A stretch of 64,000 bases of DNA from positions 1 to 64,000 of the forward strand of contig NZ_FNCW01000005.1 in the NCBI RefSeq assembly GCF_900099815.1. The letters are read 5' to 3'. The stretch is from Psychroflexus sediminis. Its GTDB lineage: Bacteria; Bacteroidota; Bacteroidia; Flavobacteriales; Flavobacteriaceae. A program made the translations under genes and the position numbers. The notes under the pieces are model-generated. The model searched no databases. It saw only the letters and a program-made list of their open reading frames with translations, and had not been told where the DNA came from. Positions 1 through 64,000 of this stretch are shown one piece after another. How positions within the stretch are numbered: position 1 is the first letter of the stretch; every line of letters begins with the position of its first letter.

Positions 1-43
1 TTTTTCCTTGCATTACTAAAGATAATCAATTCCAAACTTTTCA

Positions 44-1192
44 ATGCCAATCAATTATATATATTTACAAGAAATTGAGTTGTGCAACAGGCACAATGTG
101 TATGACGAATCTACCATGACGGCTACTACTGAAATGAAAGAAGGGGTTATTTCTGTAGATCCACGTGATGTTGAAGGTGCTGTGTATTATATGCCTGTAC
201 CTAAATCTCCTCACGGACTGGATGTCGATCCATCGGGTCAGTACATCATCGGTAACGGTAAATTATCAACTCAGCTAAGTGTGTATTCTTTTGAAAAAAT
301 TCAAAATGCAATTCAAAACAAAGATTTTGATGGTGATGCTTATGGCATTCCAATCTTAAGCTTTGAATCTGTCCTTGAAGGTGTCGTAGATAGCGGTGGA
401 TTAGGCCCATTGCATACAGAATTTGATGGTAAGGGTTATGGTTATACGACCTTCTTTATTTCCTCAGAAGTGGTAAAATGGAAATTGGGAACCTGGGAAA
501 TTGTGGATAGGAAACCTACCTATTACTCCGTTGGACACTTGATGATTCCTGGGGGTAACTCCAGAAATCCTTATGGTAAGTATATGATAAGTTTGAACAA
601 AATTACCAAAGACAGATATTTACCCACAGGACCAGAACTCGAACACTCAGCCCAGTTGTATGATATTACTGGTGAAAAAATGGAGTTATTGTCAGATTTC
701 CCAACTCACGGTGAGCCTCACTATGCTGCAGGGATCCCAGCTGAGAAAATCAAAGCGCAATCCAAAAAGTATTATGAGTTAGAAGAAAACAATCACAAAT
801 ATGCAGTAAAAAATGAAGCTGACACTCGGGTTGAACGCAACGGAAACGAAGTTCACATCTATGCAACAACGGTAAGAAGTCACTTTGCTCCAGATAATAT
901 TGAAGGTATAAAAGTGGGAGACAAAGTGTATTTCCATATCACAAACCTTGAGCAGGATTTTGATGTTCCACATGGATTTGCAATGATTGGAGCCAATACC
1001 TCAGAAATATTAGTCATGCCTGGACAGACTAAAACTATTATCTGGGAACCTAAACGCGAGGGGGTATGGCCTTTCTACTGTACTGATTTCTGTTCTGCAC
1101 TTCACCAGGAAATGCAAGGTTATGTAAGAGTTTCTCCTGAAAACAGCAATACTAAACTACGCTGGTCACTAGATGACGAATGGAGAGAGTAA
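44..1192 (+). CDS. nosZ: Nitrous-oxide reductase, clade II, C-terminal part (5' end missing)
   Basis: NosZ reduces N2O to N2 in the periplasm with a CuZ cluster and a CuA site. The visible part carries CuZ-type histidine motifs SPHG (near base 210), GPLHT (near 407) and GEPHYA (near 715), and the C-terminal cupredoxin CuA domain with VPHGF (near 968) and the CxxxCxxxHxxM ligand set (1078-1115). NosZ proteins are usually about 600-650 residues; this frame gives only 382. Recognisable NosZ sequence begins around base 86, and the same frame upstream is closed by TAA codons at 17-19 and 23-25, so the ATG at 44 is not an authentic start. The 5' half is either outside a mis-joined contig edge or truly lost. 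A terminator follows at 1228, then nosB-like, nosL, nosD, nosF and nosY. The family call is certain; whether the gene is intact is open. Confidence 0.9.
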   Translation: MPINYIYLQEIELCNRHNVYDESTMTATTEMKEGVISVDPRDVEGAVYYMPVPKSPHGLDVDPSGQYIIGNGKLSTQLSVYSFEKIQNAIQNKDFDGDAYGIPILSFESVLEGVVDSGGLGPLHTEFDGKGYGYTTFFISSEVVKWKLGTWEIVDRKPTYYSVGHLMIPGGNSRNPYGKYMISLNKITKDRYLPTGPELEHSAQLYDITGEKMELLSDFPTHGEPHYAAGIPAEKIKAQSKKYYELEENNHKYAVKNEADTRVERNGNEVHIYATTVRSHFAPDNIEGIKVGDKVYFHITNLEQDFDVPHGFAMIGANTSEILVMPGQTKTIIWEPKREGVWPFYCTDFCSALHQEMQGYVRVSPENSNTKLRWSLDDEWRE

Positions 1193-1227
1193 TACAGGTT
1201 AACACCACATTTTAATTACTTAATTCG

Positions 1228-1258
1228 GGGCGAGTAGATTCTCTGCTCGCCCTTTTTT
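1228..1258 (+). terminator. Terminator after nosZ
   Basis: A GGGCGAG/CTCGCCC stem (1228-1234 with 1246-1252) is followed directly by six T residues. It lies 35 bases after the nosZ stop and 15 before the next start, so it may be partly read through to the accessory nos genes. Confidence 0.8.
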
Positions 1259-1273
1259 AATAAAAATCATACT

Positions 1274-1879
1274 ATGAAAACGGCAAGTATCACGATGATT
1301 ATTGGTTCTGCCCTATTGTTTGGATTGTTTTTTTATCCACTTTGGAGCATTAGCCTTGAAGCACCTCAATACCCGAGTGGCATAGGCATGTATATTCACC
1401 TTGACGGACTTGAAGGTCATGAAAAGCATGATATTCAAAATATAGATGGGCTTAACCATTATATAGGCATGCGTAAATTACCAAAAGATGATGAAATGTG
1501 GGAGTTTTCTGTATTTCCCAAAGTCGTTGGTGGCATGGCTATATTGGGCATTATCATTGGAATTCTAGGCTTTTTTAAAAAAATATCTTACAACTGGTTT
1601 TTAGGATGGCTTATTCTTATGCTTGTGCTAGGTGTTCTAGGCATGATCGATTTTAATAACTGGATGACCGATTACGGTACTAATTTAGATCCTAATGCCA
1701 TCATGAAAATGACAGATAAAGAAGGCAATCCATTAAGTTATAAACCACCATTGTTTGGCTCAAAAGATATTTTAAACTTCACTGCTCATTCCTATCCAGC
1801 TACGGGTGCCATATTGATGGGCCTAGGGATGTTCCTCACCTTTGCGGCTTATATCATCGGACTTAAAAAAGCAAAATAA
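1274..1879 (+). CDS. nos-cluster membrane protein (NosB-like)
   Basis: This 201-residue protein has about four membrane segments: an N-terminal one (residues 5-27), two in the middle (about 77-95 and 102-122) and one at the C-terminus (about 172-195). Loops contain charged and His/Met-containing stretches. It sits between nosZ and nosL, the place where clade-II nos clusters carry an uncharacterised membrane protein, called NosB in Wolinella. No catalytic motif is visible. A role in electron supply to, or assembly of, NosZ is inferred from position only. The stop is one base before the nosL ATG, so the two are very likely co-translated. Confidence 0.6.
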   Translation: MKTASITMIIGSALLFGLFFYPLWSISLEAPQYPSGIGMYIHLDGLEGHEKHDIQNIDGLNHYIGMRKLPKDDEMWEFSVFPKVVGGMAILGIIIGILGFFKKISYNWFLGWLILMLVLGVLGMIDFNNWMTDYGTNLDPNAIMKMTDKEGNPLSYKPPLFGSKDILNFTAHSYPATGAILMGLGMFLTFAAYIIGLKKAK

Positions 1880-1880
1880 C

Positions 1881-2333
1881 ATGCAAAAATATATTATTTT
1901 AATCCTATGCTGTGTTGCTTTAGCAGCCTGTGATAAATCTGCAAAACCCATTTCATACGGAGAAGATCAATGTGACTATTGCAGCATGAGCATCGTACAA
2001 AAAACGCATTCAGCCCAGATGGTGACTGAAAAAGGAAAGCAACACAAGTTTGATGCTGTTGAATGTATGGTGAATTACATTAAGCAAGAACCGAAAAAGT
2101 TTGAAAATGCTACTTTGCTTGTGGCTAATTATAATCAGTCCGGCGAAATGATTCCTGCTGAAAATTCAGCCTACTTGATCAGTAAAAGTTTACCAAGCCC
2201 AATGGGAGCCAATTTAACTGCTTTTGCAACAACAGCTGAGGCTAAAGAAGCACAAAAAAAATTAGATGGTAAAGTATATCAATGGAATGAACTTAAAAAA
2301 GTCATCAATAAAGATAGTCATCAAAGTCGATAG
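1881..2333 (+). CDS. nosL: NosL copper-binding lipoprotein
   Basis: NosL is a membrane-anchored Cu(I) chaperone that supplies copper for the NosZ CuZ site. The 150-residue product starts with a lipoprotein signal ending in LAAC (Cys at about residue 17) and carries the family copper motif CDYCSM followed by a NosL-type domain. The ATG at 1881 is preferred over an in-frame upstream ATG at 1842, because it puts the signal peptide at the N-terminus and follows the previous stop by one base. The nosD start lies one base after its stop. Confidence 0.9.
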   Translation: MQKYIILILCCVALAACDKSAKPISYGEDQCDYCSMSIVQKTHSAQMVTEKGKQHKFDAVECMVNYIKQEPKKFENATLLVANYNQSGEMIPAENSAYLISKSLPSPMGANLTAFATTAEAKEAQKKLDGKVYQWNELKKVINKDSHQSR

Positions 2334-2334
2334 A

Positions 2335-3583
2335 ATGAAATCAAGTTTCTTACTCTTATGCCTGATCACAGCTTTAAACTTCAGCTATGCACAGAACAGA
2401 ACCCTGGAGGTTTGTGCTAATGATTGTGAGTTTACTTCGATTCAGCAAGCAGTCGACCAGGCAAAACCCGGGGATTCTATTTTCATTAAAAAAGGAATTT
2501 ACAAAGAACACGATATTTTCATCAACCGGAAATCGCTTCATCTCTACGGTGAAGAAGGTAGCATAATAGATATCGACAATAACGGCTACGGGATTAAGGT
2601 GGAAGCTAATGATTTTAGCATCACTAACCTGACTATAAAAAACGTTGAAGTAAGTTATACCTCGGATTATGCGGCGATTTACCTTTTTAAATGTGACAAT
2701 TTCAAACTAAAAAATATCACTTTAAAAAAAGCATTCTTTGGATTTCTGATTGAAAAATCCAACAATGGCATTATCGAACAAAACGATATTTCTGGTATTG
2801 GTCAATCTGAAGCAAGTTCTGGAAACGCCATTCACCTCTGGAATTCAAAAGAGCTGGATGTACGAGATAACAATGTTTATCATATGCGAGATGGGATTTA
2901 CATCGAATTTGGGAGCAATAATGTTTTTGAGAATAATACAAGCCATGACAATATGCGCTACGGACTGCATTTTATGTTTTCCGATGATAATCGCTACAGT
3001 TATAATACGTTTCAAAACAACAGTGCTGGTGTAGCAGTTATGTTTTCTAAACACATTCAAATGAACAATAATGTCTTTAAGAAAAATTGGGGCACAGCCT
3101 CTTATGGTTTATTACTAAAGGAAATCAACGATGGCGAAATCTACCACAATACTTTTGAAAATAACACAACAGGTATCACGGCAGATGGTTCTACCCGAAT
3201 AAACTACTACGAAAATGACTTTATCAACAATGGTTATGCGGTGAAATTCATAGGGGGTAGGCTACAAAAACAAGTTTTACAAAAATAATTTTCTTTACAA
3301 CAACTTTGATTTAAGCTACTCTGGAAGACTGAACAATAATAGCTTTGATACCAATTACTGGAGCGATTACACAGGTTACGATTTAGATAAAGATGGCTAT
3401 GGCGATGTGCCTTACCGCCCTGTAAAATTGTTTAGCTATCTGGTAAACCAAACGCCCGAAAGCATTATTTTATTGAGAAGTTTATTCATAGACATTATCA
3501 ATTTTTCTGAAAAGGTAACCCCCGTTTTCACCCCAAAAAACCTTACCGACCAACAACCCTTAATGAGCGAAGTACAATGGTAG
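2335..3583 (+). pseudogene. nosD: NosD periplasmic maturation factor, broken by a +1 frameshift
   Basis: NosD is a right-handed beta-helix protein that works with NosF and NosY in CuZ maturation. From 2335 the frame encodes a signal peptide and repeated beta-helix turns (runs of Asn, with NN.F and G..I patterns), then stops at 3286-3288. The next frame continues without a break from about 3260 to the stop at 3581-3583 and encodes the expected NosD C-terminus, including the Asn-rich NYWSDYTGYDLDKDGYGDVPY stretch. Removing one G from the run of five at 3253-3257 restores a single frame of about 415 residues. The restored gene overlaps nosF by seven bases, as in an intact operon. The break is either a real mutation or a homopolymer sequencing error. 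Confidence 0.85.
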
Positions 3584-4284
3584 AATTTAAAGATATACAT
3601 AAAAACTTTGGTAAAAACGACGTGCTTACAGGCATCAATTTAACGATTCAGGATGGTAAAACCACAGCCATTTTAGGTCCTAATGGTTCCGGAAAAACCA
3701 CCTTAATCAAAATATTGCTTGGGATGTGTCATTCAAATAAAGGAGATATTTTAATTGGTGACTCCACTACCAAAAACAATTGGTCTTATAGAAAAAACAT
3801 TGATTACCTCCCTCAAATCGCCAATTTCCCGGGAAATATAAAAGTGAAAGAAATCATTGCGATGATCAAAGACTTGAGACATCAAAAAACTCGTGATGAG
3901 GAGTTGATCACGTATTTTGAATTGAAACCCTACCTAGACACCAAGCTGAGTCATCTTTCCGGTGGCTATAAACAAAAAGTGAACCTGGTGCTTAGTCTTA
4001 TGTTTGATAGTCCATTTGTTATTTTGGATGAACCGACTTCAGGCTTAGATCCTCTGTCTTTAATCAAGCTAAAAGACCTGCTCAAAAAAGAACAAGACAA
4101 TGGGAAAACCATCCTGATCACGTCTCACATCATGAGTTTTGTAGAAGAAATTTCAGACCACATCAGTTTTATTTTAGACGGAAAAGTCTATTTCGATGGA
4201 AGTATAGATGAATTAAAATCAACAACCCAAGAAACCGATTTTGAATACGCCATTGCTAACTTATTAAAAAACGATCATGCTTAA
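3577..4284 (+). CDS. nosF: NosF ABC transporter ATPase
   Basis: This 235-residue ATPase pairs with NosY and serves NosD in copper-sulfur cluster assembly on NosZ. Visible motifs are Walker A GPNGSGKTT (residues 34-42), the signature LSGGYKQK (about 129-136), Walker B with FVILDEPTSGLD (about 148-159) and a switch His in TSHIM. The length is normal for the family. The start overlaps the end of nosD in the restored frame, and the end overlaps the nosY start by eight bases. Confidence 0.93.
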   Translation: MVEFKDIHKNFGKNDVLTGINLTIQDGKTTAILGPNGSGKTTLIKILLGMCHSNKGDILIGDSTTKNNWSYRKNIDYLPQIANFPGNIKVKEIIAMIKDLRHQKTRDEELITYFELKPYLDTKLSHLSGGYKQKVNLVLSLMFDSPFVILDEPTSGLDPLSLIKLKDLLKKEQDNGKTILITSHIMSFVEEISDHISFILDGKVYFDGSIDELKSTTQETDFEYAIANLLKNDHA

Positions 4285-5059
4285 AATTTTAAAATACAGT
4301 TTTTTTGACTTGACAAGAAGCCGCTGGAGTTATGTGTATTTCCTGTTCTATCTGCTGTTGAGTTCGGTGTTATTATTCTTGAATAACGATTTGTCGAATA
4401 CTATTATCACACTGCTCAATGTTGTGATTGTTCTAGTGCCGCTCATCGGCACTATTTTTGGGGTGATGTATTATTACGATTCGCAAGAATTTACAGAACT
4501 CCTTTTAGCACAGCCCATTAAAAGGAAGTCCATATTTTTGGGTCAGTACCTGGGTGTTGCCACTTCCCTATCTTTAAGTGTATTGTTGGGCCTTGGGATT
4601 CCCTTTGCCTTGTATGGTTTATTTCAATCCAATGTTATTTTTGATTTTTTAATCTTGATTGTCGTCGCTGTTTTTTTAAGCTTCATATTTAGTGCTTTGG
4701 CTTTTAATATTGCTTTGTCCAATACCAATAAAATTAAAGGTTTTGGGTATGCTATTTTAGTTTGGTTGTTTTTAGCAGTCATCTACGACGGTGCCTTTTT
4801 AATTGCCCTCATCTATTTCCAAGAATACCCTTTAGATAAGTTTACTTTGGTTGCTACCTTATTTAACCCTATCGATTTATCGCGGATTTTAATCTTGCTA
4901 AAGCTCGATATCTCCGCTTTACTGGGTTATACAGGAGCCATTTTTAAAGACTTTTTCGGAACTATTACGGGGAGTATAGTGTCTTTAGGCGTTTTGGCAG
5001 TATGGGTGGTTTTACCGTTATGGCGAATGCTCTACGTGGCTAAGAAAAAAGATTTTTAA
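4277..5059 (+). CDS. nosY: NosY ABC transporter permease
   Basis: A 260-residue ABC-2 type permease with six predicted membrane segments, a short cytoplasmic N-terminus and a conserved LLLAQPIKRKSIFLGQ-like coupling loop after the second segment. It forms the membrane part of the NosFY exporter. The start overlaps nosF by eight bases, implying coupled translation. A strong palindrome (5077-5118) follows and probably ends the nos transcript. Confidence 0.9.
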   Translation: MLKILKYSFFDLTRSRWSYVYFLFYLLLSSVLLFLNNDLSNTIITLLNVVIVLVPLIGTIFGVMYYYDSQEFTELLLAQPIKRKSIFLGQYLGVATSLSLSVLLGLGIPFALYGLFQSNVIFDFLILIVVAVFLSFIFSALAFNIALSNTNKIKGFGYAILVWLFLAVIYDGAFLIALIYFQEYPLDKFTLVATLFNPIDLSRILILLKLDISALLGYTGAIFKDFFGTITGSIVSLGVLAVWVVLPLWRMLYVAKKKDF

Positions 5060-5076
5060 ATAAAAACGTCAGCACC

Positions 5077-5118
5077 AAGACCTCACAGTCCACAAAACTT
5101 TGGGGACTGTGAGGTCTT
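5077..5118 (+). terminator. 15-bp perfect inverted repeat after nosY
   Basis: AAGACCTCACAGTCC (5077-5091) pairs perfectly with 5104-5118 across a 12-base loop. It lies 18 bases after the nosY stop. There is no long T run, so it may stop transcription weakly in both directions. The arms resemble a short palindrome (AGACCTCACAG/CTGTGAGGTCT) that I believe is dispersed in flavobacterial genomes; that is from memory and unchecked. Confidence 0.65.
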
Positions 5119-5159
5119 ATTCCAAATGAAGCATAAGAGAATTTTACTATGACTTCAAC

Positions 5160-5203
5160 TTGATTCAAATCATAAATTAAGGGTACTTATAGTTGTAATT
5201 TCA
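5160..5203 (+). promoter_or_regulatory. FNR-type operator and -7 element before ric
   Basis: TTGATTCAAATCAT (5160-5173) matches the Fnr-type pattern TTGAT-N4-ATCAA with one mismatch. After exactly 22 bases comes TAATTTCA (5196-5203), a -7-like element, and the ric ATG is at 5228. The 13-base core TGATTCAAATCAT recurs in identical form before the globin operon (10744-10756, other strand) with the same 22-base spacing. Confidence 0.75.
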
Positions 5204-5227
5204 CCTTAAATTAATACATATAACGTT

Positions 5228-5947
5228 ATGACCTTAATAAAAGATAAAACAGTAGCAGAATTGGTTAGCGAAAATATCAACACGGCTCATGTATTCAAAA
5301 AACATGGTATCGATTTTTGTTGTGGTGGTGGCATCAGCATCTCCAAAGCTTGTGAAAAAAATCAAGTAGAACTAGATGAATTAATTGACGATTTAGACAA
5401 TCTGAAGGATAAAGGCAGAACCTATGACTATAAAAAGTGGGACTTGCATTTTCTAGCACAACATATTGAAAATGTACATCACAGTTATGTAGAAGAAGCT
5501 ATCCCAATATTGATCCAGTATACCAATAAAGTTGCTGATGTACACGGCGGAACCAACCCAGAATTAATCCAAGTTAGAGATTTATTTGCTGAAATAGCCA
5601 ACGAATTAACTCAACACATGAAAAAAGAAGAGCTGATTCTATTTCCATTTATAGCCAAAATGGAAAGAGCGATGAAAAACGGCGACAAAATTGACCGACC
5701 TCACTTTGGAACGGTTGAGAATCCTATTGCCATGATGGAAGATGAACATGAAGCCGCAGGAGATTTACTTAAAGAAATAGCTCTCATAACAAACAATTAC
5801 ACCTTGCCAGAACATGCCTGTAATACCTATCGGGCCATGTTTCATAAACTACAGGAATTTGAAAACGATTTACATTTGCACATACATTTAGAAAATAACA
5901 TTCTTTTTCCAAAAGCTTTGGCCATGGAGAAAAGTATCTTTTCATAG
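5228..5947 (+). CDS. ric: RIC iron-sulfur cluster repair di-iron protein (ScdA/YtfE/DnrN family)
   Basis: RIC proteins repair Fe-S clusters after nitric-oxide or oxidative damage and act in the cytoplasm. The 239-residue product has the N-terminal ScdA domain with the CC pair in HGIDFCCGGG (Cys31, Cys32), then a hemerythrin-like domain with spaced His and Glu ligands (HH around residue 85, HMKKEELILFP near 137, HEAAGD near 175 and HLHIHLENNILFP near the C-terminus). The length is normal. It is preceded by an Fnr-type operator at 5160, which fits induction under low oxygen or NO. The stop is six bases before the next gene, so the two form an operon. Confidence 0.93.
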   Translation: MTLIKDKTVAELVSENINTAHVFKKHGIDFCCGGGISISKACEKNQVELDELIDDLDNLKDKGRTYDYKKWDLHFLAQHIENVHHSYVEEAIPILIQYTNKVADVHGGTNPELIQVRDLFAEIANELTQHMKKEELILFPFIAKMERAMKNGDKIDRPHFGTVENPIAMMEDEHEAAGDLLKEIALITNNYTLPEHACNTYRAMFHKLQEFENDLHLHIHLENNILFPKALAMEKSIFS

Positions 5948-5953
5948 TTTGTT

Positions 5954-7201
5954 TTGATGATGACCCTAAAACAGTATTTTATAAGTAGCTTTTTATATTT
6001 ACTTGTCACCGCTGTTTTAGGGTTTTTTCTTAGGCTCGAAGCCACTCCATTGGAATTGGATGTTATAAACCACTACAACTATGTGGTGCATGCGCATTCA
6101 CATGTAGCCTTATTAGGCTGGGTCTATTTAGGTTTAAGCAGTTTTATCGTTTATTTTTTTGTTTTAGAATCCAAAGTCAAAAAACATTACACCAAAATTT
6201 TCTGGGCAACTCAGGCTTGTTTAATCGGGATGCTTATCGCCTTTCCAATTCAGGGTTATGCTTTAGTGTCGATAACATTCTCCACCTTATTTCTGTTGGT
6301 AAGTTATGTATTCTTCGGATTTATTCTTAAACGTACGCAACCTGAATTCAAATCAAAAAAATCATTCCTTCTCATCAAGCACGCCTTGTTCTATATGGTA
6401 TTATCGTCAATTGGACCCTGGGCCTTAGGCGTGATTATGACGACTTTAGGCAAAGCCTCGATGTGGTATAAATTAGCGATTTACTTTTACCTCCACTTCC
6501 AGTATAACGCCTGGTTTATCTTGGCCGTAATAGGCCTCCTGGTGTTCATTCTGGAGAAATATCAATTCAAAATTGAAACCCAGTCGTTTACAAAATTTGT
6601 ATACCTCTTTCATATAGGAATCCTCGGCACTTTTTTCTTGTCTACCCTATGGGCAAGCTCACACTGGACTTTGTATCTGTTTAGCAATCTGGGAAATCTG
6701 TCTTTATGGCTTGGTTTATTTTATTTAGGGAAATCGATTAAAAAGCCGACTGAATTTTTTTACGGAGAATTACCTCCACAATCTAAATTTATCCTGAAGT
6801 TTTTAGGCCTCGTTTTCATCTTAAAACTGATCATGCAAACCTTGAGTGGGGTTCCTTTTTTTGCTGAAATCGCCACTGCCAACTTGGATGTGGTCATTGG
6901 GTATTTGCACTGGTTCTTCTTAGGCTTCGTCAGTTTGTTTTTAGTGTTTCTGGCCTCCTACCTGAATTGGATCAGGCTTTCAAATCTTAGCCTTAGCCTG
7001 TACATCATCGCCTTTCTTACTACAGAATTTCTGATTTTCTACCGCGCTGGCAGTGCAGTCTTTAGCTGGCATTATTTACCTCATTTAAATACCTATTTAG
7101 CACTGGCTTCTTTCTTATTTAGTGCTGCGGTACTTATAATTTTATACCAGACCCTGTTAATCCGAAAAAATCAAAATCAGTTGACTTCCAAAACGGCTTA
7201 G
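5954..7201 (+). CDS. Polytopic membrane protein co-transcribed with ric, possible haem protein
   Basis: A 415-residue protein with about 11-12 membrane segments and no large soluble domain. Histidine motifs inside segments are HAHSHVALLGW (about residues 46-56), YLHFQYNAWF (about 179-188) and GYLHWFFLGF (about 316-325). The arrangement recalls haem-ligating segments of the haem-copper oxidase/NO reductase superfamily, but the full ligand set of a working oxidase is not obvious. Start ATGATG lies six bases after ric, so it probably shares the Fnr-type promoter and a role in NO or low-oxygen defence. It is not a clear NnrS (no HEMLFG motif). Function unknown. Confidence 0.7.
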   Translation: MMMTLKQYFISSFLYLLVTAVLGFFLRLEATPLELDVINHYNYVVHAHSHVALLGWVYLGLSSFIVYFFVLESKVKKHYTKIFWATQACLIGMLIAFPIQGYALVSITFSTLFLLVSYVFFGFILKRTQPEFKSKKSFLLIKHALFYMVLSSIGPWALGVIMTTLGKASMWYKLAIYFYLHFQYNAWFILAVIGLLVFILEKYQFKIETQSFTKFVYLFHIGILGTFFLSTLWASSHWTLYLFSNLGNLSLWLGLFYLGKSIKKPTEFFYGELPPQSKFILKFLGLVFILKLIMQTLSGVPFFAEIATANLDVVIGYLHWFFLGFVSLFLVFLASYLNWIRLSNLSLSLYIIAFLTTEFLIFYRAGSAVFSWHYLPHLNTYLALASFLFSAAVLIILYQTLLIRKNQNQLTSKTA

Positions 7202-7385
7202 ATCAAGCTTTAGCAGATTTTTATTTGTGAGCTTAGTATCTCTGCGAGGGATTTCATCTTCATAAAATAGCTTTTCAAAATCACATCCTGTGCTAAAAAC
7301 CATAGACCAACGGCTTCATGATTTAGTTAACGTATTTTACACGAGTAAAAATGAATAGGTATCTTAAATTCAGTTGAGATTAAGA

Positions 7386-8129
7386 TCACACATTCACCCC
7401 AAACAAATAGCCTACCAGAGCCGATAAGCCCATGGCAATAGAGCCCCAGACCAGTATTCTCAAGATAGCTTTTAGAACATCGGATCCACCTGTTTTTGCC
7501 GAGACAGCGCCCAGGATAACCAGGGAGACACTAGTGAAACCGTATAAGTAATATTCCATCAGATTCATGGGTGCGAAAATGGTGACCAGCAAGGGTAAAG
7601 CCCCTCCAAAAGCAAATGCCACACAAGAGGTTAAAGCAGCCTGAATAGGTTTGGCCTGATTGATATCGTTAATACCCAGCTCATCTCTCACATGAGCTCC
7701 CAAAGCGTCGTTTGCCGTCAATTCTTCGGCAACCTTAAGCGCTGTTTCTTTTTTCAGTCCGCGTTCTTCATAAATTTTGGCCAGCATCTGTAATTCCAAT
7801 TCAGGCATCTCTTCCAGTTCTTTTTTCTCTCGTTCAATATCGGCTTTTTCGACATCGGTTTGAGAACTCACAGACACGTATTCTCCGGCAGCCATAGACA
7901 AAGCTCCGGCTACCACACCAGCAGTAGTGGCTAGCAAAACAGGATCCCGTGTTACACTTGCGGCGGTTACCCCAATAGCCAGACTTGCTGTCGAAATAAT
8001 GCCGTCATTTGCTCCCAGTACTGCTGCGCGCAACCAATTGCTGCGTTGCACATAATGCGCATCTAGGTAACTATCAATGTTTTCAGCATCCTTATCCGCA
8101 GATACCTCTGTTGTTTTGTTATTTGCCAT
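7386..8129 (-). CDS. VIT family Fe/Mn transporter
   Basis: A 247-residue member of the VIT1/CCC1 family, which moves Fe2+ or Mn2+ out of the cytosol. The family start NWLRAAVLGANDGIISTAS is present (about residues 32-50), then GALSMAAGEYVSVSSQ, a Glu-rich cytoplasmic metal-binding helix (KADIEREKKELEEMPE region) and three C-terminal membrane segments. It is the last gene of a minus-strand group, 30 bases downstream of the chaperone modulator gene, so iron or manganese handling and protein rescue appear co-expressed. Confidence 0.9.
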   Translation of the reverse strand: MANNKTTEVSADKDAENIDSYLDAHYVQRSNWLRAAVLGANDGIISTASLAIGVTAASVTRDPVLLATTAGVVAGALSMAAGEYVSVSSQTDVEKADIEREKKELEEMPELELQMLAKIYEERGLKKETALKVAEELTANDALGAHVRDELGINDINQAKPIQAALTSCVAFAFGGALPLLVTIFAPMNLMEYYLYGFTSVSLVILGAVSAKTGGSDVLKAILRILVWGSIAMGLSALVGYLFGVNV

Positions 8130-8159
8130 GGCCTTTCTTAGCGAGATTCGTTAGATCAG

Positions 8160-8459
8160 TTATTCATCGATATTAAACGCCTTCAACTTATTGTTGGCTG
8201 CCCTAAGCTCTTCCTGTAAATCATCGATTTGATGCAGTAAATTATGTATCACATCGATGCCTTCTATATTGATATTCAACTCATAATGAAACTGAATGGC
8301 TCTTTCAAGGGTTTTCAGCTGTTCGTTTAAAATGTATTTTTTATCCTCCACCACTACGATTTCAATGACACCATTTTCATTCAGGGCCTCGATAAAGGAA
8401 AAATTGATATCACAGTTGGAGCAGAATTGTTCAACGAGTATCATTTTATTGGTTTCCAT
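8160..8459 (-). CDS. cbpM: CbpM-like chaperone modulator
   Basis: A 99-residue helical protein of the MerR-like CbpM type, with an N-terminal helix-turn-helix-like region ([18 protein letters not shown]) and a C-terminal coiled coil rich in Leu, Glu and Asn. CbpM binds the J-domain of CbpA and blocks its work with DnaK. The start overlaps the end of the J-domain gene by 14 bases, as in the standard cbpA-cbpM pair. Sequence similarity to the enterobacterial protein is weak, so the call rests on size, shape and the neighbour. Confidence 0.75.
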
Positions 8460-9372
8460 GCGTTCTGAGGTTTTGTAATTCTGTTAGAAGTTCTTTTTCT
8501 TTTTCGGACAGGTCTGTTGGTAATTTCACCTGATAGGTTACAAACAAATCACCAAACTCATTTTCCTTTTTATACACGGGAAAACCTTTACCCTTTAATT
8601 TGACTTTTGTGCCGGGTTGGGTTCCTGGAGCTACCTTCAGTTTGACTTTGCCGTCGAAGGTATCTATCATGACATCACCGCCAAGGAGAGCCGTGTAGAG
8701 ATCTATCTCTGCTGTGGTATATAAATGCTTTCCGTCTCGTTTAAAATCGGTATTGTTTTGTATGGAAAAGGTAATGTATAAATCACCCTTTGGTCCTCCA
8801 TGAGGACCCGGGGCACCATGTCCACTTATTTTTATCACCTGTCCGTTTTCAATACCCGCCGGAAATGTTAAACGGATTTTTTTGCCATTCACAGTCAGGG
8901 TTTGCTGTTGTGAGGTATAGACGTCTTTTAAATTTAATTCTAACTCAGCGTTTAAATCCTGACCTCTGTACCGGGTTTGTCCGGTTCTTCTTCCCTGGCG
9001 ACTTCTGCTGCCCTGACTACCAAACATGGATTCAAAAAAGTCTGAAAAATCTCCTGAAAATTCCTGCTGATCTGAATGCCCACCAGCTGTTCGATAGGCC
9101 TGTTGCTGTTGCCTTTGTTGCTGCTGAGCTTTTTTGAATTCATCTGCGTGTTTCCAGTCCTTACCGAATTCATCGTATTTTTTTCGATTTTCAGGATTAC
9201 TCAACACTTCATAAGCCTCACTGACCTGTTTAAACTTGGTTTCAGCCTCCTGGTTGTTGGGGTTCAAATCCGGATGATATTTCCTGGCCAGCTTACGGTA
9301 AGCCGCTTTAATTTCCTTTTCGGTAGCCTTTTTGGAAAGGCCTAAAATTTTGTAATAATCAATAAATTCCAT
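8446..9372 (-). CDS. cbpA: CbpA-like DnaJ-class co-chaperone
   Basis: A 308-residue type-II J-protein that stimulates DnaK. It has an N-terminal J-domain ([17 protein letters not shown]) with the HPD motif in KYHPDLNP, a Gln-rich linker (several QQQQ runs near residue 90), a short Gly/Phe region, and two beta-sandwich substrate-binding domains; the DnaJ zinc finger is absent. I use the ATG at 9372 rather than the upstream 9411, because the J-domain begins there directly. It is followed by cbpM with a 14-base overlap. Confidence 0.9.
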
Positions 9373-9525
9373 AGTTGATAGTTGAATTTGATTACTAATC
9401 CCCTGTTTCAAAGTTAGATACTTTGTTTCAAAACCTCTTAAGTTTAACTCATAAAAATTTAAGGACTACATTTAAATACCTTAGAAATCAGAAGCATTTG
9501 AATAGGTACAAAGATCATATGCCTG

Positions 9526-9987
9526 TTATTCCCAAAACGGATTGGGCCAGACTTCGCAGGATTGCTGCGCCTCATGAATGTCATGGAATGCTGCAAGTTG
9601 GTTTTCAGTCAATTTTTCCTGAATCCAATTAAATACTTCTCGTTCTTCCAGGCGGATATGCTTCTGCAGCAGTTCATAAATCGCTTTGAAATCTGCATAA
9701 GACTTAGCCTGGATTTCAAAAAGAGCCTGTAAGCTACGGTGCTGTTGTTTAGCTTTCTTTACCAAGGCCTGTTCCTCATCAACTCTGGGAAACAGATGTT
9801 TTTCTTCCATTGCGAAATGAGGAACCAGATGATGTTTCCAAAACCAGGCGGCATAGGCTTCCATAGCCTGAAGCTTTGCTTTTTTGGCTACCCCTTTCTG
9901 CAGGCGCAAGGCAAAAATAAGCCCGTCATGGTGTTCTCTGCTCAGGTTTTTTAAAGCTTCGTGGCGTTTTATAGGTGCATAAGTCAT
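9526..9987 (-). CDS. Hemerythrin domain protein
   Basis: A 153-residue four-helix protein with hemerythrin-type ligands: HHDGLIFALRL in helix 1, WFWKHHLVPHFAMEEKHLFP in helix 2, HRSLQALF in helix 3 and HIRLEEREVFNWI in helix 4. Such proteins bind a di-iron centre that can take O2 or NO. I choose the ATG at 9987, since the extra ten residues from 10017 are unlike the family. It lies 30 bases downstream of the globin gene and so belongs to the Fnr-boxed operon starting at 10700. Confidence 0.85.
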   Translation of the reverse strand: MTYAPIKRHEALKNLSREHHDGLIFALRLQKGVAKKAKLQAMEAYAAWFWKHHLVPHFAMEEKHLFPRVDEEQALVKKAKQQHRSLQALFEIQAKSYADFKAIYELLQKHIRLEEREVFNWIQEKLTENQLAAFHDIHEAQQSCEVWPNPFWE

Positions 9988-10017
9988 AGTTTGAAAATAA
10001 CTAAAAATTTTAAACAA

Positions 10018-10416
10018 CTAGTCCATCGCCTTTGACTTTCTATGCATATACATCTGCATAAAAATATGAGACGCCATGTTTCTGGCGTTGTTTTTTGCCC
10101 GATTGGCCAATTCGCCGGCAAAATAATCGTCTACGGTTTCAAACCAGAGGTTTAACCAAACTCCAAAATGTTTTTGTTCGATGCTTTCGTTAAAATCCCG
10201 GTCAACACGTTGATGGACCAGTTTAGGATTGCCTTTATAGTTGCGTTTAAAAAATAAATTGGTTTCCCAGAAATCGGTTAATTTCTCAAGATGCGCATCC
10301 CAGTCTTCAATGCTTTCATTAAAAAAATAGCTAATCTCTTCGTTTTGACGAACTTTTTTATAGAACTGATGCACTAATTTGGAAACATCATCCCTTGTTT
10401 TCAAATCTGTTTTCAT
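10018..10416 (-). CDS. Truncated hemoglobin, group III
   Basis: A 132-residue haem globin of the short group III type, expected to bind O2 or NO in the cytoplasm. The pattern KHFGVWLNLWFETVDDYF carries the likely proximal His83. FYKKVRQNEEISYFF and LEKLTDFWETNLF are the usual helix B/C and E patterns. The ATG overlaps the stop of the upstream membrane-protein gene (ATGA), so translation is coupled. Hemerythrin follows. Together with the Fnr-type box at 10744 this fits a role in NO or low-oxygen response. Confidence 0.9.
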   Translation of the reverse strand: MKTDLKTRDDVSKLVHQFYKKVRQNEEISYFFNESIEDWDAHLEKLTDFWETNLFFKRNYKGNPKLVHQRVDRDFNESIEQKHFGVWLNLWFETVDDYFAGELANRAKNNARNMASHIFMQMYMHRKSKAMD

Positions 10417-10700
10417 GTGAAAAAAATATAATAGGCAATGCTAAGCACGCTTGACAATACACTGAAGACTTGGAGAAAAAAAACCATTTTAGATTTTAAG
10501 CCAACCAAAACGGAGGCATTATAAATCATGGCGGCAATAACAATCCAGCTTAAGTGGATGACATGGTATACAGAATTACCATCTGCCAAAATCATCATAG
10601 CGGCAATAGATCCCAGGCAACTGGAAACAATGATGCCCAAAATGGAATTGGCCATATAAAACCTTTCAAAATCTGTAGATAATCGTTCAATAATGTTCAT
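10413..10700 (-). CDS. Small three-segment membrane protein leading the globin operon
   Basis: A 95-residue protein with three membrane helices (about residues 20-40, 47-67 and 72-93) and no recognisable motif apart from single Cys and His residues in or near the membrane. I do not recognise the family. It is the first gene after the Fnr-type operator at 10744-10757 and overlaps the globin gene by four bases, so it is probably expressed with globin and hemerythrin. Its start is only about eight bases after the expected transcription start. Confidence 0.65.
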   Translation of the reverse strand: MNIIERLSTDFERFYMANSILGIIVSSCLGSIAAMMILADGNSVYHVIHLSWIVIAAMIYNASVLVGLKSKMVFFLQVFSVLSSVLSIAYYIFFT

Positions 10701-10713
10701 GTTACTTTTTTTT

Positions 10714-10757
10714 ACAAATTACAAAGTCACATGAGCACTAGTTATGATTTGAATCAG
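10714..10757 (-). promoter_or_regulatory. FNR-type operator and -7 element before the globin operon
   Basis: Read on the minus strand, CTGATTCAAATCAT (10757-10744) is followed after exactly 22 bases by TAATTTGT (10721-10714). The 13-base core TGATTCAAATCAT is identical to that before ric. The start codon of the 95-residue gene is at 10700. Confidence 0.75.
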
Positions 10758-10776
10758 GTTGGCTTAATTCAGCCCT

Positions 10777-11373
10777 TTATCTGAAGATTTTACGCTTTTT
10801 AATTTGGATTTCATTCTTTTTTTCCAGGGCCTTGCATGCCCGTATTACCGTCTCTACCCGCAAGCCGGTAAGGTCAGCAATTTGCTGACGTGTTAAGTCT
10901 ACTTCCAGGACGTCTGTTGAATCCAGCTCATGGATATGCTTTTTGGTATAGTCCAGTAAGCGCAGGATACGGTGTTCGGGTTCCTGAGATGAAATTTCTG
11001 AAGCCATAATCGCTTTATAATAGAGTCGGGAGGCCAATACTTCTGAAATTTTAAGATGTGTGTCGGGGTTTTGTTTAAGCAATTCAAAAAAAATATCTTT
11101 TGGTAAGCGGTATAGTTCAACATCTGTGATCGCTTCAGCTCCGGCAGGGTAAGCCACATCTGCAAATAAGGGAGGCTCACCAAAACTTTGACCTGCATAG
11201 AAAATACCCTGGATGAACTCCTTACCATCCCGGTTGACGTTATTCATTTTTACCTCACCGGATTTCACCTGATAATAGAACTGGGCTTTACTTCCGTAGT
11301 CAAAAATCGTATTGCCTTTCTCTATTTCAATGAGGTCGGCATTGAATTGTTCTAATAAATGCACATCAATCAT
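10777..11373 (-). CDS. Crp/Fnr family transcription regulator
   Basis: A 198-residue regulator with an N-terminal cyclic-nucleotide-type beta-roll (residues about 15-110, with GQSFGEPPLF), a dimer helix and a C-terminal winged helix (TRQQIADLTGLRVETVIRAC, about 160-180). The recognition helix keeps the Glu and Arg of the E-x-x-x-R pattern that read GA/TC in Crp and Fnr sites. There is no N-terminal cysteine cluster, so it is not an Fe-S sensor like Fnr. Its gene lies immediately upstream of the globin operon on the same strand. It is the obvious candidate reader of one of the two operator families in this window. A palindrome GGTC-N4-GACC (11413-11424) in its own upstream region may be autoregulatory, which is only a guess. 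Confidence 0.9.
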   Translation of the reverse strand: MIDVHLLEQFNADLIEIEKGNTIFDYGSKAQFYYQVKSGEVKMNNVNRDGKEFIQGIFYAGQSFGEPPLFADVAYPAGAEAITDVELYRLPKDIFFELLKQNPDTHLKISEVLASRLYYKAIMASEISSQEPEHRILRLLDYTKKHIHELDSTDVLEVDLTRQQIADLTGLRVETVIRACKALEKKNEIQIKKRKIFR

Positions 11374-11455
11374 AAGAATTGTTTTATCAACATTAAAGAT
11401 GCTAATTTTTCAGGTCATAAGACCACATAGAAAAAATTAAAGCAGGATTTCAAAC

Positions 11456-13885
11456 TTAAAACTCAATCTCTAGAGTTGCATACCAGTTTCTGGGGGCGGA
11501 AGGAATAATACCCGGTCCGGGATAGCCTGTTGCTCTCCTGGTAAAATAGGCTTCATCCAGAAGATTATTAACCCCTGTTTCGAGTTTAAAATTTTTATAG
11601 CGGTAGGACATAGAAAAATCAAGCACATCGTACTGCGGTATTTCACCTATAACGCCGCTTAAGCCCGCCTCAACAGAATTGGTCGCATCTGTAAACTGAT
11701 CTGATAAATACGAGTACTGTATACTTGCTCCAAAATTTTTGAACGCAAATCTGGCTCCGGTTTTCAGGTTGAGGTCAGGGACGAATTCAACATTGTTCCC
11801 CTCTATTCCCGGGCGTTGAGAATTGGTGTATTCTGAATTGATTACTGAAGTATTGACAAAATAATTCAAACTATAAGATGAACCTAAGCTAAAAATCTTT
11901 TTCAGATTAAAATCAAATAAGGACTCTACGCCATAGATCATGGCGTCGCCTACATTTCCACGTTCACTAATTATTCGATTATCGTCCAAAACCTTTTGTA
12001 CGAATCCAATTCTGTCTCGATAAGCCAAAGCAAATGCACTGGCGTCATACGAAAGGAAATTATTAAAGTTTCCCCTTAGACCTAAATCGGCTGTAAAGCC
12101 TTCTTCATCGGTGATATCGGGATCCACAGAAAAAGCGGGATTGCTGATATTGATATCGGAAAAGGTAACCGAGCGGTAATTTTCTGAAATGTTGGCATAC
12201 ATTTCTATATCATCAATCGGCTTATAGCTTAAACCAAGGCCTAAAAGCACAAACGAACGTTCAAAACTTCGCTGATCCGGAATGGTCCGGTCATCGATAA
12301 CGTTTCCGGCCGCATCGGTGTTGATACGTCTGAAAAATCCATCGCTTTCCGTTTTAATGTATTCAAACCTGAAACCAGGGGTTACTGAGAATTTGTCGTT
12401 TAGATAAAAAATATTTTCGCCGAACACAGCCACATTTGTATTGGGTAAATCGAATTCGGATTGGTTGGGATAGCCCGGATATTCGTCATTTCTAAAACTA
12501 AAATCAGGACCAAATCCATCAGAACCAGCTCCCTGCTGTTCCTGGTTATCCGAATCGTAATATTTCGCTCCAATCAAAAAAGTGGCATCGCTTTCAAATA
12601 ATTTGTATTCACTCAACAACCGAGTTTCAAATCCGAAATTGCTGAAATCACTCACAATCAAATCACGCTCCTGGTCAGGATCGATTTGGTTGACTCTGTT
12701 GGTTCTGAAGCCTAACGCATTTCTTTCAGCATTAAGACCAAAGAAATTGAAGGTGAACTGGGTTTGTTTTGAAAATTCGTGTTCTAATTTTAGATTATAA
12801 AGCAGCCAATCCACCTCAAACCAGTTGCGCTCCCGGTTGCTTTGGTAAGGATCTTCAGAAAACATCGCATCGGTTAAACCACCGCCTTGCTGGGCGAGAT
12901 AATTCATGTAGGTGACTTCGCCAGTCAGTTTTGTTTTTTCGTTAAATTCATAGCCCAGATGCGAAAACAGGTTGATGGATTCATATTCAGAGTTGGGCCT
13001 GAACCCATCACCCCGCTTATAATTCATGTAGGTATAATAACTCCAGTTGCCTTTGGTACCACTTAGGCTGGTGAAATTGGTGTAAAGTCCAAAACTGCCG
13101 GCTGTATTGCGCGTAACAACTTCAAGCGTCTTATACGGATTAGGTTCTTTCATAATGAAATTGACAAGCCCGCCAAACTGAGTTCCATATTGAAGTGAAG
13201 CCGCTCCCCTTATGATTTGTATCTGTTGTAAACCTTCAGACGCCGGGGTATAATAACTTTCAGGATAACCTAAAACATCGGCACTAATGTCATAACCATT
13301 TTGTCGCGTATTGAAATTGGCTGTCCGGTTCGGATTGAGCCCCCTGCCCCCTATATTAAGCTGTAAGCCGCCATCGTCATTCTGAAAAATATTTAAGCCG
13401 GCAACCTGACTGTAAATTTGCCTGGCATTGTTGGTTGCCAGGTTGGCCATGGACTGGTCAACCTGAATAACTTCGGTCTTCTTACCAGCATAGATGGCCG
13501 TACCTTCCACATCTTTAAGACGGTTGAGTGTAAAAACTTTTTCTTTTTGAGCGATGATTTGAACTTCAGAAAGCTCTTCAGACAAAGCTTGCAGTTCAAC
13601 CTTTAGTGAGGACGTTTCAGTCGGATCGATAGTCCGTTCAAGAATTTCGTACTGAAGTCCGTAGAAAATTAAATTCAACTCGGGTTTTGTGGTTTCAAAC
13701 TCAAAATAGCCCAAGGCATTGGTTTGTGCTAAAATGCCTTTTTCCTTGTCGTAAACATTGACCGACTTCAGTGGTTTTTGGCTGGCTTTTTCATAAACAT
13801 AACCTTCAACCGTATAGGTCTGAGCACGGCCCAGGACTGAAAATAAAACCAAAACTATTACTATACTAAAGTCCTTTAATGTCAT
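11456..13885 (-). CDS. TonB-dependent receptor, probable iron/siderophore type
   Basis: An 809-residue outer-membrane receptor with a signal peptide (first 21 residues), a carboxypeptidase-like domain (about 25-100), a plug domain (about 125-240, with VAGLNIFQNDDGGLQLNIGGRG split by loops) and a 22-strand barrel ending in an aromatic-rich strand. FecA-like features are the YTPASEGLQQIQIIRGAASLQYG plug end and LLSEYKLFE barrel repeats. The start overlaps the end of the HTTM gene by 20 bases, and imelysin and DUF4856 lipoproteins lie upstream on the same strand. This grouping suggests one metal uptake unit; the ligand itself is not shown by the sequence. Confidence 0.85.
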   Translation of the reverse strand: MTLKDFSIVIVLVLFSVLGRAQTYTVEGYVYEKASQKPLKSVNVYDKEKGILAQTNALGYFEFETTKPELNLIFYGLQYEILERTIDPTETSSLKVELQALSEELSEVQIIAQKEKVFTLNRLKDVEGTAIYAGKKTEVIQVDQSMANLATNNARQIYSQVAGLNIFQNDDGGLQLNIGGRGLNPNRTANFNTRQNGYDISADVLGYPESYYTPASEGLQQIQIIRGAASLQYGTQFGGLVNFIMKEPNPYKTLEVVTRNTAGSFGLYTNFTSLSGTKGNWSYYTYMNYKRGDGFRPNSEYESINLFSHLGYEFNEKTKLTGEVTYMNYLAQQGGGLTDAMFSEDPYQSNRERNWFEVDWLLYNLKLEHEFSKQTQFTFNFFGLNAERNALGFRTNRVNQIDPDQERDLIVSDFSNFGFETRLLSEYKLFESDATFLIGAKYYDSDNQEQQGAGSDGFGPDFSFRNDEYPGYPNQSEFDLPNTNVAVFGENIFYLNDKFSVTPGFRFEYIKTESDGFFRRINTDAAGNVIDDRTIPDQRSFERSFVLLGLGLSYKPIDDIEMYANISENYRSVTFSDINISNPAFSVDPDITDEEGFTADLGLRGNFNNFLSYDASAFALAYRDRIGFVQKVLDDNRIISERGNVGDAMIYGVESLFDFNLKKIFSLGSSYSLNYFVNTSVINSEYTNSQRPGIEGNNVEFVPDLNLKTGARFAFKNFGASIQYSYLSDQFTDATNSVEAGLSGVIGEIPQYDVLDFSMSYRYKNFKLETGVNNLLDEAYFTRRATGYPGPGIIPSAPRNWYATLEIEF

Positions 13886-15230
13886 CTTTGAAGGGTAGTA
13901 TCCAGCTTTTGGGCTGGAATGATTCGTATTGTTTTAATAAATCTACATCGGGGTCGATATAAGGCTGACTTCTTCTGCCATTGAGCGCTACATAGCTTTC
14001 TACATAAATTTCAATGGGCTCATGACCCTGGGCCTTAAATTGCTCCCCCAGGAAATGGGCATATTCCAAAATAAAATCGGGTTGTGTACTCATTTGTTTT
14101 TCCTGAAATGAAGATAAAAAATCTGTATTATCCACATAAAAATAGGTGTTTTCCTTAGGGTTCACCACCTTGAAATTGGCATAACCTCGCTTCTCCATCA
14201 GCATCACTCGCCACGAAAACCGGTAGCCTTCCTCTCGCCAAAACAATTCGCTGGGATATAAGGCATATCTGAATGGTAAAAGCATTTGAATGACAAAAAA
14301 AACAAGCAAACCAGAGACTATTAATTTTTGATTTGAATATTTAAACGTTCCTGTAGCAATGGGTTTCGGTTTTATGCTGAACAGCTTTAAAAACTCTTGA
14401 ATGCTGTGAATGATTTTATGATGCACTTTAGGGTCAAAAAACACCAAACTTCCAATGATCATGATATACGGAAACATTCCTATGGGAAAAAGGACACGCG
14501 TAAACACATGGAAAAACACAACCAGTACAAAGGCTAAAATTCGGGTTCTTTTATAGAGGAGCAGCAACGGAATGAACAGGTCGTATAGCATTCCAGACCA
14601 GCTCATAGCGAAGTGAAACCACTCCTGCTGCATGAGATTTCCACCGATAAACGGCAGATCATATTTAGAGGGCAGCCATATTTTCAAGGGCATGGCCTTA
14701 AACAACCAGTCGCTGTTGAGCTTTGCTAAACCCGCATAAAAATAAACCAGAGCCAGTAATAATTTTATAGAGTCGATAGTCCACTGGGGTATGAGCAGGT
14801 ACTGCTTCTTTTTAAATAGAGTATCGATAGAATAAAAAGCACTGGCCGGTAAAAAAATCATTAAAAAACTGACTAAACTTATAAAGTAGTAATGGTTGAG
14901 ATAAGTCGTCTTATCCATGAGTTCTATGTAGGTAAAACTCAAAAAAAACAGAATGATAGCCAGACGGTATTTCAACCCCAGCGCCACACATAAAGCAGAG
15001 AGTCCACAAATGATAAAAATGAGATAAGTCCAGTCGCCAACTGGTTTTACCCATTCAAAACCGTAGTAAGAAAAATGAAATTTCGGATCCAGGTAAAGCT
15101 TTTCAATCCAGCCATAACTCCAAAAACGAATAATGCTAATAAACATCATCAAACCAAAACCAATCCTAAAAACCGCTAAAGGTGCGGCTGAATTTTGCTG
15201 ATTGAAATAGGCTTTAAAGTGCTTTAACAT
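13866..15230 (-). CDS. HTTM domain (vitamin K carboxylase-like) membrane protein
   Basis: A 454-residue protein with about eight membrane segments of the HTTM type (horizontally transferred transmembrane domain, related to gamma-glutamyl carboxylase), followed by a soluble C-terminal part (about 330-454) with FSWRVMLMEKRGYANF. The N-terminus has the usual PLAVFRIGFGLMMF start. The role in bacteria is not established. It sits between imelysin and a TonB receptor, overlapping the latter by 20 bases, so it probably serves the same uptake system. Confidence 0.85.
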   Translation of the reverse strand: MLKHFKAYFNQQNSAAPLAVFRIGFGLMMFISIIRFWSYGWIEKLYLDPKFHFSYYGFEWVKPVGDWTYLIFIICGLSALCVALGLKYRLAIILFFLSFTYIELMDKTTYLNHYYFISLVSFLMIFLPASAFYSIDTLFKKKQYLLIPQWTIDSIKLLLALVYFYAGLAKLNSDWLFKAMPLKIWLPSKYDLPFIGGNLMQQEWFHFAMSWSGMLYDLFIPLLLLYKRTRILAFVLVVFFHVFTRVLFPIGMFPYIMIIGSLVFFDPKVHHKIIHSIQEFLKLFSIKPKPIATGTFKYSNQKLIVSGLLVFFVIQMLLPFRYALYPSELFWREEGYRFSWRVMLMEKRGYANFKVVNPKENTYFYVDNTDFLSSFQEKQMSTQPDFILEYAHFLGEQFKAQGHEPIEIYVESYVALNGRRSQPYIDPDVDLLKQYESFQPKSWILPFKDDIKGL

Positions 15231-15238
15231 AGGTAAAG

Positions 15239-15270
15239 AAAGGGATTTTCAAAACTATGAAAATCCCTTT
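15239..15270 (-). terminator. Hairpin between imelysin and HTTM genes
   Basis: AAAGGGATTTTC (15239-15250) pairs perfectly with 15259-15270 over an eight-base loop. On the minus strand the arm ends in TTTCTTT, giving a modest terminator or a processing/attenuation site between two genes that otherwise look like one operon. Confidence 0.6.
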
Positions 15271-15301
15271 TTAAATTTAAAATTAGATAGCTTATAAATG
15301 A

Positions 15302-16420
15302 TTAGTCTCCATCTGCATCAACATAATCTACACTGATGTCTAAGGCCTGAAGCATATCAACTTTCAGTAACACAACTGCCAGCTGAATGATGTCAAAAGT
15401 CTCGGTCATCGCGACATTATTGGTTTTCACCTGTTCAGCAAAACTTTCGTTCAGGGTGTTTATTTTGGTTCGGGCTGCAGTGTACTGAGACGTGATGGAG
15501 GCACTTAAGTCTTCATTTCCGTTGATAGAATTCAGGTAATCAGCTAAACTCCTGCCATCACTACCACTCTGATAAGCGCGTCCAGTAAAGAAATCCTGAA
15601 TAGCGTTCATAGCCTCCAAAGCCAGGGCTTTAGAGAAATCATATTTATGATAAGCTTCTACGCGATCCGGTAAAGGGTTTTGAGAAAAAACACCTGCCGG
15701 AATACCAAATTTATTGGCTCTGAACCCTTTTTCATAATAATAAATGAAATCATTCACAACCAAATTGATAGAGCCCGTAGCCGTATTATCTGTACTGCTC
15801 ACAAATGTATCCCGATAGCTATTTTTCCAGTCCTCCAGAACCGTTTGCGTTAAAGTTTGCATTCTATCGGTCAAATCGGACAGATAGATTTTGCGTTTAT
15901 CAGCTGAAGCAGAGGTCGTATAAAATTCCACCACTTCCGTTTCTGTATTTCCTACACCATAAAGCATATAATCTAAAGCCGGGAAACCAACAGCATCATT
16001 ATTGTTGACACTTGACAAATCATAATCTTGAGATTCGATATTGTTCTGGATATCCTGAATGTTTGTAGGGTAGACATTCATCTGAAAAATGTAGTTGATG
16101 TTTTCAGCCATACCCACATTAAACATCTCAGCATACTGCCAGACTTTATAAGCATCCTGCCATGCCGTTCTTAAGTTGGCAAGGTTTGCAGGCGTTGGTT
16201 CAGCCATAAAAACCTCTTTTTCAGCTGCCAGGATTTCAAGTTTGGAATTCAAATCCTCGTAAACGGGAATGATGATGTTATCGGCCCAGTTGATGAGCAT
16301 TGCGGAACGATCAAAGTTATCTGTTTGATTATCATTTCCACCAGAAGCATCATCATCTGAACTACAGGAAAACATGAGTACAACAACTGTAAATAAGGCT
16401 AAAAATGTTCTCTTAATCAT
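15302..16420 (-). CDS. Imelysin family lipoprotein (M75)
   Basis: A 372-residue lipoprotein with lipobox MFSC (Cys19) followed by an acidic and Asn/Gly spacer, then an imelysin/EfeO-like helical domain made of two four-helix halves. Members are linked to iron uptake (IrpA, EfeO). The family GxHxxE motif appears here as GFPALDY (near residue 144), so the usual His and Glu are missing. Upstream is a DUF4856 lipoprotein and downstream are HTTM and TonB receptor genes. An iron-binding surface lipoprotein is likely, but metal binding by the standard motif is doubtful. Confidence 0.85.
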   Translation of the reverse strand: MIKRTFLALFTVVVLMFSCSSDDDASGGNDNQTDNFDRSAMLINWADNIIIPVYEDLNSKLEILAAEKEVFMAEPTPANLANLRTAWQDAYKVWQYAEMFNVGMAENINYIFQMNVYPTNIQDIQNNIESQDYDLSSVNNNDAVGFPALDYMLYGVGNTETEVVEFYTTSASADKRKIYLSDLTDRMQTLTQTVLEDWKNSYRDTFVSSTDNTATGSINLVVNDFIYYYEKGFRANKFGIPAGVFSQNPLPDRVEAYHKYDFSKALALEAMNAIQDFFTGRAYQSGSDGRSLADYLNSINGNEDLSASITSQYTAARTKINTLNESFAEQVKTNNVAMTETFDIIQLAVVLLKVDMLQALDISVDYVDADGD

Positions 16421-16494
16421 ATGCTTATTTTTTTTGCAAATATAAAAGTAAAGTGAGGTTTGCTTATTTAATTTAATCTTAAACTAATTCTAAA

Positions 16495-17700
16495 TTAGCT
16501 ACCAGCCTGCTCTACAGTAAAGCTAAATCGTGCTGCTATCTGAACGGAAAGTGCATCTAAGGTGGCTTCAGTCACATCCCAAAATCCGTTGCCTTCCATC
16601 AAAGTAGATAACATAGCCTGAACTTCCGTTCTAGAAAAATACGGACTCACAGACCCTGGCATTCTTGTGAACTGAAGACTGTTGATAAATCCGTAAGCTT
16701 CAGATAAATCATGAAAAGCTGCACCTTTATCATTGGCTAAGCTGCTTTTAGCCTGCTGCAGGTAATATACCGCTCTGATACCACTGATTTTAGAGATTTG
16801 CTCTCTGATGATTTCTGCCTGCTGATCTCTAAGCTCATAATCTTCAGCAACAATAGCTGCGCGACCTAATACAAAAGCGTCATAAACCACATCTGCAATA
16901 CCTGTAAAATCGGGATCATTTTCTACTCTCCCTAAGTACTTGTTTAAGTATTGATCCTGTCCGAATTGAGGATTGTCTTTATTATCGGTTCCATAGAGGT
17001 ATCCAAAGGCTTCATCCCATTTGTGCTCCATAACCGTATAACTTTTACCGTCAACCGTAATCTCGTTATTGTTGTTTTCGATATTATCGGCTTCATCCAG
17101 TACAGAAGTACTCAAATAATTGTTAAGCATCTGATCGGTCATTACACCGCCTAAAAGCGTTAAAATGATAGCCTGGTTATACTCCAGTCCTTTGGCATTC
17201 ACGTATCTTATGCTTCCTCCGCCAGCTTCTTGAATCTGTCCTGCTACACCAACTGTGGCATTAGTATTCCAATTCGTAAAAATATCGTTGGCCTGGGCAC
17301 TAATCCATGCGTCAACTTGATTTCTTATGGCAAGGGCTTCCGTAGTGTTGGCCGAAAAATAGTCTCTGGAGGCCGCGGTTTTACTTCTTAAATTCTTACT
17401 GGATGCATTTAAATCGGCATCAGAAAAATCACTATCCCCTTCCTGATGCGCATACATGGAAAGCAATTCTGTTTCTGTTTTAGTATTGTCTAGTAAAGAG
17501 CTTTTCAGTTCATTCGCCATCAAAATCCTGGTTGTTTGTCCATCATAACTCACGGTGCTCGTTCCATTACGCTCAAAACTGTAAGTGTCTGGCACTTCTA
17601 CAACAGGATCGATGATTATGTCATCATCATCACTACAGGACATAAATACTAAAGCTGAAACACTTAAAAATAGACTTGTAATTACATTTGATCTTTTCAT
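16495..17700 (-). CDS. DUF4856-type lipoprotein
   Basis: A 401-residue lipoprotein with signal ending VFMSC (Cys22) followed by an Asp-rich spacer. The rest is mostly helical with the start SFERNGTSTVSYDGQTTRILMANEL and two halves, resembling the DUF4856 family found next to imelysin genes in Bacteroidota. Function is not known; by neighbourhood it is part of the metal uptake group. It is probably the first gene of that transcription unit, because 277 noncoding bases precede it. Confidence 0.75.
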   Translation of the reverse strand: MKRSNVITSLFLSVSALVFMSCSDDDDIIIDPVVEVPDTYSFERNGTSTVSYDGQTTRILMANELKSSLLDNTKTETELLSMYAHQEGDSDFSDADLNASSKNLRSKTAASRDYFSANTTEALAIRNQVDAWISAQANDIFTNWNTNATVGVAGQIQEAGGGSIRYVNAKGLEYNQAIILTLLGGVMTDQMLNNYLSTSVLDEADNIENNNNEITVDGKSYTVMEHKWDEAFGYLYGTDNKDNPQFGQDQYLNKYLGRVENDPDFTGIADVVYDAFVLGRAAIVAEDYELRDQQAEIIREQISKISGIRAVYYLQQAKSSLANDKGAAFHDLSEAYGFINSLQFTRMPGSVSPYFSRTEVQAMLSTLMEGNGFWDVTEATLDALSVQIAARFSFTVEQAGS

Positions 17701-17893
17701 TTCTTGATTTTAATTTGATTGTTTTTATTTAGACTTGTTATAAATACGGTGCAAATATAATATTCATTTTAATTTGAACAAAGTTTATTTATACTAAGTT
17801 TAAATAAGAATAGTTAAAATTTAAAGTGAAATCCGATGCTTTAGAATTCTACGCCAAGTGGATATCCATTTTAAAAAAGGCTTTGGGCGTTTT

Positions 17894-17935
17894 ATCGGAC
17901 TGGGCGTTTTGAGTCTGCCCAAATCGAAATCCGAT
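17894..17935. repeat. Imperfect stem-loop between cydB and the metal uptake group
   Basis: Within the 277-base gap 17701-17977, ATCGGA (17894-17899) pairs with TCCGAT (17930-17935) and TGGGC (17901-17905) pairs with GCCCA (17917-17921). No T run follows on the cydB strand, so a terminator function is uncertain. I see nothing else in the gap except AT-rich sequence expected to hold the promoter for the DUF4856 gene. Confidence 0.4.
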
Positions 17936-17977
17936 TAAAAGTGAAGTCCCTCTAAGAATAATTAACTGTTTGAAATC

Positions 17978-19015
17978 CTAATACGATTCAACATCAGATT
18001 TCACCTTACCCCAGAATGTTCTATACACCACATAGCTGTATAAAAGCACTAACGGACCGCCTACAGCGACGAAGCCCATCATGATTTTTAAGGTCTTGGT
18101 AGAAGCCGCTGCATTATAAATAGTAATGCTGTTGTCTTGAATAGAATTTGATAAAAGCAGACGGGGATATAGTTCAAACGCCACAATAACAAGCAGTAAG
18201 GCTATGGTTAAACTTGTAAAGATGAAGGCCCAGCCATATTGCTTTTTACTTGCTAATCGGGGCACGTTGGCGATGCTGAGAAATACGAGAAAAGGGACGG
18301 CAAACAGGATTTTGTTTTCTTCAAAAACGGTGAGCAAATGTTCAACTTGGAAAAAACCGTAGGTTGTTGTTACGATATAGGACAGGATGAAAAATGCCAT
18401 GCCTATCTTTAAAAATCCCTGAATCCTGTTATAAAGCTTACCTTCTGTCTTTAATAAAAGGTAGATGGCACCGTGCATCATAAAAAGGGCAAGACTGGTA
18501 ACTCCCACTAAGATGGAAAAGGGATTTAAAAATTCAAAAAAACCTCTGCCTACGTATTCGTAATTTTCGTCCAGTGGCATTCCGTTCAAAATATTACCAA
18601 GTACAACTCCTAATAATACAGCCAGCATAATACTGGATATGGAATAACCCCAGTCCCACATTTTTCTCCACCAGGGCATGTCTTCCATATTTCTGAATTT
18701 GATAGAGATTCCCCTAAAAATGATGAACAAAAGAAAAAGAATAAAGGGCGTGTACATGGCAGAAAACAAAGTACCGTAGAAAACCGGAAATCCGGCAAAC
18801 AAGGTTCCGCCTCCTATGACCAGCCAGACTTCGTTACCATGCCAGGTAGGGTCTATTGCCTTAAGAGCGGTTTCCCTGCTGCTATCTTTCCTGAAAAACA
18901 TATGCCAAGCACCAGCTCCAAAATCGAAGCCATCCAGGATAGCATAGCCAGAAAAAAGCCCGCCGACGACGAGAAACCACCATGTTGGATAATCTAAACC
19001 TAAAAAAGTTTCCAT
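17978..19015 (-). CDS. cydB: Cytochrome bd ubiquinol oxidase subunit II
   Basis: A 345-residue membrane subunit of the high-affinity quinol oxidase. Motifs are GYAILDGFDFGAGAWH (about residues 23-38) and TWHGNEVWLVIGGGTLFAGFP, and the length fits the family. In the E. coli enzyme the second motif reads WDGNEVWL, so the Asp is His here, which may be normal for this phylum. It follows cydA by five bases. A high-affinity bd oxidase fits the low-oxygen and sulfide theme of the region. Confidence 0.95.
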   Translation of the reverse strand: METFLGLDYPTWWFLVVGGLFSGYAILDGFDFGAGAWHMFFRKDSSRETALKAIDPTWHGNEVWLVIGGGTLFAGFPVFYGTLFSAMYTPFILFLLFIIFRGISIKFRNMEDMPWWRKMWDWGYSISSIMLAVLLGVVLGNILNGMPLDENYEYVGRGFFEFLNPFSILVGVTSLALFMMHGAIYLLLKTEGKLYNRIQGFLKIGMAFFILSYIVTTTYGFFQVEHLLTVFEENKILFAVPFLVFLSIANVPRLASKKQYGWAFIFTSLTIALLLVIVAFELYPRLLLSNSIQDNSITIYNAAASTKTLKIMMGFVAVGGPLVLLYSYVVYRTFWGKVKSDVESY

Positions 19016-19020
19016 ATGTT

Positions 19021-20400
19021 TTATTTTTTTGAGACCACTTCTGCGATTTCTTCATTTAAACTTCCCTGATCAAAATCGATGTCGCTAGATGGGCCACTTT
19101 GTATTTTCTTATTCATCAAATAAACAAACAAAAGAAAAAGAATAAAATAGACGATAAAAAACAAGATGAGAGAGAATAAAACCTGATTGGCCTGTACGCT
19201 TTTGGACAGGGCATCTGAGGTTCTTAGCAATCCATACACCACCCAGGGCTGCCTTCCTAATTCTGCGGTAAACCAGCCAAACTGATTGGCCAGCTGCGGA
19301 AGTAAAGCCGTAAAGACAAACGTCCATAACAGCCATTTTTTCTCAAAGAGTTTACCTCTTTTCCATTGCCATAAAGCAAATAAACTCAAAGCAATCAAGA
19401 ACATGCCAATAGCTACCATGAGGTGATATAACTGAAAAATGGCATTGACCTGAGAAGGTTGGTCTTCTTCGGGAAATGCATTCAATCCTGTAACTGGAGT
19501 TTCAAAATCCTGATCCAGCATAAAGGACAAACCACCGGGAATCTTAAGACCTGTGGTTTCTTTATTTTCTTTATTTACCCAACCCAGCAGGTATAAGTCT
19601 GCAGGCGCTTCTGCCTCAAAGTGACCTTCCATGGCGGCTAACTTGGCCGGCTGATTTTCTGAAACACCCTCTGCGGAACTATGACCTGTAAACAATTGCG
19701 CCAAAGAACAAACAGCAGCAACAATAAGAGTAATTTTAAAGGCTTTTTTAGATAACACCACGTAACGCCCTCTCAAAATATAATAGGCATGTACACTTAA
19801 AATCAAGAATGTCCCGGCTAAAAAAGCACCCAGCCAGACGTGAGTTAAACGGTCTACAGATGAGGGATTAAACACCATAGCCCAAAAATCAACAATTTCT
19901 GCTCTGGCCTGCATTCCCTCCCCTACAATATGATAACCTGCAGGAGTTTGCTGCCACGAGTTAGCCACGACTATCCAAACTGCAGAAAACATAGAGCCTA
20001 GAAAAACAGCCCAAGTCGCTACCAAATGCACCCATGGTTTTACGCGATTCCACCCAAATAAAAGGATTCCCAGTGCACTACTCTCAAGGGCAAAGGCGAA
20101 GATACCTTCAGCTGCAAGTGCACTTCCAAATATATCACCAACATAACGGGAATAAGTTGCCCAGTTGGTTCCAAACTCAAACTCCATCACAATACCGGTG
20201 ACCACCCCAATACCAAACGTAATGGCAAAAATTTTGGTCCAAAATTTGGCTAATACTTCGTATTCTTTCTTTTTGGTTCGTAAGTACATACTTTCGAACA
20301 CAACCATAATAAGACCTAAACCAATACTAAGGGGCGGATAGATATAGTGAAACGCTACGGTGAAGGCAAACTGTATTCTGGAGAGAATTTCAACATCCAT
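19021..20400 (-). CDS. cydA: Cytochrome bd ubiquinol oxidase subunit I
   Basis: A 459-residue haem b/d subunit. It has the haem b595 ligand His18 in FTVAFHYIYPPLSIGLG, ENQPAKLAAMEGH, YHLMVAIG with the probable haem b558 Met, and GRQPWVVYGLLRTSDALS. The Q-loop is of the short type. I choose the ATG at 20400 over 20409, because the sequence MDVEILSRIQFAF is the usual N-terminus and the promoter -7 element ends at 20417. The operator GTAACATAAGTAGC (minus strand) lies 23 bases before that -7 element. Confidence 0.95.
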   Translation of the reverse strand: MDVEILSRIQFAFTVAFHYIYPPLSIGLGLIMVVFESMYLRTKKKEYEVLAKFWTKIFAITFGIGVVTGIVMEFEFGTNWATYSRYVGDIFGSALAAEGIFAFALESSALGILLFGWNRVKPWVHLVATWAVFLGSMFSAVWIVVANSWQQTPAGYHIVGEGMQARAEIVDFWAMVFNPSSVDRLTHVWLGAFLAGTFLILSVHAYYILRGRYVVLSKKAFKITLIVAAVCSLAQLFTGHSSAEGVSENQPAKLAAMEGHFEAEAPADLYLLGWVNKENKETTGLKIPGGLSFMLDQDFETPVTGLNAFPEEDQPSQVNAIFQLYHLMVAIGMFLIALSLFALWQWKRGKLFEKKWLLWTFVFTALLPQLANQFGWFTAELGRQPWVVYGLLRTSDALSKSVQANQVLFSLILFFIVYFILFLLFVYLMNKKIQSGPSSDIDFDQGSLNEEIAEVVSKK

Positions 20401-20416
20401 AATCAACAATTTTTTA

Positions 20417-20461
20417 CAAAAATAAAAGATAGTCGTTAGATAAGTTAGCTACTTATGTTAC
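20417..20461 (-). promoter_or_regulatory. GTAAC-type operator and -7 element before cydA
   Basis: On the minus strand GTAACATAAGTAGC (20461-20448) is followed after 23 bases by TATTTTTG (20424-20417), a perfect TAnnTTTG -7 element; the cydA ATG is at 20400. The operator is a variant of GTAAC-N4-GTTAC seen before sqr and the TSUP gene. Confidence 0.75.
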
Positions 20462-20509
20462 TTAATATAAAAATGAAGGATATCAAACCTGACTTAAGAG
20501 TAAAATTAA

Positions 20510-20553
20510 GTAACAATTGTAGCAAATCTAAAAGGGTATATCCTTTATTTTTG
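20510..20553 (+). promoter_or_regulatory. GTAAC-type operator and -7 element before the Cys-protein/OprC-like genes
   Basis: GTAACAATTGTAGC (20510-20523) is followed after exactly 22 bases by TATTTTTG (20546-20553), a perfect -7 element. The site is an inverted partner of the cydA site 49 bases away, so the divergent pair is probably co-regulated. The expected transcription start coincides with the GTG start codon at 20558. Confidence 0.75.
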
Positions 20554-20557
20554 CACT

Positions 20558-20941
20558 GTGAAATCAATCAAACTCCCTATATCGGTTGCACTTAGCCTAA
20601 CTGTGTTTCTATTCACGATTAAGTCGGCGTTCTGGCTATCTTATTATATAGTGTTCACCGATAACTTTATAGAAAACTACTGTGAAAACACAGACAAGCC
20701 AGAACTGGAGTGTGATGGTAAATGCTTTCTGAGTGACGTCCTCGACAAAAAAGAAACGGAAACTCCAAAAAATGCTTCTATTTATCTGGAAAGTAAACTT
20801 ATTTTCACAACTGTTCTTTTTGAAACCGATATAGTTTTAGATTCCTTTATTCTACAAAAACCACACACCTTTTTCTATACTTCATTATATAAATTTCATT
20901 ATTTACAGAGCAGCTTCAAGCCCCCTGCAATTGTTGTTTAA
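20558..20941 (+). CDS. Small membrane-anchored Cys-rich protein before TonB receptor
   Basis: A 127-residue protein with one N-terminal membrane helix (about residues 8-32) and a periplasmic part that holds three cysteines as YCEN...ECDGKC (residues about 48-61). Small proteins with a YCxN...CxGKC pattern occur next to metal TonB receptors in Bacteroidota; that is from memory. Metal handling, perhaps copper, is inferred. The start is GTG: no in-frame ATG exists before the membrane helix. The -7 element ends only five bases before it, so the mRNA may be leaderless. The TonB receptor follows after 48 bases. Confidence 0.7.
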   Translation: MKSIKLPISVALSLTVFLFTIKSAFWLSYYIVFTDNFIENYCENTDKPELECDGKCFLSDVLDKKETETPKNASIYLESKLIFTTVLFETDIVLDSFILQKPHTFFYTSLYKFHYLQSSFKPPAIVV

Positions 20942-20989
20942 CATCATACTTTATTTAAAACACAATAGTTAAACATCAAATGCTTAAAT

Positions 20990-23287
20990 ATGAAATTAAT
21001 ACTAAGTGCCATTTGTTTTGTAGCTGGTTTTGTCATGCTCAATGCTCAAACCAAGACCATAGAAGTAAAAGACGCACAAACCAAAGAAATCCTGGGCGGA
21101 GTATACGCCATTAATCAAAACGACGAAGAAGATTACCGCATCACTGAAAATAAAACTCTCAAACTGGAAATCGGTGAAACCTACCTTATAAGTTATATGG
21201 GGTATGCCTCTGAACGTCTGAAAATTAATAGCTCATCTCCTGAAGTTATTTTTCTCAAAGCTCAAAATACAGAACTGCCAGAAGTTCTGGTCTCAGGAAA
21301 AATATTCCAGGATCCGGTGATGAATATCACCACACCAGACTTAACAGAAAGCGTCAGTCAGCCCAAAAATGTAGCCGATCTCTTTCGGGATATTAATGGG
21401 TTTGGACTCATCAAGCGAGGAAATTACGCTATAGATCCGTCTTTCAGAGCTTCTCACTATGAGCAGTTAAACATTCAGTACGATGGCGGAACCAAAGTGA
21501 TGCATGCCTGTCCTAACAGAATGGATCCAATCACGACTCATGTCATGCCTGAAGATATTGCTAAGATTGAGGTTGTACGAGGCCCATACACCATGAGGTA
21601 TGGTGCCACTTTTGGCGGATTGATCAATATGGTTTCCAAGCGTCCGGAGATTGGAAAATATGGCTTTTCTGGAAATGCATCTTCAGGTTTTGAGTCCAAT
21701 GGCGGCTCTCAAGTCCAAATGCTTCGCCTCCAATATGCTGAGGAAAAATTGGATGTGGTTGGTATGTATGGATACCGAGATTTTGGCAATTACGAAGATG
21801 GTGCTGGCCGAGAAATACCCTCTTCCTTTAGAAGCATAGATTACAACCTGCGAATGGGCTATAACTTTAGTAGTTTAGAACGCCTTCAGCTACATTGGAG
21901 ACAATCCTTTGGGAGAGATGTGCTTCACGCTTCCTTACCTATGGATTCAGACTACGATGATTCTTCCATGCTGTCTTTAGATTATTTCAAAAAAAGACCA
22001 GGTAAAACCCTGCGAAACATCCAGGCTAAAGCCTACTATTCTTACGTAGACCACCTAATGAGCAATAGTAGACGAGGTAACTTCAATACAGTGGAAGCCG
22101 TTTCTCCTGTCGAAGCAACCACAGCTGGAGGTCGTTTTGAACTGGAATGGAAGCTGGATGAGTTCTGGACGCTGTTTACCGGAACCGACGCTCTGCTTAT
22201 CAGCAGAGATGGAGTACGGAATCGCTTGGTCAAACAAAATCCTATGGGAATGCCTCTAGATCCTCCCGTTGCCTTTATCGACAAAATCTGGCAGAATTCC
22301 TTTATTAATGATTATGGATTATTTGCAGAGTCACGTTACAAACTCAATTCCTCGACAGTCCTTAATGCTGGTGTGCGTTATGATTTGGTCCATTCAGATA
22401 TTCAGGATCCTGCATCAGATTTTCAGGCTTACTATCCAGGTTTAGAAAACCGAACAGAACATAATTTTAGCGCTACTGTTTCACTTAAAAAACTACTGAA
22501 TGCGGATAATCAACTGGAGTTTGCTTTTGGTCGTGGCGTGCGTTCTGCTAACATGATAGAACGGTTCATCAATCACTTTCAGGTGGGCCAAGATCCGTTT
22601 GAATACATCGGTAATCCCGATCTGGATGCTGAGGTGAATAACCAATTTGAAGTTGCTTACACAGGTAAGAAAATACTTGATGGCGCCATTAACAGACTAG
22701 ACTGGGGCGCTTCCGTATATTTTTCTCACTTCGAGAATTATATCGTTGCCATTATAGATCCTACCAAAACCAGAAAGTTTATGCCCAATCAGGAACCATT
22801 AAACCCAAAGGTCTTCAGAAATCTGGAGGATGCTTATAAAACTGGCTTTGAAGCGAACTTTGGAATAGATTTCTTCAACAACTTTCAATTTGATGCCGAA
22901 GTTGCCTATGTCTACGCGAGAAACGAAGACCTCAGCGAATCTCTCCCACTCACTCCTCCATTGCGCAGCAAATTCAGCTTGCAATACAATAAAAACAAAT
23001 TCTGGGCTGCCACCGACCTAAGAGTCGTAAGTCAGCAAGATGAACTGGCTACATCCTTTGGAGAAAATCTGGCAACACCAGGTTACGAACTGGTAGATTT
23101 TCGACTGGGTTATGAGTTGACTCCAGGTCTAAACTTAGGAGCTGCAGTGCTAAATGCATTTGACGAGCAGTATTATGACCATTTGAATTTCGCTTTTAGA
23201 AATCAGGCCAACGCCAATTTAAGCGGCATGGAACGCCTCACCGATCCAGGGCAGAATTTTACTCTCTTTGTGAAGTATGCGTTTTAA
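20990..23287 (+). CDS. TonB-dependent receptor, OprC/NosA-like copper type
   Basis: A 765-residue outer-membrane receptor with a signal peptide (about 1-19), a short carboxypeptidase-like domain (about 20-90), a plug (about 105-225) and a beta-barrel ending in LFVKYAF. The plug holds HACPNRMDP, which gives a CxxxM motif (Cys174, Met178), followed by an HxM (His184, Met186). Pseudomonas OprC binds copper with a CxxxM plus HxM set, although there the HxM lies farther along in the barrel, and NosA is its relative linked to NosZ copper supply. Copper import is therefore likely, not proven. The gene is downstream of the Cys-rich membrane protein, under a GTAAC-type operator. Confidence 0.75.
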   Translation: MKLILSAICFVAGFVMLNAQTKTIEVKDAQTKEILGGVYAINQNDEEDYRITENKTLKLEIGETYLISYMGYASERLKINSSSPEVIFLKAQNTELPEVLVSGKIFQDPVMNITTPDLTESVSQPKNVADLFRDINGFGLIKRGNYAIDPSFRASHYEQLNIQYDGGTKVMHACPNRMDPITTHVMPEDIAKIEVVRGPYTMRYGATFGGLINMVSKRPEIGKYGFSGNASSGFESNGGSQVQMLRLQYAEEKLDVVGMYGYRDFGNYEDGAGREIPSSFRSIDYNLRMGYNFSSLERLQLHWRQSFGRDVLHASLPMDSDYDDSSMLSLDYFKKRPGKTLRNIQAKAYYSYVDHLMSNSRRGNFNTVEAVSPVEATTAGGRFELEWKLDEFWTLFTGTDALLISRDGVRNRLVKQNPMGMPLDPPVAFIDKIWQNSFINDYGLFAESRYKLNSSTVLNAGVRYDLVHSDIQDPASDFQAYYPGLENRTEHNFSATVSLKKLLNADNQLEFAFGRGVRSANMIERFINHFQVGQDPFEYIGNPDLDAEVNNQFEVAYTGKKILDGAINRLDWGASVYFSHFENYIVAIIDPTKTRKFMPNQEPLNPKVFRNLEDAYKTGFEANFGIDFFNNFQFDAEVAYVYARNEDLSESLPLTPPLRSKFSLQYNKNKFWAATDLRVVSQQDELATSFGENLATPGYELVDFRLGYELTPGLNLGAAVLNAFDEQYYDHLNFAFRNQANANLSGMERLTDPGQNFTLFVKYAF

Positions 23288-23325
23288 TCAATTCTGACGG
23301 TGTTTTTACACGCTGTCTGTTACTA

Positions 23326-23368
23326 GTTCGTCCCCTCCCTAAAGTATTGGGGAGGGAACGAACTTTTC
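23326..23368 (+). terminator. Terminator after the OprC-like receptor
   Basis: GTTCGTCCCCTCCC (23326-23339) pairs with 23349-23363 with one bulged A, over a nine-base loop, and is followed by TTTT. A related sequence (CCCCAAAGTATTGGAG) lies at 29137 after the RND gene, so this may be a dispersed flavobacterial terminator-like repeat. Confidence 0.7.
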
Positions 23369-23475
23369 ACTTCCTTCCTGAACGCAATAACAACAAGAAC
23401 TATTTTGAATAGAACATTTGTTACATTCGATTTGTCTCTGAATCTATAATTTTGTAATTTAAAATTCAAAAGAAA

Positions 23476-24804
23476 ATGAATACACAATTAAAATTAATTA
23501 CTGTTATAGTTTTTCTTTTCAGCCTAGGGCAAATGCAAGCTCAGGAAAACATAGAATTGACTTTGGAAGAACTGAAAAATCAAGTTCTTCAAGACAACCG
23601 ATCGCTTAAGGTTAACGAGAGTAAATTCAGAAAGCTCAGAGCCCAATACAGACAAAGCAATGCTGCATTTTTACCTCAGCTTAATGTCTCTCATAATTTT
23701 TACAGAACCAATAATCCTGTACAGGCTTTTGGGACACTATTAAACCAGGGGATTTTCACAGAACAGGATTTTCAGATTGATAATCTGAACAATCCAAGCG
23801 CTATAACGAACTTCACTACTGCTTTAAGCATAGAACAACCTTTGATCAATATAGATAAATGGAAACAACGTTCCGCACTCAATGCCCGGAAAAAAGCTCA
23901 GGAACTTCAGAATACATTTGAGAAAAAAGCACTTTTGGTAGAAGTTGAAAAACTGTATATGCAGCTTCAACTTGCTTACAAAGGCGTGGAAGTCCTTGAG
24001 CAGACCAGAGAAATTGCCAGGCAGAATTATGAAGATATACAGAACTTTTATGATGAAGGTTTACTGGTGATGCCCGATGTTTTGAATGCAGAAGTCAGAC
24101 TGAATGAGGTGGAAAAGGAATATATTTCGGCATCCAATCAGCTTAGAACTCTTTCAGATTACCTCCTTTTCCTGATGAATAAAGATGCCAATGCTATTGT
24201 AAAACCAGGTTCCAAACTCGAACTCAAGGTAGTTGCCCTGAAAGACCAAAATCAGCTTGAAACCAGAGAGGATGTTTTGGCAGTCGATTTGCAAACCGAA
24301 GCACAACAAAAAATGCACACAGCTTCAAAGCTGTCCTTTCTTCCAAGGCTCAATGCATTTGGCAACGTGCAGTGGTTTTCTGATGAAGTCTTTACTACAG
24401 ACTCCAGAAATTTCTTTGTGGGGGCTTCTCTTAACTGGACTGTTTTTGAAGGCGGGAAGAAAATCGCCAAACTGCAGGAAGAAACAGCCAGTCTGGACCA
24501 GGCCCAGCTGGAAGCTTCGATGTATGCTTCTCAATCTAGTCTGGAACTTGAAAAGGCTAAACGACAATTTCGAGAAGCCGAACAGAAACTCAACAGAAAC
24601 AGACTTTCCCTGGAACAGGCCGAAAAAGCTTATAAAATCAGAAAAGACAGATTTGAAGAAGGCTTAGAACGGACTACAGACCTGCTTCAGGCAGAACAAC
24701 AGCAATCTGCCATGAGACTTGCATACAACCAATCCATTTTTGAATTCAATTACGCACAGTTATATGTTCAATTTTTAGCAAACAACTACTCTTATGAGAA
24801 CTAA
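23476..24804 (+). CDS. TolC-family outer-membrane efflux protein
   Basis: A 442-residue OEP-type channel with a signal peptide ending near residue 22 (MQAQEN), two long coiled-coil halves (LTLEELKNQVLQDN..., then a second copy from about residue 240) and short beta segments with GASLNWTVFEGGKK. It is the outer-membrane exit for the RND pump encoded by the next two genes. A -7-like TAATTTTG at 23447-23454 precedes the ATG. The end overlaps the adaptor gene by 11 bases. Confidence 0.92.
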   Translation: MNTQLKLITVIVFLFSLGQMQAQENIELTLEELKNQVLQDNRSLKVNESKFRKLRAQYRQSNAAFLPQLNVSHNFYRTNNPVQAFGTLLNQGIFTEQDFQIDNLNNPSAITNFTTALSIEQPLINIDKWKQRSALNARKKAQELQNTFEKKALLVEVEKLYMQLQLAYKGVEVLEQTREIARQNYEDIQNFYDEGLLVMPDVLNAEVRLNEVEKEYISASNQLRTLSDYLLFLMNKDANAIVKPGSKLELKVVALKDQNQLETREDVLAVDLQTEAQQKMHTASKLSFLPRLNAFGNVQWFSDEVFTTDSRNFFVGASLNWTVFEGGKKIAKLQEETASLDQAQLEASMYASQSSLELEKAKRQFREAEQKLNRNRLSLEQAEKAYKIRKDRFEEGLERTTDLLQAEQQQSAMRLAYNQSIFEFNYAQLYVQFLANNYSYEN

Positions 24805-25864
24805 ATTACCACCTATAGTTTTAATCGTACTGCTTTCGCTAGGCCTGGCCAGTTGTGGAGAAGAAAGTCAAAGCGAAAACACCAAAGCCCAGGCTGTCAA
24901 CGTTGAAGTTCAGGATCCTGTAAGCAGTTTACCTCAGCGTTTGAGGCATAAGGGAAAGATTCGTGCTTCAAAATCAGTAAATATCCAGTCAAGAGCTTCC
25001 AGCTATGTTGAAAAAATTCTGGTAGAGGTTGGAGATGAAGTCAGAGAAAATCAATTGCTTGTTAAGCTGAACAGCGATGACCTCGAATCAAAACAAGCTC
25101 AGGTTTCAGCTCAACTTGACGAAGTAAAAGCAAGCCTGGAAATTGCAGAAAAAGACTACGAACGCTATAAAAACTTGAGAGCGAAAAATAGCGTTTCAGA
25201 AAAAGAGCTAGAGTCTATCCGGTTGAAATATAATTCTGTAAAAAGCCAGAAATCAGCTGCAGAAAACCAGCTAAAAGAAGTGGAATCCGAATTAAAATAC
25301 TTTAATATCAAAGCGCCTTTTGACGGAGTGATCACCTCAAAATTGGCTCAGCAAGGAGATTTAGCTAATCCGCAATCCCCAATACTACAGATGGAGGCCG
25401 ACACTGCTTTTGAGTTTCATTTTTCAGTATCGGAACGGGCGATATTGGCTATAAGAAAAGGTCAGCTTGCCAAAGTGGTTCTCTCTAACGATGGACAGGA
25501 ACTCGATGCTCAGATTTCAGAAATAAGTTCGTCTTCCCTCAACTCCGGCGGACAGTATAAAGTAAAAGCAACACTCTTTAATGAGAATAGTATTGAGTTG
25601 CTTTCCGGCCAGCAAGCAGAAATTCAACTGGTCACAGAGGTGATGGACAAAGGCATTTTCATTCCTAAATCTGCACTCATGAGACGCGGAAGCCTTCAAG
25701 GTCTATTCGTGGTAAGTCCAGAGAATAAAGCCATGCTTAGGTGGGTAGAAGTGGGTGCAGATTACGATGACTATATCGAGATTTTATCTGGACTTAGCGA
25801 AGCTGAATCTGTCGTGATTTCTGCAGATTCCAAGCTATATAATGGTATAAACGTAAACCTCTAG
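24794..25864 (+). CDS. RND periplasmic adaptor (membrane fusion protein)
   Basis: A 356-residue lipoprotein of the HlyD/AcrA type. Its lipobox is LASC (Cys21). It then has the lipoyl half motifs (IRASKSVNIQSRASSYVEKI and IKAPFDGVITSKLAQQGDLANP), an alpha-hairpin between them (about 95-165) and beta-barrel and membrane-proximal domains. It links the TolC-like channel to the RND permease. The start overlaps the channel gene by 11 bases and the permease follows five bases after the stop. Confidence 0.93.
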   Translation: MRTKLPPIVLIVLLSLGLASCGEESQSENTKAQAVNVEVQDPVSSLPQRLRHKGKIRASKSVNIQSRASSYVEKILVEVGDEVRENQLLVKLNSDDLESKQAQVSAQLDEVKASLEIAEKDYERYKNLRAKNSVSEKELESIRLKYNSVKSQKSAAENQLKEVESELKYFNIKAPFDGVITSKLAQQGDLANPQSPILQMEADTAFEFHFSVSERAILAIRKGQLAKVVLSNDGQELDAQISEISSSSLNSGGQYKVKATLFNENSIELLSGQQAEIQLVTEVMDKGIFIPKSALMRRGSLQGLFVVSPENKAMLRWVEVGADYDDYIEILSGLSEAESVVISADSKLYNGINVNL

Positions 25865-25869
25865 GTCTT

Positions 25870-28800
25870 ATGAAAAATGGTATCGCCGGAAAACTGGCCA
25901 ACGCATTCCTAACCTCAAAGATTACTCTTTTAATGATGGTGGTGTTCATGGGAGTGGGTATTTACGCCACCTTGCTAATTCCCAGAGAAGAAGAACCGCA
26001 GATAGATGTACCTATGGCTGATATTTTTGTGAGCTATCCTGGTGCCAGTCCCAAAGAAATTGAATCTAAAGTCATTATTCCTCTGGAACGTGTGATTTCC
26101 AATATTGACGGTATTGAGTATGTACATACCACCTCCATGCAGGGACAAGGCATGCTTATCGCTCAGTTTTATGTTGGTGAAGATATCGAAAGATCTTATG
26201 TAAAACTGCATGATGAGATCATGCGGCATAAGGATGAAATCCCACAGGGGGTTTCTCAGCCGCTTATCAAAACCAGATCTATCAATGATGTTCCTGTAGT
26301 AGGGCTTACGCTTTACAGTGAAAAATATGATGACTTCCGCCTTAAGCAAATCGCTGATGAACTTCTTTTAGAAATTGAAAAAGTGGAAAATGTAGCTTCC
26401 ACCGAAGTGATAGGAGGGAGAAGTCGTGAACTGAAAATAAAATTTAACCATCAAGAAGCAGCAGCTTATGATCTGGATATTTTGAGTGTCACTCAAATGA
26501 TTCAGGCCAATCATTCCAAATCTAAGAGCGGTAGCATCCAGAATCAAGATGAAAACCTTCTCATTACCACAGGAAAATTTATAGAAACTGAACAAGACCT
26601 TAAGCAAATTGTAGTCGGCACTTATCAAAACAAACCTGTCTATCTGCATCAGATTGCTGATGTGGAAGATGGAGCAGAACGCGCAAAAAACTATGTAGAA
26701 TTTGGATTTGGTGCCGGGAGTGAAGATCAGACACAAATGCCTTCCTCCTATTCTGCGGTGACTTTGTCTGTAGCCAAGCGAGAAGGCTCCGATGCCATGC
26801 AGGTAGCCGATCAGATTTTAGCTCAGAAAGAGCGCTGGGAACGCTACATCATTCCTGAAGAAGTGGAACTCGAAGTCACGCGTAACTACGGAGAAACCGC
26901 CTCAAACAAGGTATCGGACTTGCTTTTCAATCTGCTAAGCGCCATCATTGCTGTAACTTTAGTGGTCATGTTGTCTATGGGCTGGCGCGGCGGCCTGGTA
27001 GTGTTTATTTCGGTACCAGTGACCTTCGCCTTGACCATGCTTAGCTACTATCTGTTTGATTATACCTTAAATAGAATTACGCTTTTTGCGCTCATTTTTA
27101 TCACAGGTATTGTGGTTGATGATTCTATCATCATCACCGAAAACATGCACCGGCATTTTAAGATGAAAAAACGATCCTTGCGAAATGCCGCCATTTACGC
27201 CATCAATGAAGTAGGTAACCCTACTATTCTGGCCGCTTTTATTGTCATAGCCTCTGTATTGCCCATGGCATTTGTAAGCGGGCTTATGGGGCCCTATATG
27301 AGTCCTATGCCTGTAGGAGCTTCCATTACTATGATCCTTTCCTTATTCATAGCACTTACTGTTGTTCCCTATCTTGCTTTTTACTTTTTAAAAGGAGATG
27401 GTAAAGCAGATGACGGCCAAGAAGACGATGAGGAAGCCATAAAAAAAGCAGACCAGCTTGGGGATGAAAACTTAAAATCAACCAGAATTTACAAGATTTA
27501 TCAGAAAGTACAACGACCACTTCTGGAAAGCTCAAAGAAACGCTGGCTCTTTATTGGAAGCACAGTGGTTCTTCTTATCGCCTCAGTCTTTCTGTTTTTG
27601 AATGAATCGGTTTTAGTAAAAATGCTTCCGTTCGATAATAAAAATGAGTTTCAGATTGTGATCAATATGCCGGAGGGCACTACCTTGGAACGCACGCAAG
27701 CCGTAACTTTAGAAATTGCAGAATACGTCAAAAATCGTGATGAAGTCATCAATTATCAAACTTACGTTGGCACCGCTTCGCCCATAACTTTCAATGGTCT
27801 GGTGAGGCATTATGACCTTAGAGATGGCGATCATCTAGCCGATATCCAGGTCAATATTACCAACAAAAGCGAACGCAGTGCACAAAGTCATGATATCGCG
27901 AAGTCCTTCAGGAAAGATGTAAAAGCAATTGGGGATCGTTATGGAGCAGCTATCAAAATTGTAGAAGTGCCACCCGGTCCTCCGGTCTTATCGACTATCG
28001 TAGCTGAAGTTTACGGTCCGGATTACGAAGAGCAAATCAACATAGCAGAGAAGGTCAAAGCCATTTTACAGGAAACACAGGATGTGGTTGACATCGACTG
28101 GAGAGTGGAGGCTGAACAGACTGAAGTTGAATTTGTAGTCGATACAGAACGCGCTAACCTGGAAGGGGTGAGCACTCAGCAAATCGTTGAAACCCTGCAG
28201 CTAAGCTTAGGAAATACCTCCATTGGCTCAGCCTACAGAGAAAATGAACGCGAGCAGGTGAGCATCACCTACTACACACCAAATGCTGAAAAATCATCTA
28301 CAGAAGATTTACTAAAGCTGAAAGTCAAGTCACAGCAAGGCCATATAGTCAACATTGGCAATCTTGTGAACCTGGTGGAGCAGCCTATAGAAAAAAGCAT
28401 CTACCGTAAAAATAAACGCCGGGTGGTGTATGTCACCGCAGAAATGGCCGGAGAACTGGAAAGTCCTGTTTATGCCATTTTGGGCATGGAAGAGTACCTC
28501 AAAGACATGCATTTACCAAAAGGCTATTCTATAGAAGAATTATACACCGATATTCCCGTGGATACAGAAGATTACTCCGTGAAATGGGATGGAGAATGGC
28601 AAATTACGCTTGAAGTGTTTCGCGATCTTGGCATTGCCTTCTTAGGGGTTATTTTCATTATTTATATGCTAATCGTTGGCTGGTTCCAAAGCTTCCGCTC
28701 CCCTATTGTGATGATGATTGCTATCCCGCTATCGCTTATAGGTATCGTCCTTGCTCACTGGCTGTTTGACGCCTTTTTTACAGCTACGTCATTTATCGGT

Positions 28801-29100
28801 ATGATTGCCCTGGCTGGAATAATGGTAAGGAACTCGGTTTTACTCGTAGACTTTATAGAAATTCGTCTCAACGAAGGCATTGCCTTCAAGCAGGCCATAA
28901 TTGAAGCCGGAGCGGTGAGAACCACGCCTATATTATTAACAGCAGGAACCGTCGTTGTTGGAGCCGTTGCTATACTCTTTGACCCTATTTTTCAAGGTCT
29001 TGCTTTATCCTTAATGGGCGGTACCATCGTATCGACTTTCTTAACTTTAATTGTGGTACCCCTTGTTTTTTATATGGTAATGAAGAATAAATATAAATAA
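25870..29100 (+). CDS. RND efflux permease, HAE1-like
   Basis: A 1076-residue inner-membrane proton-driven pump with 12 membrane segments and two large periplasmic loops. The proton relay motif in segment 4 reads GIVVDDSIIITENMHRH (near residue 415), and the second half has a matching GIMVRNSVLLVDFIEIR region. A charged insert (KADDGQEDDEEAIKKADQLGDE, about 513-534) lies in the central cytoplasmic part. The substrate is not shown; the subfamily is AcrB-like rather than a clear CusA (no methionine-triad context seen). Last gene of a three-gene operon. Confidence 0.92.
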   Translation: MKNGIAGKLANAFLTSKITLLMMVVFMGVGIYATLLIPREEEPQIDVPMADIFVSYPGASPKEIESKVIIPLERVISNIDGIEYVHTTSMQGQGMLIAQFYVGEDIERSYVKLHDEIMRHKDEIPQGVSQPLIKTRSINDVPVVGLTLYSEKYDDFRLKQIADELLLEIEKVENVASTEVIGGRSRELKIKFNHQEAAAYDLDILSVTQMIQANHSKSKSGSIQNQDENLLITTGKFIETEQDLKQIVVGTYQNKPVYLHQIADVEDGAERAKNYVEFGFGAGSEDQTQMPSSYSAVTLSVAKREGSDAMQVADQILAQKERWERYIIPEEVELEVTRNYGETASNKVSDLLFNLLSAIIAVTLVVMLSMGWRGGLVVFISVPVTFALTMLSYYLFDYTLNRITLFALIFITGIVVDDSIIITENMHRHFKMKKRSLRNAAIYAINEVGNPTILAAFIVIASVLPMAFVSGLMGPYMSPMPVGASITMILSLFIALTVVPYLAFYFLKGDGKADDGQEDDEEAIKKADQLGDENLKSTRIYKIYQKVQRPLLESSKKRWLFIGSTVVLLIASVFLFLNESVLVKMLPFDNKNEFQIVINMPEGTTLERTQAVTLEIAEYVKNRDEVINYQTYVGTASPITFNGLVRHYDLRDGDHLADIQVNITNKSERSAQSHDIAKSFRKDVKAIGDRYGAAIKIVEVPPGPPVLSTIVAEVYGPDYEEQINIAEKVKAILQETQDVVDIDWRVEAEQTEVEFVVDTERANLEGVSTQQIVETLQLSLGNTSIGSAYRENEREQVSITYYTPNAEKSSTEDLLKLKVKSQQGHIVNIGNLVNLVEQPIEKSIYRKNKRRVVYVTAEMAGELESPVYAILGMEEYLKDMHLPKGYSIEELYTDIPVDTEDYSVKWDGEWQITLEVFRDLGIAFLGVIFIIYMLIVGWFQSFRSPIVMMIAIPLSLIGIVLAHWLFDAFFTATSFIGMIALAGIMVRNSVLLVDFIEIRLNEGIAFKQAIIEAGAVRTTPILLTAGTVVVGAVAILFDPIFQGLALSLMGGTIVSTFLTLIVVPLVFYMVMKNKYK

Positions 29101-29170
29101 CAAGGCGTTTTAACGGGCTGTTCGTCACAAGTCCTCTCCTTCCCCAAAGTATTGGAGATGGGGGTTACGG

Positions 29171-29198
29171 GCCTGCCTTCCAAGGAACGCAGGCAGGC
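29171..29198. repeat. GCCTGCC/GGCAGGC palindromic repeat
   Basis: GCCTGCC (29171-29177) pairs with GGCAGGC (29192-29198) around TTCCAAGGAACGCA. Related units occur at 30641-30718. The family looks like a dispersed intergenic repeat; it lies 70 bases after the RND stop. Confidence 0.55.
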
Positions 29199-29290
29199 TA
29201 TCCACTTCCATCCCGAACGAAGGTTTAGTGATAAAATATTAAATTTGAGATCATCAAATCATCGATAATCTAATTTCAACTTATTTCAAA

Positions 29291-30403
29291 ATGAAACAGC
29301 TTCTTAGTTATAGTCCTGTCTTTATGTTTTGTTTATTCAGCTTTCAAACATCCGCACAACTCGATGAATCCTGGAAAGAAAAACCCTCTCTTAGTCTTTA
29401 TGGTTTTGTGGATGCCTTTTACGTATATGACTTCAACGAACCACAGACTACCCAAAGACAGTCTTTTCTTTTTAATCACAACAGGCATAATGAATACAAT
29501 TTAAATTTAGGCCTCATCCGGCTGGGTCTGAATCACTCCAGATACAGAGCTAACCTGGCTTTTCAGACAGGAACTTATGCCAATGATAATTACGCAGAGG
29601 AATCCGGTGTGTTTAAAAACCTTTTTGAAGCTAATGTTGGTATCGCCTTAACTTCCAATCAGAAGCTATGGCTGGATGTGGGTATTTTCCCTTCGCATTT
29701 AGGATTTGAAAGTGCTATTTCATTAGATAATTTCACGCTAACACGTTCACTTTCTGCAGAAAACTCTCCTTACTTTTTGGCTGGGGCAAAAGTGACTTAT
29801 CAGGCTAGTGAAAAATTAGAGCTTACCGGACTCATGGTTAACGGCTGGCAACGAATTCAAAGGCTTGAAGGCAATTCATTAGCCTCTTTTGGAACTCAAC
29901 TCAATTACGCAGCTTCAGACCAACTCAGTCTCAACTGGAGTACGTTTATAGGCACAGATGATCCCGATGCAAGGCGTCGTATGCGTTATTTCAGCAATAT
30001 GTATGGCCAGTTTCAACTGGCTGAAAGCTTTAATCTTATAGCTGGTTTCGACCTGGGCGCTCAACAGAAGATGAAGGACAGTTCAGGTTACCATATTTGG
30101 TTTACCCCTGTCATAATTGGTCAGTATATCATCGACGAGACCTGGAGTACAGCCTTAAGAGTAGAATATTATCAGGATGAAAACGGGGTAATTATTCCCA
30201 CGGCGACGCCCAACGGGTTTAAAACCACCGGCCTGTCTGTAAATGTAGATTACTCCCCTATTCCCAACCTGGCCTGCAGACTTGAAGCCCGCTGGTTTGA
30301 AAGTCAAGATGCCATTTTTGAAACTCCCAACGACAATACTACTTCCAACTTTTTCGTAGGAGGATCTGTAGCGATTCAGTTTATGGAGATCCTTGGGAAG
30401 TAA
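29291..30403 (+). CDS. Outer-membrane porin-like beta-barrel (BBP2-type)
   Basis: A 370-residue protein with a signal peptide (cleavage near TSAQ, residue 22) and a beta-barrel of about 16 amphipathic strands. It has the family pattern SLYGFVDAFYVYDF at the start, FNHNRHNEYNLNLGLIRLG and GIFPSHLGFESA. These proteins are listed as putative OmpL-like porins. Ligand unknown. It lies after the RND operon with a 190-base gap, so it is probably a separate unit. Confidence 0.8.
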   Translation: MKQLLSYSPVFMFCLFSFQTSAQLDESWKEKPSLSLYGFVDAFYVYDFNEPQTTQRQSFLFNHNRHNEYNLNLGLIRLGLNHSRYRANLAFQTGTYANDNYAEESGVFKNLFEANVGIALTSNQKLWLDVGIFPSHLGFESAISLDNFTLTRSLSAENSPYFLAGAKVTYQASEKLELTGLMVNGWQRIQRLEGNSLASFGTQLNYAASDQLSLNWSTFIGTDDPDARRRMRYFSNMYGQFQLAESFNLIAGFDLGAQQKMKDSSGYHIWFTPVIIGQYIIDETWSTALRVEYYQDENGVIIPTATPNGFKTTGLSVNVDYSPIPNLACRLEARWFESQDAIFETPNDNTTSNFFVGGSVAIQFMEILGK

Positions 30404-30413
30404 ATAGTGAGTG

Positions 30414-30469
30414 GTGAGTCGTGAGTCGTGAGTCGTGAGTCGTGAGTCGTGAGTCGTGAGTCGTGAGTC
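30414..30469. repeat. Tandem GTGAGTC repeat, eight copies
   Basis: Eight perfect GTGAGTC units fill 30414-30469, preceded by a degenerate copy. Three TATTCGG units follow at 30513-30533. The unit is too short for CRISPR and has no spacers. The 463-base gap 30404-30866 holds these, the GCAGGC repeats and a terminator; no gene is seen in it. Confidence 0.9.
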
Positions 30470-30640
30470 AAAATTAAAAAATGATATTCTTTATTCGATA
30501 TTCTTTATTTTTTATTCGGTATTCGGTATTCGGTAATCTTTGAAACAGGAGCCAGGACCTAGAGACTAAAGATTTTAACTACTAGCATCGCACTTCCAAT
30601 ATCTATTATCTTACTTCTAATATCTCACATCTAATATCTT

Positions 30641-30718
30641 TCAAGGAAACGCAGGCAGGCCTGCCTTTGCCAAGGAAACCTGCCTGCCAGAGGCACGACA
30701 GGCAGGCGCAGGCAGGCT
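30641..30718. repeat. Nested GCAGGC-type repeats
   Basis: Four or five interlocked copies of GGCAGGC and its complement GCCTGCC occur, with CAAGGAAACGCAGGCAGGC at 30642-30660 and CAAGGAAACCTGCC at 30671-30684. The arms can form several alternative hairpins. The same family is at 29171-29198. Confidence 0.65.
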
Positions 30719-30804
30719 CGTCGAAGCAAAAAAGCGTCTCCCGGCGGAATAACAATAGTATAATTTTTACTCAGAAGTCACCACCTAAAAACGCACAATA
30801 AAGT

Positions 30805-30839
30805 GAATAAAAAAAGCAGAACCCCTTCGGAATTCTGCT
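30805..30839 (-). terminator. Terminator after sqr
   Basis: AGCAGAA (30815-30821) pairs with TTCTGCT (30833-30839). On the minus strand the stem is followed by a T-rich run (complement of A residues 30809-30814). It lies 28 bases beyond the sqr stop. Confidence 0.8.
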
Positions 30840-30866
30840 CCTCAGCTTACTTAAACTAACTATGAA

Positions 30867-32114
30867 CTAAACAGCTTCGCCTTTCATCATTTTATTCCAG
30901 TATAAATAGGGAAGACCGTATTTTTTGAGCATCCATAATCTCCAGTGTTCTTTGGAAGAGTCGAAAATAAGCATTTGCTTGAGTTTCGGATCTGGAGTGA
31001 AATTGTTCTCATAATCAAATTCAGCTAAAACCATTTTTCCATAACCTGTTACCAAAGGACATGAGGAATAGCCCTGATAGTCTGTATTACTTGCCGGTTT
31101 ATTGTTCATCAAAAACATCAGGTTTTCGATTACCACAGGAACCTGTTTTCTTATAGCTGCTCCTGTTTTGGCTGTTGGAAGTGCTGCCACATCACCCAGT
31201 CCAAAAATATTGGGATAGGTATTGTGCTGAAGTGAGTTGATATTCACATCTAACCAGCCTTCTTCGTTCACCAGGTTGGAGTCTCTGATAAATTGAGGCG
31301 CAGCCTGTGGCGGAGCTAAATGCAACATATCAAAGGGCATTTCTATGGTTTCCCCAGATATTTTTTCTTCGATTTGAGTATTAGCTTTCAATTCACTCTT
31401 ATCTTCTCCCACATACTTGAACGTAACTATTTTTTTCTCCGCATCAATTTTAACCGGCGCATAAAAAGGCTTGAAGTGAATGCCATAGCGATCTACCACT
31501 TTTTTTAAGGTTTCATTGATTTCATCAACGCCTAAAAGCACAGATCCAGGCGTAGCAAATATCACCTCAGCGTCTATATTATGCTTTTTGAAATAATCGG
31601 CCGCCAGGTAAGCTATTTTTTGAGGTGCTCCGCCACATTTGATTGGAGTTGTGGGTTGCGTAAACACGGCATTGCCGCCTTTAAAGTTTTTGAGGACTTC
31701 CCAGGTATGTTCGGAATCCGTATAATTACTGCAAACTACTCCTTTGTCCAAAGCAGATTCTAAGCCTTCTATTTGTGAAGGCTCCATCACCAATCCTGGG
31801 GCAACGATGAGATAATCATAAGCAATGTCACCGCTATTTTTGGTGTTGACTAAATTCTTATCGGCATCAAAGCCAGTGGCATAATCCTGAATCCAGTCTG
31901 CGCCTTTGGGGATTAACTCTTTCATTGGCCTGGCAGTATCTTCATAATCGTAAGTTCCTGCCCCAACCAGGGTCCAGGCCGGCTGGTAGTAATGTGTATC
32001 TGCGGGATCGATTATTCCAATCGAAAGACTGGAGTCCTTTTTTAGTAATTGTGCTGCAGACATGATTCCTGCAGTCCCTCCTCCGATGATTAGAACTGAA
32101 TATTTTGATTTCAT
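30867..32114 (-). CDS. sqr: Sulfide:quinone oxidoreductase
   Basis: A 415-residue FAD flavoprotein that oxidises sulfide and passes electrons to the quinone pool. The N-terminal FAD site is VLIIGGGTAGIMSA (residues 7-20), followed by YDYLIVAPG. Cysteines that fit the redox pair of the type II (mitochondrial-like) enzymes are Cys160 in PIKCGGAPQK and Cys352 in GYSSCPLVTGYGK; Cys128 is extra. The C-terminus (about 390-415) is the membrane-binding segment. The promoter carries a near-perfect GTAAC-type operator at 32161. The bd oxidase and TSUP genes have the same operator, so a sulfide-handling regulon is plausible. Confidence 0.88.
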   Translation of the reverse strand: MKSKYSVLIIGGGTAGIMSAAQLLKKDSSLSIGIIDPADTHYYQPAWTLVGAGTYDYEDTARPMKELIPKGADWIQDYATGFDADKNLVNTKNSGDIAYDYLIVAPGLVMEPSQIEGLESALDKGVVCSNYTDSEHTWEVLKNFKGGNAVFTQPTTPIKCGGAPQKIAYLAADYFKKHNIDAEVIFATPGSVLLGVDEINETLKKVVDRYGIHFKPFYAPVKIDAEKKIVTFKYVGEDKSELKANTQIEEKISGETIEMPFDMLHLAPPQAAPQFIRDSNLVNEEGWLDVNINSLQHNTYPNIFGLGDVAALPTAKTGAAIRKQVPVVIENLMFLMNNKPASNTDYQGYSSCPLVTGYGKMVLAEFDYENNFTPDPKLKQMLIFDSSKEHWRLWMLKKYGLPYLYWNKMMKGEAV

Positions 32115-32130
32115 CTTTCTTGATTTTAGT

Positions 32131-32174
32131 TAAAGATATTTAATAAAACCAAGCTAATACGTAACTAAAGTTAC
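32131..32174 (-). promoter_or_regulatory. GTAAC-type operator and -7 element before sqr
   Basis: On the minus strand GTAACTTTAGTTAC (32174-32161) is a 14-base palindrome broken only in its centre. It is followed after exactly 22 bases by TATCTTTA (32138-32131), one base off TAnnTTTG, and the sqr ATG is at 32114. Confidence 0.8.
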
Positions 32175-32316
32175 ACTGCCTGTATGGCTTCCTGAAATAG
32201 GTGTTAAGAATTTAAAAGGGTTTATTTTCTAGAAATAAATTTGATTAATGACCTACATGTTCTCTGGATAGATATACATCAGCATCTCTGAATAATGGCA
32301 TGAAACTCAATACATA

Positions 32317-33057
32317 TTATTCCATCAAAACCTGAAAGAGCATCATCAGGGCTATAGAAACGGTAGCTATGGTGGCAACCTGTTGCTTTTTGGCATTTTC
32401 CAGGGCATCTGGAACAAGGTCTGAAAAGACCATCCAAATCATGGCCCCGGCCGCCAGGCCTAATCCTACGGGCAGGAACGACTTAAAGGCGGAAACAAAC
32501 AGAAACGCAGGTATAGCTAAAAGTGGTTGCGGCAAACTGGAGACTACACTCCAGCCTGCAGCCTTCCATGTACTCATGCCTTTGGGAATTAACACCAGGC
32601 TGATGGCTAAACCTTCAGGAATATTGTGTATAGCAATTGCAACAGACATAAAAACACCAAATCCTTCTTCACCCCCAAAAGACACGCCTACCCCAACGCC
32701 TTCTGCAAATGAATGTATAGTCATCACACCAATGATCATCAATGCTTTCTTTGCATTGGCTCCCTTTAGCTTACCAACATGAAGATTTTCATGACTGGAC
32801 AGCCATTTTTGGCTTAAAAGGATAAAAACCAGACCTATCAATACTCCAATAATTGTTTTGTAAAGATTATAATTTATGCCTTCATTAATCAGCCGAAAAC
32901 TGGCGGCCAGCATAATTCCCGATGCTACTCCACCGGACCAGCCCAGCCATTTCTTGGGCATTTTTTTCACGAAAAAGAAGGGAATTGCTCCAAAACCCGT
33001 CGTAATTGCAGTGATTAAGGCGTATAAAAAAACTCTAAATACAGTCTCGTCAAACAT
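32317..33057 (-). CDS. ZIP family metal transporter
   Basis: A 246-residue ZIP transporter with eight membrane segments, for import of Zn2+, Fe2+ or similar ions. The metal-site helices read HSFAEGVGVGVSFGG (about residues 112-126) and HNIPEGLAISLVL (about 140-152). The usual His-rich loop is short. It lies 202 bases upstream of sqr on the same strand, so it could be read separately. Confidence 0.9.
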   Translation of the reverse strand: MFDETVFRVFLYALITAITTGFGAIPFFFVKKMPKKWLGWSGGVASGIMLAASFRLINEGINYNLYKTIIGVLIGLVFILLSQKWLSSHENLHVGKLKGANAKKALMIIGVMTIHSFAEGVGVGVSFGGEEGFGVFMSVAIAIHNIPEGLAISLVLIPKGMSTWKAAGWSVVSSLPQPLLAIPAFLFVSAFKSFLPVGLGLAAGAMIWMVFSDLVPDALENAKKQQVATIATVSIALMMLFQVLME

Positions 33058-33142
33058 AACTTCAATAGTATCGAATGTTCATCAGGATCAAAAACAAATT
33101 AAATTCTTATAGCATTCAAAAAGTTCGAAATCAGACAATTTA

Positions 33143-33820
33143 CTAATTTATAATAAACTCTACTGCCGATTGAATGTGTAAATCGGTCGTTTTAATAAAA
33201 GGCGTTGTTGAACTTTCATCTTTGAGCAAAATGGGTAATTCGGTGCAACCCAAAATGGCAGCATCGATTTCATGCTGATGCTTTTTAATAAGTTCTTTAT
33301 AAAATGTTTTGGCTTCTTTAGAAAATTTTCCTTTTGTCAATTCATTGGAAACGAAATAATGAGACTTTTCGATGGCTTCTTCTTCTGGAATGATAAGCTT
33401 TAAATCGTAGTTCTCGATAAGGTAATCCTTTAAAAAAGCCTTGGTTATAGTTGGTCGGTTTCCAAGCAGCAGTAAGGATTTGTAATTCTGTTTCACCGCT
33501 TCTTTTCCAATCGAATCACCAATATGTAAAAAAGGGATTTCGATTTGAGGCTGAACGTACTCTACAGCCATATGGGGCGTGTTGGCACAAATCACAATAG
33601 CTTCAGCACCAGCTTCCTGGAGTTTTTGGGCAACCCTTAGGTATACCGAATTTATTTCATCCTGCTGCTGTCGCCGCATCACATCTATAGGAATGCTATA
33701 CAGCAAAAGTTCCGGGTTGGAATTGTTTTCAGTTTGCGCAATGACCTGAGCATTGATGGCCTTGTAATATTCTAAAGTGGAGTGATAAGAGGTTCCTCCA
33801 ATAAGTCCTAACCGTTTCAT
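33143..33820 (-). CDS. Aspartate/glutamate racemase family protein
   Basis: A 225-residue cofactor-independent racemase with the two catalytic cysteines: Cys78 in VICANTPHM and Cys192 in LGCTELPIL. N-terminal MKRLGLIGGTSYHSTLEYY is typical of the YgeA/aspartate racemase branch. The substrate cannot be fixed from sequence. A GTAAC-type operator lies 184 bases upstream with a hairpin between, so it may have a long leader. Confidence 0.87.
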   Translation of the reverse strand: MKRLGLIGGTSYHSTLEYYKAINAQVIAQTENNSNPELLLYSIPIDVMRRQQQDEINSVYLRVAQKLQEAGAEAIVICANTPHMAVEYVQPQIEIPFLHIGDSIGKEAVKQNYKSLLLLGNRPTITKAFLKDYLIENYDLKLIIPEEEAIEKSHYFVSNELTKGKFSKEAKTFYKELIKKHQHEIDAAILGCTELPILLKDESSTTPFIKTTDLHIQSAVEFIIN

Positions 33821-33918
33821 ATTAAAAGTTTTAAATAATTATTCTACATCTGTCTTCCCTCAAAACCCTATTTATTTTAAAATATTTATTAAGAAAGACC
33901 TTACCAAAGCTGTTAAGC

Positions 33919-33954
33919 AAAAAGCTGATAATAAATCAAACAGGATTTATTATC
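33919..33954 (-). terminator. Terminator-like hairpin in the racemase upstream region
   Basis: GATAATAAATC (33927-33937) pairs perfectly with 33944-33954 over a six-base loop. On the minus strand it is followed by AGCTTTTTGC. It lies only about 15-50 bases after the start predicted from the operator at 34004, so it would end a very short transcript or act as an attenuator. Confidence 0.55.
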
Positions 33955-33973
33955 TATTGTGAAATTTAATTCT

Positions 33974-34017
33974 GCAAGTTAGGATTACTCCTCTATCTTT
34001 ATGGTAACTTAAGTTAC
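33974..34017 (-). promoter_or_regulatory. Perfect GTAAC-type palindrome with -7-like element
   Basis: GTAACTTAAGTTAC (34004-34017) is a perfect 14-base palindrome. Reading on the minus strand, TAACTTGC (33981-33974) follows after exactly 22 bases; the plus-strand direction has no such element. The gap 33821-34205 holds this site, the hairpin at 33927, a second weak hairpin TTCAGAG/CTCTGAA (34070-34090) and the terminator at 34159; no gene is seen in it. Confidence 0.6.
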
Positions 34018-34158
34018 TATAAATCCATGGTAAAAAGTGAAGCTTTTAAAGCAAAAAGTGCAGGAAAATTTCAGAGTGTAATTCTCTGAAGATTTACTGT
34101 CTTTCAATTATAGGGGGTCAATAATTTTGGTATGACTTCTCATCATCCCATAAAATAA

Positions 34159-34185
34159 AAAAGCAGGAAAAGATTTCCTGCTTTT
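34159..34185 (-). terminator. Terminator after the 3-hydroxybutyrate dehydrogenase operon
   Basis: AAAAGCAGGAAA (34159-34170) pairs perfectly with TTTCCTGCTTTT (34174-34185) around AGA. It lies 20 bases after the dehydrogenase stop, with T residues on the minus strand beyond the stem. Confidence 0.85.
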
Positions 34186-34205
34186 AGAATAAGAATATAA
34201 ATTAT

Positions 34206-34976
34206 TTATTGAGATGTCCAGCCGCCATCAAGCGTGTACGAAGATCCTGTTATAGCCGAAGAGTTCTCTGCTGCCAAAAATAAAGCGAGTTCTGCGATTT
34301 TCTCTTCAGGAATAAATTCCTTCACTGCCTGCTTTTTCAACATAACTTTTTGAACGACTTCCTCCTCAGATAATCCATGTGCCTTACTCTGGTCTCTTAT
34401 CTGTCCTTCTACCAGCGGGGTTTTTACATAGCCCGGGCAAATAGCATTGCAGGTTATATTGGAGCCTGCCCCTTCCAGGCCGAGTACTTTAGTAAGACCT
34501 ATTATACCATGCTTTGCTGAGACATAGGCAGATTTGAATTCAGAAGCTCTAAGACCATGCACCGATGAAATATTGATAATCCTACCAAAACCGTTCTTTT
34601 TCATGCCAGCCCATACTGCTTTTGAAGCGATAAAAGCTGCAGTAAGATTTACCGCGATGATAGAGTTCCATTTTTCCAAAGGAAATTCTTCAACTGGTGA
34701 AACATATTGAATACCTGCGTTATTGATAAGCACATCCACTGTATCAAATTTTTCTAATGTTGCTTTTATGAGTTTTTCAATTTCTTCTGGATGCATCAGG
34801 TTTGCATTAGAAAAATCTGTTTTTACCTTATATTTTTCGGTTACTTCTCCTGCTAGTTTGGTACCATTTTCTTCCAGACCATGAAACATGATATTATAGC
34901 CAGCTTGAGCAAAAGCAACAGCAATAGTATAACCAATTCCACTGGTACTTCCAGTAATCAAAGCTGTTTTAGACAT
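34206..34976 (-). CDS. bdhA: 3-hydroxybutyrate dehydrogenase (SDR family)
   Basis: This 256-residue short-chain dehydrogenase converts (R)-3-hydroxybutyrate to acetoacetate with NAD+. It has the cofactor motif GSTSGIGY (9-16), NNAG (85-88), the catalytic Ser138, Tyr151 and Lys155, and the features specific to this subfamily: NNAGIQYVSPVEEFP, SSVHGLRASEFKSAYVSAKHG and the C-terminal DGGWTSQ. It is the last gene of a seven-gene minus-strand locus, overlapping the upstream hydrolase gene by eight bases, and is followed by a good terminator. Confidence 0.9.
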   Translation of the reverse strand: MSKTALITGSTSGIGYTIAVAFAQAGYNIMFHGLEENGTKLAGEVTEKYKVKTDFSNANLMHPEEIEKLIKATLEKFDTVDVLINNAGIQYVSPVEEFPLEKWNSIIAVNLTAAFIASKAVWAGMKKNGFGRIINISSVHGLRASEFKSAYVSAKHGIIGLTKVLGLEGAGSNITCNAICPGYVKTPLVEGQIRDQSKAHGLSEEEVVQKVMLKKQAVKEFIPEEKIAELALFLAAENSSAITGSSYTLDGGWTSQ

Positions 34977-35763
34977 TAGTTAAAAAGTTTAAAATTATCC
35001 TGTTAAATTCCGTAGGCTGATCCATGGTTACCCCATGTCTTGACCGCCTAACCACTTCAAGCTTAGAGTTTTTTATCTTTTTGGAATATGCTTCTTTTGA
35101 AGAAACAGGCGTATAATCCTGATCTGAAGCAATGACCAATGTAGGGACTTCTATACCTTTTATCTTTTCCCCTATTCCCCATTCCATAAGAGTAATAAAT
35201 GAGTTGAAATAGGTACTTACAGGGTTTTTTCTTAGCCTTTCATAAAACACATTTCTAAGTTCAATCTGTTCATTTTCGGGAAACATGCTTTCTGCTATTT
35301 GCTTTGCTAAAGGTTCAATTCCAATAGCTTTTAAAATCTTTGTTCGCTCCCTTATCATTTCTTCACCCATGTCGCCTAAATCGTTGAAATCTGGAGCTGT
35401 ATTGACTATGATGAGTTTAGAGATTAATTCAGGATGATTCACTGCCATTTCAAAGGCCACTGCTCCACCCATAGAAAATCCAAGAACTGCACACTGGTCT
35501 TCTTTAAGTTCTTTGAGCAAAAGAACATTATCTTCTGCACAAAGAGAAACTCCGTATTCCTCTCTCTTTTCTGGTTTGGATGAATTTCCATGACCCCGAA
35601 GATCTGGTGCTATTACCCTAAAATACTTAGAAAGCGTATCAATCTGAAAGTCCCAGTCAGCTTTTGTGGAACCTAGACCATGAAGGAGAAGAATTGCTTC
35701 TCCTTCACCTTTGTCAAGGTATTCCACTTCTATGCCGTTGCTAAGTTTAATGCTTCGGATCAT
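34969..35763 (-). CDS. Alpha/beta hydrolase, cytoplasmic
   Basis: A 264-residue alpha/beta hydrolase with oxyanion HGLGS (28-32), nucleophile elbow GFSMGG (Ser97), Asp near residue 213 (IASDQDYTPV) and His near 245 (RSRHGVTMDQP). There is no signal peptide. It resembles enol-lactonase and carboxylesterase relatives. It overlaps the 3-hydroxybutyrate dehydrogenase by eight bases and follows a TonB receptor by eight bases, so it probably cleaves an imported ester to give 3-hydroxybutyrate. That substrate is inferred. Confidence 0.82.
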   Translation of the reverse strand: MIRSIKLSNGIEVEYLDKGEGEAILLLHGLGSTKADWDFQIDTLSKYFRVIAPDLRGHGNSSKPEKREEYGVSLCAEDNVLLLKELKEDQCAVLGFSMGGAVAFEMAVNHPELISKLIIVNTAPDFNDLGDMGEEMIRERTKILKAIGIEPLAKQIAESMFPENEQIELRNVFYERLRKNPVSTYFNSFITLMEWGIGEKIKGIEVPTLVIASDQDYTPVSSKEAYSKKIKNSKLEVVRRSRHGVTMDQPTEFNRIILNFLTNV

Positions 35764-35771
35764 ATATGAAT

Positions 35772-38261
35772 TTACATTTTGTTTCTTTTGTTTTGTCCGA
35801 ACTGATATTTCAATTCTACTAGATACAATCTTCCGATAGACGGTGATGCCACAAACTCCCTCACTTCAGAATCAAAGATGTTGGTTACAGAAGCACCAAG
35901 AGTTAAGTTATCATTTATATTGTAACCAAGATTCAAATCAAAATTTACAAAACCTCCAAGCGGACCATAGTTCCAAGTTCTTCCAACCCTAGCGTTTTCT
36001 ACAATTTCATTTATGCCATCTCCATCGATATCCTGAGTTTCTGCTGCTACATTAATTCCTGAGAAGAAGTCATATTCCTGAACCCATCGGCTGAAAATAG
36101 ATCCAAAAAATTTATCTCCGGTATAATAGTAACCCAGATTTGCTTTGTGTCTAGGCGTGTTGATAGGTAAATCGGTTTTAGTTACTATACCGTCCTTGTT
36201 AGCGTCATTGGCAGGATCACTCTCATCTAAGGTATAATCGAAATAAGAATAATTAAAAGCCAGCCTGTTTCTATCATTCAGGTAATAGTTAAGACCAAGA
36301 TCTGCACCGTAAGTATCCACTTCTCCAAAATTGAGATAAGTAAGAACAAATCCGCCGTTGGCTCCTGGAGTAACATCTCCTATTGGTACTCCGCCTCTTG
36401 AAACAACAGGATTACCTGGCTGAGCAATATTTAGCAAAGGACTTAGAAAATCTTCTGAAACATTATAATAAGCGTTTACATCCACAAAAAGTTTGTCTCC
36501 TAATAACTTCCCTTTATAGCCTGCTTCAAGAGAACGTATTGTTTCAACGCTTAATTCCGGAATCTGTGTTCCATCCTGAAGTGTAAATCCTTCTCCATTA
36601 CCCAAAACAAGGCCTCCAAAAAGATTTCCGCTCAAGTTCAATATTGATGGAGCTGCAATACCTTTACCGTACGTAAGTCTGAAACTTCCAAAGTCGTAGT
36701 TTTTAACAAGAGCTGCTTTAGGTATAAAGTTCCCGCCATAAAGTTCATGGTTATCATATCTCCCCACTAAAAGAATGTCAAGGTCTATATCTTCGATATT
36801 ATACTCAAGCTGACCATAAAATCCTGTTTGGTCTATTATAATAGCACCATCCTGATCCAATAAATAAGTTCCCTGTGAATCTGCTCTATCCTGTTGAAAC
36901 TGAGCACCGGCTACATACAGAAGATTACCAATCTGGTTGTTATATTGTGCCTCTGCATTCAATCTTCGCGAAGCATCTTTAAAAACCGCTCCTCTTGGTA
37001 ATGTAACTCCACCTCCCGGAGCCCCAGCGATTGGAAAAAAAGACTCTGTAAAAGAGCGACTTCTAGCCTCCTCTTCGCTAAAACCATTATTGATGAAAGA
37101 CACATAATTCTGTGTTCTCTGATTTATAGCATAAGTATCATCTGTATTACTCCAGTGATGATAAACATTTGCGTATACACGTGGTGAAACAAATTTTAGC
37201 TGAGCATAGTCAATGCTCCAGTCTTTAATCTGGTTTCTACCTGCGTTGGTGACACCAAGGCTATTATTATTACTATGGCCGTAAGAAGCAATAAGGTCTG
37301 TTCTCTCATTAAATGAATAATAGGTAGTAGCTCCATATCTTGTCACAGAAAAATCTCTATCCAATTCCAATTCGGGATAAGCTGTAGTTCCCACATATAC
37401 AGAATCTACATAGTTAAATTCTTCTCCCTGTTGTCTTTCTCCCCAGACCTTGAACGCGAATTTATCACTTACAACCTGAGCGTGACGAGCGCGCACATTG
37501 AATTGCTCCTGATTTCCTCCAGCAACAGCGATTGTTGTCCCTTCAGAAGATCTAGGATCTTTAGTAATGGTACTTATTAATCCGTTATGAGCATTTGGGC
37601 CATAAAGTGCAGCGTTAGGTCCTAAAATGATTTCATTTCTTTCTATATCATCCCTGGTAATGGTAGAGAAACTTCCAAATGGTAAACCAGTAGCTATAAG
37701 AGAGGAAATTCTACCGTCTTCCACTTGTAAATTCTTACTATTGAAAGCAGAGTTGAACCCGCGAATATTGAGGCCAATTCCCTGCACACCGGTTCTTACG
37801 TAATCCACACCTTTTTGTCTTGCAGCCAATTCTGCAGGATTACCAGCATACCTATCAATATCTTCAGAGTTTATAATATTAACTGTAGCCGGGGCTCTGG
37901 TTACTTTCTGTGGTCTTCGGTTTGCTGAGATCACAACCTCATCAATCATGGCAGATGACTCAGAAAGACTAAAATTCTCCACCAGAGCATCTCCCGCGTT
38001 GATTACGATCTCACGAGAAACAGTTTCATAACCAATATAGAAAACATCTAGCACGTAGGTCCCAGGGTCAATGTTTTTAAGCATATACTTCCCTTCAGAA
38101 TCACTGACAGCTCCAACATTGGTACCTCTAAGCACTACGCTAGTTCCTTTAAGTGGCTTTTGAGTACCTGCTTCCAGAACAGTACCACGCACAGTTGTAT
38201 TTTGCGCAAATGAGGTTATACTCATAAACAGACAAAATAACATTGAAAAATGTATCTTCAT
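35772..38261 (-). CDS. TonB-dependent receptor in the 3-hydroxybutyrate locus
   Basis: An 829-residue receptor with a signal peptide (about 1-19), a carboxypeptidase-like domain (about 22-105), a plug (about 115-230, with EIILGPNAALYGPNAHNG) and a barrel ending in LVELKYQFGQNKRNKM. No SusD-type gene accompanies it, unlike glycan loci. It is placed between a helical-repeat protein upstream and two catabolic enzymes downstream with short gaps, so it probably takes up the substrate of this locus. Confidence 0.87.
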   Translation of the reverse strand: MKIHFSMLFCLFMSITSFAQNTTVRGTVLEAGTQKPLKGTSVVLRGTNVGAVSDSEGKYMLKNIDPGTYVLDVFYIGYETVSREIVINAGDALVENFSLSESSAMIDEVVISANRRPQKVTRAPATVNIINSEDIDRYAGNPAELAARQKGVDYVRTGVQGIGLNIRGFNSAFNSKNLQVEDGRISSLIATGLPFGSFSTITRDDIERNEIILGPNAALYGPNAHNGLISTITKDPRSSEGTTIAVAGGNQEQFNVRARHAQVVSDKFAFKVWGERQQGEEFNYVDSVYVGTTAYPELELDRDFSVTRYGATTYYSFNERTDLIASYGHSNNNSLGVTNAGRNQIKDWSIDYAQLKFVSPRVYANVYHHWSNTDDTYAINQRTQNYVSFINNGFSEEEARSRSFTESFFPIAGAPGGGVTLPRGAVFKDASRRLNAEAQYNNQIGNLLYVAGAQFQQDRADSQGTYLLDQDGAIIIDQTGFYGQLEYNIEDIDLDILLVGRYDNHELYGGNFIPKAALVKNYDFGSFRLTYGKGIAAPSILNLSGNLFGGLVLGNGEGFTLQDGTQIPELSVETIRSLEAGYKGKLLGDKLFVDVNAYYNVSEDFLSPLLNIAQPGNPVVSRGGVPIGDVTPGANGGFVLTYLNFGEVDTYGADLGLNYYLNDRNRLAFNYSYFDYTLDESDPANDANKDGIVTKTDLPINTPRHKANLGYYYTGDKFFGSIFSRWVQEYDFFSGINVAAETQDIDGDGINEIVENARVGRTWNYGPLGGFVNFDLNLGYNINDNLTLGASVTNIFDSEVREFVASPSIGRLYLVELKYQFGQNKRNKM

Positions 38262-38284
38262 AAGATTAAAGTTTAAATTAATTT

Positions 38285-38308
38285 AAGACCAAATTAGGAA
38301 TTGGTCTT
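38285..38308. repeat. Intercistronic hairpin before the TonB receptor gene
   Basis: AAGACCAA (38285-38292) pairs with TTGGTCTT (38301-38308). A T run follows on the plus strand only, so it is not a standard terminator for the minus-strand operon; it may set relative expression of the upstream and downstream halves. Confidence 0.45.
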
Positions 38309-38389
38309 AGTTTTTTATTAAGAGAAAAAAAGATTGCTTTATGTGACTAAAGAAATAAAAAGGATTCTTTGTAAGACAACACATTAATT

Positions 38390-39820
38390 TTACTGATCTG
38401 AGAACAAGTGCGACTTTATCGAGGAAAATAGTGTAGGTAAACTGAAAGATAGCCTTTCTACAAAACGAAAGAATTCTGAACGTCCCTTTTTTGTGAAGTT
38501 ATCAGTGTTTTCAGCAGTCTTAAGAAGTTCTTTTTTAAGTTTTTCTTCAGAGTAATTTCCCTCCATATAATTGGCAAGTATACAATACCAGTGAATCTTT
38601 GGAATAAAATCCTCAAGATGCATTACCTCGGTCTCTCTTTCTATCAAGTTGTATTTTCTAGCAATTTTTAAAACGTACCCGAATTTCTCTTTGGCCGTTA
38701 ACAACATCAAGTAATTTGAAAAAAAATGCCTCCACCTGTGCTCAAATACATTTTGATTGTTATTATTTATAAAATTTTTAGCAAAACTTTCAGCTACATC
38801 AAGCCGTTTATTCCTCACCAAAGTGCGGATGTAATGGGTAGCAAAGCCTAGCTTTTGGTGATGATTATGAGTCTTTTTGAACAGGTCATAATTACTCTTC
38901 ATTAAATCCAGAGCCTCTTCATTTTTTTCTTTCTTAAGCAGAATAGCGATAAGGTTATTTAAATAAAAAAGCTTATCACTGTTTTCTTGTTTTATAGATA
39001 GATGAGCATAATATTCAGCCTTGTCCAAATCCTCAAGATTGGAATGAAGTATGACTCGGTTTGCATAATAATTAAAGAGAATTCTTCTGGAATACATAAG
39101 ACCCTGCTTGAAATAGGCATCTACCTGGTCAAAAACTTTTTTTGCCTTATCGTATTCTTTATAATTAAAATACAAAAACACCAACCGAACAAAAGCATTG
39201 TACCTGTTCAGACCATCTAATTGCTCACTGCGCATGAACGCCAAGAGTTTTTCCTCCCAATGTTTAGTATCAAGGCTACCGCTGGTATACTGACGTGTTA
39301 AATCTTTTGTTGCAAAAAAAAGCTGCTCCTTGACATCTACTGTTTTAAGATAAAACGCGTTATGATCTCTTAAAAAACTTTCGGTGATCTTACAATCCTG
39401 ATAGCGGAAACGTATCAGAAGAAAATCCTGATATTCCCTCACCAGTTCATAGAATTTCTGAAAATAAAACGAAGTGTGAGTATAGCTATTGATTTGATTT
39501 AACAAAACCTCTTCCTCCACAGGTTGTATTGTATCGGTTAGAATCTTGTTTTCAGTTACAGAGAGGTAATTCAAGTGTTTGTCTACATCCGCATTTTCCA
39601 GTTTTTTTGCGATCCATTTTTTGATGTAGGCATATTTTCTTTTGTCAATATTCTCATCGAAATCCTGAAAAGAGATTAATGAACTGGCATTATCACATAC
39701 TTTATTTAGAATAGACTCCTTTTCTTCATCCCTTATTTTATTATCCCTCAAAAGATAAGAAGCCTCATGAGGAAGAATCCCTTCAGCAAAATCAATGAAT
39801 ATTTTAAGCTTAGATTTCAC
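38390..39820 (-). CDS. Helical-repeat (TPR-like) protein, function unknown
   Basis: A 476-residue, almost entirely alpha-helical protein. Its middle part (about 180-400) reads like degenerate tetratricopeptide repeats (for example AFVRLVFLYFNYKEYDKAKKVF, then YYANRVILHSNLEDLDKAEYY). There is no signal peptide, no membrane segment and no enzyme motif. I do not recognise a named family. Its GTG start overlaps the stop of the upstream hydrolase by one base (TAGTG), so translation is coupled and it belongs to the locus. A regulator or scaffold is conceivable but unproven. Confidence 0.6.
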   Translation of the reverse strand: MKSKLKIFIDFAEGILPHEASYLLRDNKIRDEEKESILNKVCDNASSLISFQDFDENIDKRKYAYIKKWIAKKLENADVDKHLNYLSVTENKILTDTIQPVEEEVLLNQINSYTHTSFYFQKFYELVREYQDFLLIRFRYQDCKITESFLRDHNAFYLKTVDVKEQLFFATKDLTRQYTSGSLDTKHWEEKLLAFMRSEQLDGLNRYNAFVRLVFLYFNYKEYDKAKKVFDQVDAYFKQGLMYSRRILFNYYANRVILHSNLEDLDKAEYYAHLSIKQENSDKLFYLNNLIAILLKKEKNEEALDLMKSNYDLFKKTHNHHQKLGFATHYIRTLVRNKRLDVAESFAKNFINNNNQNVFEHRWRHFFSNYLMLLTAKEKFGYVLKIARKYNLIERETEVMHLEDFIPKIHWYCILANYMEGNYSEEKLKKELLKTAENTDNFTKKGRSEFFRFVERLSFSLPTLFSSIKSHLFSDQ

Positions 39821-40749
39821 TAGTTTTTCAAGAATTCAGCAATCTCTTCATTAACTTCCCCCGACTTCTCAAAGTTTACAAAATGTCCGGCTGCGTCTAT
39901 GAGTTTTACTTTTAGATCGGATATTCTTTCTTCGGCATCCTGTACCAAGGAACTGATGTCCTGCGAAGGATGAAAATAGGTATTGGGTATCAAAAGATCG
40001 TTTTTACCGTAAATCATTAAGACCGGGATTTGAATCTCAGAAAGCCGGTCGATTACCGGTTCATCAAGCATCGCATAAATATTATTCACCACAACTTCAG
40101 CATAGATTTTCATATCCTCAGCCTCTTTCATAGCGATTCGATCTTTAATCATAAATTCTGCATCCTCGGGAAACTGATAGAAATTCATTTTGAAGTTATT
40201 TCTTATTTGTTCTGGCGAAGAATTTTCTACAATCGCAGCATTATAGGAAGCTTTCATCAATTTTACTTCATCCTCTGAAAATGTTTCTATCCCTGCAGGT
40301 GCTATCAAAATTAGCTTTTCAAAATTGTCCTGTGCAGCTAATACAGTTTGAACTGCGACTTGACCACCCATGGAATGTCCTATCAAGATGACATCCTGAA
40401 GATTCTTTTTTTCTATGAAGCTGTTTAAAAAATCAGCATAGTCTTTTAAGGAATAAGCAGTGCTGTTTTTTGTGGATTTTCCATAACCAGGAAGGTCCAG
40501 AGCTATACATCTATATTCATCCTTAAGTCCTGAAATATTCTTATTCCAGGACTCTAAGTTGCTGGAAAGTCCGTGAATAAACATAAGTGTCTTTTCTCCT
40601 GAACCTAAATCCACGAAAGCAATCTTTTCTTTTTCTATTGAAATCTTTTCCACTTGTTCATCATAGTTTAATATCTCACTTATCTGGTTCTGACCAACAG
40701 CACTAACCCAGCACAATATTATGCTGCTACAAAAAATTCTTTTTATCAT
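39820..40749 (-). CDS. Alpha/beta hydrolase with signal peptide
   Basis: A 309-residue alpha/beta hydrolase with an export signal at the N-terminus (IFCSSIILCWVSAVGQ, about residues 4-19). Motifs are HGLSS (59-63), the nucleophile GHSMGG (Ser126), Asp near 254 (YGKNDLLIPN) and His near 291 (AAGHFVNFE). It is probably periplasmic or surface-located, in contrast to the cytoplasmic hydrolase at 34969. The start overlaps the acyl-CoA ligase gene by 23 bases. A first cut of an ester or oligoester outside the cytoplasm is inferred. Confidence 0.82.
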   Translation of the reverse strand: MIKRIFCSSIILCWVSAVGQNQISEILNYDEQVEKISIEKEKIAFVDLGSGEKTLMFIHGLSSNLESWNKNISGLKDEYRCIALDLPGYGKSTKNSTAYSLKDYADFLNSFIEKKNLQDVILIGHSMGGQVAVQTVLAAQDNFEKLILIAPAGIETFSEDEVKLMKASYNAAIVENSSPEQIRNNFKMNFYQFPEDAEFMIKDRIAMKEAEDMKIYAEVVVNNIYAMLDEPVIDRLSEIQIPVLMIYGKNDLLIPNTYFHPSQDISSLVQDAEERISDLKVKLIDAAGHFVNFEKSGEVNEEIAEFLKN

Positions 40750-42253
40750 TGTTTATTTTTTTAAATCCGACTTTCAATTCGTTCTTATTAATTTTTCCAA
40801 GTCCTGACTTCGGCAACTTTTCCATAATAATAATCTCTCTTGGTACTTTATAGGAAGCCAAATGTTTTCTCAGATAAGAACGGATATCCTTCACTTTGAG
40901 TTTTTGATTTTGAAGAACCACAAATGCAACTCCAGTTTCTCCCCAGTTTTCATCTTCTACTCCAACTACTGCGGCTTCTTCAATCCCATCAATTTGATAA
41001 AGTATATTTTCTATTTCCGAAGGGTGTATATTTTCTCCTCCAGAAATATAGATATTATTTTTTCTTCCGATCATAAATAAGAATCCATCTGCATCCCTGC
41101 ACACAATATCGCCAGTATGCAACCATTCATCTTTGATTTTCTGCAAGGTACACGCTGAATTGTTCCAGTATCCCGGAGTAACAATATTACCTTTAATGCA
41201 TAATTCGCCTGCCTGATTATTATTTACTTCTTCATTTTTATGATTAAGGATTTTCACATCCACATAAAAATTGGGTTTTCCTATAGAGCCTTTCTTCCAG
41301 AGCGCCTCATGCCGATGCAGAGAAGTAATAGAAGGCCCTGCTTCTGTAAGACCATACCCCTGGCTCATGAGAATTCCCTTTTTGGCCCAGATATCTATTA
41401 ATTTACAGGAAAGATTTTCTCCCCCAACTATAAAATAATTTAATTTCTTAGGCTTGAATTTACTAAAGACTTTGGATTTCACCATCATGCGCAACATTGT
41501 CGGCACAGCAAGAAATAAACTTATAGGCTGTTCCTGAATGTAACTTAAAATTTTACCTGGTTGGAACTTACTGATGAAATCTACACGTGCCCCTCGGTGT
41601 AACATCGGCAGCAGTAAAACATTCCATCCTGAAGTATGAAAAGGCGGCAATGCATTAATGGTGTGATCCACAGAAGTTATTTCTAACTGAACAGCTGTAT
41701 TCAAGCTATTCCAGAACATCATTCTGTTGGTATAGATTACTCCTTTAGGCTTTCCTGTTGTACCCGAGGTGTAAAAAATAAATATGGGTTGTTCTGTATC
41801 TATTTTAAAGTCCAGATTAGGATAATCTGTGTCAGCTTTTTCTGCTTTTTCAAAAAAACTTTTAAAAGACATAAACTGAGCCTGTATTTTGTTTTTTTGT
41901 TCAGGTATTTTTGTTTTAAATTTTAAGTCATCCCCTAAAATGAGTGAGGGACTTACATCGTCTATACAATAACCTATTTCCTGTGATGTATATCTATAAT
42001 TAAGAGGAACCAGAATAATTCCTAAACGCTGAGTAGCAATGAAGAGCATCAGATATTCTGGAGAATGTTCCGCTATAACAGCCAGTCGTTCTCCTCGTTT
42101 AAGCTGAAATCTGTTGATGAGGTAGTTGCCAATCTTCAGAGAATTTTCGTGAAGTTCCATATAGGAAAAAGATCGCTTAGTATCCAAGCAGTACACAGCC
42201 TTCTTATAAGGCGTATAGGATGACCATTTCGCTATCCAGTCCAGGTAGTTCAT
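40727..42253 (-). CDS. Acyl-CoA synthetase (AMP-binding)
   Basis: A 508-residue adenylate-forming ligase that activates a carboxylic acid with ATP and CoA. It has the P-loop motif FYTSGTTGKPKGV (near residue 163), the A5 motif QGYGLTEAGP, the A7 motif LHTGDIV, GRKNNIYISGGENIHPSEIE and the catalytic Lys in LPKSGLGKINKNEL. Short- or medium-chain acids are the likely range. Next to 3-hydroxybutyrate dehydrogenase, acetoacetate or 3-hydroxybutyrate is a reasonable guess. It overlaps the symporter stop by four bases (ATGA). Confidence 0.87.
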   Translation of the reverse strand: MNYLDWIAKWSSYTPYKKAVYCLDTKRSFSYMELHENSLKIGNYLINRFQLKRGERLAVIAEHSPEYLMLFIATQRLGIILVPLNYRYTSQEIGYCIDDVSPSLILGDDLKFKTKIPEQKNKIQAQFMSFKSFFEKAEKADTDYPNLDFKIDTEQPIFIFYTSGTTGKPKGVIYTNRMMFWNSLNTAVQLEITSVDHTINALPPFHTSGWNVLLLPMLHRGARVDFISKFQPGKILSYIQEQPISLFLAVPTMLRMMVKSKVFSKFKPKKLNYFIVGGENLSCKLIDIWAKKGILMSQGYGLTEAGPSITSLHRHEALWKKGSIGKPNFYVDVKILNHKNEEVNNNQAGELCIKGNIVTPGYWNNSACTLQKIKDEWLHTGDIVCRDADGFLFMIGRKNNIYISGGENIHPSEIENILYQIDGIEEAAVVGVEDENWGETGVAFVVLQNQKLKVKDIRSYLRKHLASYKVPREIIIMEKLPKSGLGKINKNELKVGFKKINNDKKNFL

Positions 42254-43734
42254 TCTTTCTTTTTACTTATCAAATATAGAAAATTAGCGATCAGAAAAGA
42301 TACTACAATTGCAATGGCAGCAGATACTCCAGGATTATTTACTGGCTCTTGCATATATTCTGTAATTCTTCCGTAATAAATTATAAAATGAAGTGCAACA
42401 GCAGAAAAACTAGCGATAAAGACGGCGGTTTTTTTCACTTTTTTAAAATATATTCCAAACAGGACCGGTACAAAAGCAGCAGCAAAATAGGCATAAACCC
42501 CATTTTGCGCAAAAATGGCAACACTCACATTAGGATTCTCTATCTGATCATAACTCAGCAGAAAACTTGCTATTGCTAAAGCTACGATGACGATTTTATT
42601 CAAAGTCACTCCACTAATCTTCTTTACAACCGGAAAAAGAGGAGTAATAAGGTCTGTACTTATCGTAGTAGAAAGCGACTGAATTAAATTTTCAAGTGTT
42701 GATAGACCTGCTGAAATTAATCCTGCGACAATAATAACCCCGGCACCAGCAGTGAAAGTTTTTACAACATAGGCAGAAACCAGCTCATCCATCTGAAGCG
42801 GATCACCGTTTAAAGTAAGATCAGGGAAGAGAATTCTGGCATACAATCCAACGATGACTACCAAAAAGAAAAGTATCATGCAAATGATAGCGATGACCAG
42901 ATATTGATTTACTGACTTTTCACTTTTCAGAAAAAGGGTTTTTGTAATAATGTGAGGCTGACAGACAATCGCTATTCCAATAACAATCTGGCAGAAAATA
43001 ATTTCGAAATAATCTCTAAATAAGAAACTTTCTTCATTTGTGGGCTCTACCAGATTTGGATCAATATTTTTAAGCGTAGACACAAACCCATCAAAACCTT
43101 CACTGAAATAATCAGCACCAGATGCCAAAAGCATAATAGCGACTATAAACATTAAGATAGCCTGCACGGAATTCGTGTATACCATAGAGTTTGCCCCACC
43201 AAACATCATATATCCAAATACAAAAACTACCAGTCCTAAAAGTACCCAGAACGGTTCCATATTAAGAGATTTGGAAATGATTTGTGTGAGACCAACACAA
43301 ATAAGTACAATAAAAGTGATTAACAATAGAGACAGAATAGCGAAAAATATGGTCATGGCTTTACTATCATAACGCTTTCCTATCCACTGGGCCATGGTTA
43401 CTGCCTTGACAGTAGACCCATATTTCTGAAAGGCTTTGGTAAAAAAGATAAGCGAAGCGAAAATAGCGATCGGCATTACGATCCCAAAAGAGATAATTCC
43501 TGAAAAACCATAGAGTGCGATAAATCCTGGGTTAATGATAAACGTAGCTGCACTTGTCATGGAAGCTGCGAGTGACAAGCCTACAGCCCAGGCCGGAAAG
43601 CCTTTGCTTCCGATTGCGAAATCGTTGATGTCTTTCGTTTTTATCATACCTCTTACCACAAAGAAAATGATAACTATCGCATAAATTATAAGTAGAATAG
43701 TCACGTAAGTTGACCAGGTATCGCTCGCAAACAT
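42250..43734 (-). CDS. Sodium:solute symporter (SSS family)
   Basis: A 494-residue Na+-coupled symporter with 13 membrane segments and the family stretches SKGFPAWAVGLSLAASMTSAATFI, GGANSMVYTNSVQAILMF and LISAGLSTLENLIQSLSTTISTDL. The PutP/pantothenate/monocarboxylate branch seems closest. I prefer the ATG at 43734 to the TTG at 43752. It is the first gene of the seven-gene locus and would carry a small organic acid such as 3-hydroxybutyrate or acetoacetate into the cell, by inference. Confidence 0.87.
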   Translation of the reverse strand: MFASDTWSTYVTILLIIYAIVIIFFVVRGMIKTKDINDFAIGSKGFPAWAVGLSLAASMTSAATFIINPGFIALYGFSGIISFGIVMPIAIFASLIFFTKAFQKYGSTVKAVTMAQWIGKRYDSKAMTIFFAILSLLLITFIVLICVGLTQIISKSLNMEPFWVLLGLVVFVFGYMMFGGANSMVYTNSVQAILMFIVAIMLLASGADYFSEGFDGFVSTLKNIDPNLVEPTNEESFLFRDYFEIIFCQIVIGIAIVCQPHIITKTLFLKSEKSVNQYLVIAIICMILFFLVVIVGLYARILFPDLTLNGDPLQMDELVSAYVVKTFTAGAGVIIVAGLISAGLSTLENLIQSLSTTISTDLITPLFPVVKKISGVTLNKIVIVALAIASFLLSYDQIENPNVSVAIFAQNGVYAYFAAAFVPVLFGIYFKKVKKTAVFIASFSAVALHFIIYYGRITEYMQEPVNNPGVSAAIAIVVSFLIANFLYLISKKKE

Positions 43735-43940
43735 ATATAGTATTAATTTCAAAAGTGAAATTAGAGGTAATTGTCGAATCTACCTATTCACAAAGAAAAT
43801 TTGAAAGTGTGACTTAATCAAATATAAGCCTGTAAAAGAATCTGAAGCCATATATAGCGTGCAAATAAAATTCCGCGACTTTCATTAGCCTAATTATTTG
43901 AAAATTTCAGATGAAAAATTCAAAAATTATGATATTTAAT

Positions 43941-44030
43941 AGCCCCCGATAGCAATGGAAAGCCCGCAACCCCCAAGGCTTTTTTTTTGGGGGGGGGCGG
44001 ACTTGAAATGTATAGCGGGAATAGCTTCAC
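43941..44030. repeat. Structured intergenic element with T9G9 tract
   Basis: The element runs from AGCCCCCGATAGC (43941) to TATAGCGGGAATAGCTTC (44011-44028), with a GCCCGCAACCCCCAAGGC arm facing a nine-T and nine-G tract (43980-43997). The ends can pair in part. The pattern (GCCCC..GATAG at one end, ATAGCGGGA.TAGCTTC at the other) resembles a noncoding element I believe is widespread in flavobacterial genomes; this is from memory. It fills most of the gap 43753-44039, which holds no gene. Confidence 0.55.
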
Positions 44031-44039
44031 ATACTAATA

Positions 44040-44843
44040 CTAGTGTGTAAATTCTTTATAAACGATGTATATGCCCATGAGCAGGACAAACCAGCCAAAG
44101 CCTTTTTTGAGTTTACCGCCGTCAATAAATTTATTCAGCCAGATGCCCACAAAAATTCCGACGACCGAAAGTCCTGTAAATATTCCCAAAAAGACCCAAT
44201 CAATCTCCATATTTTGAACATCTCCAAGAAAACCAATCAAAGATTTGACAGCTATAATCAATAATGAGGTGGCTACTGCTTTTTTCATAGGGAGTTTGGC
44301 CAGTAATACCAGGGCAGGAATGATAAGAAAGCCCCCTCCTGCCCCTACGATTCCTGTAAGGAAACCCACGACAATACCTTCAACAATAATAAGCGGGTAA
44401 TTGTATTTCACCTCAACCTCGGCTTCCTCCAGTTCTTCCTTTTTGTCTTTGATCATGGAATAGGAGGCCAATACCATAATGAGTGCAAAAAACAGCATAA
44501 TACCTATGTCCTTGGTCACTTCGAAGCCCGAAACCGTAAATATGGACTCGGGTATGGCCGGAATGGCAAATTTACGGGTGAGGTAAACGGCAATAAAGGC
44601 AGGGATGGCAAAAACAGTGGCTGTTTTAAAATCGACGAGGCCTTTTTGCATATTCCTAAGCGCTCCTACAAGACTTGCTGTTCCTACTACAAAAAGAGAA
44701 TAGGCTGTAGCGGTAACCGGGTCTTCGGAAAGCAGATAAACCAACACGGGAACAGTAAGAATAGATCCGCCACCACCAATTAATCCAAGTACTACACCTA
44801 TGACAAGTGCCCCAAAATATCCTAGTAATTCTATTATTTCCAT
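44040..44843 (-). CDS. TSUP family anion exporter (TauE/SafE)
   Basis: A 267-residue membrane protein with two homologous halves, each starting with a Gly-rich motif: GLIGGGGSILTVPVLVYLL (about 18-36) and GIVGAGGGFLIIPALVLL (about 165-182). TSUP proteins move sulfite, sulfonates or related anions. I place the start at 44843, because the upstream in-frame ATG at 44870 lies inside the -7 element. The promoter has the same GTAAC-type operator as sqr, with identical spacing, so export of a sulfur compound is a reasonable inference. Confidence 0.87.
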   Translation of the reverse strand: MEIIELLGYFGALVIGVVLGLIGGGGSILTVPVLVYLLSEDPVTATAYSLFVVGTASLVGALRNMQKGLVDFKTATVFAIPAFIAVYLTRKFAIPAIPESIFTVSGFEVTKDIGIMLFFALIMVLASYSMIKDKKEELEEAEVEVKYNYPLIIVEGIVVGFLTGIVGAGGGFLIIPALVLLAKLPMKKAVATSLLIIAVKSLIGFLGDVQNMEIDWVFLGIFTGLSVVGIFVGIWLNKFIDGGKLKKGFGWFVLLMGIYIVYKEFTH

Positions 44844-44867
44844 GTGGTAAGTTACATTTTTAAGACG

Positions 44868-44911
44868 CAAAGATAGAACTCGACCTAAGCCCGGGCAGTA
44901 ACTTTGGTTAC
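44868..44911 (-). promoter_or_regulatory. GTAAC-type operator and -7 element before the TSUP gene
   Basis: On the minus strand GTAACCAAAGTTAC (44911-44898) is followed after exactly 22 bases by TATCTTTG (44875-44868), a perfect TAnnTTTG element. The start codon at 44843 follows 24 bases later. Confidence 0.8.
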
Positions 44912-44931
44912 ATTGAAAGTAGGGCTTTAAA

Positions 44932-44961
44932 TTGATTTTGAAAGATTATTATTTATCTTAG
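44932..44961 (+). promoter_or_regulatory. Bacteroidota promoter of the yqeY gene
   Basis: TTG (44932-44934), then 19 bases, then TATCTTAG (44954-44961), one base off TAnnTTTG. The ATG is at 44976. Confidence 0.55.
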
Positions 44962-44975
44962 CAAAAAAATAGGAA

Positions 44976-45425
44976 ATGGCACTAGAACAAGAGGTAATGC
45001 AAAAAATGAAAGAAGCGATGAAGGCTAAAGACACGGTCGCCCTGGCTTCTTTACGATCTATAAAAAGTGAAATTTTAAAAGCTAAAACGGCCACTTCTAG
45101 CAAAGAGGAGATGACTGAAGCTGAGGAGCTGAAACTGGTTCAAAAACTGGTAAAACAGAGAAAAGACAGTGCCGACTTATATCTGGAGCAAAACCGCAAG
45201 GATTTGGCTGATGCCGAATTGGAAGAGGCTAAAATCATCGAGCAATTTTTGCCGGCCCAGTTAAGCGAGGAGGAAATCAGTAAAGAAGTGAAAGCCATCA
45301 TCGCTGAAACCGGAGCTGAGTCTATGAAAGATATGGGAAAAGTAATGGGTTTAGCTTCTCAGCGCCTGGCTGGAAAAGCAGATGGCAAAACAATTTCCAA
45401 AATCGTTAAAGAGAACTTGTCTTAA
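44976..45425 (+). CDS. yqeY: GatB/YqeY domain protein
   Basis: A 149-residue helical protein of the YqeY family, related to the tail of GatB in the tRNA amidotransferase. Visible features are MQKMKEAMKAKDTVALASLRSIKSEI at the N-terminus and IEQFLPAQLSEEEI near residue 90. The role is probably tRNA-related but not settled. The length is typical. The tRNA-Arg gene follows after 63 bases. Confidence 0.9.
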   Translation: MALEQEVMQKMKEAMKAKDTVALASLRSIKSEILKAKTATSSKEEMTEAEELKLVQKLVKQRKDSADLYLEQNRKDLADAELEEAKIIEQFLPAQLSEEEISKEVKAIIAETGAESMKDMGKVMGLASQRLAGKADGKTISKIVKENLS

Positions 45426-45448
45426 AGCAGAATAGTATTGTATTTTTG
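45417..45448 (+). promoter_or_regulatory. Bacteroidota promoter of tRNA-Arg
   Basis: TTG (45417-45419), then 21 bases, then TATTTTTG (45441-45448), a full match to TTG-N19-23-TAnnTTTG. The tRNA begins 40 bases later. Confidence 0.7.
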
Positions 45449-45488
45449 CAATTCAAAATAACAGATTTCCGTGAACACGGAGATTGAA

Positions 45489-45562
45489 GGCCGCGTAGTT
45501 CAACTGAATAGAATATCAGATTTCGGCTCTGAGGGTTGGGGGTTTGAATCCCTCCGCGGTCA
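45489..45562 (+). tRNA. tRNA-Arg (anticodon TCG)
   Basis: The 74-base sequence folds as a cloverleaf. The acceptor stem is GGCCGCG with CGCGGTC (one G-T pair) and discriminator A45562. The anticodon stem is TCAGA/TCTGA with loop TTTCGGC, giving anticodon TCG. The T arm is GGGGG/CCCTC around TTTGAAT. CCA is not encoded. A terminator follows at 45583. No integrase or attachment-site duplication was seen next to it. Confidence 0.93.
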
Positions 45563-45582
45563 CGAATAAATACTTCAAAAAA

Positions 45583-45617
45583 GAAAAAACGCCAAGTTTA
45601 CTTGAGCGTTTTTTTGT
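45583..45617 (+). terminator. Terminator after tRNA-Arg
   Basis: AAAACGCCAAG pairs with CTTGAGCGTTTT (one bulge) around TTTA and ends in a run of T residues up to 45616. Confidence 0.8.
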
Positions 45618-45629
45618 TTGAAGTATTTT

Positions 45630-46034
45630 CAAAGCGGAACGCTTTGGGATGCGCGAAGCGAATCCTCGATGAACACAGCAAGCAGAAAACCACGCTTTTG
45701 CTCATAATGAATTTCTTTGTTACAGATACAAGCGAAAGCGGAACGCTTTGGGATGTACGTAGTGAATCCTTGCAAGCATGGGGTCTTAGGGTTTAGGCGG
45801 TAGGGTTTAGATTTTTGATTTGAGATTTTAGAAAAATAATTTGACCGGAATCCTAATCTGTGGTTTTCTAGTTTCAAAGCGGAACGCTTTGGGATGCACG
45901 CAGTGAATCCTTGTAAGCAAGAGGTTTTAGGCGGTAGGCTTTAGTGAACTTTAAGAACCAGGACGCTAGTCCGTGGTTTTTAATTTTCAAAGCGGAACGC
46001 TTTGGGATGCACGTAGTGAATCCTTGCAAACAAG
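45630..46034. repeat. Four-copy noncoding repeat field downstream of tRNA-Arg
   Basis: Copies of about 47 bases begin at 45630, 45734, 45875 and 45988. Each starts with the perfect palindrome AAAGCG-GAA-CGCTTT, then GGGATG, a variable ACG.AG.G region and GAATCCT(T)G. Between copies lie further shared pieces: GGACGCTAGTCCGTGGTTTT (from 45961 and 46119) and GGCGGTAGGGTTTAG (45797, with variants near 45931 and 46040). A decayed fifth copy is near 46144. The gap 45563-46304 holds nothing else but the terminators at its ends; short open frames across the repeats are not credible genes. Confidence 0.85.
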
Positions 46035-46240
46035 AGGTATTAGGTTTTAGGCTACAGGCTTTAGATTTTTTGACCTTCCCTAAATAACCTTAAGGTTTTA
46101 ATTAACATAAAGAATCAGGACGCTAGTCCGTGGTTTTCTATTTGCAAAGGGGGACGACAATGGTTATGCAATCCTGCTTATTTACGAATTAATCAAAAGT
46201 CGAATACTTATGAGGGGCGATTCCTGAGATTTAGTAAGAC

Positions 46241-46276
46241 AAAAAAAAGAAGCTGCCTCACCTATGAGACAGCTTC
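46241..46276 (-). terminator. Terminator after the outer-membrane barrel gene
   Basis: GAAGCTGCCTCA (46249-46260) pairs with TGAGACAGCTTC (46265-46276) with one mismatch, and eight A residues on the plus strand give a U run on the minus-strand transcript. It lies 29 bases past the stop. Confidence 0.88.
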
Positions 46277-46304
46277 CTTCGTGATGCAGGGTATCGAATC
46301 TAGG

Positions 46305-48725
46305 CTAATCACCTCCTGCTCTCTTGAGCTCTTCCAATGCGGCTTCCTGCCTTTTGCTTTCAAACTTGCTGCCAGAACTAAAGTTATAGCGTAAGGTTAA
46401 TCGAACCGACTGGTCAAACATATACTGGCTTAATTTGTTCAGGTTATTATTGATTCGTGAACTTGCCGTTATGGTTTGGGTTCTGAACAGGTCTGTAAAA
46501 GCCAGGTTGACATCCAGCTTATCCTGCATAAATGATTTTTTGAAACCTGTATCTATCCCCCATCTGCTTTTAATCCTATATAATCCATAAGCCATAGGAC
46601 TTGTATAAGACGCATTAATCTCCCATGAAATATCATAGGGTAAACTGATTTGATGATTGGATCGCGCTATAATCGAAAACTGTTCGTTTTCTAATTCCTC
46701 TCCATTGATCTGAGTATTGAAATACTGATAGGAAGCCACCAGGTTATTGTCCATTCTCCAGCCTTTGGTGATTCTAAGTGGTGCTATCAATGTCGCACTA
46801 AAATTTTTGTTGCGATCTATATTTCGAAAAGCAAAAGCCGTTTGATTGGTTTCTTCATTCTGAATAGGAACCTCTATAATAAAATCCTTAGAATATTGTG
46901 CGCCTAGAATCAGATTGTATTTATTCTTATAGGTTTGCGTAAGCTGAAACGAATTGGTATACTGAGGTCTTAAATCAGGATTACCCTCTACGTAAGAATA
47001 CGGATCAAGATAAAAAATAAAGGGGTTCAGTCTTTCATAATTTGGTCTTGTAATCCTGCGGCTTAAGGAATAAGATACCTTGTAATCTTCAGAAATATTT
47101 TGCTGCACAAAAAGACTTGGAAATAAGTCCAAGTACTCACGAGGCGTCCTCTTATCCAAGGTAGCTGAATATCCCTCGGCGACGGTTTGCTCGAGTCTAA
47201 GACCCGCCTGAAGGTTCCAGGTTTCGTTAAATTTTTTACTAAAACTACCATAAGCGGCATAGATATTTTCATCGTATGAGAATCTATTACTAAGGTCCGG
47301 GTCTATTATACGCTCATTGTTTATGATTTCGTAAAATTCCAGCGTACTTCTGGACTTCACTTGACTTGCCTTAGCTCCAAATTCCAGTTTAGCAGCATTT
47401 GGCAAAGGCAACCCAAGATCCACTCTGGCAGCATAGATATCATATTCAGAAAAATTATCAGTCCCCAGTCTTTCCGTTTCACTATCAGACGGGCTGAAGG
47501 TAAATACATTGGTAAAGGTCGTATTGACATCTTTATTGAGCTTGACATAGTCAAGGTCGGCAGAAAGATTTGAGCCTACAGTATCCAGTTTCCACTGGTA
47601 ATGCATGTTCATAGAGGCGTTATAAAACTCATCTTCCAAATGGTTTCTGGCATCGATAAAAGAGGGGGCACCTGCAGCAGGGTTGAGGGTAACCTCATTG
47701 TCCCAGTCATTTTCACCATTTTGATAGGTTAAGTTTCCCGTCACCCCTACACTATGCCTTTCGTTGATTTCATAATCTGTTCCCATTCGAAGAGAAGGAG
47801 TATAAAAAAATCTGGTTTCTTTTCCATTTTGATTGATGCGTGTTACACCTTCTTCCAGGTCAAAGGTTCTGAAGATCGTCTGTTCTCTGAATCTGCCATC
47901 TTTGGAAGCATCCAGATTCACAAAAGAATTCCATTTCCCTTTTTTATAATTCAGGTTGATGCCTGTATTATATAAGGAAAAACCGTTGTACTCATATCCG
48001 GCATATGCACTACCATTCATACCGCTGAGCTTGTTCTTTTTAAGAATGACATTAAGAATTCCAGCCGTCCCTTCCGCTTCATACTTGGCAGAAGGATTGC
48101 TTATAATCTCAATGTTTTTTATATTTTCTGAGGACATACCTTTCAGTAAGCTCTGTAATTCATTAGAAGAGAGATAGGTTGGACGTCCGTCAATCATCAC
48201 CGCAACGTTTGCTTTTCCGTTGAGTTGCAAATCTCCGTTCTGGTCCAGCCAGACTCCGGGAGACTTGGCCAGCACTTCGTAAGCGGATGTTCCAGAAGCC
48301 ATCACAGTCCCTGCCACATTAACAACCAGTTTATCGGCCTTCACTTCTATGCGGGGACGTTCGGCAATCACCAAGACTTCGTCAAGAGAATTTTCCTCAA
48401 CGTGTAAGGTGATTACACCAAAATCCTTTTGAAAACTCGTGTTTTCAACTTTGAATGCTTCGGTTTTTACCGATTGGAATCCGATGGTAGAAAATTCAAG
48501 AAAATAAGCTCCATCTTCTGGAGTATCAATATTAAAATTTCCATTCATATCTGTTGCACCGCCTGATACGATAGTAGAATCTTTTACCTTAAGAACCACC
48601 ACATTGGCAAAAGGTATAGTTTCACTTTGTGCATCCTGGACAAGGCCTGTTAATTTTCCTTGAGCAAGTCCTGCACCTGATATAAGTAAGCTTATGAGAA
48701 TGAGTAGTGTTCGATACGTTTTCAT
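46305..48725 (-). CDS. Outer-membrane beta-barrel protein with TonB-receptor-like plug
   Basis: An 806-residue protein with a signal peptide (about 1-21), a carboxypeptidase-like domain (about 25-105), a plug-like domain (about 130-230, with VAVMIDGRPTYLSSNELQSLLKGMSSENIKNIEI) and an OMP_b-brl_3 type barrel to the C-terminus. It lacks a clear TonB box. Such proteins may be transporters or peptide receptors. The ATG at 48725 is used; the codon before it is a GTG. A LytS/LytTR system is divergent upstream, but a regulatory link is only positional. The 296-base gap 48726-49021 shows no further gene and should hold both promoters. Confidence 0.82.
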   Translation of the reverse strand: MKTYRTLLILISLLISGAGLAQGKLTGLVQDAQSETIPFANVVVLKVKDSTIVSGGATDMNGNFNIDTPEDGAYFLEFSTIGFQSVKTEAFKVENTSFQKDFGVITLHVEENSLDEVLVIAERPRIEVKADKLVVNVAGTVMASGTSAYEVLAKSPGVWLDQNGDLQLNGKANVAVMIDGRPTYLSSNELQSLLKGMSSENIKNIEIISNPSAKYEAEGTAGILNVILKKNKLSGMNGSAYAGYEYNGFSLYNTGINLNYKKGKWNSFVNLDASKDGRFREQTIFRTFDLEEGVTRINQNGKETRFFYTPSLRMGTDYEINERHSVGVTGNLTYQNGENDWDNEVTLNPAAGAPSFIDARNHLEDEFYNASMNMHYQWKLDTVGSNLSADLDYVKLNKDVNTTFTNVFTFSPSDSETERLGTDNFSEYDIYAARVDLGLPLPNAAKLEFGAKASQVKSRSTLEFYEIINNERIIDPDLSNRFSYDENIYAAYGSFSKKFNETWNLQAGLRLEQTVAEGYSATLDKRTPREYLDLFPSLFVQQNISEDYKVSYSLSRRITRPNYERLNPFIFYLDPYSYVEGNPDLRPQYTNSFQLTQTYKNKYNLILGAQYSKDFIIEVPIQNEETNQTAFAFRNIDRNKNFSATLIAPLRITKGWRMDNNLVASYQYFNTQINGEELENEQFSIIARSNHQISLPYDISWEINASYTSPMAYGLYRIKSRWGIDTGFKKSFMQDKLDVNLAFTDLFRTQTITASSRINNNLNKLSQYMFDQSVRLTLRYNFSSGSKFESKRQEAALEELKRAGGD

Positions 48726-49021
48726 CACTTTAAATTTTTAGGGTTAAACAATTTTATTTCAGCTGATACGACAAAGATGTATCGACATCTCCACTGCTGA
48801 AACCCTTTTTCTGTGAAACGGGATATGTAAGGAATGAATCGGTATATAAGTCGGTTAAATCTGAAGCACTAGTTAATTGCATTACAACAATTTTCACCCA
48901 GAGGAGTTGTTTCTTGTTATTATCCTATTTTAAGAAAAAAGAATAATACTTATATTTACCAAAAATGCTATGGATACAGATGCCCGTAAGCTCTTGAAAT
49001 AAGTATTTCAATTCAACCTAT

Positions 49022-50095
49022 ATGTCCAAAAAAGGCCAGTCTAAAATTTCTTCATTTTTCAGAATCATAGGCATTGCTTTATTGACGACTGTGCTATTAA
49101 ATGCAATTATACTTCTTGTTCATTATGGTTCGCTACTGTATGATCATGAGGGGCAACTTATTTATAAACAAATCATCCCCCAGGAGATTTTATTAACTTT
49201 TCTCTTTCTACTCAGCCTTTTTTGGTCTCATTCTAAAATTTCAGATTATTTCAATTCTTCAATTTTCTTAGAAAGAAAGCCAGTTCACAAAGCCATCATC
49301 GAAATTCTAACAGTGGTTTTGATTTCGTTACTATTGCTTCATTTAGTTCTTTTTATTCCATTCAATCTTCTTTATCCAGATGTTGATCCCATTCCTGAGC
49401 AATTGCGAACTGCCTATGTCTTAACCTGTTTTTTCTCTCTCTTCTTTTACTTTTTCGTAGAGCGAGAAAAAAGTCAAAAAATATTTCAGGCAGAACTCAT
49501 CAGGTCTGCTCAGCTTCAAAAAGAGAATTTTCAGGCTCAGCTCCAGCATTTAAAAAACCAGGTCAATCCTCATTTTCTGTTTAACTCTTTAAACGTTTTA
49601 GGATCACTCATCAAAAAAGATCGAGCACAGGCGGTTGTATTCGTGAACAGGTTATCTGATGTCTATCGGGCTTTTCTTGATTTTAGCGATCAACAGCTGA
49701 TTCCCCTGGAAAAAGAGTTAGAACTGACTAAAGCCTATATCTATCTTTTGAGTACAAGATTTGGCTCTAACATCAGGTTTGATATCGATGTGGAAAGCAA
49801 GTATCTATCCTGCCAGCTGCCTCCGGGTTCCCTGCAAATGCTAGTAGAAAATGCAGTTAAGCACAATGCGTCTACGATCCGAAATCCGCTCATCATCTCT
49901 GTTTTTACAGAGCATCAAAAGCTTGTGGTCCATAATAACATCAGGCCCCGGAAAGAAGGGGTTAAGTCCACGGGCAGTGGATTGGTAAATATTAAAAAAA
50001 GATACCGATTTCTTTCCAACCAGGAGGTAGAATTAAAAGAGAACAGCTCCGAATTTACGGTCAAGCTTCCATTATTAAAAGCTGAAAAACAATGA
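49022..50095 (+). CDS. LytS-type sensor histidine kinase
   Basis: A 357-residue kinase with four predicted membrane helices (about 14-34, 53-71, 86-112 and 124-144), a short linker helix and a LytS/YehU-type kinase core. The H-box is KNQVNPHFLFNSLN with phospho-acceptor His184, the N-box is LVENAVKHN and the G-box is GSGLVNIKKRY. All are intact. The stop overlaps the response-regulator start (ATGA), so the two are made together. Confidence 0.92.
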   Translation: MSKKGQSKISSFFRIIGIALLTTVLLNAIILLVHYGSLLYDHEGQLIYKQIIPQEILLTFLFLLSLFWSHSKISDYFNSSIFLERKPVHKAIIEILTVVLISLLLLHLVLFIPFNLLYPDVDPIPEQLRTAYVLTCFFSLFFYFFVEREKSQKIFQAELIRSAQLQKENFQAQLQHLKNQVNPHFLFNSLNVLGSLIKKDRAQAVVFVNRLSDVYRAFLDFSDQQLIPLEKELELTKAYIYLLSTRFGSNIRFDIDVESKYLSCQLPPGSLQMLVENAVKHNASTIRNPLIISVFTEHQKLVVHNNIRPRKEGVKSTGSGLVNIKKRYRFLSNQEVELKENSSEFTVKLPLLKAEKQ

Positions 50096-50862
50096 AGATC
50101 CTAATCATAGAAGATGAACAGCACGCCGCTGAATCCCTTGAAGAACTTATTCTCGAGCTAAGGCCACAGGTAATTATTCTCGCTTCATTAAGCTCTGTAG
50201 AAGATTCTATAGACTGGCTTAGCAGCCATCCTTCACCTGACCTTATTTTTTCGGACATACAGCTCTCTGATGGTAACAGTTTTGAAATATTTAGAGAAAT
50301 AGATCCGGGCTGCCCTGTTATTTTCACGACCGCCTTTAATGAATACGCCTTAGAAGCCTTCAAAGTGAACAGCATCGACTATCTCTTAAAACCTATCAAA
50401 AAAAGAGAGGTCGGTAAAGCCATTAAAAAATTCGAGGATTTGTATCAACATCAGGTAGTTGAGGAACTGAATAACCTGAAAAAGCTATTGGCGAATACGG
50501 AAGCGACCTCAACACAGACCCTGAAAAAATCACGGTTTCTCGCCAAAAGCGGTCAGACACTCGTATCCATACCCTCAAAGGATGTGGCTTATTTTCAAGC
50601 TGAAGACGGCGTCGTCTTCCTGTATGATTTCAAAGGTAAACGCTATATTGTCAACCAAACCTTAGAGGAGCTAACTGAAGACACCGACTCCAATTCTTTT
50701 TTCAGGGTTAATCGCCAGTACCTTGTACATATCGATTCAGTTAAAGAAGCGCATTCTTATTTCAAAGGACGTTTGAAACTGGAACTGAATCCTGCAGGTC
50801 ATGACGATATTATCATCAGCAGCAATAAGTCCAATTTATTTAAGAAATGGCTTGATCAATAG
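50092..50862 (+). CDS. LytTR-family response regulator
   Basis: A 256-residue regulator with a receiver domain (1-120; phospho-acceptor Asp in IFSDIQLSDG near residue 57, Lys in LLKPIKK near 103) and a C-terminal LytTR DNA-binding domain (about 150-256, FFRVNRQYLVHIDSVKE). It overlaps the kinase gene by four bases. A second kinase-like gene follows after 38 bases. Targets are unknown. Confidence 0.92.
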   Translation: MKILIIEDEQHAAESLEELILELRPQVIILASLSSVEDSIDWLSSHPSPDLIFSDIQLSDGNSFEIFREIDPGCPVIFTTAFNEYALEAFKVNSIDYLLKPIKKREVGKAIKKFEDLYQHQVVEELNNLKKLLANTEATSTQTLKKSRFLAKSGQTLVSIPSKDVAYFQAEDGVVFLYDFKGKRYIVNQTLEELTEDTDSNSFFRVNRQYLVHIDSVKEAHSYFKGRLKLELNPAGHDDIIISSNKSNLFKKWLDQ

Positions 50863-50900
50863 AAAAACGTATTTAAGTAAAATGAAAATATAAGACTTGG

Positions 50901-52016
50901 ATGGAAGCAAATCAAGTAAGTCAGCAAAATCAATCTCCAGAATCCGTATGGAATAAGTTTCCGTTTTGGATTCGCCGCATTGCTATTGCAGCCATCATAA
51001 CTATATCTATACATTTGTCTTTTTCGTTTATCATCCGGGGCACATTTATAAGTGATTTAGATATAACCGATGCTATTGAACTCCCTTTTTCTTTCTTATA
51101 CATCCTTGCTCTATTTTGGATCTATCCCTGGATAAGTCGAATGGTGCATTCGGCTTTTCTAAGCAGAGTAAAGAAAATTTATGTCAAATTTATTGAGGGT
51201 TTCACAGTAGTGGTGACCACCGTACTGCTAACCCTGCTGGTAAGACTTTTTCCACTCTGGCTGGCGCTTCTTTTTATCAACTCAGTCCAGGATGATATCA
51301 ATCTGGGCTTCAGTCCCGATCAAGTGCGCAGGAGCTTTATCATCCATGCCATTATTGGTTTATTCTTTTACTATTTTGTGGAAAGGCAGCGCATTCGCAA
51401 ACAGTTACAAAAGGAACAACTACAGCGCGCACAGTTACAAAAGGAAAAATTCAGAGTTGACCTGGAAAATCTGAAAGATCAGGTCAATCCAGAATTTTTG
51501 TTTAATAGCCTGAATTTTTTAGATAAATTCATTCAGGAAAATCCAAAACAGGCTGAAGAATTTGTGGAGCGTTTATCCAATGTGTATCGCTCTTTTTTGA
51601 ATCGACAGGAAGAATTGATATCATTGGAAGACGAGGCCTTAAAGCTGAAGGATTATCTTTATCTCCTCCACTGCCGTTTCAAAGACAAGATTAGTTTTAA
51701 AATGGAAATTGAAAAAGGAGCAGCACAACACGTCTTGCCCCCCGGTGCGCTTCAAAGCCTTATTGAAAATTTCATCACTGGTATTCGCTTTGAAAAAGAG
51801 GCCATTCTGCTTATTACAATCCATGCAAGTGACCAACAATCCATTTTAAAAATCGGTTTTAATACTCCGCTCCATACAAACGTATCCATGGATTCCGTCT
51901 TGAAAAACCTCAATAAACGCTATGGGTATTTTACAACACGAAACCTTGAACTTAAAAAAACCAAAACCGGTACACAGGTAAGTCTTCCACTTCTAAAACT
52001 CGAGAAAAGGATGTGA
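50901..52016 (+). CDS. Degenerate LytS-type kinase (pseudokinase)
   Basis: A 371-residue paralogue of the kinase at 49022, with the same four-helix membrane part and the same core order. Key residues are altered. The H-box reads KDQVNPEFLFNSLN, with Glu198 (bases 51492-51494) where His should be. The N-box Asn-Ala-x-Lys-His-Asn is replaced by ENFITGI. The G-box GSGLGNI-type motif is replaced by MDSVLKNLNKRY. The frame is open and the rest is well conserved, so the protein is probably kept as a non-catalytic partner, for example a dimer partner or antagonist of the active kinase. That role is inferred. Confidence 0.88.
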   Translation: MEANQVSQQNQSPESVWNKFPFWIRRIAIAAIITISIHLSFSFIIRGTFISDLDITDAIELPFSFLYILALFWIYPWISRMVHSAFLSRVKKIYVKFIEGFTVVVTTVLLTLLVRLFPLWLALLFINSVQDDINLGFSPDQVRRSFIIHAIIGLFFYYFVERQRIRKQLQKEQLQRAQLQKEKFRVDLENLKDQVNPEFLFNSLNFLDKFIQENPKQAEEFVERLSNVYRSFLNRQEELISLEDEALKLKDYLYLLHCRFKDKISFKMEIEKGAAQHVLPPGALQSLIENFITGIRFEKEAILLITIHASDQQSILKIGFNTPLHTNVSMDSVLKNLNKRYGYFTTRNLELKKTKTGTQVSLPLLKLEKRM

Positions 52017-52181
52017 TAAAATAGCATCAATAATCCATTTTGATTGTTAAGGAATTTTACTAACGCATCGGGGCAATCCTATTCTTAGATAACTCGAATA
52101 CGTACTTACAAAGTGTAGAAAAACTTAGCGAGTCAAATCATTTTCGTTAACTTTCACTTTTGGTTTTTTAAATTTTAAAAC

Positions 52182-53969
52182 ATGACTACAGAAGCCTACA
52201 TCACTCTTACTATTATTGCGATAAGTATATTCTGCTTTATGAAGGAATCTATTCCAATAGATTTGGTAGCGCTTGGCATCATGGTCAGTTTAGTCATTAC
52301 CGGGGTCGTCGATGCGAGTGAGGCTATTTCAGGATTTGCCAATCAGGCTACTCTGGCTGTAGCCGCCATGTTCATTCTTAGCCAGGCCTTGATCAAATCG
52401 AATTTAATCGATTTTCTAGGTCCGTTTATGGAAAAATTACTAAGTAAAGGATACTCCAAATCGATACTCAGCATGGCCCTTATGGTTGGGGGTATATCGG
52501 GATTTATAAATAATACACCTGTGGTTGCAACCTTTATCCCCGTCGTGAACAGAACCACAAAAAAACTCAAACGTTCCCCTTCCAAATACCTCATTCCGCT
52601 CTCCTTTTTAGCCATTTTTGGAGGGATGTGCACATTGATCGGCACGTCTACGAATCTCCTCGTAAGCGGGATGGCATCCGACAGGGGATTTGAAGGTTTC
52701 GAAATGTTCACGCTTGCTCCTGTGGGACTTTGCCTGTTAATCGTGGGGGTTCTTTATGTGATTTTTATTGGTCGTTATCTGTTACCAGATATGGGAACCA
52801 AAGACTTAATGGAAGAGGAAGAAGAAGAAATTAAACAGTTCCTGGCTGAGGTTAGCTTAAAAGAAAAATCTGAAGAGAAAGAATTGACTTTAAATAATTT
52901 CATCGAGGAAAATGACATCGAGATCAAATTGCTGAAAAGGGATGGCGACACTGAAAAAGATCCGGATCGATCTAAAGCACTAAAACAAGGAGACACCCTG
53001 CTCATTGAAGGCTCACTTAAGGAAATCAATAAATTAATTAAAGATGATTATTTGAGTCTTGCAGAAGACTTTGAGGATAAAGAATTTCCTGATGAAGAAA
53101 CCCGTATGGTCGAAATTATCCTTTTACCAAATTCTGAAATTATTGGTCAAAAACTTGAAGAGGTCGATTTTCTCAACCGGTATAACGCAAATGTTATTGG
53201 GATTCGCCAGAGAGGTGAAAAGCAACTCTCAGATTTGAAAGAAGTTAAACTTCAAGCCGGTGATATTTTAGTTCTACTGACTAACAAAAACGGGTATCAG
53301 CTTTTGGAAGAGAGCCAAAAAAAACGAAATTCACCATTTATCTCCGTGAGCGAAAAAATACTAAGCGATCTGGATCCTAAGAAGCTTTACATTACAATTT
53401 CAGTCATTGTATCTGTCATTCTATTGGCTACTTTTAATATCCTGCCTTTGGTGATTTCTGCTTTTGCAGGAGTAGTCGTCTTGAACATTTTTGGGGTAAT
53501 CAGCATGCAGGAGGCTTACAGGGCGATAGACTGGAAAGTGATTTTTCTCTTAGCAGGTTCACTGAGTCTCGGTGCTGCGATGTCAAGTAGTGGTCTATCT
53601 AAAAATATCAGTGACCTGCTTTTGAATTTTACCAGTCAGTACGAAAGCCAAATGCTGATTGTTGCTCTTTTTTATCTATTCACAGCTTTGCTTACAGAAA
53701 CCATGAGTAACAATGCTTCTGCAGCATTAATGGTGCCTATTGCCTTTTCCGTTGCAACCAGCCTGGACACCAATATTTTACCACTCTTAGTGACTATTGC
53801 CATAGCTGGAAGTGCGAGTTTTATGACGCCAATTGGTTACCAGACCAACACTATGGTTTTTAGTGCCGGTAAATATAAGTTTACTGACTTCACCAAAGTA
53901 GGTGCTCCACTCAGCTTTACATTTTTGATAGTAGCCAGTATCCTTATTCCTTATTTTTATCCGTTTTAA
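52182..53969 (+). CDS. DASS/SLC13-type anion transporter with TrkA-C domains
   Basis: A 595-residue transporter with two membrane halves (about 1-200 and 395-595) separated by two RCK-C/TrkA-C regulatory domains (about 220-380). Family motifs are GFINNTPVVATFIP, GTSTNLLVSGM and ETMSNNASAALMVPIAF with GYQTNTMVF near the end. Candidate substrates are sulfate, dicarboxylates or phosphate. Its 3' end overlaps the convergent DUF202 gene by 26 bases. Confidence 0.88.
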   Translation: MTTEAYITLTIIAISIFCFMKESIPIDLVALGIMVSLVITGVVDASEAISGFANQATLAVAAMFILSQALIKSNLIDFLGPFMEKLLSKGYSKSILSMALMVGGISGFINNTPVVATFIPVVNRTTKKLKRSPSKYLIPLSFLAIFGGMCTLIGTSTNLLVSGMASDRGFEGFEMFTLAPVGLCLLIVGVLYVIFIGRYLLPDMGTKDLMEEEEEEIKQFLAEVSLKEKSEEKELTLNNFIEENDIEIKLLKRDGDTEKDPDRSKALKQGDTLLIEGSLKEINKLIKDDYLSLAEDFEDKEFPDEETRMVEIILLPNSEIIGQKLEEVDFLNRYNANVIGIRQRGEKQLSDLKEVKLQAGDILVLLTNKNGYQLLEESQKKRNSPFISVSEKILSDLDPKKLYITISVIVSVILLATFNILPLVISAFAGVVVLNIFGVISMQEAYRAIDWKVIFLLAGSLSLGAAMSSSGLSKNISDLLLNFTSQYESQMLIVALFYLFTALLTETMSNNASAALMVPIAFSVATSLDTNILPLLVTIAIAGSASFMTPIGYQTNTMVFSAGKYKFTDFTKVGAPLSFTFLIVASILIPYFYPF

Positions 53970-54279
53970 AGCGTTCTTCTATTTCAGAATCATCGTAAAA
54001 TCGGTTCAATTTTTTTTGTAAAAGCTGATAGCGAATAATGCCAAACGTCAATAAAAAAGCACTGATAAAAAATAAGGCATAGCCTACCCAGCTCAAAGGT
54101 TCAAAATCTTTCAGTTTTACAAAAGCTATACCCGCGATAATCAGGTAAAAACTCGTACGGATATAAGAAAAAAAGGTTCGCTCATTGGCCAGCGTGGTGC
54201 GTTCCATGGCCAAAAAATCGCGCAGGATAATTTTTTCATTATTCCTGAAGTCACTTCTGAATCGTCTAAATTTTTTCAT
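53944..54279 (-). CDS. DUF202 membrane protein
   Basis: A 111-residue protein with the DUF202 start FLAMERTTLANERTFFSYIRTSFYLI and two to three membrane helices (about 42-62 and 70-90). The function is unknown; relatives include the N-terminal part of Vtc-like membrane proteins. It is transcribed toward the DASS gene with a 26-base overlap at the ends. Confidence 0.85.
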   Translation of the reverse strand: MKKFRRFRSDFRNNEKIILRDFLAMERTTLANERTFFSYIRTSFYLIIAGIAFVKLKDFEPLSWVGYALFFISAFLLTFGIIRYQLLQKKLNRFYDDSEIEERFKTDKNKE

Positions 54280-54584
54280 TGTTAATGTTTAAGATGCATT
54301 TCAATGTAATGAAAAGTGTGGGATTTTCAAATCTTCTTATAATACTCTTAAAAGCTTTGAATTTATTACATTAATAGTTAATTTAAACAAAGTCTAAGTA
54401 TTTCATAATAAATTATGATCAATACGCTGTTTAAAACTAGATTATCAAAAGTCTAGTCTTCAAAACCTGGCTTCAGCGGGTTATTTATTTGGATTTTCTG
54501 AATTGGAATACAACCCAAACCAAGTTTGAGTGAAATCACAAGTTTTAGTGTTTTACTAAAATATAAGATTTAAACCTTTTATCA
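54280..54584. promoter_or_regulatory. Divergent intergenic region with an inverted repeat
   Basis: This 305-base AT-rich gap lies between the divergent DUF202 gene and the gene at 54585. TTTTAGT (54543-54549) and ACTAAAA (54555-54561) form an inverted repeat 24 bases before the ATG and could be an operator. No gene or other repeat is seen. Confidence 0.4.
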
Positions 54585-55727
54585 ATGAATGACATAGAAC
54601 AGACTACTGCGAATGCAAAGACGCTGATGAGGCAGTTTGCAAAACGAACAGGACTTGATCCTGAAAATGACCAGACCAGCCAACGCTATCTCTGGACCGA
54701 TGCTTTTGCTCTACTCAACTTTTTAGCGCTTAAAAAAAGTGATGGAAGTAATGTAAACCAAGACTCAGCTTTAAAAATCATACATGAAGTTCATCATCAT
54801 TTAGGAAAATTTGCCTCCAACGACCCCAGAACCGGTTGGATAAGTGAACTTCCTGAAGAAAAAGCGAAGAATCACCCCACTGTAAAGGGACTCCGTATAG
54901 GAAAGCAGCTCCCGGAACGTAAGCCGGAAGAAGCTTATAATCAGCAGCTGGAATGGCAAAGGGATGGTCAATATTTCCATTACCATACCCGCTGGATTAC
55001 AGCATTATTAAAAGCCGGCGAATTATTAGAAAAAGAAGAATTTGCCAAATGGGCGGCAGAACTCAGTTTAGCAGGCTCCTATTTTATCATTCATAAAAAT
55101 AATGATATAAGCATGCACTGGAAAATGAGTGTAGATCTTTCCCGACCTCTGGTTCCTGCTATGGGAGCACATGATCCTTTGGAGGGTTTACTTTGTGCCT
55201 TACAGGCACGGGAAATGTCAGAGTTTTACAATGAGGAATTTGATATTTATATTGAAGATCTAAAATTACTCTGCCAATATTCCAACTGGCAGACTGAAGA
55301 TGCGTTAGGAATTGGCGGTTTACTTTTAAATGTCATTCGCGCAACAGAACTTCAGAAAAAAATGGATTTGCCCGATGCTGTAAAACCGGAAAGCCTGCTA
55401 AGAGTTGTAGAACAAAGCCTAAAGGCTTTTTATAGATCTTATGAGCCCGAAAAATCGGCAGAGTATCGTCTGGCATTCAGAGAATGTGGACTTTCACTAG
55501 GGCTTCGCTGTCTAAAAGGAAACTTAGAATTCCTGGAAAAAAATGGTTTAAAACCAGACATCGATTCCGAAATCTGGAGTATTGCCGATGAAATAGAAGC
55601 CTTTTGGCTTAGTCCGGAACATACTCAGGTGTCTACATTTCAGGATCACCTGGATATCAATCAAGTGAGTCTGGCGGCTAGTTTGCTAGCCCGTAAAGCA
55701 CCTCACATTTATAGCAGAACGCATTAA
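54585..55727 (+). CDS. Hypothetical helical protein paired with erythromycin esterase-like gene
   Basis: A 380-residue soluble protein, mostly helical, without signal peptide. His-rich and aromatic stretches (EVHHHLGKF near 70, YFHYHTRWITALL near 130, SMHWKMSVDLSRPLVPAMGAHDPLEG near 180) suggest an alpha/alpha-barrel like those of some glycosidases, but I see no clear catalytic set and do not recognise a named family. It lies 13 bases before the erythromycin esterase-like gene and is surely co-transcribed with it. Confidence 0.65.
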   Translation: MNDIEQTTANAKTLMRQFAKRTGLDPENDQTSQRYLWTDAFALLNFLALKKSDGSNVNQDSALKIIHEVHHHLGKFASNDPRTGWISELPEEKAKNHPTVKGLRIGKQLPERKPEEAYNQQLEWQRDGQYFHYHTRWITALLKAGELLEKEEFAKWAAELSLAGSYFIIHKNNDISMHWKMSVDLSRPLVPAMGAHDPLEGLLCALQAREMSEFYNEEFDIYIEDLKLLCQYSNWQTEDALGIGGLLLNVIRATELQKKMDLPDAVKPESLLRVVEQSLKAFYRSYEPEKSAEYRLAFRECGLSLGLRCLKGNLEFLEKNGLKPDIDSEIWSIADEIEAFWLSPEHTQVSTFQDHLDINQVSLAASLLARKAPHIYSRTH

Positions 55728-55740
55728 AAAAAATAAACTT

Positions 55741-57039
55741 ATGAAAGATTCAGTTATTGCAACGTTACAGGAAACTAAAAATGATTTTAAGGATAAAGCA
55801 GATTTAAAGGCCTTGATCCAGTCCATCAAAGACAAAAAAATTGTGATGATGGGTGAAGCTTCTCATGGAACTCATGACTATTACAATTGGAGAGCCAAAA
55901 TCTCTAAGCTATTGATGGAAGAACATGGATTTGATTTTGTAGCTGTAGAAGGTGATTGGCCCGCATGTTATGAACTCAATCGCCATGTCAAAAATTATGA
56001 AGATGCCGAAGAAGAAACAAAAAAAGTATTAAAGGAGTTTCAAAGATGGCCGTCCTGGATGTGGGCCAACTGGGAAGTTCATGAATGGGCACAATGGCTA
56101 AAAGAATTTAACAAAGAGCTTCCTTCAGATCAACGTAAAGGTTTTTACGGCCTGGATGTGTATAGCCTTTGGGAGTCGCTGGATGCTGTTATGGAATATC
56201 TGAAAAAGGAAGATCCTTCCGCCTTGGAAACCGCAAAAGAGGCCATGCGCTGTTTTGAACCCCATCGCGATGAAGGTGGACAAAAATATGCATTATCTAC
56301 AAGGTTAGTTCCCGAGGGCTGCAGCAAAGAAGTGACTCAGTTACTCACTGAAATTCGTAAAAATGCCACGAATTACAATTCAGACCGGGAACACGCGTTC
56401 AGCACCGAACAAAATGCACTAGTCACCAAAAACGCTGAAAAGTATTACCGCATCATGGCTTCCGGAGATGAATCTACCTGGAATCTTCGAGACCGGCACA
56501 TGATGGATACCCTTAACCGGCTTATGAAATTTCACGGTGAAAATGCCAAGGGTATAGTCTGGGCCCATAACACCCACATTGGAGATGCTTCTTTTACCGA
56601 CATGGCCGGACAGGGCTTATACAATATAGGAGAGCTTGGTCGAGAAGAATATGGTAAAGACGAGGTGTCTCTTATTGGGTTTGGCAGTTACTGCGGAAGC
56701 GTGCTGGCAGGAAGCTCCTGGGGCTCAGCAGTGCAGGACATGGAATTACCTGAAGGACGAGAGGATAGCTGGGAAGATTTATGTCATCGCGCAGGCGATC
56801 AGTTTCACATCAACGTGAGTGAACTTAAACATGTTCCCGAATTACAAGAACGGATTGCACACCGAGCAGTTGGTGTTGTATATAACCCAAAACATGAACG
56901 TTTTGGAAATTATGTACCTACGCTTATCACAGAACGTTATGATCACTTTTTATTTTTTAATAAATCACAAGCTTTAAATCCTATAGATGTTTCTGTTGAG
57001 GATTCTAAAATCCCTGAAACCTATCCTTATGGTTTGTAA
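55741..57039 (+). CDS. Erythromycin esterase-like protein
   Basis: A 432-residue member of the EreA/succinoglycan-biosynthesis-related family. It has the active-site pattern GEASHGTHDYY (about 38-48) and VAVEGDWPACYELN (about 72-85), with conserved His in AHNTHIGDA (near 279). Many relatives act on unknown substrates and sit in stress gene groups, so macrolide resistance should not be assumed. It is second in a two-gene unit, 71 bases before mqo. Confidence 0.82.
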   Translation: MKDSVIATLQETKNDFKDKADLKALIQSIKDKKIVMMGEASHGTHDYYNWRAKISKLLMEEHGFDFVAVEGDWPACYELNRHVKNYEDAEEETKKVLKEFQRWPSWMWANWEVHEWAQWLKEFNKELPSDQRKGFYGLDVYSLWESLDAVMEYLKKEDPSALETAKEAMRCFEPHRDEGGQKYALSTRLVPEGCSKEVTQLLTEIRKNATNYNSDREHAFSTEQNALVTKNAEKYYRIMASGDESTWNLRDRHMMDTLNRLMKFHGENAKGIVWAHNTHIGDASFTDMAGQGLYNIGELGREEYGKDEVSLIGFGSYCGSVLAGSSWGSAVQDMELPEGREDSWEDLCHRAGDQFHINVSELKHVPELQERIAHRAVGVVYNPKHERFGNYVPTLITERYDHFLFFNKSQALNPIDVSVEDSKIPETYPYGL

Positions 57040-57110
57040 GCCATAAGGTATTTTTAAAGAGCTTAAAATCACAAAAAATCATACTATTAATAAAAATAAA
57101 TTCAGAAAAA

Positions 57111-58610
57111 ATGAGTAAAAAAAACTCAGGCAAAACTTACGATTTGGTTTGCATAGGAGGTGGAATTATGAGTATGACTCATGCTTTGTTGCTTAAAATT
57201 TTAAACCCCGCATGTAAAATCTTAATTCTCGAACGGCTTTCAGAAACCGGGCAGGAAAGCTCCAAAACCATGAATAATGCAGGAACTGGGCATGCCGGTA
57301 ATTGCGAACTGAATTATACAAAAATAAAAGAAGACGGCAGCCTTGATATTTCCAAAGCACTTGAGGTGTGTCATGATTTTGAATTGACCATGCAGTTCTG
57401 GAGCTATCTCACTGAAGAAGGCTTCTTATCAGATTCTGACGCATTTGTGTTTCCAACTTACCATTGCAGCTGGGTACATGATGAAGAACAGGTCAGGCTC
57501 CTCAAAAAAAGATATGAAACCATGAAAGCCCATGTTGAGTTTGAGAACATGGAATATACCGAAGATTTTAACAGCATGCGTGAATGGTTTCCTCTTATTA
57601 TGAAACATAGAACCGATGACGAACATCTTGCAGGAACACGAATTAAGCACGGGACAGAGATTGACTTTGAAGCGGTCACGCAATCCTTTATGAATATCCT
57701 GAAAAACGAATTTGAAGTCGATATTCTGGTAGATCATGACGTGGAGGATGTCAATAGAATTACTCAGGGCTGGACCGTGGAAGGTAAAATCAGTTCCGAT
57801 GAAAAGTCTTTTAGTTTTGAAACTGAAAAGATTTTTATAGGAGCCGGAGGCGGAGCCCTGCTGCTACTCCAAAAGTCAGAAATTGAGGAACATGAGCATT
57901 ACGGGGGATTTCCCGTGAGCGGAAAATGGCTGGTTTGTCAGAATGAAGAGCTCATCCAAAAGCATGAGGCCCAGGTCTATTCTAAAGCCAGCGGAAATAA
58001 TCCGCCCATGTCTGCTCCACATTTGGACTCCCGTCACATCGATGGAAAAAAAGCACTCCTATTTGGTCCGTTTGCAGGATTTAGTACCAAATTTTTAAAG
58101 AAGGGCTCCTCACTGGACCTTCCCCACTCGGTCAATTTTGAAAACATTCCAACGTATTGGGGTGTCTTTTGGAAAAACCTTAACCTTACCAGGTATCTTG
58201 TAGAACAGGTGGTGACCGGAAAAGATGCTCAAATGGAAGAATTGAGGAAGTTTATCAAAGAGGCTAAATCTGAAGACTGGGAGATGCAAACTGCAGGACA
58301 AAGAGTTCAAATTCTTAAGAAAAGTAAAGAGGAAGGAGCTTTGCTGGAGTTTGGTACTGAAGTCGTTTCCAATACAGACGGAACAGTTACAGCTTTACTG
58401 GGAGCTTCTCCGGGAGCATCAACTGCTGTAAAAATTGCTTTAGATATTATAAAGCAGGAATATCCGGATTTACTGAATTCAGACGAAGTCAAAACTAAGC
58501 TTGATAGCATGATTCCATTTTGGAATAAGCCTGTGGAAGGAAACGAAGATGAATTCAGAAAAATACGTGAGCAATGCCTGGAGAAGCTCGGCTTAGCCGT
58601 TACAACTTAA
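57111..58610 (+). CDS. mqo: Malate:quinone oxidoreductase
   Basis: A 499-residue FAD enzyme that oxidises malate and feeds electrons to quinone on the inner face of the membrane. FAD-binding motif YDLVCIGGGIMSMTHA (about 10-25), then SSKTMNNAGTGHAGNCELNY (about 48-67) and a C-terminal LLGASPGASTAVKIAL, all typical of Mqo. Its length agrees with the family. Probably its own transcription unit. Confidence 0.93.
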   Translation: MSKKNSGKTYDLVCIGGGIMSMTHALLLKILNPACKILILERLSETGQESSKTMNNAGTGHAGNCELNYTKIKEDGSLDISKALEVCHDFELTMQFWSYLTEEGFLSDSDAFVFPTYHCSWVHDEEQVRLLKKRYETMKAHVEFENMEYTEDFNSMREWFPLIMKHRTDDEHLAGTRIKHGTEIDFEAVTQSFMNILKNEFEVDILVDHDVEDVNRITQGWTVEGKISSDEKSFSFETEKIFIGAGGGALLLLQKSEIEEHEHYGGFPVSGKWLVCQNEELIQKHEAQVYSKASGNNPPMSAPHLDSRHIDGKKALLFGPFAGFSTKFLKKGSSLDLPHSVNFENIPTYWGVFWKNLNLTRYLVEQVVTGKDAQMEELRKFIKEAKSEDWEMQTAGQRVQILKKSKEEGALLEFGTEVVSNTDGTVTALLGASPGASTAVKIALDIIKQEYPDLLNSDEVKTKLDSMIPFWNKPVEGNEDEFRKIREQCLEKLGLAVTT

Positions 58611-58693
58611 CAGCATTTTGAAATGTTTCTGACTTTTAAAATTCAAAAAAACAACCTAAGAAAAAAATACTGTAACCTTAAAAACAATAAAGA

Positions 58694-59323
58694 ATGAGTA
58701 CAAAAAAAGACATGATAGAACGTCAACTTAAAAACAGAGATATTGAGGATCCTGCAGTCTTAGAAGCTATGCAGGAAGTGGATAGAAAACGTTTTGTACC
58801 GGAGGACATGAAGGACAAAGCTTATGAAGATAGTCCTTTACCAATAGGCAAATCTCAGACGATTAGTCAACCATACATCGTTGCTTATATGGCTCAGGCT
58901 TTAGATTTGAAAGAAGACGACAAGGTCCTTGAAGTAGGTACCGGATGCGGTTATAATGCTGCTGTACTATCCCGCCTGGTCAATCAGGTGTATTCGGTAG
59001 AAATCATAGAATGGCTGGCCGATTTGGCTAAAGAAAATCTGGAAAAAACAGATTACGATAACATTGAGACCCGTCACGCTGATGGTTATGAAGGCTGGCC
59101 GGAAGAGGGTCCTTTTGATGCGATCCAACTTACAGCAGCACCCCCGAAAATACCTGAAACCCTTAAAAAACAGTTGAAAATTGGCGGTAAGCTTTTAGCG
59201 CCTGTAGGTACAGCTTCGCAAAGACTGGTTCTAATAGAACGCCTCGAAGAAGATAAATTCGAAGAAAAAGATTTATTGATGGTGAGATTTGTTCCTATGA
59301 CGGGGCAGGCTCAAAAGGAATAG
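58694..59323 (+). CDS. pcm: Protein-L-isoaspartate O-methyltransferase
   Basis: A 209-residue SAM-dependent repair enzyme that methylates isoaspartyl residues in aged proteins. Motifs are RFVP and SPLPIGKSQTISQPYIVAYM (about 48-67), the SAM site VLEVGTGCGYNAAVLS (about 78-93) and the C-terminal LLAPVG. It starts a group of damage-repair genes with the three LigD parts. Confidence 0.93.
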   Translation: MSTKKDMIERQLKNRDIEDPAVLEAMQEVDRKRFVPEDMKDKAYEDSPLPIGKSQTISQPYIVAYMAQALDLKEDDKVLEVGTGCGYNAAVLSRLVNQVYSVEIIEWLADLAKENLEKTDYDNIETRHADGYEGWPEEGPFDAIQLTAAPPKIPETLKKQLKIGGKLLAPVGTASQRLVLIERLEEDKFEEKDLLMVRFVPMTGQAQKE

Positions 59324-59364
59324 ACCTAAAGATTTCAATCCTTTAAATTTTATAAAACCAAACG

Positions 59365-59964
59365 ATGATGGGAAATAAGAATTATGAAGAAAAAAGAGAT
59401 TTTGATAAAACCGACGAGCCTAAAGGCAGCAAGAAAAAAAGTAGCGGTGACCAACCGATTTTTGTCATTCAAAAACACGATGCAAGTCAGCTTCACTACG
59501 ATTTCAGAATAGAGATAGATGGTACCCTGAAGTCCTGGTCTGTCCCAAAAGGACCAAGCACGGATCCTAGCGATAAGCAAATGGCGGTTCCTACCGGAGA
59601 TCATCCGCTGGACTATGCAGATTTTGAAGGCGTAATTCCTGAAGATGAATACGGTGGAGGAACGGTCATGATCTGGGATAAGGGAAGGTTTGAGAATATC
59701 AAAAAAGATGAGGACGGAAACTCTGTAAGTCTCAAAACATCTTTTGAAAACGGATCGATTGAAATTGAACTGCATGGAGAAAAACTGAAAGGGGGTTATG
59801 CTTTGGTCGAGATGGATAGCGGAAAAATGGAAGGCAATTGGTTACTCATCAAAATGGATGACGATGAAGCCGATGCACGCCGTAATCCAACCAGCACCGA
59901 ACCAAAAAGTGTAGAAACAGGAAGAACCCTGAATGCCATTGAAAAAGAAGAAAGCGACTCATGA
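59365..59964 (+). CDS. ligD (PE part): LigD phosphoesterase (PE) domain, separate gene
   Basis: A 199-residue protein equal to the 3'-phosphoesterase module of LigD, which trims 3' ends in non-homologous end joining. All six catalytic residues known for this module are present at consistent spacing: His38, His44, Asp46, Arg48, His80 and Tyr84, inside FVIQKHDASQLHYDFR and GDHPLDY. ATG at 59365 or 59368. The stop overlaps the ligase start as ATGA. Confidence 0.92.
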   Translation: MMGNKNYEEKRDFDKTDEPKGSKKKSSGDQPIFVIQKHDASQLHYDFRIEIDGTLKSWSVPKGPSTDPSDKQMAVPTGDHPLDYADFEGVIPEDEYGGGTVMIWDKGRFENIKKDEDGNSVSLKTSFENGSIEIELHGEKLKGGYALVEMDSGKMEGNWLLIKMDDDEADARRNPTSTEPKSVETGRTLNAIEKEESDS

Positions 59965-60968
59965 AAGCTCTGAAAAACATCCTGGCAGAAGAGGTTTTTA
60001 AAAAAGCTGAAAAGAAAAAGTTTCCAGGCTTTATGCCTCTCATGCTTGCTACCTTAACCGAAGATTACTTTGATGATCCGCAGTGGATTTATGAAAGAAA
60101 ACTGGACGGTGAGCGCTGTGAAATTTTAATAGAAAATGAAAAGGTTTCTATCTTTTCCAGAAATGAAAAGCAACTGAATTCGACCTATCCTGAATTTGAA
60201 AAGGCTTTGGAAAAAGAAAACTATCCCAATCTTATTCTGGATGGTGAAATAGTCACTTTTGACGGAGATGTAACCAGTTTCAGCAAGTTACAGGATAGAA
60301 TGCAGCTCAAGAATTCAGAGGAAGCGAAAAACTCTGATGTGAAGGTCTTTTTATATGTGTTTGACATCATGTATTATGACGATTTTGCCCTAGATCAACT
60401 TCCTTTGAAAGCGCGTAAAAAAGTCTTGAAGGAAGCCCTTAACTGGGAAGACCCCATCCGCTTTGTATCTCATCGCAATGAAGACGGTAAAGCTTACCAC
60501 GAAGAAGCCTGTAAAAAAGGCTGGGAAGGCATTATTGCTAAAGACGGGGAGTCTGCTTATGTACACAGCCGCAGCAAAAAATGGCTCAAGTTTAAATGCG
60601 CTAAAGGTCAGGAACTGGTTATAGGCGGTTTTACAGAGCCTGAAGGCGAACGCGTGGGCTTTGGAGCTTTACTTGTCGGTTATTACAAAAATGAAAAGCT
60701 ACAGTACGCCGGAAAAGTCGGGACCGGATATGATGATGAGTTTCTTAAGAAATGGCGAGAAAAATTTGATCAGATTGAACAGGACTCCAGTCCTTTTGAA
60801 AAATTTAATGACGACGAAAACGGATTCAATCACTGGATCAAACCGAAATATGTTGGAGAATTTGGTTTTACAGAATGGACCGACGATAATAAACTACGTC
60901 ATCCCCGATTTTTAGGCATTCGAGATGATAAAGAAGCAAAACAGGTAACTAAAGAAGTCCCAAAATGA
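59961..60968 (+). CDS. ligD (ligase part): ATP-dependent DNA ligase (LigD ligase module), separate gene
   Basis: A 335-residue ATP-dependent DNA ligase with the adenylation Lys47 in ERKLDGERC, motif III LDGEIVTFDG, motif IV GWEGIIAKDG, motif V KKWLKFK, and an OB-fold to the end. It is the LigD ligase type. In most bacteria it is fused to PE and polymerase modules, but here it starts with an ATGA overlap with PE and ends with one into the polymerase gene. Confidence 0.92.
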   Translation: MKALKNILAEEVFKKAEKKKFPGFMPLMLATLTEDYFDDPQWIYERKLDGERCEILIENEKVSIFSRNEKQLNSTYPEFEKALEKENYPNLILDGEIVTFDGDVTSFSKLQDRMQLKNSEEAKNSDVKVFLYVFDIMYYDDFALDQLPLKARKKVLKEALNWEDPIRFVSHRNEDGKAYHEEACKKGWEGIIAKDGESAYVHSRSKKWLKFKCAKGQELVIGGFTEPEGERVGFGALLVGYYKNEKLQYAGKVGTGYDDEFLKKWREKFDQIEQDSSPFEKFNDDENGFNHWIKPKYVGEFGFTEWTDDNKLRHPRFLGIRDDKEAKQVTKEVPK

Positions 60969-61777
60969 AAATAGAAGAGATAGACATATCACATCCCGAC
61001 AAACCCATTTTTCCAGACAGTGAAATTAACAAACTGGACCTGGTAAGATATTACGAAAAGATCGCTGATAAGATGCTACCTTACCTTAAGGACCGGCCAC
61101 TCACTCTTCAGCGCTTTCCGGATGGTATTGATTCTGACGGTTTTTATCAAAAAAACTCAGCGGATTATTTTCCGGATTTTATAGAAAGCATTTCCATAGA
61201 AACCAAAGAGGGACGTAATACACAGGTCATTTGCAATGACAAAAAAACGCTTATCTATTTAGCAAATCAGGGAGTCATAACCTTCCACATTTGGCTATCA
61301 AAAAAAGAGGACTTACATACACCTGACAAGGTTATTTTTGATTTAGATCCTCCAAAAGATGCTTTCGAAAAAGTAAAAGAGGCTACGCAGAAAATTGGCG
61401 ACTTTCTTCAAAAGGAAGGGAAAAACCCTCATGTGATGACCACAGGGAAAAGTGGCTTTCATGTCTGGTATGACATCAGGAGAACCAAAGATTTTGATGA
61501 ACGCCGGGAAGAAGCCAAATCGCTGGCTAAAAACATGAAAGAAAAACATCCTGAAATCCTGACTACAGCTACCAGAAAAGATAACCGGGATAATAAAGTG
61601 TTTATCGATTACTTACGCAATGCTTACGGTCAGACTTCGGTTTGTCCCTATTCCCTTCGACCGATTCCATCAGCCGGGGTGGCTACGCCCTTAGACTGGG
61701 AAGAGTTATCAAAAATCGAAAAGCCAGACCAGTATTCATTTTCAAATATTTTCAGACGCCTGGGACAAAAGGCTTAG
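60965..61777 (+). CDS. ligD (polymerase part): LigD primase-polymerase module, separate gene
   Basis: A 270-residue archaeo-eukaryotic primase-type polymerase as in LigD, filling gaps in double-strand break repair. Motifs are VIFDLDPP (near 120, metal-binding Asp pair), TTGKSGFHVWYD (near 160), and PYSLRPIPSAGVATPLDW near the end. It overlaps the ligase gene by four bases (ATGA). No Ku gene is found in the window; its location elsewhere is assumed. Confidence 0.92.
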   Translation: MKIEEIDISHPDKPIFPDSEINKLDLVRYYEKIADKMLPYLKDRPLTLQRFPDGIDSDGFYQKNSADYFPDFIESISIETKEGRNTQVICNDKKTLIYLANQGVITFHIWLSKKEDLHTPDKVIFDLDPPKDAFEKVKEATQKIGDFLQKEGKNPHVMTTGKSGFHVWYDIRRTKDFDERREEAKSLAKNMKEKHPEILTTATRKDNRDNKVFIDYLRNAYGQTSVCPYSLRPIPSAGVATPLDWEELSKIEKPDQYSFSNIFRRLGQKA

Positions 61778-62102
61778 GTTGTTTATGACGGGTCTTAAAA
61801 TGAGTCCTCGGTATAATGATTCAGCTTTCACAAGCTTTAGAATCATAAATGCGGACCTTGTTCTCGCTTCATCCCACGACATATATCGGAGCTTCATTTT
61901 TCGATTTCCACTGAAACGATTTTCCGGCACACCTCAACACACCTGGATACCTGTTTAAAGCCAGATTGAAAAGATAATTGACCTGCAAAAGGTAATTTAC
62001 GTCAATTTATTTTAAAATATTCTTAAATAGAAGGTGGTAGCCTCTGTGTTTATTAGCTTGGAGCAAGTTGTAAATTATTACAAACTTTTAAAAACTAATA
62101 AA
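61778..62102. other. Noncoding gap, nothing recognised
   Basis: These 325 bases between the polymerase module and the baeRF-like gene contain no convincing gene, RNA, terminator or repeat. A minus-strand open frame of 62 codons (61742-61930) overlaps the polymerase gene end and has no protein-like features. The downstream half is AT-rich and should carry the next promoter. Confidence 0.5.
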
Positions 62103-63266
62103 ATGGCAATGATTACAAAAAACGAAGTTTTAAACTTAGCAAGCGAGCATACATCTCCTTGTGTATCTATATTCATTCCTACTCATCGTGCAGGAAAAGA
62201 GACCCTAGAAGGGCATGACGAAATTAAACTTAAAACGCAGCTTAAAAAGGTTAAAGCAAAACTTGAAAAACTGGGTTTAAGTGATAAGGAAATTGAAGAA
62301 TTCGTTGAGCCTGTAAACAAGCTTGTGGACGACAGTGATTTTTGGAGACATCAGTCGGACGGTCTGGCTCTTTTTATTTCAAAAAACACATTCAAAAACT
62401 ATACAGTACCTGTTCATTTTGAAGAATTCAATTACGTATCCGACGAATTCTATTTAAAGCCCTTAATGCCTTTATTCAATGGTAACGGCTTGTTTTATCT
62501 TCTCACTGTGAAAAAAGATGAAGTTAAATTTTACGAAGGTACACGACACACGATGACAGAAGTTATCACTCCCGATGAAGTTCCTTCAAGACTGGAAGAC
62601 GTCGTGGGCTATGATTATGAACAAAAAAATCTTCAGTTCAGATCCGGACAACAGGGAGATAACAAGGCAGGTATGTATCATGGTGCAGGTGAAGGGAATG
62701 CAGAAGCCTTGAATGAGATGAAGCGTTACTTTAGAGCTGTAAATGACGGCATTATGGAGATGTTACATGATGATCAAAATCCGCCATTGGTCGTTTGTTG
62801 CCAGGATTTCCAATTTCCTATTTATAAAGAGGTAAACTCCTACAATAATCTGTATGAGGAACATGTCTCAGGAAATCCTGAAGATAAAGATATTCATCAG
62901 CTACATGAAGAAGCATGGGACTTATTACAACCTTACTTTAATAAAACCCGTGAAGAAAAATTGAATCTCTATAATGAGTATATCGGTACAGGAAAAGCGT
63001 CTGCAGACGTCAATATGATCATTAAAGCAGCGATAGAAGGTAGAATTGACAGCCTTTTTGTACAAAACGGAGCTGAAATATTTGGCGAATACGATAGCAG
63101 TACGCAGAAAGCTAATGTTCAAAACGAACTTACAGATTCCAATGTTTCATTATTGAACCTCATCGCCATAAAAGTGTTTGAGAAAGGCGGAAGTATTTAT
63201 ATTCTCGAAAAAGAAGAGATGCCGGATGAAAATCATAAAACAGTAAATGCTGTCTATAGATATTAA
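62103..63266 (+). CDS. baeRF-like (archaeo-eukaryotic release factor-like) protein
   Basis: A 387-residue soluble protein. The start MAMITKNEVLNLASEHTSPCVSIFIPTHRAGKET and the C-terminal part (EGRIDSLFVQNGAEIFGEYDSST...) resemble the bacterial archaeo-eukaryotic release factor families (baeRF), which carry an eRF1-like fold and have been linked to ribosome stress. The family assignment is from pattern memory. The ATG at 62103 is chosen over 62034, whose extra 23 residues are unlike the family. It stands near repair genes and erythromycin esterase-like genes, a common stress setting. Followed by a strong terminator. Confidence 0.7.
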   Translation: MAMITKNEVLNLASEHTSPCVSIFIPTHRAGKETLEGHDEIKLKTQLKKVKAKLEKLGLSDKEIEEFVEPVNKLVDDSDFWRHQSDGLALFISKNTFKNYTVPVHFEEFNYVSDEFYLKPLMPLFNGNGLFYLLTVKKDEVKFYEGTRHTMTEVITPDEVPSRLEDVVGYDYEQKNLQFRSGQQGDNKAGMYHGAGEGNAEALNEMKRYFRAVNDGIMEMLHDDQNPPLVVCCQDFQFPIYKEVNSYNNLYEEHVSGNPEDKDIHQLHEEAWDLLQPYFNKTREEKLNLYNEYIGTGKASADVNMIIKAAIEGRIDSLFVQNGAEIFGEYDSSTQKANVQNELTDSNVSLLNLIAIKVFEKGGSIYILEKEEMPDENHKTVNAVYRY

Positions 63267-63289
63267 TTCATCTTTTTTATAAAATAGCT

Positions 63290-63340
63290 AAAATGACAGG
63301 AAACGATGCTGGTTTAAAACCACTATTTCCTGTCATTTTT
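63290..63340 (+). terminator. Terminator after the baeRF-like gene
   Basis: AAAATGACAGGAAA (63290-63303) pairs perfectly with TTTCCTGTCATTTT (63326-63339), and T residues continue to 63340. The loop holds a second small hairpin GGTTT-A-AAACC. Confidence 0.88.
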
Positions 63341-63375
63341 GATTTAAAACCTATCTTAGTTCAAACTCTAAAAAA

Positions 63376-64000
63376 ATGGCCAGAAGTAAATTGCAAAAAA
63401 TAAATTCGGTTTTATTATTCTCCTTCTTAGTGATTATTGGATTATACTATGGTGCCGCTTTTTTGATCCCCCTTACGTTCGGTGTATTTTTCACAACCTT
63501 AATGATACCCATTTGTAACTTTCTGGAGAACAAACTAAACCTGGGAAGAATTATCGCATCATTCCTTAGCACATTCATCCTGTTTATTCTCATTGGCGGG
63601 CTTTTCTTCTTGTTATTCAGTCAACTCAACTTATTTATAAATGACCTGTTGGAACGGAAGGGAGATGTATTTGGATTTGTAGATACAGTTCGACAGCAAA
63701 TTGTAGATTCTACAGGATTTACCCTGAAGCAGCAAAATGAAATGTTCAACGAACGCCTGTATGGTATGCTCAAACAGGCTCAAACTCATCTATCCAATGT
63801 TTTTAGCGAATTCATAAATATTCTCGTTAGCTTTTTACTTACGCTGATTTATGTTTTTTTATTTCTGATCAACCGAAAGAAATTTCACAGCTTTCTCATG
63901 AAGTATGTTTCTGAAGAGAAAAAACAAAACACCAAGCAAATTCTAGATAAAGCCAAAAATGTGGCAAATCGCTATTTGTGGGGAAGAATTCAGGTGATGT
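63376..64000 (+). CDS. AI-2E family transporter, partial (3' end outside window)
   Basis: The frame from the ATG at 63376 is open to the window end and gives 208 residues. It has the AI-2E/PerM pattern: two N-terminal membrane segments (YYGAAFLIPLTFGVFFTTLMIPICNFLE), a third at about 60-80, a soluble stretch, and a fourth (about 155-175, LVSFLLTLIYVFLFLI) followed by NRYLWGRIQVM. Members are permease-like proteins of varied substrate. About 150 more residues are expected beyond the edge. Confidence 0.85.
   Translation, partial: MARSKLQKINSVLLFSFLVIIGLYYGAAFLIPLTFGVFFTTLMIPICNFLENKLNLGRIIASFLSTFILFILIGGLFFLLFSQLNLFINDLLERKGDVFGFVDTVRQQIVDSTGFTLKQQNEMFNERLYGMLKQAQTHLSNVFSEFINILVSFLLTLIYVFLFLINRKKFHSFLMKYVSEEKKQNTKQILDKAKNVANRYLWGRIQVM

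Follow-up and report, generated by a model that had tools for sequence, protein, structure and literature searches.

Divergent promoters of cydA and an OprC-like receptor gene in Psychroflexus sediminis share a Crp/Fnr-type operator that also precedes sulfide-oxidation genes

In Psychroflexus sediminis, the start codons of cydA (ATG at 20400, minus strand) and of a gene for a small cysteine-rich protein (GTG at 20558, plus strand; hereafter the Cys-protein) are separated by a gap of 157 bases (20401-20557), which contains two inverted operators of the form GTAAC-N4-GTAGC, each followed by a -7 element TATTTTTG. Positions are those of the window, that is, the whole stretch of 64,000 nucleotides that was analysed (contig NZ_FNCW01000005.1, positions 1 to 64,000). 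The distance from operator to -7 element is 23 bases at cydA and 22 bases at the Cys-protein and its neighbour, an OprC-like receptor gene. We find it fairly probable, taking the explanation as a whole, that these are class II Crp/Fnr operators read by a two-cysteine protein encoded outside the window (the C29 protein), with a persulfide as signal and with sulfide oxidation, bd oxidase and copper uptake under joint control. An earlier note on this DNA had described divergent promoters sharing one operator at spacings of 23 and 22 bases; the observation was confirmed and all its coordinates check. The features of the region are the following:

20448 to 20461, minus strand: cydAB operator GTAACATAAGTAGC; all 15 close relatives have a GTAAC-class site here, 22 or 23 bases from the -7 box
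20417 to 20424, minus strand: cydA -7 element TATTTTTG; each of the 15 close relatives has TAnnTTT[GA] with this spacing
20510 to 20523, plus strand: Cys-protein/OprC operator GTAACAATTGTAGC; an operator stands in this place in all 20 loci read, this one included
20546 to 20553, plus strand: Cys-protein/OprC -7 element TATTTTTG, seen also in the relatives' loci
19021 to 20400, minus strand: cydA, cytochrome bd oxidase subunit I (Pfam PF01654, E 1.5e-165)
17978 to 19015, minus strand: cydB, cytochrome bd oxidase subunit II (Pfam PF02322, E 1.8e-92)
20558 to 20941, plus strand: small Cys-rich protein (CENTDKPELECDGKC), its GTG at the predicted transcription start, with matches in 38 of 60 genomes including its own
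20990 to 23287, plus strand: OprC-like TonB-dependent receptor (phmmer to 6fok, E 6.7e-47)

Both GTAACATAAGTAGC and GTAACAATTGTAGC differ at two positions from the palindrome GTAAC-N4-GTTAC. In F. psychrophilum the TAnnTTTG box occupies positions -12 to -5, according to the available text of the source (PMC9723704), and, with the -7 box placed there, the transcription starts are predicted at about 20412 (minus strand) and 20558 (plus strand), where the earlier note had 20411 and 20558; the operator centres consequently fall near -42.5 at cydA and -41.5 at the Cys-protein/OprC promoter. From a binding place centred about 41.5-42.5 bases ahead of each start, a Crp/Fnr dimer would bring RNA polymerase onto the TAnnTTTG box. 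The Cys-protein/OprC messenger looks leaderless, since in 16 of 20 loci (L129-L148; 20546-20560 in the window, the locus in which the frame was verified) the predicted start coincides with a GTG or ATG placed exactly four bases past the -7 box.

The Cys-protein matched no family among the Pfam and NCBIfam models. Regarding the receptor, the name OprC-like, used in the earlier note, is favoured by the alignment of C174xxxM178 and H355xM357 with the four copper ligands of 6fok, but the copper-receptor family model TIGR01778, the best of 22 models, gives 248 bits with a cut-off of 472. OprC binds copper through C143, M147, H323 and M325, as stated in the accessible part of its description (PMC8610252); the protein has in common with OprC and NosA the TonB-dependent receptor type and the copper ligands CxxxM and HxM, whereas it differs in its small Cys-rich partner and in its sulfide-type operator, OprC being, in the same text, anaerobically induced and copper-repressed (PMC8610252). 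Beside cydAB, at 11456-17700, a cluster was observed that comprises a TonB receptor, an HTTM/vitamin-K-carboxylase-like protein, an imelysin and a DUF4856 protein.

The same operator stands, in perfect form, at three other places of the window, and further copies with a -7-like box were found elsewhere in the genome:

32161 to 32174, minus strand: perfect operator GTAACTTTAGTTAC ahead of sqr, with TATCTTTA at 22 bases
30867 to 32114, minus strand: sqr, sulfide:quinone oxidoreductase (phmmer to mitochondrial SQOR 6mp5, E 3.8e-91)
44898 to 44911, minus strand: perfect operator GTAACCAAAGTTAC ahead of the TSUP gene, with TATCTTTG at 22 bases
44040 to 44840, minus strand: TauE/SafE (TSUP) sulfur exporter (Pfam PF01925, E 1.9e-45)
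34004 to 34017, minus strand: perfect operator GTAACTTAAGTTAC, with TAACTTGC at 22 bases
Outside the window, site at C27:185861: YeeE/YedE sulfur-transport pair (Pfam), with TAATTTGC at 23 bases
Outside the window, site at C29:17376: operon of an HMA protein and a metallo-lactamase/rhodanese protein (from domains), with TATTTTGC at 23 bases
Outside the window, site at C27:305084 (L090:1033-1498): DUF983 gene (Pfam), with TATTTTTG at 22 bases

Thus, operators stand before sqr, the metallo-lactamase/rhodanese gene, the TSUP gene and yeeE, where the binding of a regulator is putative, and the genes behind GTAAC operators belong mostly to sulfide oxidation or sulfur transport. The NCBIfam SQR model scored below its cut-off on the sqr product, and the NCBIfam models scored far below theirs on the metallo-lactamase/rhodanese protein; the matches of the latter among solved structures, at moderate E-values, include BpPRF (a persulfide dioxygenase fusion) and ETHE1, and its domains, together with these distant structures, indicate a probable persulfide dioxygenase. 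The proposal of the earlier note that the cydA site joins the sqr/TSUP pattern was borne out, and the site is kept in 15 of 15 relatives whose CydA is at least 80% identical. Next after the operator at 34004, behind a leader some 150 bases long, comes an Asp/Glu racemase gene (33143-33820); its membership is less clear than that of the others.

A chance origin of these sites was rejected. A matrix trained on 28 sites from relatives only, one of which (G064) is identical to the cydA site of the window, gave eight strand-hits at five places of the window with scores at or above that of the cydA site, the weaker of the two in the gap, against a mean of 0.07 strand-hits in 100 Markov-1 windows. 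The five places are the cydA and OprC sites and the sqr, TSUP and 34004 sites, the last three being read on both strands; TAnnTTTG followed at 22 or 23 bases for three matrix hits of the window and for none in the 100 random windows. In the 2.97-Mb genome, 47 places lie within one mismatch of GTAAC-N4-GTTAC, four of them in the window, and the surroundings of the 43 others were read; GTAACATAAGTAGC and GTAACAATTGTAGC, with two mismatches each, are outside this set. By the ORF rule eight of the 47 are intergenic, and a -7-like box (relaxed to TAnnTTTN or TAnnTTGY) occurs at 22 or 23 bases in exactly six, all intergenic, and in none of the 39 non-intergenic places. Perfect palindromes were not enriched over a reversed control pattern, with seven versus six in this genome and mixed counts in the other 59; since the count is close to that of the control, the motif is informative only at its promoter position. 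Likewise, TGTGAYNNNNRTCACA at two mismatches was uninformative in this genome (284 matches versus 243 for the control).

Conservation of the cydA site was followed in 60 genomes including this one; a search for CydA at E 1e-100 gave matches in 19 of them: the own genome, 15 at 80-97% identity and three at 39-43%. Comparison of the cyd upstream regions of relatives, the check named in the earlier note, found in all 15 relatives with CydA at least 80% identical a GTAAC-initial site with at most two mismatches, 22 or 23 bases before TAnnTTT[GA]. The promoter-far half is GTAAC in every one of them and the palindrome is perfect in six, and the promoter-near half reads GTAGC in three, GTTGC in three and GTGGC in one, and is degenerate in two (GTAACATTTATGAC, GTAACCAATATAAC). 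Deviations of the GTAGC, GTTGC or GTGGC type always fall, among these 15, in the promoter-near half, a recurrence that fits a graded affinity. The three distant loci (L055-L057, CydA 39-43% identical) are outside the count of 15: L055 has GTAATCAATGTTAC at 22 bases before TAATTTTG, and L056 and L057 have no site.

A second set, which overlaps the first in some genomes, comprised the best 80 named cydA loci, where the closest CydA sequences belong to Psychroflexus species, Flavobacteriaceae, with 92-94% identity for most. A site with at most two mismatches at a spacing of 21-23 bases occurs in 28 of these 80 loci (20 at 22, seven at 23 and one at 21), compared with zero or one at each of ten control spacings. 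It is present in 7/7 Psychroflexus loci and in 21/73 others from several genera, including Zobellia, Flagellimonas, Kordia, Aquimarina, Dokdonia, Flavobacterium and Robiginitalea. It is absent from the other 52 of the best 80 named loci, among them eight of Cyclobacteriaceae type (L186, L187, L189-L193, L195) with CydA 85-90% identical; because such similar proteins lack it, the operator is not, as a rule, inherited with the gene. The Cyclobacteriaceae-type CydA without operator suggests a transfer of cydAB between families with changed control.

Two Crp/Fnr proteins have to be considered as readers of the GTAAC sites:

Outside the window, G000:C29:16737-17372 (L061:7738-8373): Crp/Fnr protein of 211 residues, the C29 protein
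10777 to 11373, minus strand: Crp/Fnr protein of 198 amino acids (Pfam), the window Crp

The C29 gene ends three bases before the perfect operator that leads into the HMA and metallo-lactamase/rhodanese operon. Its product scores 38 bits with PF00027 and 35.9 bits with PF13545, both over the cut-off, and is thus assigned to the Crp/Fnr superfamily; in agreement, the best fold matches of its AlphaFold model (pLDDT 82.5, from 15 sequences) are Crp/Fnr proteins. Among the four proteins of the genome with a cNMP domain, it is the only one having the helix R-V-x-V-S-R; the recognition segments, picked by eye, are R-V-V-V-S-R in C29, V-E-T-V-I-R in the window Crp, S-E-S-L-I-R in C31 and S-Q-A-L-S-R in C14. 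The C29 helix (R182-V-V-V-S-R187) belongs to the NtcA type and would suit GTA-N8-TAC. From the R-V helix and the published residue code it follows that C29 should fit GTAAC sites and the E-type proteins TGA sites; most likely, then, the GTAAC class is read by the C29 protein rather than by the window Crp, which appears to be a poor fit to these sites.

At E 1e-5 the regulator has matches in 50 of 60 genomes, counting its own, and in 33 of the 50 the identity is at least 50%. They include all 15 genomes with a close CydA (the gene is split between contigs in G085), so that every case in that comparison has both regulator and cydA site. A site with at most one mismatch starts no more than 17 bases past the end of the regulator match in 17 of 30 loci including the own one, no such site follows the gene in the other 13 of these 30 loci, and sulfur-like genes, recognised by eye, follow in 20 of the 30. 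G004 has four perfect palindromes and no regulator match. In G007 (L117) the regulator, a site with TAGTTTTG at 22 bases, a TSUP gene and cydA (both identified with Pfam) follow one another in one direction; this order is a second link of a C29-type regulator to bd oxidase. Cys77 and Cys84, as well as the helix residues S181, R182, V183, V184, S186 and R187, are invariant in 15 of 15 aligned sequences and, by eye, in 30 of 30. In the model, one cysteine stands just before and the other at the end of a short sensor-domain helix (79-84), a part in which the model has low confidence, with pLDDT 71 for residues 71-80 and 58 for residues 81-90; in Crp, this region is the ligand-holding part. Since sulfur genes are most of the putative targets and two cysteines are invariant, we infer that the C29 protein senses persulfide and acts as a persulfide-responsive class II activator.

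Parts of this arrangement are already published, as far as the available portions of the papers show: the operator consensus is that of HcpR2 and the promoter layout that of NtcA. In class II promoters of cyanobacteria, NtcA binds GTAN8TAC at -41.5 with a TAN3T box, according to the text available (PMC3898017). NtcA is among the top profile and fold neighbours of the C29 protein, and the likeness extends to the DNA: GTAACnnnnGTTAC is GTA-N8-TAC, it has the same place before the promoter box, and the R-V-x-V-[ST]-R helix is shared in the alignment. Here, the operators of GTAN8TAC form lie 22 or 23 bases from the -7 box, the -41.5 position deriving from predicted starts and the pairing with C29 being putative. 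Unlike NtcA, C29 has two sensor-domain cysteines and its putative targets are in sulfur metabolism and respiration rather than nitrogen. The identification of the regulator as NtcA was rejected, as TIGR03697 gives 46.5 bits against a cut-off of 244.95.

The second likeness is closer at the operator and weaker in the protein. Rodionov et al. (2005) tied residues 180/181 of the family to the operator and, in the part of the paper available, assigned GTAACnnnnGTTAC to the proteins that lost Glu181, named HcpR2 (PMC1274295), so that the two consensus sequences are identical. On this ground the reader could be an HcpR2-type heme protein of the kind described in Bacteroides, clostridia and others, with NO as signal and the sulfur genes as passengers, and Met79, invariant in the regulator, might be guessed to be a heme ligand. 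We regard this as highly improbable: the target of HcpR2 is hcp, and its residue 181 is Pro, whereas C29 has Val at that position, preceded by Arg, and the regulator loci carry sulfur genes; a PF03063 search found no hcp in the 99.95% complete genome and was positive in a Bacteroides control; finally, the HcpR of P. gingivalis is not among the C29 profile hits at E 0.01 and ranks 29th by fold, at 16% identity. Membership in HcpR2 is thus rejected on the missing hcp, and also on Val181 in place of Pro, and membership in NtcA on the score. Known persulfide sensors are SqrR/BigR, of the ArsR family, and CstR, of the CsoR family, which are Cys-pair repressors of sulfide-oxidation genes; C29 is similar to them in its conserved cysteine pair, but differs in its Crp/Fnr fold and in being a predicted activator.

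In the proposed mechanism, persulfide formed from sulfide would modify Cys77 and Cys84 and switch the C29 protein on, and the active protein would induce sqr, the dioxygenase, the sulfur transporters and bd oxidase. The latter would sustain respiration when sulfide blocks copper oxidases; also in this genome and in a few relatives the copper receptor would be driven too, offsetting the copper trapped by sulfide. Sulfide lowers available copper. In E. coli, the bd oxidases are insensitive to H2S and bo3 is not, in the text available (PMC8657789). If the mechanism is true, it explains why bd oxidase and the copper importer would be induced together with sulfide oxidation: copper oxidases are poisoned by sulfide, which also takes free copper away. 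Bd oxidase is, on the other hand, the classic low-oxygen enzyme, and this role would favour a regulon that answers low oxygen or, by way of the cysteine pair, the overall redox state, rather than sulfide as such; the anaerobic expression of OprC and NosA in Pseudomonas, reported in the accessible text of PMC8610252, points the same way. Such a reading seems to us decidedly unlikely, since most of the other genes behind GTAAC operators serve the oxidation of sulfide or the transport of sulfur, and a response to oxygen alone would make this a strange collection. Should the persulfide reading hold, a searchable sulfide regulator and its operator would become available for Flavobacteriaceae and some other Bacteroidota. 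No paper assigning a Crp/Fnr sulfide regulon in Bacteroidetes was found in a survey of titles and abstract openings of mainly non-subscription literature.

On the OprC side the operator keeps its place and changes its class. Among the 38 genomes of 60, including the own one, with Cys-protein matches, the best 20 loci were read, and in 20/20 an operator stands 21-23 bases before the -7 box; it is of GTAAC class in five (G000, G077, G067, G071, G074) and TGA-N6-TCA, another Crp/Fnr class, in 15. The classes separate well: with the GTAAC matrix the OprC site of the window reaches 17.2 and that of G072 -2.2, while the TGA matrix gives -0.8 and 19.2, respectively. The predominance of the TGA class (15 of 20 OprC-side loci) could mean that the OprC-side site of the window is a decayed TGA-N6-TCA operator resembling GTAAC by chance, which would leave cydA alone in the regulon; we hold this to be unlikely, because, besides its score of 17.2, the site shares the GTAGC variant of cydA itself, and GTAAC-class OprC sites occur also in G077 and G067, with the same gene order, and in G071 and G074.

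Four relatives (G067, G077, G079, G082) have the divergent cydA/OprC order. The earlier note had taken a loss of the sites in close relatives keeping this order as evidence against its reading; on the cydA side the GTAAC site is kept in 4/4, but on the OprC side a GTAAC-class site is found only in G077 and G067, with GTGAC-N4-GTCAC in G079 and G082. The co-regulation of a terminal oxidase and a copper importer, as that note had put it, is therefore strong at cydA and species-limited at OprC, where 15 of 20 loci have TGA-N6-TCA. Readers of GTGAC-type OprC sites were sought in G068, G078 and G085, and of their PF00027 matches none looked like a DNA-binding protein except the two-cysteine regulator and a Crp fused to a receiver. 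Associations of the OprC operator class with the presence of the window Crp (Fisher p 0.30) and with linkage to cydA (one-sided p 0.07) are suggestive at most, the genomes being related.

More broadly, and only tentatively, we propose that the two-cysteine Crp/Fnr protein of Flavobacteriaceae may be a direct persulfide sensor and activator acting through an NtcA/HcpR2-type operator, which would join sulfide oxidation, a sulfide-resistant oxidase and, through the exchange of one promoter's operator, copper uptake; in this genus the operator ahead of OprC would change between the TGA-N6-TCA and GTAAC classes while its distance from the promoter stays the same, in some genomes back to back with cydA. 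The OprC promoter would then represent a natural series, in which an operator passes between two Crp/Fnr proteins with its spacing to the promoter fixed.

The window Crp is present in 18 of 60 genomes including its own. Its match is divergent to Cys-protein/OprC in six (G060, G062, G064, G075, G081, G084), with a TGA-N6-TCA site in 6/6, where it probably controls OprC; in the window, such a site lies beside its own gene:

10745 to 10756, minus strand: TGA-N6-TCA site TGATTCAAATCA, 23 bases before TAATTTGT

The TGATTCAAATCA promoter is likely to represent a second Crp/Fnr regulon, and the window Crp is the likely reader of TGA-N6-TCA sites. Its gene lies 9 kb from the cydA/OprC gap, and this, with its position beside Cys-protein/OprC in the six genomes, would agree with a single protein reading both sites, cydAB and OprC forming a local regulon that answers low oxygen, NO or copper and has no tie to sulfide. 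That possibility appears very unlikely, given that the window Crp occurs in only 4 of the 15 genomes with a GTAAC site at cydA (G060, G064, G075, G084; E 1e-20), that its helix has V-E and not the R-V of the NtcA type, for which the published code, in its available part, predicts a base other than the A of GTAAC, and that the promoter beside it carries a site of the TGA class, the matrix of which gives the OprC site of the window a negative score. Behind TGATTCAAATCA (10640-10760 region), adjoining the window Crp gene, there are a small ORF, a globin-like protein, recognised by eye and matching no family, and a hemerythrin.
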